Source: Acholeplasmataceae bacterium (GTDB lineage Bacteria > Bacillota > Negativicutes > Acidaminococcales > Acidaminococcaceae). Taken from it: DNA of 57,430 bases. Below are positions 1 to 57,430 of this stretch, in pieces. Position 1 is the first letter of the stretch; every line of letters begins with the position of its first letter. Location of the stretch: the NCBI GenBank assembly GCA_012517145.1, contig JAAYVM010000016.1:1-57430 (forward strand), in the 5' to 3' direction. The position numbers and the translations under genes were made by a program. The notes under the pieces are model-generated. The model did no database searches, had not been told where the DNA came from, and saw only the letters and a program-made list of their open reading frames with translations.

Positions 1-32
1 CCTGTTAGTTTCTTACGTAAGCGTTCAAACAT
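1..32 (-). CDS. Sensor histidine kinase, N-terminal fragment (cut by window edge)
   Basis: Only the first ten or so codons are visible (MFERLRKKLT). The ATG is preceded by GAGAGGT, which overlaps the stop codon region of the response regulator upstream. A basic N-terminus directly downstream of an OmpR-family regulator is the usual arrangement for a partner kinase. The assignment rests on position; no kinase domain is in the window. Confidence 0.5.
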   Translation of the reverse strand, partial: MFERLRKKLT

Positions 33-34
33 GG

Positions 35-703
35 TTACCTCTCAATTTTGTAGCCCACACCACGGACAGTTTTGATTATTTCGTCCGACGTGATTTGTGC
101 TATTTTTTTCCGCAATAGCTTAATATGTGCGTCAAGATTATTAGTTGTTATATCGCCGTCAATACCCCAGACACGATCCATCAGAATCTCACGTGGAATT
201 ACCTTGTTTCTGTTACATAATAAAATATCAACAATCTTAAACTCACGTGGGCTTAACTGGATATTACCATTTTTGTTACTAAGAGTCTCGGCACTTCTAT
301 TTAGTTTGAAATCACCATAATCTGTTTCTTCTTGTTGGTAGTGCTCAACCCGTCTTGCTAAAGCCCTGATTCTGGCAACAAGCTCCAGGAATTCAAAAGG
401 TTTAACCAAATAGTCGTCTGCACCGCTATCTAGCCCAGAAACCTTATCCTCGACGCTGTCGCGCGCCGTCAAGAGTAAAATCTTGCCTTGGTAGTTTTCC
501 TCGCGTAACCTTTGGCATAGCTCGATACCACTTAATCCTGGCATCATCCAATCAAATACCAAAACCTCATAGTCATCACCATAAACTTTTTTATAAGCAT
601 CATCGCCACTTTCTGCCCACGTGACCTGAAAATCTGCTCGTCTTAACATAGTTGCTAACAAGCCGCCTAATTGCTTGTCATCCTCAGCTAATAATATGTT
701 CAC
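35..703 (-). CDS. OmpR/PhoB-family response regulator
   Basis: A two-component DNA-binding regulator of 222 residues. The receiver domain covers about residues 1-115 with the acidic pair in MNILLAEDD, phospho-acceptor Asp51 (VFDWMMPG), Thr79 and Lys101 (VKPF). A winged-helix domain follows (about 128-222), with LSPREFKIVDILL and the C-terminal TVRGVGYKIE typical of the family. I chose the GTG at 703 because an AAAGGTGG ribosome site lies 8 bases upstream and the protein then begins MNILLAEDD; a GTG four codons earlier would sit on that site. The partner kinase follows with 2 bases between stop and start. The target genes cannot be told from sequence. Confidence 0.9.
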   Translation of the reverse strand: MNILLAEDDKQLGGLLATMLRRADFQVTWAESGDDAYKKVYGDDYEVLVFDWMMPGLSGIELCQRLREENYQGKILLLTARDSVEDKVSGLDSGADDYLVKPFEFLELVARIRALARRVEHYQQEETDYGDFKLNRSAETLSNKNGNIQLSPREFKIVDILLCNRNKVIPREILMDRVWGIDGDITTNNLDAHIKLLRKKIAQITSDEIIKTVRGVGYKIER

Positions 704-754
704 AGCAGCTACCACCTTTATACAGCTTTTGTTTTATCTTACCATTATCAATAA

Positions 755-797
755 TAAAAAACAATAAACCCCATGGGACAAGCCCATGAGGTTTATA
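755..797 (-). terminator. Intrinsic terminator after the symporter gene
   Basis: On the minus strand ACCTCATGGG pairs with CCCATGGGGT around a short CTTGT loop, followed by TTATTGTTTTTTATT. It lies just after the symporter stop codon and before the response regulator promoter region. Confidence 0.75.
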
Positions 798-808
798 CAG
801 CAAAATTA

Positions 809-2224
809 TCAGGCAATTTCCTCTTCAGGACAAACTGCAGGTAACGCTTTCTTTTCCGGAGCAACAACTGCAGTCACAACATAAGTTATAATACAAGCTA
901 CCCATTCCAAGTAAATAACATGTGGGAAAATCCTGATTGCAGGGACCAATTGCCAGGCAATCAACATAATAAGACCAACAAGCATGGTATTGAAACCAGC
1001 TGCTTTGCAGGCATATTGTGGGAAGAACAACGCTACTATGACGATGATACTGAAAGCAGCAGTTAAGCTAAGGCCCATCATGATAGTATTCAGAATACCG
1101 GAAACCATCATAGCCATGCCAACGGTCATAACGCCCGAAATAACAACGCTCCAGCGCATAACAGACAATTGCTTGCTTTCATCACAGGAAGGATTTATAT
1201 AACGTTTATAAATGTCCTTGGAGAAAAGCGTACCTGCACTCAAGAGAAGGTTGCAGGCTGTAGAAACATCAGCGGCCCACAAAGCAGCCAAAGTAATACC
1301 AGCTAAAATCGGCTGTAATTCAACGATAGCTTGAGGCAAGGCAAGAGCAGCATTAGCAGTCGGATAAGCCGCCTTAGCACAAATACCAAGCAAAGCCGAC
1401 ATGAAGCCTACAGGGATCATCAATATTCCGCCCCAGACAAAGCCTTTACGGGCAGTAGCCGCATCTTTAGCACCGAGCGAAATCTGAATAATACTTTGTA
1501 AGGAAAGATTAACAGTAACTAAAACAACAATCCAGGACATGATGCCTTTAATCCCTACACCTGCTATAGGGTCAAACCATGGTATGTTTGCCGGCAGATT
1601 CATCCCAAGGCCGCTTAAACCGCCAACCTTCGTGAATTGAATTACTGTCGCAATCGCAATGCCACCATAGATTAGGATAATGTTTAAGATATTGGATAAG
1701 CTTGCGGACCACATGCCACCAATAAAGGTAATCCCAATGAAAGTCACTGCACTGATCATAACGCCCGTTTTAAAACCAATTTCCGGCATAATTGCGCTGA
1801 TAATGCTGCCACCGGCAATGTATTGCAAAGAGATTATTACCAGTTGAATGATGATTTGGCAGATAACGCCCAAAACAACCGCTTTACTGTCATGATGGCG
1901 CTCAATTAGTTCCGAAACAGTCGTAATATTGGCCTTACGGTATTTCTCTGCAAGAAACATTCCCATTACGATAGCACCGATACCCCAGGCAGCCGTATAC
2001 CAACCAGCTGATAAGCCAACCTTGAAGGCATGTTCTGAAACACCGATTGTTGAAGCGCCGCCAACAGCTAAGCCGATAATAGAAACGCCAATTAAAGGTG
2101 CGTTTAATTTACGTCCGGCAAGTGCATAGTTTTCCGTTGTACCTTCGCTGCGCTTCTTAGCGAACCAACTGATAGCGAATAAAGCAACAATGTAAAGAAT
2201 TAAAATAGCAAGTGACACTGACAT
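809..2224 (-). CDS. Sodium/solute symporter (SSS family), T-box regulated
   Basis: An integral membrane sodium-coupled transporter of 471 residues with about 13 hydrophobic segments, the usual length for the SSS (PutP/PanF) family. SSS features include YALAGRKLNAPLIGVSIIG near the N-terminus, the GGASTIG segment and the polar WAADVSTACNLLLSAGTLFSKDIY stretch late in the protein, typical of the sodium-binding helix region. The ATG at 2224 has GGGAGGT upstream. An open frame runs further upstream, but it crosses the leader RNA and is not coding. Substrate is not obvious; the leader T-box suggests uptake of an amino acid, possibly phenylalanine from its apparent specifier codon (inference). Confidence 0.85.
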   Translation of the reverse strand: MSVSLAILILYIVALFAISWFAKKRSEGTTENYALAGRKLNAPLIGVSIIGLAVGGASTIGVSEHAFKVGLSAGWYTAAWGIGAIVMGMFLAEKYRKANITTVSELIERHHDSKAVVLGVICQIIIQLVIISLQYIAGGSIISAIMPEIGFKTGVMISAVTFIGITFIGGMWSASLSNILNIILIYGGIAIATVIQFTKVGGLSGLGMNLPANIPWFDPIAGVGIKGIMSWIVVLVTVNLSLQSIIQISLGAKDAATARKGFVWGGILMIPVGFMSALLGICAKAAYPTANAALALPQAIVELQPILAGITLAALWAADVSTACNLLLSAGTLFSKDIYKRYINPSCDESKQLSVMRWSVVISGVMTVGMAMMVSGILNTIMMGLSLTAAFSIIVIVALFFPQYACKAAGFNTMLVGLIMLIAWQLVPAIRIFPHVIYLEWVACIITYVVTAVVAPEKKALPAVCPEEEIA

Positions 2225-2231
2225 GACAAAA

Positions 2232-2575
2232 GACCTCCCGCAAATTATAGTCTTGTTTTGGGGCATAAAAAAACGCCCCTCTAAAAGGGACGATAAAATA
2301 TCGTGGTACCACCCAATTTGACGCAAAAACTCCAAAAAAAAAATACCACCGGCTCTGGGACGAACTTTCTGCCGTGGTACCACCCAATTTGGAATGCTTT
2401 TGCATCCACTCTCAACCCCTTAACGCGGGCAACGGCTCCACCTACTTATTTTCAGCTGGCAGCTCAGGAGGGAACTTCCTCTGTGTTTCGGCCACCGGTT
2501 TCCACCATCCCGGCTCTCTATGGACATCCACAAAAAGTACTTTACTCCGTCATCGCAATAACTATTTGAACTTAT
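2232..2575 (-). promoter_or_regulatory. T-box leader with duplicated antiterminator/terminator
   Basis: A tRNA-sensing leader. The Stem I region carries AGAGAGCCGGGATGGTGG and ends CCTCCTGAGC. The specifier is most likely TTC (2472-2474, Phe), by alignment with the TGG specifier of the trp leader in this same window; GTT one base away is the alternative. Two T-box sequences (GGGTGGTACCACG) follow, at about 2302-2314 and 2373-2385. Each has its own terminator: ACCACGGC with GCCGGTGGT before ten T residues, and CGTCCC with GGGGCG before seven T residues. Only the antiterminator/terminator part is doubled; there is one Stem I. Confidence 0.85.
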
Positions 2576-2581
2576 GAACTG

Positions 2582-2610
2582 ATTATAATCATCTTATTCC
2601 GCAAAGTCAA
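2582..2610 (-). promoter_or_regulatory. Sigma-70 promoter of the T-box/symporter transcript
   Basis: TTGACT at 2605-2610, a 17-base spacer, and TATAAT at 2582-2587 on the minus strand. Start is predicted near 2575, just ahead of the T-box leader. Confidence 0.8.
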
Positions 2611-2665
2611 GAAAAAATTTATGCATAAATCAAGTAATTTTTTAGCAAAATATCTATAAATAAAG

Positions 2666-2694
2666 TTGACAAAAAAAACCATACAATATATAAT
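2666..2694 (+). promoter_or_regulatory. Consensus sigma-70 promoter of the tRNA-Arg gene
   Basis: Perfect TTGACA, 17-base spacer, perfect TATAAT (2689-2694), 17 bases before the tRNA 5' end. Confidence 0.85.
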
Positions 2695-2711
2695 ACTTTT
2701 TGTTAAGTTGT

Positions 2712-2788
2712 GACTCCGTAGCTCAGCTGGATAGAGCGTTTGACTACGAATCAAAAGGTCGCGTGTTCGAATCACGCCGGGGCCACCA
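2712..2788 (+). tRNA. tRNA-Arg (anticodon ACG)
   Basis: A complete cloverleaf of 77 nt with encoded CCA. The D arm is GCTCAGCTGGATAGAGC, the anticodon stem TTTGA/TCAAA encloses CTACGAA (anticodon ACG, read as ICG after deamination), and the T arm is GCGTG-TTCGAAT-CACGC. The acceptor strands GACTCCG and CGGGGCC leave an A2-C71 mismatch plus a T4-G69 wobble, which is unusual. It has its own promoter and terminator, so it is a single-gene unit. Confidence 0.93.
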
Positions 2789-2796
2789 GATATTAA

Positions 2797-2836
2797 ACAA
2801 AGAGATCAGGATTATCCTGGTCTTTATTTTTTTATT
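2797..2836 (+). terminator. Intrinsic terminator of the tRNA gene
   Basis: AGATCAGGAT pairs with ATCCTGGTCT, followed by TTATTTTTTTATT, about 10 bases after the tRNA CCA end. Confidence 0.8.
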
Positions 2837-2847
2837 ATATTACAACA

Positions 2848-2908
2848 AAAAATCAGGGTGATATGCAGCGCATAAAAACGTTGCTATCTACCCTGATTTT
2901 TTTATTTA
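2848..2908. terminator. Bidirectional terminator after pyrE
   Basis: AAAAATCAGGGT pairs with ACCCTGATTTTT across a 30-base loop; runs of T follow on both strands. It closes the pyrimidine operon on the minus strand. Confidence 0.7.
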
Positions 2909-2914
2909 AAAATA

Positions 2915-3487
2915 TTATTTGCCTGTTCTGCCACGTTTTGTAAAAGGAACATTTTGTGCACAAAGCGGACAGTTTTCCGATTTGAAAGTTTCGACGTTCA
3001 AATGCAGCAAAGCTTCGGTACGCAGACCGAAATCAACCTTACCCCCGCTGCGATCAACCAGAAGACCTATACCCACCGGTACACCGCCATGTTCTTTAAC
3101 AACGTTCAATACTTCGACTACGCTGCCGCCGGTAGTAACGATATCCTCAACTATCAATACGCGCGTTCCCGGTTCGATATGGAAACCGCGTTTCAAAGCC
3201 ATTTTACCATCTTCACGTTCGGTGAAAATTGCACGGGTGCCAAGTTGTTTGCCTACCTCATGAGCAAGCAGAATACCGCCTGTCATTGGTCCTACAACGA
3301 GTTCGACGTTATCATTGGCATAACGTGCAGCAAGCTCCTTACAGAGCATTTCTGTGTATTTAGGATGCTGCAGTACATTGAACTTCTCTACATACATTGG
3401 GCTATGCAAGCCAGATGTCAGCAAAAAATGTCCATGCAATACAGCCTGTGTTTCTTCCAATAATTTCATAACATCTTGTTCATTCAT
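2915..3487 (-). CDS. pyrE: Orotate phosphoribosyltransferase
   Basis: Joins orotate with PRPP to form OMP, the fifth step of UMP synthesis. The 190-residue protein carries the PRPP-binding motif VLIVEDIVTTGGS at about 109-121 and the TSGLHSPMYVEKF segment near the N-terminus. The C-terminus has a CPLC pair and basic tail, as in the Bacillota/archaeal long-type enzymes. It starts 2 bases after the pyrF stop codon and is the last gene of the operon. Confidence 0.95.
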   Translation of the reverse strand: MNEQDVMKLLEETQAVLHGHFLLTSGLHSPMYVEKFNVLQHPKYTEMLCKELAARYANDNVELVVGPMTGGILLAHEVGKQLGTRAIFTEREDGKMALKRGFHIEPGTRVLIVEDIVTTGGSVVEVLNVVKEHGGVPVGIGLLVDRSGGKVDFGLRTEALLHLNVETFKSENCPLCAQNVPFTKRGRTGK

Positions 3488-3489
3488 TC

Positions 3490-4206
3490 TTATACACCCC
3501 TGATTTCTGCCACGATAGCTTTAGCTGCGGCAACTTTGTCTTCTGCTTGGGTAATTGGTCTGCCAACCACTATATGACTTGAACCATTTTTAAAAGCACC
3601 TGACGGCGTTGCAACCCTGCTTTGGTCGTTCAATGCAGCACCTGCCGGGCGTACACCTGGCGTAACGATCAGAAAATCCGGACCGCATGCTTTGCGAATT
3701 GCCTCAGCTTCCTGTGGTGAAGCAACAACACCATCTAAACCTGACTTTTTGGCTAGCAGTGCCAACGATACTACCTGGTCAGCAATAGCCTTTTGGTAAC
3801 TAAGATCTGCCCATTGTTCTTCATCCATACTGGTCAAAACAGTTACAGCGATAAGTTTTGGCGCAGGTCTATTCATTTTGGCTGCGGTTTCTTCAACAGC
3901 CTTTGCAGCTTCCGCCATCATTTTGGCGCCGCCAACAGCATGAACATTCAGCATATCCGTACCCAAAGCCGTAAGTACTGACAAACTCTTGGCAACTGTA
4001 TTCGGTATATCCTGCAGTTTTAAGTCAAGAAAAACGTGTTTTCCCTGTTCCTTCAAAAATTTTATTGCATCATTACCGGCAGCATAATATAACTCCATGC
4101 CAACTTTGTAATAGCTGACGCTCGCACCAAGTTCGAGAACCAATTTTTTCGCTTCATCTAAAGTTGAGAAATCAAGCGCCACTATCAAACGGTCATCATG
4201 TTCCAT
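3490..4206 (-). CDS. pyrF: Orotidine 5'-phosphate decarboxylase
   Basis: Decarboxylates OMP to UMP, the last step of the pathway. The 238-residue TIM barrel shows the catalytic DLKLQDIPNT motif (Lys and two Asp), VALDF near the N-terminus and the phosphate-binding GVRPAG and VVGRPIT segments near the C-terminus. I chose the ATG at 4206 because AGAGGTG lies 5 bases upstream; the open frame extends six codons to a TTG without a site. Confidence 0.95.
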   Translation of the reverse strand: MEHDDRLIVALDFSTLDEAKKLVLELGASVSYYKVGMELYYAAGNDAIKFLKEQGKHVFLDLKLQDIPNTVAKSLSVLTALGTDMLNVHAVGGAKMMAEAAKAVEETAAKMNRPAPKLIAVTVLTSMDEEQWADLSYQKAIADQVVSLALLAKKSGLDGVVASPQEAEAIRKACGPDFLIVTPGVRPAGAALNDQSRVATPSGAFKNGSSHIVVGRPITQAEDKVAAAKAIVAEIRGV

Positions 4207-4242
4207 TTTGTCACCTCTTATCAAATTGCTTAAACAGTCAAA

Positions 4243-5172
4243 TTATTTTGGCAGCGCTAAACCAATTATCTCCTGAATATTTTTAAATTCATGCCTATCG
4301 AGATAAGAAAGCATTCCCTGGCAAATGGTTTCTGCCAGACGTGGATCGCAGAAATTAGCAGTGCCCACAGCTACAGCGCTGGCTCCCGCCAGGAAAAATT
4401 CAATTGCATCCTCAGCGTTCATAATACCGCCCATGCCAATAATAGGGACATTGACTTTTTGTGCTACCTGATAAACCATACGTACTGCTACAGGTCTTAC
4501 AGCCGGTCCTGACAAACCACCCATGACGTTACCAAGTACTGGCTTACGGCGGTCTATATCTATTTTCATGCCAATCAGCGTATTAATCAAGGAAAGTGCG
4601 TCAGTGCCAGCTTCCTGAGCAGCCAAAGCCATTTCCACAATATCTGTAACGTTAGGAGATAACTTCGTTATTACCGGTTTCCCTGTATTAGCTTTAACCG
4701 CTCTGACAACTTCAGCAGCGCTCTCCGGGCAAGTGCCAAAGGCAATGCCGCCATGCTTGACGTTCGGGCAGGAAATGTTGATCTCAATCGCATGTACGCC
4801 TTCTATATCAAGCTTTTTAGCCAGCTCACCGTATTCTTCCGGAGTTGAACCAGCTATATTAACGATTACAGGAACATCAATTTTTTTGAGTTCCGGCAAA
4901 GTATGTTCTATGAAATAATCCGAGCCGGGATTTTCCAGGCCAACACAATTCAGCATGCCTGATGGTGTTTCCACTGCTCTTTGGCCTTTATTGCCGGCAC
5001 GTGGTTCCAAGGTTGTCCCTTTGACAGTAACGGCACCAACTTTTTCTAAATCAAGAAAATCCTGAAACTCCAGGCCAAAACCAAAAGTACCGGAAGCAGT
5101 CGTAACCGGTGTTTTCATTTTCAAACCAGCTATATCAACTGCCAGGCGATTATCGTATAAAGCTTTCACCAT
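4243..5172 (-). CDS. pyrD: Dihydroorotate dehydrogenase, class 1B catalytic subunit
   Basis: Oxidises dihydroorotate to orotate with FMN and passes electrons to PyrK. The 309-residue protein has the class 1 catalytic cysteine in [11 protein letters not shown], the FMN-contacting [10 protein letters not shown] and the phosphate-binding GMGGI and AVGTANF segments. A cysteine base rather than serine, plus the adjacent pyrK, indicates the NAD-linked class 1B enzyme. The start at 5172 overlaps the pyrK stop by 7 bases; the longer open frame upstream lies inside pyrK. Confidence 0.95.
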
Positions 5173-5936
5173 TCCTTCACCTCCTGCGCCCAAAAGACCG
5201 GGCCGTCGGTACAAACTTTCAGTCTTTTGTGAACGCCGCCACAGGAACAGGAGAGACAAGCGCCCAACCCACAAGCCATATATTTTTCCAGTGAAATCTG
5301 ACATGGTACTTCGAATTTTGCGGCTACCTCAACCACAGCCTTCATCATAGGCTCAGGTCCACAGACATAGATACAGTCATAACCACCTTTTTGCAGCAGT
5401 TCCGGCAAGAGAGCAAGAACTGTTCCTTCGGCCCCTAAACTGCCGTCATCTGTCGTTATATGAATAGCTTCACATAAGTCTTCGAAAATATCCATCCAGA
5501 ATAATTCTTTTTTTGTTCTGCCTCCCATTAATATTTCAACGGGATTCGGGCAAAAATTTTTGGCAAGATAAACCAAAGGCGCCAAACCTAAACCACCGCC
5601 TATAAGCAGTGGTTTTTTGGCTTGTAAATCAAATCCATGACCCAAAGGGCCTATTATACTGATTCTATCGCCTGTACAAGCATCAGCGAGAATATGTGTC
5701 GCTTCGCCTATAATGCGATATATAAGCGTCAGAACACCCTTTTCCGGATCAACATTTGCGACTCCTAACGGACGTCTTAAGAGAGGTGCCGTATGGGTGC
5801 TTGTTTGCACATTGACAAATTGTCCAGGCAAAGCCTGACGTGCAATCTCCGGAGCCAGAAAATCAATCTGCCGCACGTCCTGAGAAAGCATTTTCTGGCC
5901 GATAACCTTGGCGTCTACGATAACTTTTGTCAACAA
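5166..5936 (-). CDS. pyrK: Dihydroorotate dehydrogenase electron transfer subunit
   Basis: The FAD and [2Fe-2S] partner of PyrD that hands electrons to NAD+. The 256-residue protein has an FAD-binding barrel ([16 protein letters not shown]), a nucleotide-binding domain (GGGLGLAPL and [11 protein letters not shown]) and a C-terminal [2Fe-2S] motif in [11 protein letters not shown] with a fourth cysteine in KVCTDGPVF. It follows carB without a gap and overlaps pyrD. Confidence 0.94.
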
Positions 5937-8900
5937 TCATCCCTCCCAAGCTAAATCTTGAAGAGCTATAATGCTTACCATGCGACGACGACGCATAGCA
6001 GACATGACATGCTGCAGTTCCCTTGCAGTATCGATAGAAGTCAAACATGGTATTGCGTGTTCAACTGTTGAACGTCTGATCTGGAAACCGTCACGTGCAA
6101 CATCGCGGCCATGTGTTAAGGTATTGATTACCATAGCAATACGGCCTTGTTTTATATCATCAAGAATATTCGGTGTACCTTCGCTCAGTTTTGTTGCTAC
6201 AGTCACCTTAATGCCTTTTTCCTGTAAGAAGTTTGCGGTACCGCCGGTTGCAATTATTTCGTAGCCGAGGTCAGCAAAACCGGTAGCAATTTCAGCAGCA
6301 TCCGGTTTGTCCATATCAGCTACCGTAATCAGGATGGCACCTTCATTAGGTATGTTAATGCCGGAAGCTATGCATGCCTTGTAAAGCGCGCGTGAGTATT
6401 GATAATCAATCGCCATTACCTCGCCTGTGGACTTCATCTCAGGTCCAAGGGTTATATCGACGTCAGACATCTTGTTGAAAGAGAATACCGGTGCTTTTAC
6501 CGCATAGTAATCCGGGAAGAAGCCAAGACCAGGTTTTAAGCCCTGTTCGCGGATAGAGATTCCCATAGCAGCCTTAGTAGCAACATTAACCATCGCTATG
6601 CCTGTTACTTTGCTCAGGAAAGGCACAGTACGGCTGGAACGCGGGTTAACCTCTATGACATATACCTGATTGTCACGCACGATGAACTGGATATTGATCA
6701 TGCCATGTACTACAAGTCCAAGTGCCAGTTTATTCGTATAATCAATTATAGTTTTAATCACTTGTTCGCTCAGGCTGCGTGGCGGATAAACCGCAATACT
6801 ATCTCCGGAATGAACGCCGGCGCGTTCGATATGTTCCATAATGCCAGGGATCAATACGTCGACACCGTCGCAGATGGCGTCAACTTCTACTTCCGTTCCC
6901 ATCAGATAATGGTCAACAAGCACCGGATGTTCTTTGGAAGCTTTAACTGCGTTTGTCATGTAGTGTCTCAGTTCATCATCGCTGTAGACTATTTCCATTG
7001 CACGGCCGCCCAAGACGTAAGAAGGACGAACCATGACAGGATAGCCGACATCTTTAGCCGCTTTCAAGGCACCGGTAATGTCAAAGACGGTGTGACCCTG
7101 CGGGCGCGGGATATTGACAGTAGTCAGGAGTTCATCAAAACGTTCCCTATCTTCTGCTGAGTCAATGCTGTCAACGCTGGAACCAAGAATCTTGACACCG
7201 CATTTATCTAGCGGACCGGCAAGGTTAATCGCCGTCTGACCACCGAACTGTACAATTACACCTTCCGGTTTTTCTTTCTCAATTATATTCAGAACATCTT
7301 CCAGTGTTAAAGGTTCAAAATACAGGCGATCTGATGTATCGAAGTCTGTACTTACTGTTTCCGGGTTGTTATTGATGATGATCGTTTCGTAGCCAAGTTC
7401 CTTCAAAGCCCAGACGGAATGTACCGAGCAGTAGTCAAACTCAACACCCTGACCGATACGGATTGGACCGGAACCAAGAACAACCACTTTCTTTTTGTCA
7501 GATACGACAACTTCATCTTCTGTAGCATAGGTAGAGTAATAATACGGAGTGTGGGCTTCAAACTCTGCAGCACAGGTATCAACCATTTTGTAGGTTGGTA
7601 CGATTCCCCATGCTTTGCGCATTGCACGCACTTCAAGAGCAGCTTTTCCTATATATTCACCAATTGTAACATCGGCAAAACCCATTTTCTTAGCTTTACG
7701 CATCAGTTCTTCTGTCATCGGTTCATTTTTTATTAACTTTTCCATATCAACGATGTTTTGAACCTTGCGCAGGAAGAAACGGTCAATCTTCGTTATCTGG
7801 TGAATATCCTCCAGTGCTTTGCCGCGACGGAATGCCTCGGCTATTACGAAGAACCGCTCATCATTAACATCTTCTATCTTTGCAAATATTTCTTCGTCAG
7901 TAAGTAGTTTAAATTCCGGTACTTCAAGATGAGTGAGACCAATTTCCAAAGAACGCACAGACTTCAGCATTGCCGCTTCCATGCTTCTTTCAATTGACAT
8001 TACTTCGCCGGTAGCCTTCATCTGAGTTCCCAGTGTTCTGTCAGCAGAAACGAATTTATCAAAAGGCCAACGCGGGATTTTCAACACTACGTAGTCCAAA
8101 GCAGGTTCAAAGCAAGCAGTCGTTTTCTTGGTGACCGCGTTTTGAATCTCGTCCAGAGTATAGCCAACTGCTATCTTGCTGGCAACCTTTGCTATCGGAT
8201 AACCTGTTGCTTTTGATGCCAAAGCTGAAGAACGGCTTACCCTCGGATTAACTTCTATTACGATATAGCGCTCGGAATCAGGATCAAGCGCGAATTGCAC
8301 GTTGCAGCCGCCTTGCACGCCAAGTTCACGGACAATATCAATTGATGCGGTACGCAGCATTTGCACTTCACGGTCATTAAGAGTCTGACAAGGAGCAACT
8401 ACGATGCTGTCACCGGTATGAACACCGACAGGATCGAGGTTTTCCATGTTACAGATGGTAATACAATTGTCATCAGCATCACGGATTACTTCATATTCTA
8501 TTTCTTTCCAGCCAGCTACACTGCGTTCAATCAGTGCCTGGCCGATAAGGCTGTATTTCAAACCTTTGTTGACGATTTCATCAAGTTCCTCTTCGTTAGC
8601 TGCGATGCCGCCGCCGGTACCACCCAAAGTGTAAGCTGGTCTGACGATAAGCGGAAAGCCAACTTTATTGGCAAATTCCTTAGCCGCACGCACCGTCTCA
8701 ACGATTGCACTTTCCGGAATCGGCTGGTTGATTTTCTCCATTGTTTCTTTGAACAGTTCGCGGTCTTCAGCTCTTTTGATGCTTTCAATCTGAGTGCCTA
8801 AAAGCTCAACGTTATATTCCGCGAGAATGCCTTTTTCATAAAGGTCCATGGCAAGGTTCAGGCCAACCTGTCCGCCCAGCGTAGCCAGGAGGGCATCCGG

Positions 8901-9146
8901 ACGTTCTTTCCTGATGACGCTTTCCAGAAACTCGGTGTTCAAAGGTTCTACGTAAACACGGTCAGCAATATTGACGTCTGTCATGATTGTTGCCGGATTG
9001 CTGTTTACAAGCACAACCTCAAGATTCTCTTCTTTTAATGCACGGCATGCCTGCGTTCCCGCATAGTCGAACTCTGCCGCCTGTCCAATGATAATCGGGC
9101 CGGAGCCGATTACGAGTACTTTTTTTATATTAGTTTTTTTCGGCAT
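5937..9146 (-). CDS. carB: Carbamoyl-phosphate synthase, large subunit
   Basis: Makes carbamoyl phosphate from bicarbonate, ATP and ammonia delivered by CarA. At 1069 residues it is full length: two ATP-grasp halves, each opening with KV(L/V)VIGSGP or [19 protein letters not shown] (about residues 8 and 555), repeated [15 protein letters not shown] segments, and a C-terminal MGS-like allosteric domain (about 935-1069) where pyrimidine or purine nucleotides usually act. It overlaps the carA end by 17 bases and is continuous with pyrK. Placement inside the pyr operon suggests control by pyrimidines; whether the cell has a second, arginine-linked enzyme is not seen here. Confidence 0.96.
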
Positions 9147-10218
9147 CTCGACATTCCTCCATCATTTTTATAAAACGTTCGAATAAATATTCATGACCGG
9201 ATGGTCCAGGAGACGCTTCCGGATGATACTGCACAGTGAATGTCGGATGATCAAGGTATCTCAAGCCCTCAATCGTTCCATCATTTAACGAAATGTTGGT
9301 TATTTCAACATTGATATCCTTCAGTGAATCTTCAACAACTGCATAACCATGGTTCTGTGAAGAAATTACTACCTTCTTTGCCAGGAAATCCTTAACAGGA
9401 TGATTTATGCCGCGATGACCGAAAGGCAGCTTGAAGGTATCAGCGCCATTAGCCAAAGCCATGACCTGATGTCCCATACAGATGCCGAAAATCGGTTTCT
9501 TACCCATCATTTTTTTGACATTCTCAACGACGAAGCCAAGGTCTTTCGGATCGCCAGGTCCGTTGGACAAAAAGATACCATCAGGATTGAAGGCCAATAT
9601 TTTTTCCGCTGGCGTAAAAGCCGGGAATACTGTAAGGCGACAGCCAAAATGAACCAGAGAAGTAAGAATATGTCTCTTTATACCTAGGTCAAGAACTGCT
9701 ACATGGTACTTACCTTCGCCCATAGTATAAATTTCCGGAGTTGATACTTTAGCAACCTGACCGTGTTCTTCAGGTGTTGCGAGAAGCTTTTCAACTTCTT
9801 CCTGCGGCATGTCAGCAGGAACTATAACACCGGCTAAAGTACCATGTTGGCGGATTATCCGGGTAATTGCCCTGGTATCTACGCCAGTAAGAACCGGTAT
9901 GTCGTTTCTTTCCAAGAAGGCTGGCAATGATTCTTCGCTGCGCCAGTTACTAGGCTCATCGCAAAGTTCACTTAACACCAAGCCTTGGTACCAGCATTTA
10001 CCAGACTGGTTAAACATCGAATTGCATCCATAGTTACCTACCAAAGGATAAGTAAGAACTACGATCTGATCGCAAAACGATGGATCGGTCATTGTTTCCT
10101 GATAGCCGCTCATACCGGTAGTAAAAACGACTTCACCGACAGCATTGCGCTTGCCATATAAATCGCCTTCGAAGACGCTACCGTCTTTAAGCACTAACTT
10201 TCCTTTTATCTTGTGCAT
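9130..10218 (-). CDS. carA: Carbamoyl-phosphate synthase, small (glutaminase) subunit
   Basis: Hydrolyses glutamine and channels ammonia to CarB. The 362-residue protein has the CPSase small-chain N-domain ([29 protein letters not shown]) and a class I glutamine amidotransferase domain with nucleophile Cys in FGICMGHQ and the His/Glu pair in [10 protein letters not shown]. It overlaps both pyrC (13 bases) and carB (17 bases), indicating coupled translation. Confidence 0.96.
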
Positions 10219-11498
10219 ACTACACCATCTCTCATTACAAATTTACCTGCTACCATAGTCGCCACAGCTTTGCCCTTGCAGGACTTACCTTCAAACGGAG
10301 TTAGCTTGCCGCGTGTATAAAATTTCATACTGTCAACAATCCATTCTTTGTTTAAGTCGATTATAGTTACATCTGCCGGATTGCCAACTTTTAAACTTCC
10401 AGCATTTAATGAAAAAATATTCGCAGGCTCAGTACTCATTTTACCAATAATTTCATTAATTGTGAATAGGTTCGTATGATAAAGTTCAGTTAAAATTACT
10501 CCAAGGGATGTCTCCAAGCCGCAAAAACCGCACGGAGCATAGCGAAACTCAACATCTTTTTCTTCAGGGGCATGCGGAGCATGATCAGTTACTATTGCAT
10601 CAACCGTACCATCTTTCAGCGCTTCACGAATTGCTTCGACATGGTCTTTGGAACGCAATGGAGGCGAAACGCGCGTTGCCGTATTATAATCTGCACAAGC
10701 TTCATCAGTTAGAGTAAGATGATGCACAGTTGCTTCACAAGTTACGGGGATACCGCGTTTTTTAGCCTGACGTATTAATTCAATTGCGCCCTTACTTGCT
10801 ACGTGCGCGATATGGACACGTGCGCCGGTATACTCGGCAACCAGAATATCTCTTGCTACCGCTACGTCTTCAGCAAGTGCCGGTATGCCAGGTACGCCGA
10901 TGCGCGCTGAAACGACACCCTCATGCATATAGCCGTCGCTGCTCAACTCATGGTCAATTGAGTGGGAAATCAGTATTTTGTCGAAAGCAGAGATGTATTC
11001 TGCCGCCAGCGTAAAGGTCCTTGTGCTGCTTACATAGTGTCCATCGTCGGAAAAGGCCATCGCGCCTTTCTGAGCCATATCCCCCATCTCAGCAAGTTCT
11101 TTGCCTTCAAGGCCTTTAGTGATAGCGCCGACTACTTCAACGTTTACATAGCCTTCGCGTGCGGCACGGTCCTTGATTCCGGAAACCAGTATTGAGCTAT
11201 CAACTATTGGCTTAGTGTTTGGCATACAGGCAATCGTTGTAACGCCGCCAGCAGCCGCAGCCATCGTACCGGTAACAATATCTTCCTTGGCTTCCAGACC
11301 AGGTTCACGCAGATGCGTATGCACATCAACAAGTCCTGGTGTGACAAGAAGACCTTTTGCCTCGTATGTTTCATCAGCTTTTTCTGTAATTTTCTTTTCA
11401 ATGGCTTTTACAACACCATCTTCTATTAATAAATCCATTACTGCGTCTAAGTTTTGGCTTGGATCAACAATTCTGCCGTTTTTAATCAATGTTTTCAA
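10206..11498 (-). CDS. pyrC: Dihydroorotase (class I, zinc)
   Basis: Cyclises carbamoyl aspartate to dihydroorotate. The 430-residue amidohydrolase-fold protein has the metal motif DVHTHLREPG at about 59-68, later metal ligands in ILISHSIDHE and HIAHVASKGA, and the catalytic Asp region VTDHAPHAPEEK. The C-terminal FEGKSCKGKAVATMVAG segment closes the composite beta-sandwich. It overlaps pyrB by 17 bases. Confidence 0.95.
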   Translation of the reverse strand: MKTLIKNGRIVDPSQNLDAVMDLLIEDGVVKAIEKKITEKADETYEAKGLLVTPGLVDVHTHLREPGLEAKEDIVTGTMAAAAGGVTTIACMPNTKPIVDSSILVSGIKDRAAREGYVNVEVVGAITKGLEGKELAEMGDMAQKGAMAFSDDGHYVSSTRTFTLAAEYISAFDKILISHSIDHELSSDGYMHEGVVSARIGVPGIPALAEDVAVARDILVAEYTGARVHIAHVASKGAIELIRQAKKRGIPVTCEATVHHLTLTDEACADYNTATRVSPPLRSKDHVEAIREALKDGTVDAIVTDHAPHAPEEKDVEFRYAPCGFCGLETSLGVILTELYHTNLFTINEIIGKMSTEPANIFSLNAGSLKVGNPADVTIIDLNKEWIVDSMKFYTRGKLTPFEGKSCKGKAVATMVAGKFVMRDGVVCTR

Positions 11499-12438
11499 TT
11501 TTCTTGCCCCCTGTCAAAGTCAAAAATAGCAATGCCATACGTACTGCCACACCGTTTTCTACTTCGTCTCTTATCGCCGCATTATCACAGTAACCAACTT
11601 CCCAGGAAATCTCAAGACCTCTGTTCATTGGGCCAGGATGCAATACCGTTACATCCGTTTTAGCCAGTTTCAGCTTTTGCTCATTGATGCCGAAAATGCG
11701 TGCATATTCACGCGGCGTTGGGAACAAGCCACTTTTTTGTCGTTCAAGCTGAATGCGCAGGATGTCTACAACATCAGCACCTTCTATTGCTTCTTCGACA
11801 CGATTGTGCACTGTTACACCCAATTGTTCAATACCGTAAGGAATCAGCGTCTTTGGCCCGGCCACATTGACATCGGCGCCTAATTTCGTCCAGGCTGCGA
11901 TATTGCTTCTGGCTACGCGGCTGTACAAGATATCGCCAATAATCGCCATCTTAAGCCCTTTGAAATTTTTACCCTTCTCTCTGATAGTAAACATATCCAA
12001 AAGCCCTTGTGTCGGATGCGCATGCGCTCCGTCACCCGCATTGATGATAACTGCGTCAGAAATTTTTGCAGCATAAGCAGCCGCGCCTTCTACCGGATGT
12101 CTCATTACTATGGCATCACAGGCCATCGACTGTACTGTCAGGATAGTATCGCGCAAGCATTCACCTTTGGTAACGCTCGAACCGGAAGTTGTGATATTGA
12201 CAACATCAGCACCCAGATACTTGCCAGCCAGTTCAAAGGATGTTCTTGTTCTGGTACTTGCTTCATAAAACAGGTTAATAATCGACTTGCCTCTTAATGA
12301 AGGAACCTTTTTGATGTCCCTCTTCATGATTTTTTTCATTTCTGTAGCTGTCTGCATAACCAGCTCATATTCTTCCACGCTCATCGATGCCAGGTCCAGG
12401 ATATCCTTACCGGAGAGTGATACGTTTGCTTTTGCCAT
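11482..12438 (-). CDS. pyrB: Aspartate carbamoyltransferase catalytic subunit
   Basis: Condenses carbamoyl phosphate with aspartate. The 318-residue protein has the carbamoyl-phosphate loop STRTRTSFE at about 60-68, the SVTKGE loop, VMRHP and the HPGPMNRG segment near the C-terminus. No pyrI regulatory gene is adjacent, as is usual in Bacillota. First gene of the operon; GGAGGT lies 6 bases before the ATG and a terminator-like hairpin lies only about 30 bases upstream. Confidence 0.95.
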   Translation of the reverse strand: MAKANVSLSGKDILDLASMSVEEYELVMQTATEMKKIMKRDIKKVPSLRGKSIINLFYEASTRTRTSFELAGKYLGADVVNITTSGSSVTKGECLRDTILTVQSMACDAIVMRHPVEGAAAYAAKISDAVIINAGDGAHAHPTQGLLDMFTIREKGKNFKGLKMAIIGDILYSRVARSNIAAWTKLGADVNVAGPKTLIPYGIEQLGVTVHNRVEEAIEGADVVDILRIQLERQKSGLFPTPREYARIFGINEQKLKLAKTDVTVLHPGPMNRGLEISWEVGYCDNAAIRDEVENGVAVRMALLFLTLTGGKKIENID

Positions 12439-12467
12439 TTTCTTACCTCCAACACAAATTTTACTTC

Positions 12468-12501
12468 AAAAAAAACACCTATAGCCAAGAGCAATAGGTG
12501 T
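12468..12501 (-). terminator. Second (promoter-distal) attenuator terminator before pyrB
   Basis: On the minus strand ACACCTAT and ATAGGTGT pair around an 11-base loop, followed by eight T residues. It lies about 30 bases before pyrB and just downstream of a second PyrR-like binding loop, so it probably works as an attenuator. Confidence 0.8.
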
Positions 12502-12534
12502 AATCATAACAATGATAATGCTTGTACTTGTTAC

Positions 12535-12562
12535 AACACTCTTACTGATCTCTCTGTATCAC
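12535..12562 (-). promoter_or_regulatory. Second PyrR-like binding loop
   Basis: The minus-strand sequence GTGATACAGAGAGATCAG followed by TAAGAGTGT resembles the PyrR anti-antiterminator hairpin (conserved GAGAG loop with purine-rich 3' side). It parallels the clearer first site upstream. Assignment is by pattern. Confidence 0.6.
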
Positions 12563-12581
12563 TTAAAGATGTGAGGTACAC

Positions 12582-12620
12582 AAAAAATAAAGCCTTCTCG
12601 TCCTATGCGGCAAGAAGGCT
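12582..12620 (-). terminator. First attenuator terminator of the pyr leader
   Basis: AGCCTTCTTG pairs with CGAGAAGGCT around CCGCATAGGA on the minus strand, followed by TTATTTTTT. It directly follows the first PyrR binding loop. Confidence 0.8.
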
Positions 12621-12641
12621 GATGGTTATCTTTATTCCAAA

Positions 12642-12667
12642 GGTCCTTACTTAGTCTCACAGGACTA
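12642..12667 (-). promoter_or_regulatory. First PyrR binding loop (UMP-dependent attenuation)
   Basis: Minus-strand TAGTCCTGTGAGACTAAGT then AAGGACC matches the PyrR target: AGTCC pairs with GGAC(C), with the GTGAGACT loop motif. In Bacillus, PyrR bound to UMP stabilises this hairpin so that the downstream terminator forms. No pyrR gene is in this window. Confidence 0.75.
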
Positions 12668-12694
12668 GTTTAAAGGTGCTATTCTGTTTTAAAA

Positions 12695-12723
12695 ATTTTA
12701 TCACTTACATCTCTAAAAGTCAA
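12695..12723 (-). promoter_or_regulatory. Sigma-70 promoter of the pyr operon
   Basis: TTGACT at 12718-12723, 17-base spacer, TAAAAT at 12695-12700 on the minus strand. Start predicted near 12688, about 20 bases before the first PyrR loop. Confidence 0.75.
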
Positions 12724-12736
12724 ATAAACGGTAAAA

Positions 12737-14044
12737 TTATTTTTCACCAAAATGCTTGGCAAGAACAGTCACAAGACCAACGCTTTTTGACAAACAATCT
12801 TCGTTAAAATCAAATGCTGAATTGTGGTGTCCAGCTTTAAGAGAAGAACCGTACATCATGTAAACGGCCTTGCCGCCTAATTGCTGCACCCTCTCCATGA
12901 AATACGAGCAGTCTTCACTTGCTCCAAGGTCGACTTTGGGTACAACCTCGCTGAACTTGTCAGAAGCAACTGCAATTTTGTATACTTCTTCACCCATATC
13001 CTCATCCAACGAGCAGGATGGAGCTCCGCCAACTTCTTCAATTTTGACTTCAACATTATACAAATCAGCTGAAGCTTTGATCATGCGTTTGGCTTCGCTA
13101 ACCATAAATTCATTTATTTCAGTATTACCGCCGCGAGTTTCCAGTTTGATTACGGCGCGATCAGGCAGGATATTGCGTCCGGTACCTGCATCCAGAACAC
13201 CAACGTTAATACGGGATACGCCTTTTCCGTGTCGAGATATTGAATGCAGTGCGATACTTGCCGCCGCTGCAGCCAAAAGTGCGTTGCGGCCTTCTTCCGG
13301 TGCTGCTCCCGCATGACTGGATTTGCCCGTAAAATAAGCATCCAACTTAGTTGTTGCTAAAAAACCATCCGTCATACAAGCCAGCATGCCGTCTCTATTG
13401 GCATTAAAACCAATATGGCCCGACAAGAAGTATTGCACATCGTCCACGATGCCACTTGCAACCATTGCTCGGGCACCACGCACACCTTCTTCGCCTGGTT
13501 GGAAAATAATTTTTACAGTTCCGCTCATTTCATCTTTATGCTGCGCAATCAATCTGGCAACCGCAAGTCCTACAGTTACGTGACCGTCATGGCCACAAGC
13601 ATGCATCAATCCTTCATGCAAAGAACTGAAACCCTCTTGTACAGGGCGATGCGTATCAGCGGTTGTTTCGCCACCTTCATTGGAATCCATATCAAAACGC
13701 AGACCAACAACATTTCCCGGTTTGGCAAACTTCATGATGCCGACAACACCCGTCTTGCCTCCGCACATTTTTTCAACCCATTTTTGCTCAGCGCCCTCTT
13801 CCAAAGCTCTTTTCATTGCTTTTTCAAGAACTGCTTCGTCAGGAACGCCCATCATATCTTCTTCTTTAATGACCTGGGCTCCGCACAAGACTTCGTAACC
13901 TAAAGCTTCAAGCACACTTGCTGCTTTGGAAGCCGTACGGAACTCGGTCCAGGCTGACTCTGGATGTCTATGCAAATCTCTTCTTTGTGCTACAAGTTCT
14001 TCCTGCATCGCTGCAGCTTCCTGCCAAATCTTTTCCATAATCAT
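12737..14044 (-). CDS. M20D-family amidohydrolase, AbgA-like
   Basis: A zinc peptidase/amidohydrolase of 435 residues. Closest in character to AbgA, the subunit A of p-aminobenzoyl-glutamate hydrolase: it shares the long insert after the N-terminal HRHPE region, RFDMDSNE, the metal-binding MHACGHDGH and FQPGEEG motifs, GRNALLAAAAA, and the C-terminal AGHHN histidines. The metal ligands all appear present. An AbgB partner is not adjacent, so it may act alone on N-acyl amino acids. ATG at 14044 follows GAGGGGG by 4 bases; an ATG two codons later is also possible. Confidence 0.85.
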   Translation of the reverse strand: MIMEKIWQEAAAMQEELVAQRRDLHRHPESAWTEFRTASKAASVLEALGYEVLCGAQVIKEEDMMGVPDEAVLEKAMKRALEEGAEQKWVEKMCGGKTGVVGIMKFAKPGNVVGLRFDMDSNEGGETTADTHRPVQEGFSSLHEGLMHACGHDGHVTVGLAVARLIAQHKDEMSGTVKIIFQPGEEGVRGARAMVASGIVDDVQYFLSGHIGFNANRDGMLACMTDGFLATTKLDAYFTGKSSHAGAAPEEGRNALLAAAAASIALHSISRHGKGVSRINVGVLDAGTGRNILPDRAVIKLETRGGNTEINEFMVSEAKRMIKASADLYNVEVKIEEVGGAPSCSLDEDMGEEVYKIAVASDKFSEVVPKVDLGASEDCSYFMERVQQLGGKAVYMMYGSSLKAGHHNSAFDFNEDCLSKSVGLVTVLAKHFGEK

Positions 14045-14065
14045 ACTTCCCCCTCTTATACTTTT

Positions 14066-14275
14066 TTAACAATCCGGAAACAACACCAGCTGGTCGCTGT
14101 CGATAGGCAAAAACACTTCACTTTCAATCTTGCGGTTTTTACTGTTAACCCATTTACCGCAATCTGGACATTGTATTATCGTGGATGGAAGCGCCCAAGC
14201 CAGATGCTTGCCACATTTAGGACAAACGTATTCTATTTGCAGCGCAGATGGATGATTCTTCTCCCTCTTTGGCAT
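14066..14275 (-). CDS. Small zinc-ribbon protein
   Basis: A 69-residue protein with two CxxC knuckles (VCPKCGKH at about 17-24 and QCPDCGKW at about 35-42), a rubredoxin-like or zinc-ribbon fold. No further domain is visible. It lies just upstream of the amidohydrolase on the same strand, with about 20 bases between, so the two may be cotranscribed. Function unknown. Confidence 0.65.
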   Translation of the reverse strand: MPKREKNHPSALQIEYVCPKCGKHLAWALPSTIIQCPDCGKWVNSKNRKIESEVFLPIDSDQLVLFPDC

Positions 14276-14422
14276 CTTGTCGCATCCCTTCTTATTTTTC
14301 TTTGTTCATTATACTATAGACCATAATAAAATGCAGTACTGAACGTCATTTTTTTGCATAGACAAACCAGTCTCAATGGTCTATCCTATACATAGACAAT
14401 CTAGAGAACGGGGTGAATCACA

Positions 14423-14734
14423 ATGACCCAGCTTAATTCAGCGTTTGAAGAACTTGGTTTTTGGGAATCAGAAACTGAAGAAGAACATATTGCCATTTTT
14501 GGTATGGACTTTCCTTCTGAGCAATCCTATATCATCATAACCGATGATACCGGCAATACTCCGGAAGATGAAAACAAAACGCTTGTGGTTGCTTGCTACA
14601 GCGATGATGATTGTTTCAAATGGGGCAAGGAACTGGAAGACTTTGCAGCTCTTGAAGCAATTTGCGGGGCAAATCCACCGGAAAGCAAGGAACTGTTGGA
14701 AGCATTGCAAAACTACACAATAACAAAAAAATAA
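14423..14734 (+). CDS. Small acidic protein of unknown function
   Basis: A 103-residue acidic, soluble protein (ELGFWESETEEEHIAIFGMDFPSEQS...), preceded by a GGGGTGA ribosome site 6 bases before the ATG. No family motif is recognised. It has two cysteines and no signal peptide or membrane segment, and is followed by a strong hairpin. It stands alone, divergent from the zinc-ribbon gene. Confidence 0.65.
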   Translation: MTQLNSAFEELGFWESETEEEHIAIFGMDFPSEQSYIIITDDTGNTPEDENKTLVVACYSDDDCFKWGKELEDFAALEAICGANPPESKELLEALQNYTITKK

Positions 14735-14746
14735 TAATTAAGAAAC

Positions 14747-14781
14747 AATCAGGGTCAGCTGCATTGCAGCTGACCCTGATT
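14747..14781. terminator. Convergent terminator, near-perfect palindrome
   Basis: AATCAGGGTCAGCTGCA pairs with TGCAGCTGACCCTGATT. T-rich sequence follows on the minus strand and a weaker one on the plus strand. It separates two convergent genes. Confidence 0.75.
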
Positions 14782-14812
14782 TCATTAAAAACAATATTTT
14801 TGATTGAAAATA

Positions 14813-15538
14813 CTAAAGTAATTCAAAGGCAGCATCAACATCAGCACTGACTTTTAGGTTTCCCGCCATGATTTGAGTTGGCGCTGCTCCCGCTGCTGAT
14901 TTGTAGAGAGCTATAGTCTCATAGCTTGAATCATTATAATCCATGCCGCCTACACTTCCAATATTTGCCAAGACCATTTTACCCAAAGTACGTCCGCCGG
15001 CATTAGCAACTATGCCAGCTTTTTCTTCAGCATTTTTTAAAGCAAGAGCCAACATTTCTCTTTCCAGGTCTTTACGATTGCTGACAGTAAAGGTAACCCC
15101 GTTAAAAACATTTGCACCATCCGCAAACATCTGGTCGATTACAGCTCCAACCTTTTTCAAATCCTGAACTTTAACGCTAAGACTGTAACTCATACTGTAA
15201 CCAGTAATAATATGCTTGACTTTGGAAGCCTCGCTGTATTCCGGTCTGAGACTGTAGCCAACTGTTTTAATATCCTCTTTGCCGATGCCGGTATTTTCCA
15301 GCGAAGCTATTACATTATTTACTATTTCAGCATTGGCATTTCTGGCCTCTTCCGCAGTTTTCCCCTGCGTAGTTACGCCTACATTAACAAATGCAGTATC
15401 AGGAGCGACTTCACGCGTGACTGAGCCATTAGCACGTACAATGTCGTATTCTCTCTCTGCCGCCCATACCTGCCCGGCCATCAAAAACATAAAGCATACT
15501 ACCAACAAAATAATTTTACTTGTTTTGCGCATAATCAT
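14813..15538 (-). CDS. Exported SIMPL-domain protein (DUF541)
   Basis: A 241-residue protein with a clear signal peptide (basic start, IILLVVCFMFLMAG, then a VWAAE cleavage site) followed by one SIMPL domain: GSVTREVAPDTAFVNVGVTTQGKTAEEA and the late AEEKAGIVANAGGRTLGK segment are characteristic. Members are periplasmic or surface proteins of poorly defined role, some linked to oxidative stress protection. The GTG/ATG choice at the N-terminus (MIM) is uncertain by two codons. Apparently monocistronic. Confidence 0.85.
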   Translation of the reverse strand: MIMRKTSKIILLVVCFMFLMAGQVWAAEREYDIVRANGSVTREVAPDTAFVNVGVTTQGKTAEEARNANAEIVNNVIASLENTGIGKEDIKTVGYSLRPEYSEASKVKHIITGYSMSYSLSVKVQDLKKVGAVIDQMFADGANVFNGVTFTVSNRKDLEREMLALALKNAEEKAGIVANAGGRTLGKMVLANIGSVGGMDYNDSSYETIALYKSAAGAAPTQIMAGNLKVSADVDAAFELL

Positions 15539-15734
15539 CCTCCTTAGAAATTAGTTTTTGCATCTTAATTATACTACTAAGCATAGTATCAGTCACCATC
15601 AGCAACTCAATCAGAACATTCGAGACTAGATTTAATAAAACATTCATAATTTTGTCCTCTTCTCCATTGATTTATCAAAGAAAAGGAATTAAAATAAGAA
15701 AGGTTAAAATTTGACGTAAAGGGGTTTTTACTTG

Positions 15735-16988
15735 ATGGAAAGAAGAATTATCCAAGTTGAAGAACGGCCGCCACTTCTGCTTAATATCCCGCTTAGTCTC
15801 CAGCATTTATTTGCCATGTTCGGCGCCACAGTCTTAGTTCCTTTTCTGTTTAATGTCAATCCAACGACTTGTCTCTTCATGAACGGCATCGGTACTCTGC
15901 TTTACATTTTTATTACAAAAGGACAAATCCCTTCCTACTTAGGTTCAAGTTTTGCCTTTATTTCTCCTGTCATGGTCATTCTCAGTTCACATGGCTATGC
16001 CGCGGCACAATCAGGCTTCATCGTTTTCGGTCTGCTCTTCTGCCTGTTTTCCTTCATTATTAAAATGGTCGGCACCAAATGGATAGATGTTATCTTCCCC
16101 CCAGCTTGTATGGGCGCAATCGTAGCAATAATCGGTCTGGAGCTCGCACCTGTAGCAGCTGGCATGGCTGGCTTAACAGGTGACAAAATTAATTTCAGCA
16201 ACGTAGCGGTTTCTATGTTCACTCTTGGCGTTACCGTTGTCGGCAGCGTAGTATTCAGAGGTTTCCTTTCCATCATACCTGTTTTGGTTGGTGTCATCAG
16301 CGGCTATATCTTCGCTTTCGCTATGGGTATGGTAGATCTCACACCAGTTTACAATGCACCTTGGTTCCAGATTCCACAATTCTATCAACCAGAATTCAGC
16401 CTTGACGCAATCATGATTATTGCACCGGCAACCTTAGTTGTTTTGGCTGAACACATTGGCCACTTGGTTGTTACCGGCAATATAGTAGAACGCAACTTAA
16501 TAGAGAAGCCAGGCCTTTCCCGTTCGCTCTTCGCTGACGGCCTTGCAAACGTCCTTTCCGGCTTCTTCGGCGCAACGCCAAATACTACTTACGGTGAAAA
16601 CATCGGTGTTATGGCCATAACTAAAGTATACAGCGTCTGGGTAATCGGCGGAGCTGCAGTAATGGCTATCGGTCTCTCCTTCATTGGCAAGCTTGCTGAG
16701 CTTATCCGCAGTATCCCAGTTCCTGTTATGGGCGGTGTCTGCTGCCTGCTTTTCGGTGTAATCGCAGTTTCCGGTATTCGCATCCTTGTTGACGGCAGAG
16801 TTGACTTCAGTAAATCTTCCAACATGGTACTTTCCGGTGTTATCTTTACCATCGGCGTCAGCGGCGCAAAACTTACCATTGGCACCATGAGCGTTCAAGG
16901 CATGGTACTTGCAACAGTTGTTGCCATCATCATGAGCTTATCTTTCAAGATATTTGAAAAACTCAATTTATTACGCAAAGAAGACTAA
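15735..16988 (+). CDS. uraA: Uracil permease (nucleobase/cation symporter-2 family)
   Basis: A 417-residue membrane protein with about 14 hydrophobic segments. Family features include LSLQHLFAMFGATVLVPFL near the N-terminus, the GSSFAFISP segment, and the substrate-site residues in LAEHIGH and TPNTTYGENIG. Its product would feed salvage for the same UMP pool that the pyr operon makes. AAAGGGG lies about 10 bases before the ATG; an in-frame TTG directly before it is the alternative start. No PyrR loop is seen in its leader. Confidence 0.9.
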   Translation: MERRIIQVEERPPLLLNIPLSLQHLFAMFGATVLVPFLFNVNPTTCLFMNGIGTLLYIFITKGQIPSYLGSSFAFISPVMVILSSHGYAAAQSGFIVFGLLFCLFSFIIKMVGTKWIDVIFPPACMGAIVAIIGLELAPVAAGMAGLTGDKINFSNVAVSMFTLGVTVVGSVVFRGFLSIIPVLVGVISGYIFAFAMGMVDLTPVYNAPWFQIPQFYQPEFSLDAIMIIAPATLVVLAEHIGHLVVTGNIVERNLIEKPGLSRSLFADGLANVLSGFFGATPNTTYGENIGVMAITKVYSVWVIGGAAVMAIGLSFIGKLAELIRSIPVPVMGGVCCLLFGVIAVSGIRILVDGRVDFSKSSNMVLSGVIFTIGVSGAKLTIGTMSVQGMVLATVVAIIMSLSFKIFEKLNLLRKED

Positions 16989-17004
16989 ATTCAAAATTAT
17001 TGAG

Positions 17005-17120
17005 TATAAAGTAAAAAACCCGCTGACAAAGTCAGCGGGTTTTTCATTTCTTACAGCCAAGGCCGCAAGCGCGGTTGCTCGGTGGGCTCAACACCTTGCA
17101 ACCTTTGAGTCCATAAATAG
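17005..17120 (-). ncRNA. Candidate small RNA with pseudoknot potential
   Basis: On the minus strand TTGCAT (17149-17154), a 16-base spacer and TATAAT (17127-17132) precede about 115 bases that end in the hairpin AAACCCGCTGAC/GTCAGCGGGTTT plus six T residues. The interior can form GGACTCAA with TTGAGCCC (one A-C mismatch), interleaved with GGTTGC and GCAACC, an H-type pseudoknot, and a CCGC-GCTT-GCGG hairpin. No open frame is present. No known family is recognised. Confidence 0.45.
17013..17046. terminator. Bidirectional terminator after uraA
   Basis: AAACCCGCTGAC pairs with GTCAGCGGGTTT around a 3-base loop, with T runs on both strands. It ends uraA on the plus strand and could end the small RNA candidate on the minus strand. 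Confidence 0.9.
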
Positions 17121-17174
17121 GTTTTTATTATAACATGTATAATGAAATATGCAAAGAAAAATTATCAAAAAGGA

Positions 17175-17203
17175 TTTACTATAAGCCTTGCAAGCACTAT
17201 AAT
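17175..17203 (+). promoter_or_regulatory. Sigma-70 promoter of the 17245 gene
   Basis: TTTACT, 17-base spacer, TATAAT (17198-17203), about 40 bases before the TTG start codon. Confidence 0.6.
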
Positions 17204-17244
17204 AAATAGAATAAATTGTAATTATTGAAAAGGAGCCGATTGTC

Positions 17245-18276
17245 TTGCGTACACGCACTAAGTTAACTTTGTCAATTGCCCTGATTCTCGTCGTCTGTAT
17301 CTCGGTCGGCGCATTGTTTTATTTCTCCGGCCAGAAAAAAACACCGGAACATTCGATTAACCTGATTAGCAACGCGATTAAACAACATGATTTAGCAACC
17401 TTTGAAAAGCATTTCGATATGGAAACTTTCTACGGCGAAGCTTTTGATGACGTCATTTCTCCAACGCTGAGACAGCCAACCCAGGACGGCATAAATGATT
17501 TTCTGGCCAGCATCATGGCTTCCGTAAAACAATCATTTGTAAATTCCATGGTTGAACAAACAAGAAGGTATGTCGAATCCGGTTCATTAGAAAGCGACAA
17601 TAAAGCTCCAGAACAAATCCTGGCTAAAAAATTCACTGAACTGACTGACTTCCGTAACGTCACCTTTAAGAGCATTAAAGAAACTAAGATAGAAGGCAAC
17701 ATTGCTTATGTAGATGTTCTCATCCACCAGAACCAGGTTGATGAAGATTTCGTTTTACGTTTGAAAATGCGCAAGCTGCAGGATGAAACCTGGTGCATCG
17801 TTGGTATCAATAACATCCATGAATTTCTTGCAGATATTTCCAAAATGAAATCTGAAAAGTTGGCCGTTTTAAACAAGCCGCTATCTAAGAAAATCCAGGA
17901 GCAAATTGCCATAACTTCCGAAAAATTTGAGCATCAGAAAAACAATCGTTACGGTGCATCCTATGCTTTCTCCTATACTCCTACCGTTGAATTCAAACAA
18001 GGCAAGCAAGTAGCTGAATTTATCGGTCAGGTCGATGTTTACAACAAAAACAAAGATAAGATCTTCTCCCAAAAATTCGTCAATGCCGGTCCATTCCCTG
18101 TTAATACCAAACAGGAATTTCATTTCAGCTGGCCTTTGAATCCTTTTGTGCCTAGTGAAAAAGAATTGATAAACACCTCCGATTCTGATTTGTCTATCAA
18201 AACAGAAATCATTCGCGTAACTTTCACTGATGGCAGCGAGCTTCATTTACTGGAGAATATGCCCGGAGCAAAATAA
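17245..18276 (+). CDS. Membrane-anchored protein, DUF2939-like
   Basis: A 343-residue protein with one N-terminal membrane segment (LSIALILVVCISVGALFYF) and a long extracytoplasmic part. The region after the anchor (SINLISNAIKQHDLATFEKHFDMETFYGEAFDDVI) resembles the DUF2939 family, in which a short helical repeat follows the anchor; the C-terminal half (about 215-343) looks like a separate beta-rich domain. The TTG start follows AGGAG by 9 bases. It has its own promoter. Function unknown; the family call is moderate. Confidence 0.7.
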   Translation: MRTRTKLTLSIALILVVCISVGALFYFSGQKKTPEHSINLISNAIKQHDLATFEKHFDMETFYGEAFDDVISPTLRQPTQDGINDFLASIMASVKQSFVNSMVEQTRRYVESGSLESDNKAPEQILAKKFTELTDFRNVTFKSIKETKIEGNIAYVDVLIHQNQVDEDFVLRLKMRKLQDETWCIVGINNIHEFLADISKMKSEKLAVLNKPLSKKIQEQIAITSEKFEHQKNNRYGASYAFSYTPTVEFKQGKQVAEFIGQVDVYNKNKDKIFSQKFVNAGPFPVNTKQEFHFSWPLNPFVPSEKELINTSDSDLSIKTEIIRVTFTDGSELHLLENMPGAK

Positions 18277-18290
18277 ATCAGAAAAAGCAA

Positions 18291-18324
18291 AAAACGTCTG
18301 AGATTTAATCTCAGACGTTTTTTT
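18291..18324. terminator. Convergent intrinsic terminator
   Basis: AAAACGTCTGAGATT pairs with AATCTCAGACGTTTT, with T runs on both strands, between the DUF2939-like gene and the convergent acetyltransferase gene. Confidence 0.9.
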
Positions 18325-18328
18325 TATT

Positions 18329-18751
18329 TTATAAAACTTTTAATAACAATACGTGCGGTATGCCATCCTCCATGAATACTTCAGAAGATGTCTTATACCC
18401 TTGCTTATGATAAAAACCTTCAGCTTGGGTCTGCCCATGCAGCTTGGCCTTAGTCATGCCTTTGGCACGCGCTAACTTTTCCAGGCCCTCAACAATCATA
18501 CGGCCTGCATCCAATTTGCGATAATCCTGTAAAATGCAAATACGTTCAAGTTTGGCCAAACAGCCAAAATAACGCACACGGCCTGTGCCAACAACCTTAC
18601 TGCCGTCACAAAGTATTATATGTTCAGCCGCCTGCTCATTTTGATCAATTTCACAATCTTCAGGCACGCCCTGCTCTTTCACAAAAACATTGATACGAAC
18701 ACGAAAAGCTTCTTCAAGCTCTTGTGGCGTAGCAACTTTCTTTATCTCCAC
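18329..18751 (-). CDS. GNAT-family N-acetyltransferase (ElaA/YjcF-like)
   Basis: A 140-residue acetyltransferase. The N-terminal RINVFVKEQGVPEDCEID segment is typical of the ElaA/YjcF group, followed by the acetyl-CoA region LERICILQDYRKLDAGRMIVEGLEKLA (a variant of the Q/RxxGxG/A loop) and KLHGQTQAEGFYHKQGYK near the C-terminus. Substrate unknown. It appears to be monocistronic. Confidence 0.85.
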   Translation of the reverse strand: MEIKKVATPQELEEAFRVRINVFVKEQGVPEDCEIDQNEQAAEHIILCDGSKVVGTGRVRYFGCLAKLERICILQDYRKLDAGRMIVEGLEKLARAKGMTKAKLHGQTQAEGFYHKQGYKTSSEVFMEDGIPHVLLLKVL

Positions 18752-18840
18752 AGTAGGATCCCCTTTACAATAAAATCACCAACCTATTGTAACAAAAAGG
18801 ACACTACTACGCAAGTTATTTAAACTAACAAAGGGCAGTT

Positions 18841-19443
18841 TTATCTATGGCAAGTATCTTTAGGCTGCGTTGCCATGAAAGCTTCTACATCCCAGCCATC
18901 TTCAATCAGCTTTACCAGCAGCTTGGAAGTATTAATAGCATCATCCAATGCTGTGTGCCAGGTCCCTTCCATAACAACCTTCTGTTCTTCCACGGCAGAC
19001 TTCAGAGATGGCGTTTTCTCCTTCTCAAACAACTGCTTATATCCTGCCGCTAAATCAAGATAGTCCGAAAACAAAACCGGATTATCAATCTTGTAGCGTT
19101 TGCAGGCAGTATCAATAACTTTGAAATCAGCGTCACCCCAAGCAACAAAATATGTTTCACCGGGAGTATAATGTGCTTTCATTCTCTCAATCATTTCAGG
19201 GAATAGAATTCCCTTTTTCAGATCAGCCATCGTAATCATGGAAAAATTCAGAGATTCTTCGGCCTGCTTCACATAAAACTGTGGTTTAACAAAGCTCTGG
19301 ATATCGCCGATACGCTCAAAGGTTTCACCATTCAACTTAGTCGCACCTATTTCCAATATCTCCGAAAAAAATCCACGCGGTTTACCAACCGGCTTTGTAT
19401 ATACGGTAAATTCAAAATCTGTTACCAAAAAATTCTTTGCCAT
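18841..19443 (-). CDS. DEDD-family 3'-5' exonuclease (KapD-like)
   Basis: A 200-residue exonuclease-fold protein. The first metal motif is Asp9/Glu11 in VTDFEFT, the second acidic position lies in AWGDADFKVID, and the third is HTALDDAINT near residues 160-170, giving a DEDDh arrangement. Proteins of this type include KapD, an inhibitor of the KinA sporulation pathway in Bacillus, and RNA-end trimming enzymes. It lies at the left edge of the defence island but looks like a resident gene. Confidence 0.8.
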   Translation of the reverse strand: MAKNFLVTDFEFTVYTKPVGKPRGFFSEILEIGATKLNGETFERIGDIQSFVKPQFYVKQAEESLNFSMITMADLKKGILFPEMIERMKAHYTPGETYFVAWGDADFKVIDTACKRYKIDNPVLFSDYLDLAAGYKQLFEKEKTPSLKSAVEEQKVVMEGTWHTALDDAINTSKLLVKLIEDGWDVEAFMATQPKDTCHR

Positions 19444-19470
19444 TAAGATATGCTCCCTTAATATTTCTAT

Positions 19471-19895
19471 TTAGCCTTCAAAATACTGATACATTTTTTC
19501 TTCGAGGAAATCTTTCATCTCAAAAATAATATTTACTATCGGCAAGGATTTTCCTGCATCGTTACGAATTATGGTTTGTTTAATATTTTCCGGCTTCACT
19601 TTCATATCTCCCAAATAGTAAAAATCTATACCCTCGTCATTGCTTTTCTTTACAAATAAGGAAATTCTAGTATCTGGGTTTTTGATTGCTTCAACTTCCG
19701 GTGAATCAATTCTTGCACGATTTCTTGTCATCCAACTGAATTCTTTATAACTCAAAAATTTATCTTCATATAGTCCAATAACAACATCGTTAACTGATGG
19801 ATATAATAATATTGCACTTTCTAATTGCTCTGCAAATCCAGCTCTCCGAGTAATTTATCGCTTGAATTATCAATTAGTCTATCCAAATTAAACAT
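19471..19895 (-). pseudogene. Frameshifted fragment of a DUF3427 domain protein
   Basis: The intact part (94 residues from 19755) contains EFSWMTRNRARIDSPEVEAI and LFVKKSNDEGIDFYYLGDM, characteristic of the C-terminal DUF3427 domain of PLD-nuclease/helicase proteins. The same frame continues upstream without a start codon (GFAEQLESAILLYPSVNDVV), and an ATG at 19895 opens another frame (MFNLDRLIDNSSDKLLGEL) that ends where the first begins. Joining them needs a frameshift near 19835-19850. Even joined, the product would be about 140 residues and lack the nuclease and helicase parts. Probably a remnant at the end of the defence operon. Confidence 0.6.
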
Positions 19896-19918
19896 AAAAG
19901 GTCTCTGGATTCCTCTCA

Positions 19919-20344
19919 TTAAAAAGCCCAACTAAGTAATATATTTTCAAGTTCTTTTAAGGATTTTGCTCGCACTTTTGCTTTTAACTGGCACTCCCAA
20001 ATAATGAGAACACGCCATCCCTCACTTTCAAGTCTTGCAAAATTCTGTTTATCCCTAGCCGTATTCTTCTCAATCTTTTCTTTCCAGAATTCAGCATTAT
20101 TTTTAGGCCAAACAAAGTATTTACACCCTTCATGTTTATGCCAAAAGCAGCCATTAACAAAAATGCATATTTTATATTTTGGCAGTACAATATCCGGTTT
20201 TCCCGGAAGATTACTGACATTTTTTCTATATCGAAAACCTTTAGAGAATAAATATTTTCTTACTATCTCTTCCGGCTTTGTATCTTTCCCTTTTATTTGA
20301 GACATATTATAGCTTCGAGTCTCAGTATTATGAACATCAGTCAT
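19919..20344 (-). CDS. vsr: Very short patch repair (Vsr-type) endonuclease
   Basis: A 141-residue PD-(D/E)XK endonuclease. Vsr hallmarks: MSQIKGKDTKPE near the N-terminus, the catalytic Asp in GKPDIVLPKYKICIFVNGCFWH, the zinc ligands HKHEGC, and RLESEGWRVLIIWECQLK. Vsr enzymes nick T:G mismatches that arise when 5-methylcytosine deaminates, so they normally accompany a C5 methyltransferase; one lies at the head of this same operon (32678-33928). Alternatively it could act as a defence nuclease. It starts 18 bases after the EVE-like gene. Confidence 0.9.
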   Translation of the reverse strand: MTDVHNTETRSYNMSQIKGKDTKPEEIVRKYLFSKGFRYRKNVSNLPGKPDIVLPKYKICIFVNGCFWHKHEGCKYFVWPKNNAEFWKEKIEKNTARDKQNFARLESEGWRVLIIWECQLKAKVRAKSLKELENILLSWAF

Positions 20345-20362
20345 AACGCCATTCCTTCATTT

Positions 20363-20887
20363 TTAAATAATATCTGAAAGTTGTTTTGAGAGATTTGCAA
20401 TCTGCAATAAAGCTTCCTTATCATGTGACATGAAATAATTCTGAATTGCTTTTTTTAATTTGGCGTTCAGCTCATCAACAGCATCTCTATTGCCCGATCC
20501 TTGTAATATATATTTATATGCTTCCCCAGATAGACGGCGTATGGAGGACTGCCATGGAGGGTTCACGCTTTTCCGGATAGTATCATGTCCCAATTGCTCT
20601 ACGTAACCTTCATCAGGCAGATAAATTGGCACCTTCTTTTCAAATTTGACCACATCCAAAAGCTCCGCATAATAGTTATCGTCGTCTACCTGCTCGATTT
20701 TCCCAATTCTTCCGGATCCAAAATAATATCTCTGTGACCGGTCATATCTATTTCCCTGATAATAGACAAATACATCTCCGGAATGAATCTGATTACGGTA
20801 TCTCCCCGGATAATGATATGTTTTAAAAAGCTTATCACCTTCATAGGTAGATATAGTGTCAATTTTTTGAGAAAGAACGATAAACAT
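20363..20887 (-). CDS. EVE/ASCH-like domain protein of the defence operon
   Basis: A 174-residue protein. The N-terminal half (GRYRNQIHSGDVFVYYQGNRYDRSQRYYFGSGRIG) resembles the EVE-like module found at the N-terminus of some HNH and McrBC-type enzymes, which binds modified bases. The C-terminal half is helical, without a nuclease motif. GGGGGG lies a few bases before the ATG. I infer a reader of modified DNA or a specificity factor working with the Dcm-type methyltransferase or Vsr; that role is not shown by sequence. It could also be a truncated nuclease. Confidence 0.6.
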   Translation of the reverse strand: MFIVLSQKIDTISTYEGDKLFKTYHYPGRYRNQIHSGDVFVYYQGNRYDRSQRYYFGSGRIGKIEQVDDDNYYAELLDVVKFEKKVPIYLPDEGYVEQLGHDTIRKSVNPPWQSSIRRLSGEAYKYILQGSGNRDAVDELNAKLKKAIQNYFMSHDKEALLQIANLSKQLSDII

Positions 20888-20913
20888 GATATCCCCCCCG
20901 ACAATTTTTCTTA

Positions 20914-20948
20914 GCCACTGCCTGCAAATATTCTTTGCAGGCAGTGGC
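20914..20948. repeat. Perfect 15-bp inverted repeat inside the defence operon
   Basis: GCCACTGCCTGCAAA and its exact complement TTTGCAGGCAGTGGC flank a 5-base loop. On the coding (minus) strand no T run follows (TAAGAAAAATTG), while the plus strand has TTCTTGTTT. It lies between drmB and the EVE-like gene, about 27 bases before the latter's ribosome site. Confidence 0.85.
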
Positions 20949-21000
20949 TTCTTGTTTGACTTTTACATCAGAATTTCTTCATCTTCGTTGTTCAGTTATA

Positions 21001-22848
21001 TCATAAATTTCGAATTTCCTTAAAAAACCCAATATTCAGATCTGATAAAGTTCCAACTACAACTCCTCTATCAAGTAATCTGTTTCCATTCTCACAACAA
21101 GTTTCAGGTAAAAGTGCACAGTTATGGCATGAAGCCAAATTGAGAGATTCAGGTCCCTGACCACTTGACTGGATGCAAATCGGATCCGATGTGCACCATG
21201 AAGCATTCTCGACGGCACTAATAATAGTGTCTTCCAGTCGTCCTTTTTCACCTTGTCGCACTAATCCTCCCAATGAACCTTCAGAATCACCGGATGCTGT
21301 ATAAATTAAAAGTCCGTACATCCCGAGATTGTTTGTTGTCTTTTCACAGTATATGCGTTCTCTGATAGAAGAGCTGCCATACCCACAGTCAAAACTCAAT
21401 TGATTTATAATCAAATGTGCAAATGTGTGAATAAGAACAAATTCCGGGCGCAACTCTCCCTGCGTTTTTTGACCAAATTTTGATTTTTGATACGCAAGAT
21501 TTAACGCATCCATTCGCCTCTGTACAGAAGAGGAATTCTGGGCCCATTCCTCCAACTGTTCACCATCAAATTCAAAGAATATTCCCTCACCAAATACTTC
21601 GATAGCAGGCAACCAATCCTCTAACGAGCCAAGACGTAATTCTTTTTTTCGTTCAGTGATAGTCTTTTCATTAGGTTCCAGTCTTGAAAAACCGACAAAA
21701 GCTCTCGTTTCGCGCAGTTTAGGGACTAATGAAATACTTTTAAAGTACTTATGAAGAATAGGATTATATTCTGTGATTGGATGATTTACAGAATGGAAAT
21801 CCATAGCATCGCTTCCGCTGTTCTTACACAATACTTTGTATTCCTGTAATCTATACTCATCTTCAGAAGTATTCTCATTAACCTCATCATTAGTTTGTAG
21901 GTTGTTTGCTCGGTCTACAAATGCCTGATACAATTCATCTGCGTTTACTCCTGCTTGGACAGCGAGCATATTAACCCAATCCCGGTTAAACTGACCATTT
22001 GTCTTTGATGCGTTCATCTGATGAAACCACTGATTAAGAACTCCAATGATTTTTCTACGTGTAGCAATATCGTCAACCGGAATGGAAATTGAACTTCTCG
22101 TGTCAGCAAACCATACATTTGTGGCACCTCTCAGTACAACCTTCAAATCCTCTGTTTTTGCATGACAAGGTTCCTCCCCTGAAACACCCAGCCAAGGTTT
22201 TGTTGCTTTACAGCGATAGCTAATCTTATCCAGTGAGCCTTTCTTTGTTGCACCTGCCATTGAGCGTTTTGCACCACAAGTACATTGATAGAATACACCC
22301 GTAAGATTTGCAGACGCACCACCCGTGCTTCTTCTGATTTTACAGGTATTAGGATCATAAGTATGACCGCTATTATGATTAACCCACTCTGCAACAGGGA
22401 AATCATCAATATGTCCTTCCGGACAAATCACAATAAAACGCTCCGAGATCATTTTTTTTCTGTATTTTCCTGTTGCCGAACACTTTCTTCCTTCAGACCA
22501 TTGGATCGCATCACACATTGGCTGCGTCTCGTAATAAGTAGTCTGTTTCATCTGTCCACAAAATGGGCAATAGTACCAAGTTGGAAATCTGACCGCTGGA
22601 ATTCTCAAATGGCAATTTTGAGGATCTGCGTTATTTTCACGAAAGTCAGGAGGCCATCTCAATTCACTGACTCCCAAACGTTTGGTTAAACGGTCATCCT
22701 TTATTATAAAAGGCTTTGGATCATTGTATCTCCATGCATCCAATCCCGCAATCATTAATGATTCATCGTTAGGAAAAGGAACAATTGCCCCAACTCCCCA
22801 GGGACCAATTAATGCACTTCTTCTAATTGGCCGTTTTGAAAATGCCAT
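21001..22848 (-). CDS. drmB: DISARM protein DrmB (DUF1998)
   Basis: A 615-residue protein. Features of DrmB: the N-terminal RRSALIGPWGVGAIVPFP and LDAWRYND segments, several cysteine clusters likely to bind zinc (YYCPFCGQ, CTCGAKRS, YRCKAT..., and the C-terminal CHNCALLPETCCENGN), and the DUF1998 part with LIHTFAHLIINQLSFDCGYGSSSIRERIY and GLLIYTASGDSEGSLGGL. In DISARM, DrmA and DrmB form the core complex that loads on incoming DNA with free ends. It follows drmA with a 1-base gap. Confidence 0.88.
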   Translation of the reverse strand: MAFSKRPIRRSALIGPWGVGAIVPFPNDESLMIAGLDAWRYNDPKPFIIKDDRLTKRLGVSELRWPPDFRENNADPQNCHLRIPAVRFPTWYYCPFCGQMKQTTYYETQPMCDAIQWSEGRKCSATGKYRKKMISERFIVICPEGHIDDFPVAEWVNHNSGHTYDPNTCKIRRSTGGASANLTGVFYQCTCGAKRSMAGATKKGSLDKISYRCKATKPWLGVSGEEPCHAKTEDLKVVLRGATNVWFADTRSSISIPVDDIATRRKIIGVLNQWFHQMNASKTNGQFNRDWVNMLAVQAGVNADELYQAFVDRANNLQTNDEVNENTSEDEYRLQEYKVLCKNSGSDAMDFHSVNHPITEYNPILHKYFKSISLVPKLRETRAFVGFSRLEPNEKTITERKKELRLGSLEDWLPAIEVFGEGIFFEFDGEQLEEWAQNSSSVQRRMDALNLAYQKSKFGQKTQGELRPEFVLIHTFAHLIINQLSFDCGYGSSSIRERIYCEKTTNNLGMYGLLIYTASGDSEGSLGGLVRQGEKGRLEDTIISAVENASWCTSDPICIQSSGQGPESLNLASCHNCALLPETCCENGNRLLDRGVVVGTLSDLNIGFFKEIRNL

Positions 22849-22849
22849 A

Positions 22850-25800
22850 TTAGTCCTCCTTCACAGTATAATCTCTAAGCATTGGATCGGCTTCACATGA
22901 TGCATCCACGCTTCGCATCGATGTAGGTGTTTCAAATCCATGTTTGCTCCAAGCTTCATTAGGATGATCTCCGGCGCTGTACATAAGCGGAACATCGTCA
23001 GTGAAAGACCAGTCTCTGTTCCGTTTAGGATCCCATAATGCCGGATGCCATGCCTTCCAGTCACTGAGTATTTCTTCATATAGTTTCAAAGTATCATTCA
23101 GTTCTTCCGGGTCAACTGCTGCAATTCTATCCCTAATGACTTGTTCAACATGATTCAAAACTAACTGTGGCGGGATATTTGGGGGTGCTTCATTGTATGC
23201 ATCGTCACTTACTAGTCTCATCATGCCTATCATAATTGCATGTAAAGCACGCTCTCTGACTGGTGCAGAGAATGGAGTAACACTTGTTGGTTCTACGCTG
23301 CAATAGAGTCGAGAATGATATTCTTTAAAATGCTCATAATGAGATTTATCTCTGGGGCGCCCCGGACGATATAAAACAAACACAATACCAGGAGCATCTC
23401 CTGAATTTCGTCCTACACGTGAGGTTGCCTGTATGTATTCAGAAGTAGTCTTTGGCTGACCGGCAACAGTCATAAGTCCAAGTCTTGGAACATCCAAACC
23501 AACAGAAATCATATTGGTTGCGAGGCATACATCAATAGGATATTCATCCGTGTGAATGTCATGATAGTCTTTCCCTTCATAAGCAATATTTAGGTTTGCA
23601 AGACTTGCCGTGACCTTATCTCCCGGAATTCGGCTGGTAAGTTCCTCTTCTCTCCAAATATACCTCCTTCGCTTATGATACTCTTCGCGCTCATACACCT
23701 TGTCATACTGTCTTCTCTTATACATAACATCAAGATGTTGATCTATATCTGCGCGGATCCATGTTCTTGCCTGACCAAGTTCACGAATACTATTAAAATA
23801 TCCAACATTAGTCCAATACGGATCGCGTCTGTCCTCTGATTCCACTTGTAACTCTTTTGCCGCATATAAAAGAGATGCAAATAATCGGATAGATGTCGTT
23901 GCATCAGACGAAGAACCAGTAGCCAAAACACCAACATATTTTCGTCCATTTTGCTTATTATCTTCTTTTGCAAAGAATGAATCTCCGGCATCTAAGCCTG
24001 AAGGTGGGAACTGAAATACATTTTCTTTTGAACATCCATAAAGAGCATGGCATTGTTCTTTTGCTCGGCTAATAGTAGCTGTAGACGCAATGATTTTAGG
24101 ATGAAGTTTCTTTCCGTCCACATCTAAAGTGCACAACTCATTAATCATTGTTTCATAATGTCCCACCATCGAACCAAGCGGACCTGAAATCAAATGCAAC
24201 TCGTCCTGTATAATCAAGTCTGGAGACGTAATTTTCACGCCATTATAATATCCGAACAATTTCTGTGCTTGCGGGCGGAAAGGGAGCATAGCAAATTTAT
24301 CTACTGTGCCCAGCAAAAGTGTAGGTGTAGCATCGTAAACAGCTTCATCTACTACATACAACGGAAGAGGGTTGTCTTTATCTGAGAAGTCGCAAAGTGG
24401 ATTTGAACATTTAAAGATGATACTTTTCTTTTTTCGTGCTTCCGATTTTTTATAATAACCTTTAATTTCCCTGGCTCCGTTTTTTTTCTGGATAGGTCCC
24501 ATTTGAGCACCACACCAAGGGCACTTTAAAATGACAAAAGGGTTCTCGCTCTCTCTCTTGCATAATTCATCGTATTTTGTAACTGCTTCCGTCATTTTAT
24601 TAGGAGTAGTCGCAACTCCAACCCACAATCCGATTGTTATTCTGGGCTTTCCAAATAAATCTTCATGTTGCTTACGAACAATATCGCATGCACAAATCAT
24701 TGACGAAGCTCGTTCATACTGTTGTGCTGTGAGCAATCGTAAAGTATAACGCATCAAAATGGCGGTTCCAGAATCATCCTTATTCATTAACCGCCTAATA
24801 AAAATAGTAAAAGCCGACAGTCCAAGATAAGCTTCTGTCTTGCCACCGCCAGTAGGGAACCAAATTAAATCAACAATATCTCTCTCTGTACAATCCCTCT
24901 TGAGCATAGACTGGAGGTTCATAAGAACAAAAGCTAACTGGAAAGGACGCCACTTCCCATATCTGTTCTTATTTCCATACCATGTCTCTGAATTATAGGG
25001 ATCAGGTAGCTGTAATAATATATTATCAAGATGTAAATTTCCACCGCTGTCCTCCTCCCACTTTTGAAGAGGAAGATTGTAATGCAGCTGCTGCATAAGC
25101 ATGACAAGATTCATATATTGGAAAGCTATTCGCACATTAATGTTATTTTCCAATAAAGAAATACCATCACGCATACGATTTAGGCACTTTCTGCAGTTCT
25201 CAAGGTGTCTTTCTGCAGTTTTTTCTAAATCTGTTCTTGAGTATTTTTTATTGAGACCCGCTGCTTCCAATTCCCTATTTTCAATCCATTCCTCGTATTT
25301 ATCGCACATCAAGTACAATTCTTGGATATTCTTGCTAAAATCGCCATTAGGTCCATATTTCAGCATTTCAAGAGTCACACCATCAATATTTGCCGGAACA
25401 ATAGGTTTAACTTCATATGTGGGAAAAGTAGCCGTCTGAATCCATGTAACTCTATCAGAGTTGTCTTCCCAATCTGCCGCGCAACCATGTCCAATCACAT
25501 AATTGCGCACATCACGATACAACAACTTATTAGATAAGTAATCTTCATCCTGTGCATTTATTCGCTGAGTATCAGGCAATGGGCAAAAACCTTTTTCTGA
25601 TTTCAAACAAAACTTAACCTGAAAATAACATTCGTCATCTTTGAATGCTGCAGGTCGAACAATAGAATTTTCCAGTGTAAATGTATAAATAGAATAATTG
25701 TCTTTTCTATATCTATAGGTAATATCAAATTTTAGATTAGTGTCACCAACAGGCATCTTGTTAATTCCTGCTACCGTTGTTGGAAGCAGGATATTTGTCC

Positions 25801-26287
25801 CATCGTTATCCCATAATATAGCGGTTCGTAAATATTTGGACATACTTTTTCCTGTTTTGGAGTCAGTCATCGAAAGTGATGTATATTGACCGGCTGATAC
25901 TTCAGCATGTATGTTGTCATCGTCACTTATAGCCACCGTAATGCTAATTGCGGACTGTCTGTATGCATTTGATCTGTTAATCAGTTCTTCAGCATCTTCC
26001 AGATACTCACTCGTTGTTTTTAAGACCGGGGCGGAATTTTCTTCTGAAATTCTCTCCTCTGTTGTCTGTGCTTCTTCATCAAGTTCATCTTCAGCAAGGG
26101 CTGAAGTTTCTTCTTCAGGCAGCTCTTGTGGGTACAATATCCCTGCAATATATCTTGTTCTTGGCGGATCACTTACCAGTATTTCCTGTCCATTTGACTG
26201 CTTATACCCTTCCCAGTCTATTGGATCCGGACCAATAAACTCTCTTTCGACCAGTTCTAATAGTTGTTCTCTTCGATTATCTGCCAT
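22850..26287 (-). CDS. drmA: DISARM helicase DrmA
   Basis: A superfamily 2 helicase of 1145 residues. Helicase motifs: Walker A in WFPTGGGKTEAYLGL (about 490-505), Walker B variant IIQDELHLISGPLGS, SAT-like IASTATISRA, and C-terminal lobe motifs ATNMISVGLDVPRLGLM and YIQATSRVGRN. A CPWCGAQM/CSNPLC cysteine pair lies between the motifs. The N-terminal third (EFIGPDPIDWEGYKQSNGQEIL...) matches the DrmA type rather than the longer DruE. It overlaps the upstream NERD-helicase gene by 11 bases. DrmA supplies translocation and DNA gating in the DISARM core complex. Confidence 0.9.
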   Translation of the reverse strand: MADNRREQLLELVEREFIGPDPIDWEGYKQSNGQEILVSDPPRTRYIAGILYPQELPEEETSALAEDELDEEAQTTEERISEENSAPVLKTTSEYLEDAEELINRSNAYRQSAISITVAISDDDNIHAEVSAGQYTSLSMTDSKTGKSMSKYLRTAILWDNDGTNILLPTTVAGINKMPVGDTNLKFDITYRYRKDNYSIYTFTLENSIVRPAAFKDDECYFQVKFCLKSEKGFCPLPDTQRINAQDEDYLSNKLLYRDVRNYVIGHGCAADWEDNSDRVTWIQTATFPTYEVKPIVPANIDGVTLEMLKYGPNGDFSKNIQELYLMCDKYEEWIENRELEAAGLNKKYSRTDLEKTAERHLENCRKCLNRMRDGISLLENNINVRIAFQYMNLVMLMQQLHYNLPLQKWEEDSGGNLHLDNILLQLPDPYNSETWYGNKNRYGKWRPFQLAFVLMNLQSMLKRDCTERDIVDLIWFPTGGGKTEAYLGLSAFTIFIRRLMNKDDSGTAILMRYTLRLLTAQQYERASSMICACDIVRKQHEDLFGKPRITIGLWVGVATTPNKMTEAVTKYDELCKRESENPFVILKCPWCGAQMGPIQKKNGAREIKGYYKKSEARKKKSIIFKCSNPLCDFSDKDNPLPLYVVDEAVYDATPTLLLGTVDKFAMLPFRPQAQKLFGYYNGVKITSPDLIIQDELHLISGPLGSMVGHYETMINELCTLDVDGKKLHPKIIASTATISRAKEQCHALYGCSKENVFQFPPSGLDAGDSFFAKEDNKQNGRKYVGVLATGSSSDATTSIRLFASLLYAAKELQVESEDRRDPYWTNVGYFNSIRELGQARTWIRADIDQHLDVMYKRRQYDKVYEREEYHKRRRYIWREEELTSRIPGDKVTASLANLNIAYEGKDYHDIHTDEYPIDVCLATNMISVGLDVPRLGLMTVAGQPKTTSEYIQATSRVGRNSGDAPGIVFVLYRPGRPRDKSHYEHFKEYHSRLYCSVEPTSVTPFSAPVRERALHAIMIGMMRLVSDDAYNEAPPNIPPQLVLNHVEQVIRDRIAAVDPEELNDTLKLYEEILSDWKAWHPALWDPKRNRDWSFTDDVPLMYSAGDHPNEAWSKHGFETPTSMRSVDASCEADPMLRDYTVKED

Positions 26288-28025
26288 TTGCTAATCTCCT
26301 TTTAAAGAACAATTGAGTTCGCTCATCAGAAGCTGCCTGAGTTTCAAATATGTGTAAGTCGAACCTTGCCCTGCTAAGCCCCACATAAATCAGTTTTTCA
26401 TTTTCATAACTTTCAATATCTGTAATAATAACTGTTGAGCTTTCTAAGCCTTTGTACCCTTGTATAGTGGAAAACGTTATGTTTCCAGCTTCTTTAACCG
26501 AGTAATTTTTTACGACTATTCCATCAAGCAGACTGACTACAGAATCAGCTCGTTTTCGAGGTGACAAAACAACTATGTCTTTCCGACTAATGTTTTTACT
26601 GAGCAAATCATTTATTAATTCAACCAATCGATCCTTCTGGTCGTTCATGTCGGAATAAATTATATGATCAACCGATGGTGTGTTAATCTGGTCTTCAAAA
26701 GCTGCATTTTCCGGAATTCCAACAATATTCTCAATATCAATGCAGATTTTTTTTGTATTGCGGCAATTCTTCTTTAATTTGAATAATGCAAAAGAAGACC
26801 ATTTCTCAATTTTTTCAATATAGTCGAATTCAGTCATATCATTGGAATATATGGATTGCATCGAGAAATCTCCAAACATTATCCATTTCCCGTCAGATAA
26901 TTCTTGATATATGCAATGATTCATCACCTGCATATATGTATCTGTTATCAAGTCCTGCGCCTCGTCAATTATAATTCTGTCATATCTTAATGGAAACTCA
27001 GACAAGGATTTTATGACCATATCCGGAAGCTTTTTATTGTAAAACTCTTGGTCTATGTATGCGTCGGTTGGAACTTCTATTATCTGTCCTCTTGATTTCA
27101 GGAGTCTTATCATATAACTATGGAATGTTCCAACATATGCGGGCCTCAAGGTATTGGGTATTGATGAAAAATAATCTTCCAGCCACTCTCCGAGAGCTTT
27201 GTTAAAGCAGAATAACGCTACTTTTTCACCCTTGGCTGCTGCACGCTTTGCCGCTTCAATTGCAAGTAATGTTTTTCCAGTTCCTGCTGTTCCACGGATC
27301 AAACATTTTGAATTATCATCCAACTGTTCTATGCACAAAGCCTGCTCATTTGTTAAAGACAATAAATCTGCTTCTGTATACTTTTGCTTAATACGAAGAG
27401 GTACATCCTGATCAAAATCTCCCCTAAGCAAATCAGCAAGATACATAACATCTTCACTCGTAGGAAATGATGTTTCAGTAACACCATAATTTAGTCTGCA
27501 TCTTGTGTTTAATGCTCCCTGAGCAATTCTTTCAATAAATCCACAAACGTCTTTCCCGTCGCTAATATCAAACACCTGCCATGGTTCTTCATCAACACCT
27601 ACAGACAGGTAGTCAATGTCCGGGAACATCACCCCAATGCCAAACATTACATGTTTTAAATGCTGATGTTTAGCATCTAATTTAGTCTCAATTGAGGTTC
27701 GGATGCTATAAATACCCTCCCAAGCTTGATCAAAAGGTCCCCTTACTTTTTGATCAATATTCCCATATTTGTTTATATAAGACCATTTTCCAAGTTCTCT
27801 CTTAACACGGCCTCCTTTTACTTCAAGAGCAAATATACCTTTGCCTGGTATGAGAGCAAGAAAATCCGTTTCTCCATGAATTACCTTACAGTGATTAGAG
27901 ATCCCCAATGAATGCAAAACTATCCAATTATCTGTATCAGTAGCATCCTTAAACCATTCAAAGATACGTTTTTCAGCATTGCTTTTTATATCAGGTGAAA
28001 TCGCCGAAGGTAACATAAGAGCCAT
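26277..28025 (-). CDS. NERD nuclease domain fused to a UvrD-like helicase
   Basis: A 582-residue protein. Residues about 15-130 look like a NERD (nuclease-related) domain: HGETDFLALIPGKGIFALEVKGG has the Asp and Glu-x-Lys catalytic pattern. A superfamily 1 helicase follows, with Walker A RGTAGTGKTLLAIEAAK (about 245-261), Walker B RIIIDEAQD, a KLKKNCRNT motif, TFSTIQGYKGLE and the motif VI-like LIYVGLSRARFDLHI. It sits where class 2 DISARM operons may carry the PLD protein DrmC, and could be a substitute nuclease/helicase. It starts 9 bases after the DrmE-like gene. Confidence 0.85.
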   Translation of the reverse strand: MALMLPSAISPDIKSNAEKRIFEWFKDATDTDNWIVLHSLGISNHCKVIHGETDFLALIPGKGIFALEVKGGRVKRELGKWSYINKYGNIDQKVRGPFDQAWEGIYSIRTSIETKLDAKHQHLKHVMFGIGVMFPDIDYLSVGVDEEPWQVFDISDGKDVCGFIERIAQGALNTRCRLNYGVTETSFPTSEDVMYLADLLRGDFDQDVPLRIKQKYTEADLLSLTNEQALCIEQLDDNSKCLIRGTAGTGKTLLAIEAAKRAAAKGEKVALFCFNKALGEWLEDYFSSIPNTLRPAYVGTFHSYMIRLLKSRGQIIEVPTDAYIDQEFYNKKLPDMVIKSLSEFPLRYDRIIIDEAQDLITDTYMQVMNHCIYQELSDGKWIMFGDFSMQSIYSNDMTEFDYIEKIEKWSSFALFKLKKNCRNTKKICIDIENIVGIPENAAFEDQINTPSVDHIIYSDMNDQKDRLVELINDLLSKNISRKDIVVLSPRKRADSVVSLLDGIVVKNYSVKEAGNITFSTIQGYKGLESSTVIITDIESYENEKLIYVGLSRARFDLHIFETQAASDERTQLFFKRRLANGR

Positions 28026-28034
28026 AATTTTTCC

Positions 28035-30611
28035 TCATTCCTCTATTAAACGATTGGTATCAGCAGAACTAATCTCAATTTCAGAACCAATATCAATAAT
28101 TTTGAGAACCTTAACATTTCCTATTCCGTCGACATCTATGTTGATTGGTTCCCAGAAATTGAAAGGATCAATTTCTCCATATTTTTTTAACTCAGCAGCG
28201 AGAGTTTCCTTTAACTGGTGAGATAATTTTCTTCCTGCTAACACATGTGCTTTTCGCACTTCTTGAGCAGCATCAAATATTTTATCAAGTAATTCAAGAA
28301 GCATTTCATTCTGTGTGACTTCTGCAATTAATTGCAAATCGCTTTTGGAATGAGGGGAAATTGCATCCTCATCCTCAATCCAACGCCTGACTGTATGTAA
28401 TCCCTTATCACAGCCAGCATTTTTCAGCTTTTCATAGAAATCTTCTACCGTTGTGAACAGTAGCTCTATTTCCAAAGCTTCTCTCCACTTGGTTGCGAGC
28501 TCTCGCATTTCAATTTTTCCACTATTTGAAAGTGCCACATCAGCTATTTCTTTAATTAAGTCTTTATCTGCTTCACGAACGACAATAAAATCACCTGTCT
28601 GTAATTCATATGGCAATTTGCTTTCAATCTTTTCGGAGTCAGCAAGTATGATCTTTGTGACAGATATGACTTTATGGCCAATACGATAAAATGCCAAGTA
28701 CCCACCAACAAAACTAATCGGAATAGCAGAAACCAATTCACTTCCAGAATGTATTCCTCCATTAACATACTGGCGGAATTTATTCTCCCGGAGAACCAAT
28801 TCTATTTCACCCAATTCATCCGAGTTGTCTTCTGTTTTAGCTGCCGGTGTAGTTTTTTCATATTTAATTGTCGAAACCTCAAGAAGATCAGAACTAAATG
28901 ATTTTTCAATTATTCTTTTATTTCCAGTATTATCCAGGGCTTTCGTCCATTTTCTCGCATCATAATTTTTCCATCGGTTCTCATATTCGTACAACATAAC
29001 AATATATTGACTAGTGTTGTAGCTAAAAATAATCTTGCGCATAATTGCACGTTTCATCCATCCACAAATAATTGTTGTATCCACATCAGTAGTTGATACT
29101 GCATAATATTCCGAAGGAAGTATTACTATGATCTTTGTTTTAACAAAATGTTGCAGGCACCAATTTGTCCAAAAATTTTGAATTCGTGGTTTTGATGCTT
29201 TCTCGGGAACAACCAAATATACTTTAGGGATATTATGTTCTTGCAGATATCTTTTTATTACTTCCACTTTTTGCAGAATATACTTTGCTGAATATATCTT
29301 TTTTAATACAGTAATAGCATTAGCATAATCCATATATGTCACTTTATCGATATATGAACATTCTTTTTGAAGAATAGCATCGCATTCTGTAAGTGTTTGT
29401 TGGGCCAAATTAAGTTCCACATCGAAGAAAGGTACGGTCGCACGCAATGCAGCAAATGTCAGAGAATTGAGCTTTTCAAATAACTTCATCAATTGTATAG
29501 ACTGCGTTTCTATTTCTTTTCTGTACTTTGCCAAGGATTGCATCACATCACTGATCTCATCTCCAGTGATTTTTAGATATTGCACGTTTTGCTTGGCACA
29601 ATTTCTTATTTTCTGGTCAGAGGATAGTGGTGTTGTTCCATAAAGTTGGTCCGTGATACTATCACTGTCCCATCTCCATATGTTAAAACCTCTTATTGAT
29701 AATTGTTCAAGTTCGAATGAATTTACTACGTCCGTAATACATACAACAGGAACCTCAAGATTAAGCAGTCCATCCAATGCATCTAACTGATTTAACCATC
29801 CAGCATTGGAGCCATCAATGATAATTGACTGGATAGGCTTGTGATTTTCAGCAGCTTCATTAATTGAGTATAAATCTGAAGCAAAGACAATTGCAGGTAT
29901 ACCTGCCAATTGGCCAGGGCCAATATTACTGATATTGCCTTTATAGTCACACTGTCCAACAAAGAAAATATCAGTAACCTTCTTGCCACATATTCGACAA
30001 GTGGATACCTGCTCCTTCGCTCCTGCAACAGAAGTCATCGCAAAAATAGAGCTGTCCATATGTGTTTTCATTTTTGCTACATTGATTAGATAAGCATGAG
30101 TATTTTTTGTTGAAAGATCAATTCCTTTACTTGCCAGTTCTTTGGCTTCAAAATATTGCTTATATTTGCTCAATCGCCTATTAGTATTTGCTTTCTGAAA
30201 AATTGGTAAATACTTCATAGGTGCACTGCTGATGCAATCAGCTAACTTAATAATAATACATTGATTACCTTCTCTAATTTCCGCACCAAGATACTCAACT
30301 ACAGCATTGCCAACTTTTAAGCGTTCTCCGACTGAAAAGTTAGTGGGATTATAGTTGCTTTTTATCTTGCCGGAGTATATGTTGTGAAAAAGCATCATCA
30401 ATATAAAAATTGAGATTGATTGATTATCAGGAAAAACCACCACGTTACGTTTGCCCTGTTTCTCAATCATTTTTTCAAGCATTATAACACTTGCTTTGAC
30501 AATAGGAGGAATACTAGAAGTCGAGCAACTATTTTCAAGAGAAAAAGTTAAACTTTCAAATTCTTTATCAGCAGAAAGAAGATTAGCTAAATAATCATTC
30601 CATTCAATCAT
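28035..30611 (-). CDS. drmE: DISARM class 2 protein DrmE-like
   Basis: An 858-residue protein without catalytic motifs that I can name. Its size, position between the methyltransferase and drmA, and the C-terminal helical region (TVRRWIEDEDAISPHSKSDL, then VRKAHVLAGRKLSHQLKETL) agree with DrmE, the class-defining protein of DISARM class 2. A CRIC...C cysteine set near residue 205 may bind zinc. The middle part has Rossmann-like stretches (KVYLVVPEKASKPRIQNF, KTKIIVILPSEYY), as in inactive helicase-like folds. The name rests on recognition of the C-terminus plus context. Confidence 0.62.
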   Translation of the reverse strand: MIEWNDYLANLLSADKEFESLTFSLENSCSTSSIPPIVKASVIMLEKMIEKQGKRNVVVFPDNQSISIFILMMLFHNIYSGKIKSNYNPTNFSVGERLKVGNAVVEYLGAEIREGNQCIIIKLADCISSAPMKYLPIFQKANTNRRLSKYKQYFEAKELASKGIDLSTKNTHAYLINVAKMKTHMDSSIFAMTSVAGAKEQVSTCRICGKKVTDIFFVGQCDYKGNISNIGPGQLAGIPAIVFASDLYSINEAAENHKPIQSIIIDGSNAGWLNQLDALDGLLNLEVPVVCITDVVNSFELEQLSIRGFNIWRWDSDSITDQLYGTTPLSSDQKIRNCAKQNVQYLKITGDEISDVMQSLAKYRKEIETQSIQLMKLFEKLNSLTFAALRATVPFFDVELNLAQQTLTECDAILQKECSYIDKVTYMDYANAITVLKKIYSAKYILQKVEVIKRYLQEHNIPKVYLVVPEKASKPRIQNFWTNWCLQHFVKTKIIVILPSEYYAVSTTDVDTTIICGWMKRAIMRKIIFSYNTSQYIVMLYEYENRWKNYDARKWTKALDNTGNKRIIEKSFSSDLLEVSTIKYEKTTPAAKTEDNSDELGEIELVLRENKFRQYVNGGIHSGSELVSAIPISFVGGYLAFYRIGHKVISVTKIILADSEKIESKLPYELQTGDFIVVREADKDLIKEIADVALSNSGKIEMRELATKWREALEIELLFTTVEDFYEKLKNAGCDKGLHTVRRWIEDEDAISPHSKSDLQLIAEVTQNEMLLELLDKIFDAAQEVRKAHVLAGRKLSHQLKETLAAELKKYGEIDPFNFWEPINIDVDGIGNVKVLKIIDIGSEIEISSADTNRLIEE

Positions 30612-30634
30612 TGCAAGGTCCTCCCTAACTCTTC

Positions 30635-32674
30635 TTATTCAGAAACAAATCCCTTGTCCTCTGCCTTTTTTAATGCTTTCAATGCTTGTATAGACTGTTT
30701 TATGCTGGGTTTACGCCCCCGTCCAGCTAAGGATCCGACGGAGAAAAGCATACTTCTAAGCCACGGTTGGAAATTATTGGTTTCCTTAGCCCATCGAGAA
30801 AGTGCAAACCATTTCTCTGCAGGAACAGCCGCTGCCTCATCAATAATCTTCTGCTCTTCATCAGTGAGTGAGTCAATGCTACTCTTTGGAACAGGCTTAG
30901 ATGAAGTGTAGCCAGCAGCAACCAACTCGCTTTCGAGTTCGGCAGATACTGAATAGGCATGATCTCTAATGCTTGTCCAGCATTTTTCCTTTTTACACCA
31001 TTCTCCTACATTTGCTCCACCAAGAGGATTTGTTATTTCTGCATGAACAAATTGAGAAACCTGTACTATTTCGTTCTCAAGTGTAGTAGTTAAGCCCTGT
31101 TCCTTCCATATGCGATCCAGATCAATTCGCTGAGCAGTTTTGTATGAAAGGAATGCAAGAGTATATGTAACGATATTGGCACGATATCCGCCATACTGTT
31201 GCTGTTGAACCAGTTTTTCTGTTCTTCTGAACAAAATAGCTTTAGCGACAAGATTTTGGTAATACTTCTCATCTGGCAATGCCATGCTTCGTTCGCTTAG
31301 TCTTAATGTGAATCTGCGGAAGTTTTTCTGCGCACCTTCGCTAACATGATAAGGTAACTGATCCCAAGTGTTTTCGTATTTTGCCAGATCTGTTTTTGTA
31401 AAAACAGGATGTGTTTCTTTGAACTGTTTTCTTCGCAAAGCGGTGGTCTCTCTCGAAAGCATGTCTGCATACTGTCCGCGAGCTCTTTCATAAAACCAGT
31501 TCATCGGTTTCATGCCACCTTGAGCGGGTGCCCATATTGTACGCGAGAGTTCTTCAATTCTTCTATGATATGGATCATTGGCCGAGAAATCCGCAACTTG
31601 AACTTTATTCTGAGTATTCGCAAATGCAGAAATCCTCGGAACAATTTCATCCATATTATCCGGTGAGGTAATAACCGATAATTTCATCTGAACGAATACT
31701 TTTGATAGATCAGCAGCAACTTTTCTATCTTTATTTGCATTAAAAATGGAGGCTGTTGTTTGTCCGCCGTTTACAATTTGCATATCTCTGACTCGTTTGA
31801 TGGAAGATTTTCCATTTTCATCACCAACAATCTCTACGCTTTCAGCAGTAACAGAAATTCCATTGTTGTATGCCAAAAACATATCTGGTTCATCGCGCAA
31901 TGTATCACGAATACCTTTATTTACGGCACCTTTGACTTGCAGGAACGATCTGACGTTTTTTTCAAGCAATCGATCGCGATATTCATCATATAGGGCAGCC
32001 AATAATTCACCACTTACAATGGCTAAGTAAACACTGCACTTATCGCTAGTGCTATTTTCTATACACGGTATGGTAAACCCGAATTTATCACTAAAGTCAA
32101 TTTCTATTGTCTCACGCATTTTTCCAGAAGTGACACAACGATAAAGACGATCAATATCCCAAATCACAAAAGATATTTCAGCACCACCTACGGTAATGTT
32201 TTTAAAAGGGATTGGTTTCACCAAGCCATTAGTCAATGCGCATATACGAACTGTTTTTATTTGCTCTTTTTGCTTATTAACTGTAATTGCAAACTCATAA
32301 GTATCATTATCTTTTTCAAATGATGTGTACAAATCATTAATTGCTTTCTGATACAACTGAATTGTTCTTTTAATGGCCGCATCTATCTCTGTTTGCGAAA
32401 CAGATTTTGGAGACTCATTGTCAGAATACAGCCCCACAAAAATATCTAAGCTAGAATAATCATCAGCAATTGCATATGCATTAAGTTGCAGTCCATGACT
32501 TCTAAAAGGACACATAATGGGATCTGTTACTTCACCAGCTTCTTCAAGATATTCCAACATAACGTTTGTAAAGAAATCTTCTGTAGTCCATCCACTGGTA
32601 TCCATATCAGCGGACATCAGAATTTCTTCTCTGAAATCCTTATAAAACTCATCTATTGATTTATCATTTGCCAT
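30635..32674 (-). CDS. AIPR-family (abortive infection phage resistance) protein
   Basis: A 679-residue protein with the AIPR domain at about 210-560: FLQVKGAVNKGIRDTLRDE, MFLAYNNGISVTAE, QIVNGGQTTASIFNA and ISAFANTQNKVQVADF are its signature segments. AIPR proteins occur in abortive infection and in restriction-like gene clusters with Dcm and Vsr; their biochemical role is not settled. It begins 3 bases after the methyltransferase stop codon and so is presumably co-translated with it. Not part of the canonical DISARM gene set. Confidence 0.9.
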   Translation of the reverse strand: MANDKSIDEFYKDFREEILMSADMDTSGWTTEDFFTNVMLEYLEEAGEVTDPIMCPFRSHGLQLNAYAIADDYSSLDIFVGLYSDNESPKSVSQTEIDAAIKRTIQLYQKAINDLYTSFEKDNDTYEFAITVNKQKEQIKTVRICALTNGLVKPIPFKNITVGGAEISFVIWDIDRLYRCVTSGKMRETIEIDFSDKFGFTIPCIENSTSDKCSVYLAIVSGELLAALYDEYRDRLLEKNVRSFLQVKGAVNKGIRDTLRDEPDMFLAYNNGISVTAESVEIVGDENGKSSIKRVRDMQIVNGGQTTASIFNANKDRKVAADLSKVFVQMKLSVITSPDNMDEIVPRISAFANTQNKVQVADFSANDPYHRRIEELSRTIWAPAQGGMKPMNWFYERARGQYADMLSRETTALRRKQFKETHPVFTKTDLAKYENTWDQLPYHVSEGAQKNFRRFTLRLSERSMALPDEKYYQNLVAKAILFRRTEKLVQQQQYGGYRANIVTYTLAFLSYKTAQRIDLDRIWKEQGLTTTLENEIVQVSQFVHAEITNPLGGANVGEWCKKEKCWTSIRDHAYSVSAELESELVAAGYTSSKPVPKSSIDSLTDEEQKIIDEAAAVPAEKWFALSRWAKETNNFQPWLRSMLFSVGSLAGRGRKPSIKQSIQALKALKKAEDKGFVSE

Positions 32675-32677
32675 CTG

Positions 32678-33928
32678 CTACTCCTCCTCGAACTGGTTCA
32701 AAAGTGCCTCGGCAATAGTTCTTGCTAAAAGTGGCGGTACTGCATTGCCTATTTGTCTAAATGCGGCAGTTCGTGAGCCTTCAAAATAGAAATTATCCGG
32801 AAAAGATTGAATTCTGGCGGCTTCTCTAACGGTTATTGATCTCGCCTGCTTGATATCAGGATGTATGTAATAATGACCATCCTTTGAAATGTGAGCCACC
32901 ATAGTATGTGATGCAGGCAAATCTCCGGCAACAACTTTAAACCGATCCAAGAAGCTTGTTCTGTTATTATGCGTAGTAAGTTCTTCTGGCAAATCAGTAT
33001 ATTTTAAACGCTTATGTCCATCATTCCATGCTTCAATAGCTTTACGATAAACTTCTCTGTCCCTGTCGAGATTGCTGCGTGCAACATGCCAAGTCAAAAT
33101 ATCGTTTTTTGAGCGAATGCCGGTATCATGAAGATATTCATTTATTGCGTGCGTAGTGTATTCATCTGATGACGCCCGAGGTTCTACAGGAGGTAAATCG
33201 TTTAATATATCGGACACAGAGTATGCTTTCTCAATTTTTCGAAGGTTAGGATACCTATGCCCGCTTCCATTTTTCCATCCAATCAATATAATGCGCTTTC
33301 TGTTTTGAAGTACACCATAATCAGAGGCATTCAAAATATGATAGTCTAGTTCATACCCACGATCTCTAAAGCCGGAAGTAATTGCTTCAAGATATGATCC
33401 TCCACCTGCAGTAAATAATCCCGGAACATTTTCAAAGACAAACATAGATGGTCGATAACGTTCAATTGCCTTAAAATACAATTTATACAGAGTATTTCTT
33501 GGATCATTATCCATGCACTTTCTTGATCTTCCAGCAACAGAATAAGCTTGGCAAGGTGGCCCCCCTAAAATAATGTCTACATGATCAGCATTTCGTCTTT
33601 TAATTGCTTCATCAATTTTTTGGAAAATTGATGGCATAGAATCATCGCCCATTTTTTCACAAATCACAGAATTCAAAATGCTTTCTGGAATCATTTGATA
33701 CAATTGCGATCTATCTATAGACCCTTTCAGATAATCTATGTAATTATAATTTGCTCCTAATGAATGTAAATAGTAATAGCTCTCTCGAGTTTTTAATGTA
33801 TTACATGCTTCAGCATCCATTTCAACGTGGGCAATTGGTTGATATCCAACAGCAGCAAATCCTTCGGATAAACCACCTGCACCGGCGAACAAGTCCAAAT
33901 ATGTAATTTTATTTTTAATACTAGGCAT
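32678..33928 (-). CDS. drmMII: C5-cytosine DNA methyltransferase (DrmMII type)
   Basis: A 416-residue enzyme with the full C5 motif set: motif I DLFAGAGGLSEGF (about 12-24), motif IV GGPPCQAYSVAGR with catalytic Cys126, motif VI FVFENVPG, motif VIII QNRKRIILIGW and motif X QIGNAVPP near the C-terminus. In class 2 DISARM the host is marked by a C5 methylase of this type so that the system ignores self DNA. The target sequence cannot be read from the protein. It is the first enzyme gene after the XRE regulator. Confidence 0.93.
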   Translation of the reverse strand: MPSIKNKITYLDLFAGAGGLSEGFAAVGYQPIAHVEMDAEACNTLKTRESYYYLHSLGANYNYIDYLKGSIDRSQLYQMIPESILNSVICEKMGDDSMPSIFQKIDEAIKRRNADHVDIILGGPPCQAYSVAGRSRKCMDNDPRNTLYKLYFKAIERYRPSMFVFENVPGLFTAGGGSYLEAITSGFRDRGYELDYHILNASDYGVLQNRKRIILIGWKNGSGHRYPNLRKIEKAYSVSDILNDLPPVEPRASSDEYTTHAINEYLHDTGIRSKNDILTWHVARSNLDRDREVYRKAIEAWNDGHKRLKYTDLPEELTTHNNRTSFLDRFKVVAGDLPASHTMVAHISKDGHYYIHPDIKQARSITVREAARIQSFPDNFYFEGSRTAAFRQIGNAVPPLLARTIAEALLNQFEEE

Positions 33929-34024
33929 AGAGCATATCTTTCCTTTACCATTTTTATCGTCCGTCTATTATAAAAAAATTGTTCAAATATAAATTTAACC
34001 CAATACATGTCCCGCAAACAGGAC

Positions 34025-34225
34025 TTAATCAATAAATTCCAAAATTTCATTCACTGTGCAATTCAACGAGCGACAAACTTTCTCCACCACTTCCATGGTA
34101 ACATTTTCGCCATTGGCCATCTTACTAATTGTAGCAGAACTGATCTTTGCCAAATCTGCCAGCTCCTGCTTTTTCATATCTCGGTCAATCAGAATCTTAA
34201 ATAACTTCTTATAGGTAACTGCCAT
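34025..34225 (-). CDS. Small XRE-family regulator (controller-like)
   Basis: A 66-residue helix-turn-helix protein: MKKQELADLAKISSATISKMANGE covers the HTH, and it ends VCRSLNCTVNEILEFID. It is the Cro/C1 type also used as C-proteins of restriction-modification systems. I chose the ATG at 34225 because GAGGG lies 8 bases upstream; a GTG three codons earlier abuts that site. It precedes the methyltransferase by about 100 bases on the same strand and probably controls the operon. Confidence 0.85.
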   Translation of the reverse strand: MAVTYKKLFKILIDRDMKKQELADLAKISSATISKMANGENVTMEVVEKVCRSLNCTVNEILEFID

Positions 34226-34286
34226 CTTCGACACCCTCTTTCAAACAACTCTGCACCAGAGCATATATTAAACTACATCTTGTTCT

Positions 34287-34295
34287 ATTATAACA
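34287..34295 (-). promoter_or_regulatory. Extended -10 promoter of the defence operon
   Basis: Minus-strand TGTTATAAT, an extended -10 element with weak -35, about 60 bases before the regulator ATG. Two copies of TTCGGCGTT (34323-34331 and 34343-34351 on the plus strand), exactly 20 bp apart, lie just upstream and could be operator or activator sites. Confidence 0.55.
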
Positions 34296-34552
34296 TGTGT
34301 TCCATCGAGATAACGCATAAACTTCGGCGTTCTCCAAAATTTTTCGGCGTTTTTACCACAACCGATTAGACTATGAACTTGGAAACGAAAAGGCTTAGTT
34401 GTTCGCACATTACACTAATCACCCCACTCACGCTCTTGGAACGCTTTGTGATTCATATCCTTCAGAAAAATCTTCAAAAGCCTCACCATCGAACTAATTC
34501 GGATCGATTTCTTTATCTGGATCTATCTGTAATGAAGCGATCCATTCCGCAT

Positions 34553-34756
34553 TTACTTTATTATGCATCTGTAAATTTCAAGTTCCTCAGTCAATTCTCT
34601 TTTAGGCGCCTCAGTTGGCGATTCACCTGGTTCGATTTTGCCGCCAGGAAATTCGAATTTAAAAGAAATATAATCGTATTTTGCTTGGTTTCTTTGCATA
34701 CACAAAATTTCATCATCACAAATGACAATACCAGCAACAACCTCTAGTTCTTTCAT
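34553..34756 (-). pseudogene. Truncated MutT/Nudix hydrolase
   Basis: The 67-residue frame starts like an 8-oxo-dGTP diphosphatase (ELEVVAGIVICDDEILCMQRN) and has the whole Nudix box (GGKIEPGESPTEAPKRELTEEL), but stops 8 residues after it, so the second half of the usual 130-residue fold is missing. Downstream, to about 34380, other frames give short peptide-like runs (AEWIASLQIDPDKEIDPN, DGEAFEDFSEGYES) broken by stops. I read this as a decayed gene next to the island edge. Confidence 0.6.
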
Positions 34757-34880
34757 TTTAACCTCGTCATTATTTACATTTTGCCTTCATTATACAACCA
34801 CTGGCATTACTTAACAAATTAATATTAGGTTAAATTGCCCCATCAACGAAACACCATATAAAATAAAGCGCACAAAAACA
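34757..34880. other. AT-rich spacer without a recognisable gene
   Basis: Between the Nudix remnant and the structured RNA candidate I see no open frame with a ribosome site, only AT-rich sequence that includes the T-rich tail of the terminator at 34883-34918 (read on the minus strand). Confidence 0.5.
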
Positions 34881-35432
34881 AAGCGAGGGCAGAATCTTTT
34901 ACGATTCTGCCCTCTTTCGATATGACCACATCCGTGCGATCCTTAACAACCTTTACAGTCTTACGACCACCTCACGTTTTAATAGCGTGGTCACATCACC
35001 GACACCCTCTGCGATTGCATCTGCCTTAGATTGCGGACTCTCTCTTTACTCTTGGTAATTCAAAAAATTACTTCGAATACCTAGAGAATTTACAAATCTT
35101 TGAGCCCCTTTCCGTTAGTTTTCATATGACCTTGGACTTGCGTTCACCAAATCGATCTTTGACCGTTTCGAAGCACTTAAGTTGTACTAATCACTGAAAA
35201 GTTTACCGATGGGTTTTGCCAAGCAACTGCGGACTACTATTTACCTCTCACCAATCTCTCGACCGTTTTACGAAGTATCCAGAGACCACATCTTGACAGG
35301 CTCTCGCTAGGTGTTGTCGTTAATTTATAAAGGGCCTTGCGGCCCTTTGTACATGTAAGTGTGAGCACTCTTCCATCTTGCCTCTCGGTTTGATTTCCGA
35401 ACCCACAACTTATTCATGTATAGCCTCTTTAT
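34870..35432 (-). ncRNA. Candidate large structured RNA (about 550 nt), ROOL-like in size and setting
   Basis: No gene is readable here, but the minus strand has a promoter (35439-35467), a terminator (34883-34918) and dense base-pairing between. Examples: GATGTGACCAC (34986-34996) pairs over 11 positions with GTGGTCATATC (34919-34929); GCAATCT/AGATGC; GTAATT/AATTAC; GGGCCGCAAGGCCC near the 5' end; TCGG/CCGA. The motif AGTCCGCA occurs twice. It matches none of RNase P, tmRNA, 6S or SRP RNA. Length, bacterial group and place beside a mobile or defence island resemble ROOL or GOLLD RNAs, but I cannot confirm a family. Confidence 0.6.
34883..34918 (-). terminator. Strong intrinsic terminator of the structured RNA
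   Basis: On the minus strand GAGGGCAGAATC pairs perfectly with GATTCTGCCCTC around a 6-base loop, followed by GCTTTGTTTTTGTG. Confidence 0.85.
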
Positions 35433-35438
35433 GGTTTT

Positions 35439-35467
35439 ATTATAAACGAAAACCATTACAAATGCAA
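35439..35467 (-). promoter_or_regulatory. Sigma-70 promoter of the structured RNA
   Basis: TTGCAT at 35462-35467, 17-base spacer, perfect TATAAT at 35439-35444 on the minus strand. Predicted start near 35432. Confidence 0.75.
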
Positions 35468-35667
35468 TATGATTTTGCGAAATATTGTGACAATTATGTG
35501 ATTTTCCAGTATTGTTTAAGCGCAAACAGTAACTGTAACTTTTGTTATGCAGTAATTATCCCTTTGCAGGAGACGTTTGGTTTTTTTGTTTTGCCGTATA
35601 TTTATCTAATGAATTCCTTCAAAAAGTGTAAATTCCATATGATTAATTTACTATCGCTAACTCGAAA

Positions 35668-35695
35668 TTGTTTCCACAAAATTTCCAATTATAAT
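35668..35695 (+). promoter_or_regulatory. Likely promoter of the small membrane protein gene
   Basis: TTGTTT, 16-base spacer, TATAAT at 35690-35695, about 70 bases before the ATG. The stretch 35470-35660 before it shows no gene. Confidence 0.5.
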
Positions 35696-35766
35696 ACGCA
35701 TTGCATGATATACTGATTTTAATAAAGGTACTTTTAATACCTTGTTGTTCAAAGGAGGTTTTTAAC

Positions 35767-35898
35767 ATGTCTGAAAAGAACAACGAAAATAATTGCCAAT
35801 GCAGCTCCCAAAACAAATGCTGGGGCAGGAAAATCCTCCCCTATTTAGCAGCTTTCTTCATCATAATGCTGCTGATAGAAATATTTGGCAACAAATAA
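35767..35898 (+). CDS. Small single-pass membrane protein
   Basis: A 43-residue protein: a polar, cysteine-containing N-terminus (CQCSSQNKCW) then one hydrophobic helix (ILPYLAAFFIIMLLIEIF). AAAGGAGGT lies 7 bases before the ATG, an optimal site, and a strong terminator follows, so it is a real gene unit. No family is recognised. The three N-terminal cysteines could bind a metal or be lipidated, but neither is shown. Confidence 0.7.
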   Translation: MSEKNNENNCQCSSQNKCWGRKILPYLAAFFIIMLLIEIFGNK

Positions 35899-35903
35899 AC
35901 AAA

Positions 35904-35942
35904 TGCCGCTGATTTTTAAAAATCAGCGGCGTTCTTTTTTAT
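35904..35942. terminator. Convergent intrinsic terminator
   Basis: GCCGCTGATTTTT pairs with AAAAATCAGCGGC, followed by TTCTTTTTT on the plus strand. It separates the small membrane protein gene from hcp. Confidence 0.85.
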
Positions 35943-35944
35943 TA

Positions 35945-37510
35945 TTAGCCCAGGATTTTTTTGAGGTCTGCTTCTGGAGTGCTAATTGGAGTAATATTGT
36001 AGTTTTCTACCAAGAATTTCAGGATGTTTGGTGATACAAAGGCCGGCAACGTTGGTCCAAGGTAGATGTTCTTGATACCTAAGTGCAGCAAGGTCAACAA
36101 AATGCAGACTGCTTTTTGTTCGTACCAGGAAAGTACCATCGACAATGGCAGCTCGTTAACGCTGCAGCCGAAGGCTTCAGACAAAGCAACTGCTACTTTA
36201 ATTGCGCTGTAAGCGTCGTTACATTGGCCCATGTCCATAATACGCGGCAAGCCACCGATTGTGCCAAGATCAAGGTCATTGAAACGATATTTACCGCAAG
36301 CAAGGGTCAGAATAACGGTATCTTGAGGAGTCTGTTTAACAAATTCTGTGTAATAGTTACGACCAGGTTTTGCGCCATCGCAGCCGCCTACCAGGAAGAA
36401 ATGTTTAATTGCACCAGCTTTAACAGCATCAATAACAGTGCCTGCTACAGACATGACAGTCCCATGACCGAAGCCGGTAGTTACCTGAGTACCGCCGTTG
36501 ATACCGGTCATCGGATGATCTTCCGCATAACCGCCAAGTTCAAGAGCTTTAGCAATAACAGGTGAAAAATCTTTATTGTCATCAATATGTACCATGCCAG
36601 GGTATGCTACTACTTCAGTCGTAAATACACGATCTCTGTAGCTGTCTTTAACCGGCATCAGGCAGTTAGTGGTAAAGAGAATAGGTGCCGGCAGGTTAGC
36701 AAATTCTTTTTGCTGGTTTTGCCAGGCAGTACCAAAGTTGCCTTTCAGATGCGGATATGCCTTCAGTTTCGGATAAGCATGACATGGAAGCATTTCGCCG
36801 TGGGTATAGATGTTAATACCTTTATCTTTTGTTTGTTCAAGCAGCGTATGCAAATCTTTCAGATCATGTCCTGTCACAACGATGAATGGTCCTTTTTCAA
36901 CCATCAAAGGTACAGTAGTCGGAACTGGTGTGCCATAAGATTCTGTGTTAGCCTTATCGAGCATCTCCATACACTTGAAGTTGATGCGGCCAGTTTCCAT
37001 GACCAAAGGTAATAAATCTTCTGCTTTATCTTTATTAGCAAGAGCTGCCATACCTTTGTAGAAGAAAGCATTAACTTCTTCATCTTTATAGCCGAGCATC
37101 CAGGCATGATAAGCGTAAGCAGCTACGCCACGCAGGCCTAGTAAAATAAGTGATTTAAGTGAGCGGACATCTTCATTGGCATCCCAAAGATCCCACATTT
37201 TATAGTCAGGGAAATCAACTTGAGCACCGAGCAATGCTTTTTCGCGATGCACATCAGCGATTCTTTTTTGTAATACTTCATCATCAAAGTTTACATTAGT
37301 AATGGTTGTAAATAAACCTTCAAGCATAACTTTAGTTGTAGAATCAGTCGGTTTGCTTAGCTCAGCAACTTGTGCCAAACCAATCATTGCTCCTGTAAGA
37401 TCATCTTGCAAATTAGCAGTACTGGCTTGTTTGCCGCAGACTCCAGCTTTACCCATGCAACCTACACTACCTGCCGTTTGTTCACATTGAAAACAAAACA
37501 TATCTTTCAT
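35945..37510 (-). CDS. hcp: Hydroxylamine reductase / hybrid-cluster protein
   Basis: A 521-residue iron-sulfur enzyme. The N-terminal cysteines (MFCFQCEQTAGSVGCMGKAGVCG) bind a [4Fe-4S] cluster, and the hybrid Fe-S-O cluster ligands appear in the C-terminal half (FTTNCLMP, LVGGCDGAKPGRNYYTEF, TLACGKYRFN). Hcp reduces hydroxylamine in vitro and removes nitric oxide in vivo. It is 64 bases downstream of a ferredoxin-like gene and probably shares its transcript from the divergent promoter region at 38270-38400. Confidence 0.95.
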   Translation of the reverse strand: MKDMFCFQCEQTAGSVGCMGKAGVCGKQASTANLQDDLTGAMIGLAQVAELSKPTDSTTKVMLEGLFTTITNVNFDDEVLQKRIADVHREKALLGAQVDFPDYKMWDLWDANEDVRSLKSLILLGLRGVAAYAYHAWMLGYKDEEVNAFFYKGMAALANKDKAEDLLPLVMETGRINFKCMEMLDKANTESYGTPVPTTVPLMVEKGPFIVVTGHDLKDLHTLLEQTKDKGINIYTHGEMLPCHAYPKLKAYPHLKGNFGTAWQNQQKEFANLPAPILFTTNCLMPVKDSYRDRVFTTEVVAYPGMVHIDDNKDFSPVIAKALELGGYAEDHPMTGINGGTQVTTGFGHGTVMSVAGTVIDAVKAGAIKHFFLVGGCDGAKPGRNYYTEFVKQTPQDTVILTLACGKYRFNDLDLGTIGGLPRIMDMGQCNDAYSAIKVAVALSEAFGCSVNELPLSMVLSWYEQKAVCILLTLLHLGIKNIYLGPTLPAFVSPNILKFLVENYNITPISTPEADLKKILG

Positions 37511-37573
37511 TGTCTCATCTCTCCTCTGTTTCTTTTATTTATAGGCTTTTTACAGCCTACCTTGCCAAATAAA

Positions 37574-38269
37574 TCAGTCTTCCAGAATCTCGCCTTCTGT
37601 CGAAATTGTCACAACCTGCCAAGGAATCATTTTGCCACTGTTTTGCAAGGCTGTTTTGACAGCAGCTTCAATGCCGCCGCAGCAAGGCACTTCCATCCTG
37701 GTTACCGTAACACTCTTGATATCATTATATTTGAGTATCTCAGTAAGTTTTTCACTGTAATTGACCATATCCAGCTTAGGACAGCCAATCAGTGTGACAT
37801 GATTACGCATAAATTTTTGGTGGAAATTACCATAAGCAAAGGCAGTACAGTCTGCTGCAACCAAAAGTCTGGCATTTTTGAAATAAGGAGCGTTTACCGG
37901 AACCAGCTTAATCTGCACCGGCCATTGTCTCAGTTCACTTGTGGAAGAGTTCGACGCCACGCTCACGCTTTCCTTCTTTTCAATGCTTTGCACCTGACAA
38001 CCCGGGCAGCCGCTAACTGGAGCCGCATTTTTTGCCATATGCTCTTTTACTGCTTCTTCATCAAACTCTGCTGCTTCTCTGACTTCGAAGCTAATTGCAT
38101 TAGTAGGACACGCCGGCAGGCAATTACCCAGGCCATCGCAATAGTCGTCACGCACGAGTCTTGCCTTGTCGCCTACAAGAACAATGGCGCCTTCCTGACA
38201 AGCATCAACGCAAAGGCCGCAGCCATTGCATTTCTCTTCATCAATTTTGATTATTTTTCTAAGAGCCAT
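37574..38269 (-). CDS. Ferredoxin-like protein, hcp partner
   Basis: A 231-residue protein with two [4Fe-4S] ferredoxin motifs at the N-terminus (EKCNGCGLCVDACQEGAI at about 9-26; GNCLPACPTNAI near 50), then a C-x2-C pair (GCPGC) and a C-terminal domain with VPCCGGIEAAVKTAL. This gene type sits beside hcp in many anaerobes and is thought to deliver electrons to it. Start ATG is preceded by a purine-rich GGGAAAAA stretch rather than a strong site. Confidence 0.85.
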   Translation of the reverse strand: MALRKIIKIDEEKCNGCGLCVDACQEGAIVLVGDKARLVRDDYCDGLGNCLPACPTNAISFEVREAAEFDEEAVKEHMAKNAAPVSGCPGCQVQSIEKKESVSVASNSSTSELRQWPVQIKLVPVNAPYFKNARLLVAADCTAFAYGNFHQKFMRNHVTLIGCPKLDMVNYSEKLTEILKYNDIKSVTVTRMEVPCCGGIEAAVKTALQNSGKMIPWQVVTISTEGEILED

Positions 38270-38336
38270 TTTTTCCCCATCCTTTTTTATCTATTTTCAA
38301 ATTTACTTTATCTTGACTTCTTGAGTTCATTCTAAT

Positions 38337-38371
38337 ATACTTTCGCTAGAAAGTATGTTGTTTTTACAACA
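38337..38371. promoter_or_regulatory. Two adjacent perfect palindromes in the hcp/Crp intergenic region
   Basis: ATACTTTC-GCTA-GAAAGTAT (38337-38356) abuts TGTTGT-TTTT-ACAACA (38356-38371). Both are perfect, with 4-base centres, and lie between divergent genes. These are the best candidates for the binding sites of the adjacent Crp/Fnr regulator or another regulator. Confidence 0.6.
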
Positions 38372-38398
38372 AAGCAGTTCGATAGGAGAAAGAATATT

Positions 38399-39061
38399 GT
38401 GAAAATTTTAATGGGGATATTAAAGAAGACTCCTTTGTTCAGAAATATGGAGGAAGACGAAATTAATTCAGCCCTTAGTTTTCTTGCTGCCAGACAAACT
38501 GCCTATGAAAAAAATTCCTTCATTTTTTCTTTAGAAGACGGTACACCTACCGTGGGCATCATCCTTGCCGGCAGCGTAGTCATCATTAAGGAAGACTTCT
38601 GGGGTAACCGCTCTATGCTTGCCAAACTTGGTGTCGGCGATATTTTTGGTGAAGCCTTCACCTGTGCCCAGACAGAAAAAATGCCGGTTGGTGTCTTAGC
38701 GAGCGAAAAATGCGAGATATTATTCATTGATTACAAACGCATTCTTGTTGATACAGGTGTAGCTTGTACTTCCTATAACAAACTTATTCAGAATATGATG
38801 TTGATTCTTGCAGGCAAAAATGTGATGCTCACGCAAAAGATTGAACATCTTATGAAACGTTCAACCCGCGAAAAACTGCTTTCTTTTTTATCCGCACAAG
38901 CCATAGAAGCTAAAAGCCATGTTTTCGATATACCACTCAGCCGCCAGGAGCTGGCTGATTATCTGGCTGTTGACAGCAGTGCCATGTCCAATGAATTAAG
39001 CAAACTGCAGCAGGAAGGCTTATTGGCATTCACTCGCAACCATTTCGAATTAAGAACCTGA
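38399..39061 (+). CDS. Crp/Fnr-family regulator (HcpR-like by context)
   Basis: A 220-residue regulator: an N-terminal cyclic-nucleotide-like sensor barrel (about 10-125, including GIILAGSVVIIKEDFWGNRSMLAKLGVGDIFGE) and a C-terminal winged helix (about 150-215) with LSRQELADYLAVDSSAMSNELSKLQQEG as helix-turn-helix. There is no N-terminal Fnr-type cysteine cluster. Divergent from the ferredoxin-hcp pair, so a role in nitrosative stress like HcpR is likely. It starts with a GTG at 38399, after GGAG. Confidence 0.85.
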   Translation: MKILMGILKKTPLFRNMEEDEINSALSFLAARQTAYEKNSFIFSLEDGTPTVGIILAGSVVIIKEDFWGNRSMLAKLGVGDIFGEAFTCAQTEKMPVGVLASEKCEILFIDYKRILVDTGVACTSYNKLIQNMMLILAGKNVMLTQKIEHLMKRSTREKLLSFLSAQAIEAKSHVFDIPLSRQELADYLAVDSSAMSNELSKLQQEGLLAFTRNHFELRT

Positions 39062-39115
39062 GATAAAAGTAAAGTGGGCTCCATCTTGAAAGATGGAGCC
39101 CACTTTACTTTTATC
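39061..39115. terminator. Bidirectional terminator with a very long perfect stem
   Basis: A stem of about 26 bp built on AAAGTGGGCTCCATCT and AGATGGAGCCCACTTT, with flanking AAAAGTAAA/TTTACTTTT also paired and a 3-4 base loop. It separates the convergent regulator and trpA. Confidence 0.88.
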
Positions 39116-39120
39116 TACTG

Positions 39121-39894
39121 CTATTTTACTGCTTCGGTCATTTCTTTAGCATACTCATAAACAGGTCCGACGCAGTCATCGCCATATTTTTCAATGATTT
39201 TCACTATCGCGCTGCCAACAATGGCGCCATCACTCAAAGCAGCCATTTCTTTTGCCTGCTGAGGCGTAGAAATACCGAACCCTACAGCTACCGGCTTATC
39301 ACTTGCTTCTCTGATTTTCTTTACAATGGCGCCGATATCAGTAGTTATATTACTGCGAACGCCGGTAACGCCGAGAGATGATACCAGATAAATATAGCCC
39401 ATAGCTTCCTTGGCTATCATTTGGATCCGCTGGTCGGAAGTCTGTGCAATCAACGAAATCAAATCAACGCCGTACTTTCTGCAATAATCAACCAGTTCAC
39501 CTTTTTCCTCGAAAGGCACGTCAGGAACTATAACGCCATCAACGCCAACTTCCTGGCATTTGGCAAAAAATTTATCACGGCCATAGGTAAAGATCGGATT
39601 GACATAAGTAAGAAAAACAATCGGCACCTGTGAAGTTTTTCTTAAGTCAGCCAGCATATCAAAAATTTTGTCCGTAGTGCAGCCGCCGGCTAAAGCTCTG
39701 ATGTTAGCTCTTTGGATTACTTCCCCTTCTGCCACCGGGTCGGAAAAAGGTATCCCTATTTCGACAATAGCGGAACCTGCTTTCTCCAGTGCCAGGATAA
39801 GTTCTTTTGTCTTTGCCAGTGAAGGATCACCAGCTGTCACGAAAGAAATAAATGCCTTCGGATTATCTTGAAAAGCCTTAGCAATTTTACTCAT
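39121..39894 (-). CDS. trpA: Tryptophan synthase alpha subunit
   Basis: Releases indole from indole-3-glycerol phosphate. The 257-residue TIM barrel has the catalytic Glu in [14 protein letters not shown], a second acidic residue in [12 protein letters not shown] and the phosphate site VAVGFGIS. I chose ATG 39894, with GGGGG 9 bases upstream; the frame opens three codons earlier with TTG. It overlaps the trpB stop by 8 bases. Last gene of the operon. Confidence 0.95.
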
Positions 39895-41071
39895 GAAGAT
39901 CAACCCCCATATACCTGGCTATAGCTGCCACGTCTTTATCTCCCCTGCCGGAAAGGTTAATTACGATTATCTTATCCTTGTCCATGGTCGGAGCAAGCTT
40001 CATAGCATAGGCAACCGCATGGGCACTTTCTATTGCCGGAATAATACCTTCTGTTTTTGAAAGATAACTAAAAGCGGCCACGGATTCGTCGTCAGTAGCA
40101 GGTACATATTCAGCACGTCCGCTGTCATGCAGATAAGCGTGTTCAGGTCCTATCCCTGGGTAATCAAGACCAGCCGAAATAGAATAAACCGGTGCAATCT
40201 GTCCGTAATTATCCTGCAGGAAATACGATTTCATCCCGTGAAAGATACCAAGGCTTCCACGGGAAATTGTCGCGGCTGTTTCCTCCGTATCAACACCACG
40301 GCCTGCGGCTTCAACGCCGATAAGACGAACCTCTTTATCCTCAATAAAGTCATAGAATAACCCCATCGCATTACTGCCGCCACCGACACAGGCCATTACG
40401 ACATCAGGCAATCTGCCTTCTTTGGCGAGCATTTGTTTTTTTACTTCTTTACCGATAACGCGCTGAAAATCACGCACCATTTCCGGATAGGGATGTGGTC
40501 CCATAACAGAACCCAAGACATAAAACGTGTCATCAATACGAGAAGTCCATACTCTCATAGCTTCATTAACGGCATCCTTCAATGTCTTAGTTCCTGTTTC
40601 CACCGGTACAACTTTCGCTCCCAGCAGTTCCATCCTGAAAACATTCAGAGCCTGACGTTCTGTATCTTCCTTGCCCATATAAACAACGCACTCCATGTCC
40701 ATCAAGGCGGCAACGGTTGCAGTTGCTACGCCGTGCTGACCGGCACCTGTTTCAGCGATAACTCTCTTCTTGCCCATCTTTTTCGCAAGCAGTACCTGCC
40801 CCAGAACATTGTTGATTTTGTGAGAACCGGTATGATTTAGATCTTCGCGTTTCAGGTAAATCTTGGCACCGCCAAGGTCTTTGGTCATCTTTTCCGCATA
40901 ATACAGCATCGAAGGCCTGTTGGCATAATCGCTGTAAAGAGCCTGCAGCTCCTCTAGAAATGTTGGATCATTCTTATATTTTTCGTATGCCTGTTCCAGT
41001 TCCAGAACCGCATTCATCAAGGTTTCCGGCAAGTACTGCCCGCCGTGAATACCATATCTGCCTTTAGTCAT
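39887..41071 (-). CDS. trpB: Tryptophan synthase beta subunit
   Basis: Condenses indole with serine using PLP. The 394-residue protein has [19 protein letters not shown] at the start, the PLP lysine in [13 protein letters not shown] (about residue 83), the glycine-rich phosphate loop [10 protein letters not shown] and GRGDKD near the C-terminus. It overlaps trpF by 8 bases. Confidence 0.96.
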
Positions 41072-41693
41072 TCTTTCCCACTATCCTTCCCTGTTTTGTA
41101 AACTCTTTGATTTTATTAACGTCCTTGATTCCGTCTGTTTCCACTCCGCCCGAAGTATCAACTCCGAAAGGTTTTATCACTTCAATTACTGCTGCTACAT
41201 TGTCCTGGTTCAGGCCGCCAGCCACAAAGAACGGTTTCTTTATTTCCTTGTTATATAGGAGGCTGTGATCAAAAGCTTTTCCTGTGCCACCATAGTCTTT
41301 ACTGCTTAAAGTATCAAACAAATAATAGTCACAGTCAAATGCTTCAATACCAGCAAAATCATCTTCGCGCTCGACCCTCACAACTTTAATGATTGGTGCC
41401 TGTGTGAGTTTTCGCAGCTGCGCACAATACGCAGCATCTTCATCGCCATGTATCTGAATTAAATCAATGATACCTTGATTAGCGATTTCCGCAATGTTTT
41501 CCGGCTTCTCATTAACAAAAACTCCTACTGCTTTTATTGCAGGTCTTAACTTATTCTTCAACTCTTTTGCCTGCTCGGCTGAAACCTGGCGTCTGCTTTT
41601 GGCGAAAACAAAACCGATATAATCCGGCAAAAATTCATTTACCATCTCTATATCTTCTGTTCTGGTCAAACCGCATATCTTAATCTTTGTCAT
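41064..41693 (-). CDS. trpF: Phosphoribosylanthranilate isomerase
   Basis: Converts phosphoribosylanthranilate to the ribulose form. The 209-residue barrel begins [15 protein letters not shown] with the catalytic cysteine, has IQIHGDED and ends with [11 protein letters not shown] and [10 protein letters not shown]. The ATG at 41693 has GAGG 9 bases upstream and begins at the conserved KICG; the frame also opens at 41711 inside trpC without a good site. Confidence 0.93.
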
Positions 41694-41697
41694 AGCT

Positions 41698-42477
41698 TTA
41701 AACCTCGCCACGCAATTTGCTTATTTCCCCGGAAATATCATTGCTGCGCATCAACGTTTCCCCAATCAATACCGCATCGGTACCATTTTTGCGCAAGATG
41801 GCTACATCACTTGGTGTTTTAATCCCGCTTTCTGAAACAAAAATGATATTTTCCGGCACCAGTGTGCGCAAATTAACACTGTTCTGCAAGTCAACCGTAA
41901 AATCTTTAAGGTTGCGGTTATTAACGCCGATTACTCTTGCACCGCCCTGCAAAGCACTTTTTACTTCCTCGGCATCATGCGCTTCTACCAAAGCAGACAG
42001 CCCAAGTTCGTCGCAAATTGCCAGATATTTTCTGATTGTTTCTGTATCAAGCAAAGCACAAATCAAAAGGACAGCATCAGCGCCAATGGTCTTGGCTTCA
42101 TAAATCTGATATTCATCTACTGTAAAATCATTACGCAGAAGTGGTATGCCAACTACCTTGCGAATGTCTTTCAAATATTGGTCACAACCCAAAAAGGCGG
42201 TCGGCTCCGTGAGCACCGAGATTGCCGCAGCTCCCGCTGTTTCATATTCTTTGGCAATCCTTATATATTCGAAGTCTTCAGCAATCAGACCTTTGGACGG
42301 TGACGCCTTTTTAACCTCTGTAATAAAAGATATGTCGTTCCGTCTGAGTGCTTTTTCAAAAACAAAATTGCCTTTGGGCAAAGCTTGCGCTTCACTTTTA
42401 ATCATGTCCAACGATTTTTGATTTTTGAGAATGGCCACACGCTTACGCGCTTCAGCAGCCAGCTTATCCAGTATCAT
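41698..42477 (-). CDS. trpC: Indole-3-glycerol phosphate synthase
   Basis: Ring closure to indole-3-glycerol phosphate. The 259-residue barrel has FITEVKKASPSKGLI with the catalytic Lys, LRNDFTVDEYQIYEA, GVNNRNLKDF and FVSESGIKTPSDV. Starting at ATG 42477 (GAGGGAAG upstream) gives MILDKL; the longer frame runs into trpD and is not coding. Confidence 0.95.
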   Translation of the reverse strand: MILDKLAAEARKRVAILKNQKSLDMIKSEAQALPKGNFVFEKALRRNDISFITEVKKASPSKGLIAEDFEYIRIAKEYETAGAAAISVLTEPTAFLGCDQYLKDIRKVVGIPLLRNDFTVDEYQIYEAKTIGADAVLLICALLDTETIRKYLAICDELGLSALVEAHDAEEVKSALQGGARVIGVNNRNLKDFTVDLQNSVNLRTLVPENIIFVSESGIKTPSDVAILRKNGTDAVLIGETLMRSNDISGEISKLRGEV

Positions 42478-42490
42478 AGTCTTCCCTCGC

Positions 42491-43498
42491 TTATTGATTG
42501 GTAAGGGCAACGAACTCATCAAGCTTCGCTTTCGCTTTGCCGCTGTCAATGAGTTGCGCCGCCATCTGAATTCCTTCGGTAATGGCAGCCGCCTTGCCGC
42601 CGATATACAGTGATAAACCTGCATTCAAAAGTACTGCGTCTCTCTTTGGTCCGCGTTCCTTGCCGCTTAAAATGTTTCTGGTTATTTCAGCATTCTCTTC
42701 AGCCACGCCGCCAAGAAGATCCTTTAATTCACAGCGTTTGAGTCCAACTTCCTCAGGCGTAATGGTATATGTTTTCGTTACGCCATCATTGAATTCACAA
42801 ATCATAGTAGGACCTGTCAGAGTTGCTTCATCAATCCCATTACCATATACTACCATACCACGTCTTAGTCCGAGATTAACCAATACTTTGGCCAGTGGTT
42901 CAACCAGCTTCGCATCATAGACACCCATCAGCTGCATCTTGGCCAGAGCAGGGTTGGACAAAGGTCCGATATAGTTGAAAACGGTTGGTATCCCAATTTC
43001 TTTCCGGACCGGGCCGGCAAAACGCATGGAGGCGTGATACTTTTGAGCAAACAGGAAGCAGATGCCAGCTTTTTCCAATACTTCCTGACTCTTTTCCGGT
43101 TCAACACTGATATTGACACCCAAAGCTTCCAGCACATCAGCCGCACCGCATTTACTCGACATTGAACGGTTGCCATGTTTAGCAATAGGTACGCCGCCAG
43201 CCGCTATAACAACTGAGCTGGTAGTAGAAATATTGAAGGTATTGGACTTGTCGCCGCCAGTGCCAACTATATCAAGTGCTTCTTTGTTCGGTACGATCTT
43301 CGTGCACTTTTCCCTAAGAACCATGGCACAGGCCGTTATTTCATCTATAGTTTCGCCCTTAATATGCATTGCTGTCAGAAACGCCGCAATTTGTGCATTT
43401 GTTGCTTCACCATTCATAATCTGTCGCATAGAGTCGGTTGTTTCTACCATTGAAAGATCATTTCCTGCTGATAATTTGTTGATAGCTTGTGAGATCAT
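42491..43498 (-). CDS. trpD: Anthranilate phosphoribosyltransferase
   Basis: Adds the phosphoribosyl group to anthranilate. The 335-residue protein has the PRPP loop DIVGTGGDKSNTFNISTTSS (about 80-99), HGNRSMSSKCGAADVLEALG and RFAGPVRKEIG. The start overlaps the trpG stop region by about a base, so translation is coupled. Confidence 0.95.
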   Translation of the reverse strand: MISQAINKLSAGNDLSMVETTDSMRQIMNGEATNAQIAAFLTAMHIKGETIDEITACAMVLREKCTKIVPNKEALDIVGTGGDKSNTFNISTTSSVVIAAGGVPIAKHGNRSMSSKCGAADVLEALGVNISVEPEKSQEVLEKAGICFLFAQKYHASMRFAGPVRKEIGIPTVFNYIGPLSNPALAKMQLMGVYDAKLVEPLAKVLVNLGLRRGMVVYGNGIDEATLTGPTMICEFNDGVTKTYTITPEEVGLKRCELKDLLGGVAEENAEITRNILSGKERGPKRDAVLLNAGLSLYIGGKAAAITEGIQMAAQLIDSGKAKAKLDEFVALTNQ

Positions 43499-44076
43499 TA
43501 TTGTTCAACTCCTATACTCAAGAAATTTTTTATAATTTGCATACCATCTGGCGTCATGATGGATTCCGGATGAAACTGTACTCCGTAGACTTCGTAATCC
43601 CTATGTTTGACTGCCATGATTTCGCCATCTTCGGTTTCTGCGGCAACGATAAGTTCCTCAGGCAACCCTTCTTTTTCTACGACCAGCGAATGGTATCTTG
43701 CTGCCAGAAAACTTTCATGCAGCCCTTCAACTAATTTGCATTTGCCTTTTATCTTGATTTTGCTCTGCTTACCATGTACTAGCTGCGGTGCCGGGACGAC
43801 TGTGCCGCCGAAAACTTCGCCGATAGCCTGATGCCCCAGACAAACTCCCATGATTGGGAAGCTCTCTTTTAAGTTTTGCAGTACTTCTTCACAAATCCCA
43901 GCGTCTTTAGGATAACCCGGTCCGGGAGAGAGGATAATGTGGGAAGGTTTAAGTTCAGCAATTTCTTCTACCGTTATCTTGTCATTGCGCTTTACCAGTA
44001 CATCCTGATTGATACTGCCGACAAACTGATAAAGGTTAAAGGTGAAACTATCGTAATTGTCTATGATCAAAATCAT
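43498..44076 (-). CDS. trpG: Anthranilate synthase, glutamine amidotransferase component
   Basis: Supplies ammonia to TrpE. The 192-residue class I amidotransferase begins MILIIDNYDSFTFNLYQ, with nucleophile Cys in GVCLGHQAIGE and the His-Glu pair in QFHPESIMT. It is separate from trpD here, unlike the fused enteric form. It lies 14 bases after trpE. Confidence 0.94.
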   Translation of the reverse strand: MILIIDNYDSFTFNLYQFVGSINQDVLVKRNDKITVEEIAELKPSHIILSPGPGYPKDAGICEEVLQNLKESFPIMGVCLGHQAIGEVFGGTVVPAPQLVHGKQSKIKIKGKCKLVEGLHESFLAARYHSLVVEKEGLPEELIVAAETEDGEIMAVKHRDYEVYGVQFHPESIMTPDGMQIIKNFLSIGVEQ

Positions 44077-44090
44077 TTTCCGCTTCCTCC

Positions 44091-45554
44091 TTATCTTGCC
44101 TTGGTTGTTTCTCGTAAGGCCTGGAATACTGCTCCTGCTTTATTCATACATTCCTGATACTCGTTTTCCGGTACGGAGTCAGCGACGATGCCTGCACCGG
44201 CCTGTACATAAACTTTGTTTGCCCGCTTAACCATCGTTCTGATTGTTATACAAACGTCAAGGTTACCTGAAAAATCAATGTAGCCCATGCCGCCACCATA
44301 AGGTCCGCGCGCTGTTGGTTCCAACTCATCAATAATTTCACAAGCCCTGATCTTCGGTGCCCCTGACAACGTGCCTGCCGGGAAGATGGAGCAAAGTGCG
44401 TCGAGATTATCTTTATCATTCATCATCTTGCCGGTCACCCTCGTCGTAATATGCATGACGTGAGAGAAACGACTGACTTTTTTGTAATCCAGAACCTTTA
44501 CCGTACCAAACCTGCTGACACGGCCCACATCGTTTCTGCCTAAATCGACCAGCATGTTGTGTTCGGCAATTTCTTTTTCGTCAGCCAGCAGTTCTTCTTC
44601 CAATCTTAGGTCTTCTGCTTCTGTAGCACCTCTTGGTCTGGTTCCGGCAATCGGCATTGTCGTTATCTCTTTGTCATTTATTTTCACCAAGGTTTCCGGT
44701 GAACTGCCTGCTATTTCCACATCATCATTCTTGATAAGAACCATGTATTGGGAAGGATTGGTGGTGCGCAAAATCCGGTAGACATTGAAGAGGCTTTGAT
44801 CATAATCTGCGGTAAACTGCTGACTGAGTACGACCTGGAAAATGTCGCCTGCTTTGATATACTGCTTGCCTTTTTCTACCATCGCCATATAGTCTTCCTT
44901 ATTCATATTTGGTACCATATCGCCAAGCTTGGCAGGTATGAATTCGGGATAAGTTCCAGCTTTCTTCAGCATCTGCTTTATTTGCTCAATCTCCCTTTCG
45001 GCTTTACGATAGTTGACCTCCAAATGGTCAGTTTTGACATTAACGATGATGAATATTTTTTGTTTCAAGTGATCGAATGCAATTACTTTGTCAAACAGCA
45101 TCAGATCAAAATCAGGAAACTCCGTTTTTTTGTCAGCCGAAAACTTGAAATCAGGTTCGCAGTATTTGAAGAATTCATAGGCGAAGTAACCGACGAAACC
45201 ACCGGTGAAAGGCGGAAGGTTATTTAACTTCGGCACTTTATATTCAGCAAGTACTTCCCTCAAACAGTCGACCGGATTATCACTGGTAAATTTAACAGCG
45301 GCTGTATTCTTTACTTCCATCGCATTATCCTTAGCGACAATGCGCACTATCGGGTCATAGCCGATGAAGGAATAACGTCCCCATTTTTCACCGCCCTCAA
45401 CACTCTCCAGCAGAAAGTAATTATTGCTGCTTTCCCTCACAGAATTTAAGAAGCTGATTGGTGTCATCATGTCGGCGAAAACTTCTGCACATACCGGCAC
45501 GGCAGTGAAGTCTTTTTCATATTTTTTTACTTCTTCTAACGCTAAATTTAACAA
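44091..45554 (-). CDS. trpE: Anthranilate synthase component I
   Basis: Makes anthranilate from chorismate; first enzyme of the pathway and the usual target of tryptophan feedback. The 487-residue protein has the chorismate-binding domain with [50 protein letters not shown] and the late [15 protein letters not shown]. The start is a TTG (45552-45554) after GGAGGG, 6 bases away. Preceded by a Trp T-box. Confidence 0.95.
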
Positions 45555-45585
45555 TTTATTCCCTCCTCACGACTGTATAAAAATA

Positions 45586-45652
45586 GACGGTTACGCTACT
45601 CAAATTACGTAAACACGTCTTGGCATTTAGCAATTTGAGTAGCGCAACCGCC
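45586..45652 (-). promoter_or_regulatory. Long hairpin between the trp T-box and trpE
   Basis: GGCGGTTGCGCTACTCAAAT on the minus strand pairs with ATTTGAGTAGCGTAACCGTC; the only two differences from perfect complementarity are G-U wobbles in the minus-strand RNA (they would be A-C on the other strand). The loop is about 25 nt with a smaller ACGT-GTTT-ACGT hairpin. TATTTTTATAC follows, so it may be a second terminator. Confidence 0.75.
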
Positions 45653-45677
45653 TAAAATATAAGCGTCGGTTTAAATA

Positions 45678-45915
45678 AAAAACACCTGTCCTTATGCAAG
45701 GACAGGTGTATAAACCTGCGGTACCACCTTGTTTTATGGGATTACTCCCATACACTTACGCAGAATGCCAACACATTCCTCATCAATAACGCAGATGCTA
45801 CGTTGCGGAATACTCTCGATTTTCATCGATTTGACCGCACCCTCGGTGGTCCATTTGTCGAACTGCATCTCTATCCGGCTCCCAGCTACCCGGACTCTCT
45901 GTAAGCGCATATTTC
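45678..45915 (-). promoter_or_regulatory. T-box leader of the trp operon (Trp specifier TGG)
   Basis: Stem I begins with AGAGAGTCCGGG; the specifier loop reads GACAAATGGACCACCGAG with TGG (Trp) at 45851-45853. The T-box sequence AAGGTGGTACCGCAGG is at about 45716-45731, followed by terminator CACCTGTCCTT/AAGGACAGGTG and six T residues. Uncharged tRNA-Trp binding would block the terminator and turn on trpEGDCFBA. Confidence 0.93.
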
Positions 45916-45965
45916 GGCGTTATCTCCACCTCAACGGTTTGTTTAGGTATTATTAAGTTGTTATT

Positions 45966-45994
45966 AGTCTATCACCACGATTTATCACTGTCAA
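45966..45994 (-). promoter_or_regulatory. Sigma-70 promoter of the trp operon
   Basis: Perfect TTGACA at 45989-45994, 17-base spacer, TAGACT at 45966-45971 on the minus strand; start near 45959. Confidence 0.75.
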
Positions 45995-46030
45995 CACTTT
46001 TTATTGCAAAAATGTAAAATGTATTTAAAT

Positions 46031-46798
46031 TTAATAAACAGGTATGTTTTGTTCAAACATCTTTGCAATAATATTTTCCATCGTATACATACCAGGGGGC
46101 TTTCCCAGTATTGCTTTTGCCGCAAAAATCGCTCCTTGACCAAAAGCAGCACGACTAATACTCTCATGCGACAATCTTATAGTTTGGTTTGGCAAACCAA
46201 AAATTATCTCATGGCGTCCTACTATTCCGCCAACTCGTATAGAATTTATGTGTGTTTTCGGGTTTAGATCAAGTACTCCCGCTATTCTTTTCGCAGTACC
46301 GGATACTTCGCTTTTTGCTTTAAAATGTTCTTCGACTATTTCAATATCGGCATGAGGTGCAATTTTTTGAATAATCTGAGCCGCTACCATAAGTACATTA
46401 ATTCCTAACGTAATATTTGGCGAATAGAGTACAGGTGCATGCTCTGCAATAGAATTGAGCAAATCCAAATCAGCAGGTTCATAATTTGAAATTGCTGTTA
46501 TAACCGGCACTTTCTTACCAATAATATTCTTGTATAAACGTACACCATCTGAGCTGGAAAAATCCACTAATGCATCAACAGGATTTTCCATCCTAAAGTT
46601 ATGGTCTAGTTCTTCCACAGAAAATAATTTTCCGCAATCGTATTCGTACCCTAGTACGCGGCTAGCATAATCATGGTGATCTGTAGCAGTTTTTCTAACT
46701 ACCCACGACAAAGAAAATGCCTCATCCTTAATAAATTCATTTGCGACAAGCTTTCCCGTTTTCCCAAAACCCAAAAGACCTATTCTTATTTTTTCCAT
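46031..46798 (-). CDS. DapB-like dihydrodipicolinate reductase family protein
   Basis: A 255-residue NAD(P)-dependent reductase-fold protein. It has the nucleotide loop GLLGFGKTGKLV and the DapB-type segments DFSSSDGV, SPNITLGINVL and the active-site region EEHFKAKSEVSGTAKRIA. Classical DapB reads E-x-H-H-x-x-K-x-D-A-P-S-G-T-A there, so this is a divergent member with F for the second His and SEV for DAP. It may be an authentic DapB of lysine synthesis or a paralogue with another substrate. A c-di-AMP riboswitch controls it. Confidence 0.75.
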   Translation of the reverse strand: MEKIRIGLLGFGKTGKLVANEFIKDEAFSLSWVVRKTATDHHDYASRVLGYEYDCGKLFSVEELDHNFRMENPVDALVDFSSSDGVRLYKNIIGKKVPVITAISNYEPADLDLLNSIAEHAPVLYSPNITLGINVLMVAAQIIQKIAPHADIEIVEEHFKAKSEVSGTAKRIAGVLDLNPKTHINSIRVGGIVGRHEIIFGLPNQTIRLSHESISRAAFGQGAIFAAKAILGKPPGMYTMENIIAKMFEQNIPVY

Positions 46799-46816
46799 TG
46801 TTTTCCTCCTCTTTCT

Positions 46817-46935
46817 AAGCCTACGAAGTTAGCTGACGGGTTAGGACAGAAAGAAGAATTTGCCCTTCCTAATAGGATTAACCCCAATAATGGTTCCCCC
46901 GTTTCCAAAAATGGAATTCGGCGTTTTATTATTTT
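46817..46935 (-). promoter_or_regulatory. c-di-AMP (ydaO/yuaA) riboswitch
   Basis: Minus-strand landmarks match the ydaO consensus: AACGCCGAATTCC, AAACGGGGGAACCATTATT, GGGGTTAATCC, and the 3' part AACCCGTCAGCTAACTTCG followed by TAGGC. The aptamer ends about 18 bases before the ATG of the DapB-like gene, and the AGAGGAGG ribosome site follows at once, so no room is left for a separate terminator. Control of translation, or a terminator overlapping the aptamer, is implied. Confidence 0.88.
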
Positions 46936-46972
46936 TCTCACTTCCTATCGAAGTTTTAGTACACTACTTTTA

Positions 46973-47002
46973 ATTATACTTAAATTACACTATCATCGTC
47001 AA
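46973..47002 (-). promoter_or_regulatory. Sigma-70 promoter of the riboswitch transcript
   Basis: TTGACG at 46997-47002, 18-base spacer, TATAAT at 46973-46978 on the minus strand. The stretch from here to about 47255 is AT-rich, and I see no gene in it. Confidence 0.7.
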
Positions 47003-47256
47003 GGAAGGTCGTTTTCCACAATTGTGTAAATGCTTTATAAATATACTAGAATAACAATATAAATATCTTAAATTAGTCAACAAAGTGTTCTTCCATTTCG
47101 GAATATCGTTATATCATTTATGTCTATTTCTACGCAGCATATTTCTACCAGTTTTGAATTTAATGTTATTTTTTTATCATATTTATAAATATTTATCAAT
47201 AGTTTTCATAATTTTGCAATGTAACGTTAATATTTTTGCAAATTTTGTTTGTTAAA

Positions 47257-47285
47257 GCTATTGACTTTTGAAAATTGTCCATCTA
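47257..47285 (+). promoter_or_regulatory. Sigma-70 promoter of the amino acid ABC operon
   Basis: TTGACT, 17-base spacer, TAAAAT just before 47290, about 100 bases before the ATPase start codon. A terminator-like hairpin lies directly after the predicted transcription start. Confidence 0.65.
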
Positions 47286-47304
47286 AAATTGATGCATAAG
47301 GCAC

Positions 47305-47341
47305 AGACGCCTGAGTTCACAAAATGAACTCAGGCGTCTTT
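47305..47341 (+). terminator. Terminator-like hairpin in the ABC operon leader
   Basis: GACGCCTGAGTTCA pairs perfectly with TGAACTCAGGCGTC around CAAAA, followed by TTTTGTC. It lies between the promoter and the first gene with no gene before it, so it is either an attenuator or a protective 5' hairpin. Confidence 0.7.
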
Positions 47342-47383
47342 TGTCATATTCAAGCAATTAATCTAAAGAAGGAGGATAGCCTA

Positions 47384-48109
47384 TTGATTCAATTAGCTGG
47401 CGTTAACAAATATTTTGGTCAAAATCACGTGCTCAAAGACATCTCTCTTAAAGTTGAGTCAGGCGAGAAGGTTGTTGTTATTGGTCCGAGCGGTTCTGGC
47501 AAAAGTACGATGATCAGATGTATGAATCACCTGGAAGAACCTGACAGCGGTACAGTTACTGTTGATGGAATTGAGATTACAGCACCGGGCGCACCAATCC
47601 GAGCAGTAAGACAAAAAGTAGCCATGGTCTTTCAGCAATTTAACCTATACCCTCACAAAACAGTTCTGGAGAATTTAACTATAGCTCCAATCATTGTGCA
47701 AGGTATAAAAAAAGAAGAAGCAGAAAGAACCGGATTGGAATTTCTCGAACGCGTCGGTCTTAAAGAAAAGGCTACCGCCTATCCTGCACAATTATCAGGC
47801 GGTCAGCAGCAGCGTGTCGCTATTGCCCGTTCTCTCAATATGCATCCTCAGATTATGCTTTTTGATGAACCGACTTCTGCTCTCGATCCCGAGATGATCA
47901 ATGAGGTTCTCGATGTAATGGTTGACTTGGCCAACAGCGGTATCACAATGGTTGTAGTTACGCATGAGATGGGCTTTGCCCGCAAAGTTGCCGATCGTGT
48001 CATATTCATGGCTGATGGAGAAATATTAGAAACAGGTACTCCTGAGCACTTTTTCCTTAATCCGCAAAATGAGCGGACTCAACAGTTCTTAAGTAAAATC
48101 ATCAGATAA
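47384..48109 (+). CDS. Polar amino acid ABC transporter, ATP-binding protein (GlnQ type)
   Basis: A 241-residue ATPase: Walker [10 protein letters not shown] (about 36-44), Q-loop [16 protein letters not shown], signature [15 protein letters not shown], Walker [16 protein letters not shown] and the switch His in VVTHEMGFA. The TTG at 47384 follows GGAGG by 8 bases and gives the conserved start (M)[11 protein letters not shown]; the longer frame crosses the leader hairpin. First gene of a four-gene operon. Confidence 0.93.
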
Positions 48110-48136
48110 AATTTATTTATGAGAGGGGATAAAATT

Positions 48137-48964
48137 ATGTCTTTATCAAGAAAAAAACTATTAGCACTTGGGGTAGCATTAATCACATCCTTCGGTATTT
48201 TGGCAGCAGGCTGCGGTGGCGATACAAAAAAAGACGACTCAAAAACGGCAACGGCTTCTGACGGCATCCAAAAAATTAAAGACCGCGGTGTTTTAAAAGT
48301 CGGTGTCAAAGTCGATGTACCAAAATTCGGTTTTAAAGACCCTAAAACGGGCAAAATCGAGGGTTTTGAAATAGACCTTTCCAAAGTAATTGCCAAGAAA
48401 ATTTTAGGTGACGAAAACAAAATTGATATGACTGGTGTTGTGGCAAAAACTCGTGGTCCTCTGCTTGACAGCGGTGAAATTGATCTTTGTATCGCGACCT
48501 TCACCATAACAGATGAAAGAAAACAAACTTACAATATGACAACGCCTTACTATGAAGATCCAGTCGGTTTCCTGGTTAAAAAGGACAGCGGCATAAAATC
48601 ATTAAAAGACCTTAATGGTAAAAACATAGCTGTTCCGCAAGGTGCAACAACGCGTAAAGGTGTACAGGCAGCAGCTGATAAAGCTGGCATCCAGGTTAGC
48701 TTTATCGAATTCCCGACTTACTCCGAATGTAAAACCGCTTTGGCTGCTGGCCGCGCTGATGCTTATGCCATGGACACTTCCAATCTTCTCGGTTATAGAG
48801 ACGACGCAACCGAGCTCCTGCCAGATAAAATTGCTCCACAGCTTTATGGCGCAGCAACCAAAAAAGACAACAAAGCCCTTTTTGATTTAGTGGAAAAGAC
48901 CTTTGATGACATGAAAAAATCCGGCGAAATGGACCAACTTCTCAAAAAATGGGATCTTAAATAA
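48137..48964 (+). CDS. Amino acid ABC transporter substrate-binding lipoprotein
   Basis: A 275-residue SBP_bac_3 family protein. Signal peptide with lipobox LAAGC at about residues 22-26, so it is a surface-anchored lipoprotein. The binding domain includes GVLKVGVKVDVPKFGFKDPKTG, GFEIDLSKVIAKKI and the late TYSECKTALAAGRADAYAMDT. Similar to glutamate/glutamine or PEB1-type binding proteins. ATG 48137 has GAGAGGGG upstream. Its stop overlaps the next gene by one base. Confidence 0.92.
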   Translation: MSLSRKKLLALGVALITSFGILAAGCGGDTKKDDSKTATASDGIQKIKDRGVLKVGVKVDVPKFGFKDPKTGKIEGFEIDLSKVIAKKILGDENKIDMTGVVAKTRGPLLDSGEIDLCIATFTITDERKQTYNMTTPYYEDPVGFLVKKDSGIKSLKDLNGKNIAVPQGATTRKGVQAAADKAGIQVSFIEFPTYSECKTALAAGRADAYAMDTSNLLGYRDDATELLPDKIAPQLYGAATKKDNKALFDLVEKTFDDMKKSGEMDQLLKKWDLK

Positions 48965-49638
48965 TGGCAACCAATCCTTTTGCAGAATACAAATGGCTGG
49001 CGCTTTTAAAAGATTGGCGAGTTTTTGCCGAAGGCTTGAGCGTAACCTTGGAAGTAGCCATTGTCGCGTTGTTGATTTCTCTTGCGTTAGGTATTCTGTT
49101 TGGTATTGCCGGTGTTTTTCCGAATAAGAATGTGCGCAAACTAAATCGCATTTACGTGGAATTCTTTCAAAATACTCCTCTGGTAATTCAGGTTATCTTT
49201 CTCTATCATGCACTGCCTCATCTAAAGATTATGCTGCCTGTTTTTCTTATTGGCTGCCTCGGCATCGGGCTTTATACCGGCGCCTATATGTCAGAAGCTG
49301 TGCGCTCAGGGATTCTTGCCATTCCTCGTGGTCAAAGCGAAGCGGGCCTCTCCCAAGGTTTCACCTATTTTCAAACCATGCGTTATATCATCCTGCCTCA
49401 GGCTAAAAGAATCATTCTTCCAAATATTGCCAACCAGAGTGTCAGTCTCATCAAAAACACCTCTGTCTTAGCAATGATTGCCGGCGGTGACTTGATGTAT
49501 CGTGCTGATTCCTGGTCGGGCATGAACATGTATTATGGGCCAACTTACCTGGTTACAGGCTTGTTGTATTGGCTAATGTGTTTTCCTTTAACAAAATATA
49601 TTAAACACCTCGAAAAAACAGCGGGGGTGAAATCATGA
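48964..49638 (+). CDS. Amino acid ABC transporter permease (HisM/GlnP type)
   Basis: A 224-residue permease with about five membrane helices and the EAA loop EAGLSQGFTYFQTMRYIILPQAKRI. NTPLVIQVIFLYHALP is typical of the polar amino acid family. It starts on the last base of the preceding stop codon and overlaps the following permease by 4 bases. Confidence 0.92.
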   Translation: MATNPFAEYKWLALLKDWRVFAEGLSVTLEVAIVALLISLALGILFGIAGVFPNKNVRKLNRIYVEFFQNTPLVIQVIFLYHALPHLKIMLPVFLIGCLGIGLYTGAYMSEAVRSGILAIPRGQSEAGLSQGFTYFQTMRYIILPQAKRIILPNIANQSVSLIKNTSVLAMIAGGDLMYRADSWSGMNMYYGPTYLVTGLLYWLMCFPLTKYIKHLEKTAGVKS

Positions 49639-50285
49639 TATCTGCTTTGCTTGACTACTCGCTTATCTCCTTTCTATTAGACGGCCTGGCTGTCACACTT
49701 AAAATATCCTTCTTTTCCATAATCTTTAGTGTTATTTTTGGCACCTTAATTGGCCTCACATTTTACCTGAAAATCCCCGTTTTGAAGCACCTCAGTATTC
49801 TTTATGTTGATATTGTAAGAAACGTTCCCTGCTTACTGCTTGTTCTTACCGCTAGATTTATGACACCTTTGCCGCCTACCTACTCAGGCATTTTAGCCAT
49901 GACCATTTTCACTTCGGCAATTATGTCAGAAATAATCCGTGGTGGCTTTAATTCCTTGCCAAAAGGACAAATTGAAGCAGCGCAATCACAAGGCATGAGT
50001 ACTTTGCAAATTGTCTGGCACATAGTACTTCCGCAAGCCTATAGAAATATCATCCCGCCAATGATGTCGCAATTCACTACTGTTATCAAAGATTCGGCTT
50101 TTGTTTGGGCCGTTGGTACAGAAGAGCTTACTGGAAAGGGCATGATTCTTATAGGAAAGTATAGTTCTACTGCGCAAGTATTTGCGATTTTCGGTGCAGT
50201 GGCAATTCTTTACTTCTTGCTTAACTACTCTTTATCAGTTTTAGCACGTTGGCAGCATAACAGAATGAGTGTAAGAAGTTATTAA
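49635..50285 (+). CDS. Amino acid ABC transporter permease, second subunit
   Basis: A 216-residue permease paralogous to the preceding one, with VRNVPCLLLVL and the EAA loop EAAQSQGMSTLQIVWHIVLPQAYRN. The two permeases probably form a heterodimer. GGGGGTG precedes the ATG. Last gene of the operon. Confidence 0.92.
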   Translation: MISALLDYSLISFLLDGLAVTLKISFFSIIFSVIFGTLIGLTFYLKIPVLKHLSILYVDIVRNVPCLLLVLTARFMTPLPPTYSGILAMTIFTSAIMSEIIRGGFNSLPKGQIEAAQSQGMSTLQIVWHIVLPQAYRNIIPPMMSQFTTVIKDSAFVWAVGTEELTGKGMILIGKYSSTAQVFAIFGAVAILYFLLNYSLSVLARWQHNRMSVRSY

Positions 50286-50292
50286 AAAATCA

Positions 50293-50337
50293 GCGCAGGC
50301 GTCTCACAAATATATGTGAATTGCCTGCGCTTTTTCT
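50293..50337. terminator. Terminator after the ABC operon
   Basis: GCGCAGGC and TCACA pair with TGTGA and GCCTGCGC across an internal loop, followed by TTTTTCT on the plus strand; a T-rich tract also follows on the minus strand after hsp20. Confidence 0.8.
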
Positions 50338-50345
50338 ACTTCATC

Positions 50346-50780
50346 CTATTTAATGCTGATGACCTTTTTCTCTGCAATAACTTTTTCTTTCTTCGGCAAA
50401 ACAATCTTCAAGACACCATCTTTGAATTCTGCATCAATAGCGTCCTCATCGACGTCTTCAACATAAAAACGTCTCATCACTTCACCGGTACTGCGTTCCT
50501 GACGAATATAATTTTCTTTTTCTTATTTCACTTCTTCCTCACGTTTAGCTTTAATGGTCAGGTAATTGTCTTTGTAAGAAACATTAACATCTTCCTTTTT
50601 AAAGCCCGGCAAATCAGCGTCTACTGTGAAATTCTTATCAGTTTCGCGCACATCTACCTTGAAAGATGAACCAAAAACTCCTGCTGGACTGAAATCTTCA
50701 TCAAAAATATTGTCAAAAAAATTGGTGAAGAAATCTTTTTTGGACAGATGACCCTTTCTGAATGGTTGAAGTTCAAACAT
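50346..50780 (-). pseudogene. Hsp20 small heat-shock protein gene with an in-frame stop
   Basis: The full frame of 144 codons encodes a normal-length small heat-shock protein: an N-terminal arm (RKGHLSKKDFFTNFFDNIFDEDF), then the alpha-crystallin domain (FKVDVRETDKNFTVDADLPGFKKEDVNVSYKDNYLTIKAKR) and its second half (EVMRRFYVEDVDEDAIDAEFKDGVLKIVLPKKEK). A single TAA at 50523-50525, between EEEVK and EKENYIRQERSTGE, interrupts it within the domain. Both sides keep the same frame and good family similarity, so it is a recent nonsense change, a sequencing error or a readthrough case. Confidence 0.85.
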
Positions 50781-50827
50781 ACAAATACCTCCTTAATTGA
50801 TTTTTTAAGTATTTATAAGGAAATTGT

Positions 50828-51664
50828 TTAAGATTTCCTTGTTTCCTTTTTCTCATAAGGTAATGGAATATACTGAACGGATGGCATACGTTGTATCGGC
50901 TGCGGATAAAGTTCCATAAGATCATAAATCAGATCAGGCATATTTACATTTATGCTGAGACCCATACTGCGCAATTCATCACAGAATATGGGGTAGTCAT
51001 GTGTCCATTTCCAAGAACTTAATTCTCGCGCAAGTTCATCGACACGTTCCGGCGAAAATTTGTCCTGCAGCAATCTGTGGAGAGAAGCTTCCACTTGCTT
51101 AACAGCTTTTTCTGCAATATCCGCCATAATAAGCGTACTATCGTCAACCCGGTTAACATTCTTTTGTCCTACCGCTTTAATAATGGAGACTGCCGGGAAC
51201 TGGCCTACCTGTGGATCAACAGGTCCGAGAACAGCATTTTCGTCCATTACTATTTCATCAGCTGCCAAAGAAATTAAAGTGCCGCCGCTCATTGCGTAAT
51301 GAGGCACAAATACCGTAACCTTGGCTGGATGTTTTAGTAATGCTAAGGCAATTTGTTCTGTAGCCAGAAGCAACCCACCAGGTGTATGCAGAATTATGTC
51401 TATAGGCATTTCATCAGGAGTAAAACGAATCGCGCGCAGAACCTGCTCAGAATCTTCAATGTCTATATATCTGCTTATCGGCAGGCCAAAAATACTAATC
51501 GCCTCTTGTCTATGAATCAAAGTTATGCAACGTGTACCTCGTACTTTTTCCAATTTTTGCAAAAAATTGTATCTGGCATGCTCCAGTGCTTTCTTTTTCA
51601 TCATTGGCCAAACAGTCATCATGATAAATATAATAAGAAGTAATTGACCAAAATCAAATGCCAT
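50828..51664 (-). CDS. SDH-family Clp-fold serine protease, membrane-anchored
   Basis: A 278-residue protein with one N-terminal membrane helix (FGQLLLIIFIMMTVWPM) and a ClpP/crotonase-fold domain of the SDH (Ser-Asp-His) proteinase family, also related to SppA. IDIILHTPGG forms the oxyanion region, YAMSGGTLISLAADEIVMD carries the nucleophilic Ser, and ENAVLGPVDPQVG follows as in SppA-type enzymes. The ATG at 51664 has GGAAGGTG upstream; the frame extends further but without a site. Lies upstream of hsp20 on the same strand, so a shared role in protein quality control is possible. Confidence 0.85.
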   Translation of the reverse strand: MAFDFGQLLLIIFIMMTVWPMMKKKALEHARYNFLQKLEKVRGTRCITLIHRQEAISIFGLPISRYIDIEDSEQVLRAIRFTPDEMPIDIILHTPGGLLLATEQIALALLKHPAKVTVFVPHYAMSGGTLISLAADEIVMDENAVLGPVDPQVGQFPAVSIIKAVGQKNVNRVDDSTLIMADIAEKAVKQVEASLHRLLQDKFSPERVDELARELSSWKWTHDYPIFCDELRSMGLSINVNMPDLIYDLMELYPQPIQRMPSVQYIPLPYEKKETRKS

Positions 51665-51821
51665 AAAAGCACCTTCCTTCATATGCGCAATACTATTTTT
51701 ACATAGCATACTCAAACTTTCGATACATTCTTATTTCGACAAAATTGTTTTTTCACCTCTTAATTGGCAGAAAATTCACATTTATTTTGGCGTTCATGTA
51801 TGAATCAATTTCTTAGGTATT

Positions 51822-54356
51822 TTAATAGGCCTGATTCGTTTTCGACTTATAAAACAAATATTTAGCGATCTCAGTTACAACAATGTATAAAGCCGCAATT
51901 GCCAACAGAGAAGCCATTATCTTTAAAGGTATTGGTTCAATATTCATAATATAACTTATAGGTAAATATGGTATAGCCAGGGTTAGTATAGCAACCGCCA
52001 ATGATGTATAGGTTAATATTGGGGCCGGCTTGCTTTTAAAGAAAGGCCTTTGTGTGCGCATAACCAATAAGGTCAACAATTCGGTTAAAATTGATAACAC
52101 AAACCAACCACTTTGAAAAATACCTTCACTCGCTTCAAATATTATCAACAAAACAGCAAAAGTTATGTAATCAAAAACCGAACTCAAAAGACCAAACGTA
52201 AACATAAAATTGCGAATCAGCTTTATGTCCCACCTGCGTGGTTTTTTTAATACTTCACCATCAACAGCATCATTGGCTATGGTAATTGCTGGAAAATCGG
52301 TCAAAAAGTTCAACAAAAGTATTTGTTTCGGAAGCAACGGTAAAAAGGGCATAAGCATAGATGCTCCGGCCATACTGAACATATTCCCGAAGTTGGCGCT
52401 CGTAGTCACAAAAATATACTTTAAAGTATTCGCAAAAGTAGTACGTCCAAGCTCAATACCTCGATTTAATACTTCCAAGCTTTTTTCCATCAGCACGAAA
52501 TCAGCAGATTCTTTGGCAACATCAACAGCATTATCTACTGAAATACTAACATCAGCTGCATGCAAGGCAGGTACATCGTTAATGCCATCACCCATATATC
52601 CCACAACATGTCCATGCTTTTTCAATGCCAGAATTATGCGTTCCTTCTGATTTGGATCAACCTCTGCAAATAAATTAGTGTTCTCGATATTACCCCAAAG
52701 CACTTGCTCACTCATCTTTATTAATTCAGAACCTGTAATTACACCTGTGATCTCAAGACCAACGCAAGCCGCTGTATGCATTGCTATCAGCTTATTATCA
52801 CCGGTTATGATCCTCAACCCAATGCCATTATTCGCTAAGTCAGAAATAGTTTTTGCAACATCTTCCTTAGGGTGATCAAAGAGAAGCAGGAAACCAACGA
52901 AGGTCATTTGTTCCTCATCTTCAACAACATATTTTTCCTTTTGTTTAACTTTTTTTTGGGCCACGCCCAAAACTCTTATTCCTTGATTACTCCATTCCAT
53001 ATAACGCTGATGTATCTCATCCAGCTTAACTGAGTCCATAATACCAATACCATCTTCTTGCTGCACAAAGGCACATATTTCAAGTACATGATTCAGCGCT
53101 CCTTTGGTGATCATAGTGTATTGATCATTTTCTTCAACAATGACGCTTAACCGTTCGCGAGTGAAATCAAGTGGTACTTCACCTTGCCTTTTTACCGATG
53201 AGATATCTATTTTTTTGAAAGCCACAATTGTGTCATCCAAAGAATTATCCATTCCAACCTGCAAACTGGCATTAAGATAGGCCAATTTGAACACATCGTC
53301 AGATTTTTTCCCTTCGACATCTACCGCTCCGTCAAATCGCACATCGCCTTCTGTCAAAGTTCCTGTTTTATCTGTGCACAAAATGTCCATACTGCCAAAA
53401 TTTTCAATCGAATTCAAGCGTCTGACAATTACTCCCTCTTTGGACATATTATGTGAACCTTTAGAAAGCGTAATGCTGACGATTGCCGGCAACATCTGCG
53501 GTGTTATGCCGACAGCCAAAGCGACGGAAAACAACAATGAATTAATAACGGGTTCCTTAAAATATACATTAATTGCAAACACAGCCAAAGTTAGTACCAG
53601 CATTATTTGAGTCAACATATACCCAAAACGGCGTACTCCGCGTTCAAAATCTGTTTCAGGCGGACGCAATTTCAGCTGACTCGCAATCTCGCCAAACTCG
53701 GTGTTTTCGCCAGTAGCTACTGCCAATACTGTTGCAGTTCCATTGCGAACATTTGTGCCCATAAATACACAATTTGTACGTTCTTCCGTGCTGGAATCCC
53801 GAGGCATGATTCCCGGCTTCTTTTCAGCAGGCACTGATTCACCAGTCAAAATTGATTGGTTAACCGAAAAATCGTCGGTCTCTAGCACCACCCCATCAAC
53901 AGAAATAAAGCTGCCGGCAGAAAACTTGAGAATATCACCAGGCACAATCACGCGCGCAGGCAGCTCTTCAAACTTACCATCGCGCAAAACATTAGACCGT
54001 ATCTGGACCTTTGCTCTCAGTTCTTCGACTGCATTACTCGCTCTGTATTCCTGAAAAAAGCTCAAAATTGAGCTGCCAAGTATAATTGCTAAAATAATCG
54101 AGGCGTCAGTTAAATCGCCTGTAACTGCCGATACTATAGTGGCAAAAATTAAAATAAGCATTATCGGATTTTTTAACTGGCTTAGAAAAAGCATTATTTT
54201 CGTTACTTTTTTTTGCTTTTTAATTGTGTTTTCGCCGTATACCTTCAATCTCTTATTGGCTTCGCCGCTGGAAAGACCAGAAATATCTGTCTGCAAATTT
54301 TGCATCAACTTTTCGGCAGGTATACTCCAATAGTTACCAAAATCTTTTTCATACAC
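51822..54356 (-). CDS. mgtA: Magnesium-translocating P-type ATPase (MgtA type)
   Basis: An 844-residue P3B-type ATPase: actuator motif ILTGESVPAEK (about 170-180), phosphorylation site CTDKTGTLTEGD (Asp near 328), the GDGINDVPALHAADV hinge motif and about ten membrane helices, including LAVGITPQMLPAIVS typical of the Mg transporters. GTG at 54356 has GGGG 8 bases upstream; an earlier in-frame GTG would abut that site. No M-box riboswitch is seen in the 300 bases upstream. Confidence 0.9.
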   Translation of the reverse strand: MYEKDFGNYWSIPAEKLMQNLQTDISGLSSGEANKRLKVYGENTIKKQKKVTKIMLFLSQLKNPIMLILIFATIVSAVTGDLTDASIILAIILGSSILSFFQEYRASNAVEELRAKVQIRSNVLRDGKFEELPARVIVPGDILKFSAGSFISVDGVVLETDDFSVNQSILTGESVPAEKKPGIMPRDSSTEERTNCVFMGTNVRNGTATVLAVATGENTEFGEIASQLKLRPPETDFERGVRRFGYMLTQIMLVLTLAVFAINVYFKEPVINSLLFSVALAVGITPQMLPAIVSITLSKGSHNMSKEGVIVRRLNSIENFGSMDILCTDKTGTLTEGDVRFDGAVDVEGKKSDDVFKLAYLNASLQVGMDNSLDDTIVAFKKIDISSVKRQGEVPLDFTRERLSVIVEENDQYTMITKGALNHVLEICAFVQQEDGIGIMDSVKLDEIHQRYMEWSNQGIRVLGVAQKKVKQKEKYVVEDEEQMTFVGFLLLFDHPKEDVAKTISDLANNGIGLRIITGDNKLIAMHTAACVGLEITGVITGSELIKMSEQVLWGNIENTNLFAEVDPNQKERIILALKKHGHVVGYMGDGINDVPALHAADVSISVDNAVDVAKESADFVLMEKSLEVLNRGIELGRTTFANTLKYIFVTTSANFGNMFSMAGASMLMPFLPLLPKQILLLNFLTDFPAITIANDAVDGEVLKKPRRWDIKLIRNFMFTFGLLSSVFDYITFAVLLIIFEASEGIFQSGWFVLSILTELLTLLVMRTQRPFFKSKPAPILTYTSLAVAILTLAIPYLPISYIMNIEPIPLKIMASLLAIAALYIVVTEIAKYLFYKSKTNQAY

Positions 54357-54670
54357 AATAATCACCCCATATGTTACTGCATCTATTATTAAAAAACTAT
54401 TAGACCCGTCTTTCTAAAAAAAACAACATCACTTTGCATGGTAATTCTAGAAAATCCCCTACCTATCCTTCTAATATTCTGAAAATGATAAAAGATTATT
54501 TTCACATAGTTACTTTTTATAAACTTATGAAATTATGAATTTAAATAACATACAATAAAAGTTCTACTTGTTGTATAATGTAATTGTAATTTATTATTTA
54601 ATAATTACTATTAATCACTTAAGTTTTTTACTATCATTCTAAAATATATTTTGTATTGGAGGAATCATTT
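54357..54670. other. Divergent intergenic region, AT-rich
   Basis: Between mgtA and the encapsulin operon lies AT-rich sequence with a TATAAT at 54574-54579 (plus strand), about 95 bases before the ferritin-like gene. No riboswitch or small gene is recognised. Confidence 0.5.
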
Positions 54671-55054
54671 ATGCCTAGTTTTGGAAACCCTTTTGAAGGT
54701 CTCGCTGCTGACCGTAAACTCACACATTCAGAGTTAGTAAGAGCAATCCGCTTTTTGGTAGCAGCAGAATATGAAGCCGTTCAGCTTTATGTTCAGTTAG
54801 CAGAATCAACAGACAATGAATTGGCGAAAGTCGTATTGAATGACATTGCCGATGAAGAAAAGGTCCATGCTGGTGAATTTCTCACACTCCTTAAAACATT
54901 GGCACCAGATGAAGATTCTTTTTACAAACAAGGAGAAGAAGAAGTTGAAGATTTGAAGAAAACATTGACTTCTGCTCCAACTGCCACTGATGAAGCATCA
55001 CCTGCAAATGCTGAGCCTTCCTTCACGGTAGGCAGTTTAATTGAACAAAAATAG
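54671..55054 (+). CDS. Encapsulated ferritin-like cargo protein
   Basis: A 127-residue protein: a two-helix ferritin-like part (about 15-95) with metal-ligand Glu/His in VAAEYEAVQLY and IADEEKVHAGEF, then a flexible linker, then SFTVGSLIEQK at the C-terminus. TVGSLI is the encapsulin targeting peptide that docks cargo inside the shell. This is the EncFtn layout: ferroxidase activity with storage of iron in the shell lumen. GGAGGA lies 7 bases before the ATG. The next gene is the shell protein, 24 bases on. Confidence 0.93.
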   Translation: MPSFGNPFEGLAADRKLTHSELVRAIRFLVAAEYEAVQLYVQLAESTDNELAKVVLNDIADEEKVHAGEFLTLLKTLAPDEDSFYKQGEEEVEDLKKTLTSAPTATDEASPANAEPSFTVGSLIEQK

Positions 55055-55078
55055 TTTATAAATAAGGGAGGTTATCTT

Positions 55079-55915
55079 ATGGATTATCTAGATCGCTCAT
55101 CCGCTCCGTTAGCTGATGCTGAATGGAATAAAATTGATGCATCAGTAATATCTTCTGCACGCGACATCTTAGTAGGGCGTAAATTTTTGAATCTGCTTGG
55201 CCCTCTTGGTGCAGGTGCCTACGATGTTCCTTTTTCAGTTTATACAGGCAAAACGTCTGTCGGTATTGATATGACAGGAGAAAGCGATACAACTATAATT
55301 GCTGCGGCTTCTCGCAAATCTGTACCATTGCCTCTGCTATATGCTGACTTTAAAATCTCCTGGCGTGACATTGAAACAGACCACAAAACCGGCTTACCTG
55401 TTGATGCCAGTGCTGCAGCAATAGCAGCAGTTACTGTTGCCAGCCAGGAAGATGATTTGATTTTCAACGGCAACAAAGAATTAGGCGTTGAGGGTTTATT
55501 CACGGCAACTGGCAGATTAACGGCAAAGATCAGCAAATGGGATGAACCTGGCGCAGGCTTAGCAGATGTATTGAAAGCTGTCAGCGCCCTGGCAGGTGCG
55601 AGCCACTACGGGCCTTACGCATTAGTCGTAAGTCCGGCATTATATGGCAAACTCGTTCGTGTTTACGCCAATACCGGCCTCCTGGAACTTGACCATATCA
55701 AAGCTTTGATTTCCGGCGGCGTCTATTACTCAAATGTTATCAAAGGCGACAAAGCTGTCGTTATCGAGCTCGGCTCGAAAAACTTTGACCTCGCTATCGG
55801 TCAGGACTTCACCGTTGGCTATTTAGGGACAGAAAAAATGAATCACATGTTCAGAGTCCTTGAAACGGCCGCTCTCCTGATTCGTCGCCCCTGTGCAATC
55901 TGCACACTGGAATAA
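55079..55915 (+). CDS. Encapsulin shell protein (family 1)
   Basis: A 278-residue HK97-fold protein that self-assembles into the protein shell. Family 1 features: YLDRSSAPLADAEWNKID at the start, ARDILVGRKFLNLLGPLGAGAYDVPF, PLLYADFKISWRDIE and EKMNHMFRVLETAALLIRRPCAICTLE at the end. It is cotranscribed with its ferritin-like cargo, indicating an iron-storage compartment protective under oxidative stress. GGGAGG lies 8 bases upstream. Confidence 0.95.
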   Translation: MDYLDRSSAPLADAEWNKIDASVISSARDILVGRKFLNLLGPLGAGAYDVPFSVYTGKTSVGIDMTGESDTTIIAAASRKSVPLPLLYADFKISWRDIETDHKTGLPVDASAAAIAAVTVASQEDDLIFNGNKELGVEGLFTATGRLTAKISKWDEPGAGLADVLKAVSALAGASHYGPYALVVSPALYGKLVRVYANTGLLELDHIKALISGGVYYSNVIKGDKAVVIELGSKNFDLAIGQDFTVGYLGTEKMNHMFRVLETAALLIRRPCAICTLE

Positions 55916-55934
55916 AAAGTTACTTATAAAACAC

Positions 55935-55972
55935 AAAAAAGCTAGCTCGATTATTTTTCGAGCTAGCTTTTT
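55935..55972. terminator. Convergent terminator after encapsulin
   Basis: AAAAAGCTAGCTCGA pairs with TCGAGCTAGCTTTTT around a TTATTT loop, with A/T runs on both sides, between encapsulin and the convergent aminotransferase gene. Confidence 0.9.
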
Positions 55973-56002
55973 CAATTTCCAGAATTCTAATAACTGGTTA
56001 TC

Positions 56003-57196
56003 TTAGTTTGTTTTTCCGGGATATGCTTTTAGCCCGGCTGCAAGGATGGAAATGGCTTTTTCTAAATCTTCGCTTTTCAAAACATACGCAAGACGTGCTT
56101 CATTTATGCCACAACCTTCAGTATCATAAAAACCATTCCCAGGAGCAAACATTACTGTTTCCCCGTCTACATCAAAGCTTTCCAACATCCAGATTGCAAA
56201 TTTTTCGGCATCATCTACCGGCATTTTTACCATAACATAGAAAGCGCCTTTAGGATTAGAGGAAATAAGTCCCGGAATTTTTGCTAAAGCGCCGGCAATA
56301 GTATCACGACGTTTTTTATATTCCTGATTTACCTCTTCCAAATAAGATTTAGGCGTCGTATATAGGGCGGCAGCACCAATTTGTTCTAAGGTCGGACAGC
56401 ACAACCTGGCCTGGCAACATTTCATAATTTGTTTGCAAAATTCTTCGTTTTTGCTAACCAAACAACCAATACGCGCACCGCAGGCGCTGTAGCGTTTTGA
56501 TACGGAATCTACAATCACAAGATTTTGCTCCAGCTCCGGCATTTGGCCAAAGCTTTTGTACTCGCCGTCATAGACAAATTCACGATACACTTCATCCGAG
56601 ATAAGTGCCATGTCATACTTAATAACAAGACGGGCAATCATTTGCATTTCTTCTTCCGTATATACAACACCCGTTGGATTCCCTGGATTTGTTAAAAGAA
56701 TCGCTTTTGTTGCAGGCGTTATATGTTTTTCAATCTCTGCTTCACTTGGCAGATGATAGCCGCACTCAGCACTGGTAGGAACAGCATTAATCTTTACATT
56801 ATAAGTTTTTGCGAAACTATTGTAGTTAGCATAATATGGTTCAAAAACCATTAGCTCATCGCCAGGATCGCAAAGGGTCATTACTGCAAAGAAGAGAGCT
56901 TCCGAACCGCCATTAGTAATGTAGATATTAGAAGTATTGTATTCCATACCCCATTCTTTATAGTATTTCTGTATGGCTTCCAGAAGAAATGGCTCCCCTT
57001 GAGAATTCCCGTACGCAACAACTTTTTCATCAAAACTGCGTATGCTATCCATAAACTGTGCAGGTGTTTCTATATCCGGCTGCCCAATGTTTAAGTGATA
57101 TACTTTTTTACCTTTTGCTTTGGCAGCTACAGCATAGGGTCCAAGTTTCCTGATTGGCGAAGTTGTTAAAGCTTGTACACGTTTTGAAATATTCAT
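56003..57196 (-). CDS. Class I/II PLP-dependent aminotransferase (AspC-like)
   Basis: A 397-residue aminotransferase. NIGQPDIETP near the N-terminus, NGGSEALFFA, LLTNPGNPTGVVYTEEE (PLP-contacting Asn), ALISDEVYREFVYDG (Asp and Tyr ligands), the Schiff-base Lys in VDSVSKRYSACGARIG and the substrate carboxylate Arg in NEARLAYV are all present. Probably an aspartate or aromatic aminotransferase; substrate not certain. Start ATG at 57196. Confidence 0.9.
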   Translation of the reverse strand: MNISKRVQALTTSPIRKLGPYAVAAKAKGKKVYHLNIGQPDIETPAQFMDSIRSFDEKVVAYGNSQGEPFLLEAIQKYYKEWGMEYNTSNIYITNGGSEALFFAVMTLCDPGDELMVFEPYYANYNSFAKTYNVKINAVPTSAECGYHLPSEAEIEKHITPATKAILLTNPGNPTGVVYTEEEMQMIARLVIKYDMALISDEVYREFVYDGEYKSFGQMPELEQNLVIVDSVSKRYSACGARIGCLVSKNEEFCKQIMKCCQARLCCPTLEQIGAAALYTTPKSYLEEVNQEYKKRRDTIAGALAKIPGLISSNPKGAFYVMVKMPVDDAEKFAIWMLESFDVDGETVMFAPGNGFYDTEGCGINEARLAYVLKSEDLEKAISILAAGLKAYPGKTN

Positions 57197-57398
57197 TGAT
57201 TAAATCCCCCCAGATAAAATAAATAAATAAACTTCTATAGTTAATAATTATAACATACACAATTATACTTTTACATTAAGAAAAAAAGTAGGTTAGTTGT
57301 AAAATGAACTTGAACAAATAAACAAAATAAAATCCATAATGATGAACCTTATGTTAGAATGTAATCGCTAAACAACAATCAACAAAGGAGCAATCATT

Positions 57399-57430
57399 AT
57401 GGATCAACTCCATTCTAACACAGACGACAC
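57399..57430 (+). CDS. Start of an unidentified gene (cut by window edge)
   Basis: ATG with AAAGGAG 9 bases upstream, then MDQLHSNTDD to the window end. Too short to identify. The inverted pair TGTTAGAATG (57353-57362) and CATTCTAACA (57411-57420) brackets the start; a transposase gene near an insertion-sequence end is one possibility. Confidence 0.35.
   Translation, partial: MDQLHSNTDD

Follow-up and report, generated by a model that had tools for sequence, protein, structure and literature searches.

The 57,430-nucleotide stretch of DNA analysed here (the window) encodes, on its minus strand beside hcp, a large RNA (copy A) that, judging from sequence comparison, is very probably a real and independent structured RNA whose family is not represented in Rfam. 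By sequence, copy A is one member of a new family of free-standing structured RNAs with two copies per genome. With clearly less confidence, we consider it probable that these copies form a co-regulated pair acting in trans as structural RNAs. The earlier note had proposed a large structured noncoding RNA at this place, with a new class as its alternative to a known one. Both proposals are supported by conserved signals, by compensatory changes, and by the existence of homologues and a paralogue.

The copy A transcript comprises approximately 548 nt (window positions 35432..34885, minus strand), with the putative start seven bases past the -10 box. The 600 bases previously described as free of genes indeed contained no evident gene on either strand (34870-35467). 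The promoter, read from the sequence (35439..35467, minus strand), consists of a -35 box TTGCAT (35467..35462), a 17-base spacer, and a -10 box TATAAT (35444..35439). The same boxes and spacing were found in the homologue in G022, a genome of another genus in the same family, and both paralogues carried TTGCAT or TTGATT, such that the spacing was conserved in all four copies. The promoter had been called clean; its boxes and spacing are real, but the word overstates the -35 box, which matches TTGACA at only three of six positions and was therefore absent from the list of a consensus promoter scan. The intrinsic terminator (34914..34885, minus strand) has the perfect 12-bp stem described before, approximately 518 bases downstream of the putative start, and an imperfect U-tract, GCUUUGUUUUUG. 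By these predicted signals, copy A is a free-standing RNA with its own promoter and terminator.

The dense pairing claimed for the minus strand was confirmed by folding. The predicted free energy of copy A was -181.6 kcal/mol, as compared with -138.2 ± 6.5 kcal/mol for 100 dinucleotide-shuffled sequences, none of which was as stable (z = -6.7), and the plus strand of the same region gave a z of -3.1. With the terminator removed, the z values were -4.6 for copy A in the window and -5.9 for that of G022, and those of the two B copies described below (-2.2 and -1.7) were modestly better than chance.

A search for homologues, which the earlier note had called for, yielded the G022 homologue of copy A and a diverged copy B in both genomes. 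The covariance model R1 (182 columns, covering the 3' part) was made from copy A alone, and its application to 380 genomes of the class at E ≤ 0.1 returned one further place in each RNA-bearing genome and nothing else: G000:C126:12030-12205 in the window genome (E = 1.0e-3) and G022:C129:15418-15594 (E = 3.7e-5), both E values being per genome. The copy B units are free-standing and share the layout of copy A, comprising a promoter with a 17-base spacer and TATAAT, the hairpin, ACGACAACACC, AGGGUGUCGGUGAUGUG approximately 300 bases further on, and a terminator. Copy B is 66% identical between the two genomes and approximately 53% identical to copy A. The family thus has four known members of approximately 460-550 nt in two genera, two per genome. 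Searches with models of both ends recovered two copies in each genome without a credible third, in assemblies that are fragmented (220 contigs for the window genome, G000, and approximately 210 for G022). A DNA search of the 380 class genomes, R1 and R2 searches over the class, and an R2 search over 398 genomes of the phylum added no convincing member to the four copies; where inspected, the other hits (E of approximately 2e-4 to 0.3) lacked the paired motifs or lay in evident coding sequence. Pattern searches of viral contigs returned nothing with both motifs and model support, and no relative was seen on a phage, plasmid, or viral contig. Among the matches listed in a broader contig scan, only L189 and L214 had the full motif pair and a strong R2 match, and these belong to a digester genome corresponding to G022. 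This distribution refers to the genomes searched, which were drawn from a collection covering about half of GTDB species.

All four family promoters are preceded by a direct repeat, TCACA-N6-TCACAAT(A/C)T, whose centre lies 59.5-60.5 bases upstream of the putative start. In copy A, it reads TCACA-TAATTG-TCACAATAT (35482..35501, minus strand). A genome-wide pattern search of both genomes placed the exact 20-base pattern only at the two RNA promoters of the window genome and at copy B of G022; the repeat of G022 copy A differs from it by one change. Elsewhere in both genomes, only matches with one or two mismatches occurred, in near-background numbers. Response regulators of the OmpR/PhoB type typically bind head-to-tail half-sites 11 bp apart. 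A DNA-binding regulator reading the head-to-tail sites, likewise 11 bp apart, would switch both RNAs on together. Further conserved bases lie upstream of the promoter at 35505-35560, including GTTACAGTTACT, a second short direct repeat, which is present in copy A only.

We examined the helices by comparing copies A and B. A hairpin with a GNRA loop, AAAGGGCCGCAAGGCCCUUU (35329..35348, minus strand, as are all elements in this paragraph), directly precedes the core. In the window genome, copy B retains this hairpin in compensated form, with a GAAA loop and two pairs changed on both sides; the G022 copy B has it with a register shift of one. The fold is closed by a long-range helix of ACGACAACACC (35310..35320), which is identical in all four copies, with GGGUGUCG; the CGACA/UGUCG pairing is invariant across A and B, its 3' strand lying in the invariant GGGUGUCGG (34999..35007). 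Within the fold, the covarying helix P3 has the 5' strand UGUGG (35286..35290; columns 69-73 of alignment A7) and pairs as UGUGG/CCGCA in A and as UGUGG/UCACG and CGCGG/CCGCG in B. Its 3' strand (35228-35232) forms part of the 7-nt loop of a candidate hairpin, AGUAG-UCCGCAG-UUGCU (35222..35238; A7 columns 125-141). Both P3 and the loop hairpin were paired in four of four copies, which makes this arrangement a candidate pseudoknot. The first stem of the 3' domain (35028..35099), whose ends AGAUU.UG pair with CGCAAUCU, showed covariation between A and B. A final hairpin (34919..34997) is closed by the 11-bp helix GAUGUGACCAC/GUGGUCAUAUC (34997-34987 with 34929-34919), paired in all four copies at the nine pairs counted. 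This is probably the 11-bp long-range helix with a G-U wobble that had been noticed from the sequence; the wobble itself is invariant across the four members, and double-sided changes affect two further pairs of the helix (A-U to G-C and C-G to U-A).

The covariation check that had been proposed found double-sided changes in the 11-bp helix and the outer 3'-domain stem, with P3 kept. In alignment A6 (helices of A and B), every cell was paired, and the covariation score exceeded those of all 500 shuffles and all slid controls; the score of alignment A7 exceeded those of 494 of 500 shuffles. Because only four sequences are available, two of them 94% identical, the covariation counts are small and phylogenetically non-independent, and they lend support to, rather than prove, a structure kept by compensatory change.

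By analogy with OLE, ROOL, and GOLLD (PMC12286853) and with the single-lineage Soda Lake RNA (PMC11109978), both RNAs would act in trans as a structural device, either a protein scaffold or an RNA-only assembly, and not as leaders of adjacent genes. Whether the device works as such a scaffold, ribonucleoprotein, or RNA assembly, rather than by base-pairing with messages or by catalysis, we regard as evenly balanced. The two RNAs might also be co-expressed subunits of one RNA machine, as a hetero-oligomer or through one common protein. In that arrangement, both would fold around the same invariant helix and candidate pseudoknot, and one dedicated regulator would switch both on; we hold this reading to be rather doubtful.

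A trans-acting regulatory sRNA that base-pairs with messages, its large fold serving stability or chaperone binding, is unlikely but shares several of the same features. Paralogous regulatory sRNAs are often co-regulated copies with their own promoter and intrinsic terminator, and here there is likewise a free-standing transcript with its own regulated-looking promoter, an intrinsic terminator, and two putatively co-regulated copies. Messages could equally be the pairing partners of the accessible conserved segments. However, conservation extends over the whole fold with no single short seed, most of the segments identical between A and B lie in helices, and 460-550 nt would be an unusual length. 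A pair of structural RNAs acting in trans is the reading that we prefer.

Next, we focused on the neighbouring genes. No conserved neighbour is shared by the A and B loci, and no protein partner was found. On one side of copy A, a MutT-like NUDIX gene (34575-34757, minus strand) is truncated after approximately 60 codons at the point where homology to G022 stops (34575) and the island side begins; the gene is intact in G022 and in G010, a further genome. An insertion that introduced the island side apparently caused this truncation. Beyond the break, a DISARM-like defence island (19919-33928) encodes DrmMII, an MzaE-like protein, a weakly DrmE-like protein, a NERD/UvrD helicase, DrmA, DrmB, and a Vsr nickase, an uncommon combination of DISARM and Mza-type components. 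In G022, the RNA is present, and the adjoining sequence read contains no such island. The earlier association of the RNA with the defence island is thus attributable to chance, as the island lies beyond the homology break and is absent beside the G022 RNA. On the other side lie a gene for a 43-residue peptide with a membrane segment, MSEKNNENNCQCSSQNKCWGRK... (35767-35898, plus strand), found at the same place in G010 and as a degraded trace in G022, and a CRP/FNR-type regulator near hcp (38399-39061, plus strand). Copy B adjoins a gene for a LonB-like AAA protease (L063 12426-14897), which occurs in only 2 of the 59 family genomes, precisely the RNA-bearing ones, and in 60 of 220 class genomes. 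LonB was considered as a functional partner and rejected, since no such RNA was present in the loci read in those 60 class genomes; its frequency in the class without the RNA makes it look like a retained ancestral gene.

The position of both copies on the strand of the next gene, with the terminator 130-180 bases before that gene, would suit a cis-acting leader, such as a riboswitch or attenuator of NUDIX (A) or LonB (B) with the terminator as the switch. This explanation appears quite improbable, and cis-regulation of NUDIX by copy A is disfavoured by sequence. A separate, conserved NUDIX promoter was read in three genomes: TTGTTA-17-TATAAT in the window and in G022, and a version with TTGTTT in G010, which has no RNA. 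In the window genome, NUDIX is truncated while the RNA is intact, and upstream copy A sequence has no segment of at least seven bases able to pair with the 5' arm of the terminator as an antiterminator. Moreover, the downstream genes of A and B are unrelated, and relatives of LonB in the class lack such an RNA in the loci read. Elsewhere in the window, Rfam models identified a c-di-AMP riboswitch (46804-46933, minus strand) and a T-box leader (2353-2562, minus strand).

The similarity of copy A between genera might instead reflect a recent exchange of DNA. In G022, the locus order hcp, RNA, NUDIX is the same and the RNA is 93.8% identical, as compared with 77% for hcp beside it (45% at third codon positions). 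An exchange would be consistent with the third positions of the adjoining 60 NUDIX codons, which are 68% identical, against 45% in hcp. In 50-base steps, however, identity was 86-100% only over the RNA, approximately 80% over the promoter and the 95 bases upstream, and approximately 40-50% beyond (42% between the NUDIX promoter and the NUDIX start, and approximately 50% upstream of 35561). Because intergenic identity drops just outside the unit, the conserved block corresponds to the RNA, its promoter, and approximately 95 bases upstream, a profile to be expected if the RNA unit is under constraint, and not if a longer tract had recently been exchanged. The differences also avoid paired columns: among 38 differing columns, 32 were unpaired in the two-sequence consensus, and the other six kept a standard pair, G-U included. 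As the consensus structure had been fitted to both sequences, we repeated the test with single-sequence structures, and the enrichment of unpaired differences held (p = 7e-5 and 6e-7), although 8 and 2 pairs, respectively, were broken. Exchange is therefore a very unlikely account. In G010, whose hcp protein is 86% identical, hcp, the small membrane-peptide gene, and NUDIX occur in the same order, but the peptide gene and NUDIX are separated by only approximately 190 bases that contain no RNA. This empty site indicates that the RNA is a separable cassette, gained or lost.

Comparison with known RNA families gave no identity for copy A. None of the 4227 Rfam families matched at its gathering score, and permissive filters (E up to 10) returned only chance-level matches to unrelated families. 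The recommended search with the ROOL, GOLLD, OLE, and HEARO models was likewise negative for copy A, and the suggestion that it was a ROOL- or GOLLD-type RNA failed on this point; in the same library, a positive control, ROOL at its place in the L. salivarius plasmid pMP118 (PMC5643018), scored 130.4 bits. That copy A is a diverged member of one of these four families is highly improbable. The similar size, complex long-range pairing, candidate pseudoknot, and lack of a protein partner of copy A speak for it (PMC12286853 for comparison), but no model matched at E ≤ 10 for A or E ≤ 1 for B, and no phage, plasmid, or tRNA context was seen. ROOL was also not found in 59 family genomes, in a search with no positive among its own controls.

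Among these families, ROOL (RF03087) resembles copy A in its length of approximately 500-650 nt, long-range pairing, pseudoknots (candidate here), free-standing character, and lack of a known protein; cryo-EM has shown it to form an octameric RNA nanocage. Copy A lies between chromosomal genes and lacks a match to the RF03087 model, whereas ROOL is associated with phages, prophages, and tRNA islands (PMC12286853). GOLLD is likewise a large, ornate RNA whose function is not established, but the new RNA is shorter, off phage, not near tRNAs in most loci read, and without a GOLLD match in Rfam, where ROOL was the only control. OLE is similar in length (approximately 600 nt), complex fold, and occurrence in anaerobic or extremophilic Gram-positive relatives, and provides a precedent for a large RNA in a ribonucleoprotein; the new RNA has no Rfam match to it, again with ROOL as the only control. 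HEARO differs in that its model did not match and in that the neighbours of copy A are hcp and a NUDIX remnant, not an IsrB/HNH-type ORF. By description only, the family can also be likened to the smtA motif or 'Soda Lake RNA' of Thioalkalivibrio, a structured RNA of >350 nt confined to one narrow lineage, with several covarying stems and no established function (PMC11109978). That RNA is one motif upstream of smtA, whereas the new family has two diverged copies per genome with a common control element and their own promoters and terminators. Finally, the least credible explanation is that copy A is what remains of an intron, an rRNA, or a protein gene: no point in its support was found, the intron or decayed rRNA match named in the earlier note as counter-evidence was looked for in Rfam and not found, and a short AUG frame near the 5' end, rejected as a peptide gene, is not conserved as protein in G022, where it has amino-acid substitutions and a premature stop.

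The known bacterial RNAs of such size and complexity are few, and these examples have proved remarkable, including RNA-only cages and membrane ribonucleoproteins. The presence of two diverged copies with a common, dedicated control element provides a natural internal comparison, in which the features common to A and B at approximately 53% identity point to the working core. The family further illustrates that Rfam lacks rare large RNAs limited to particular lineages.
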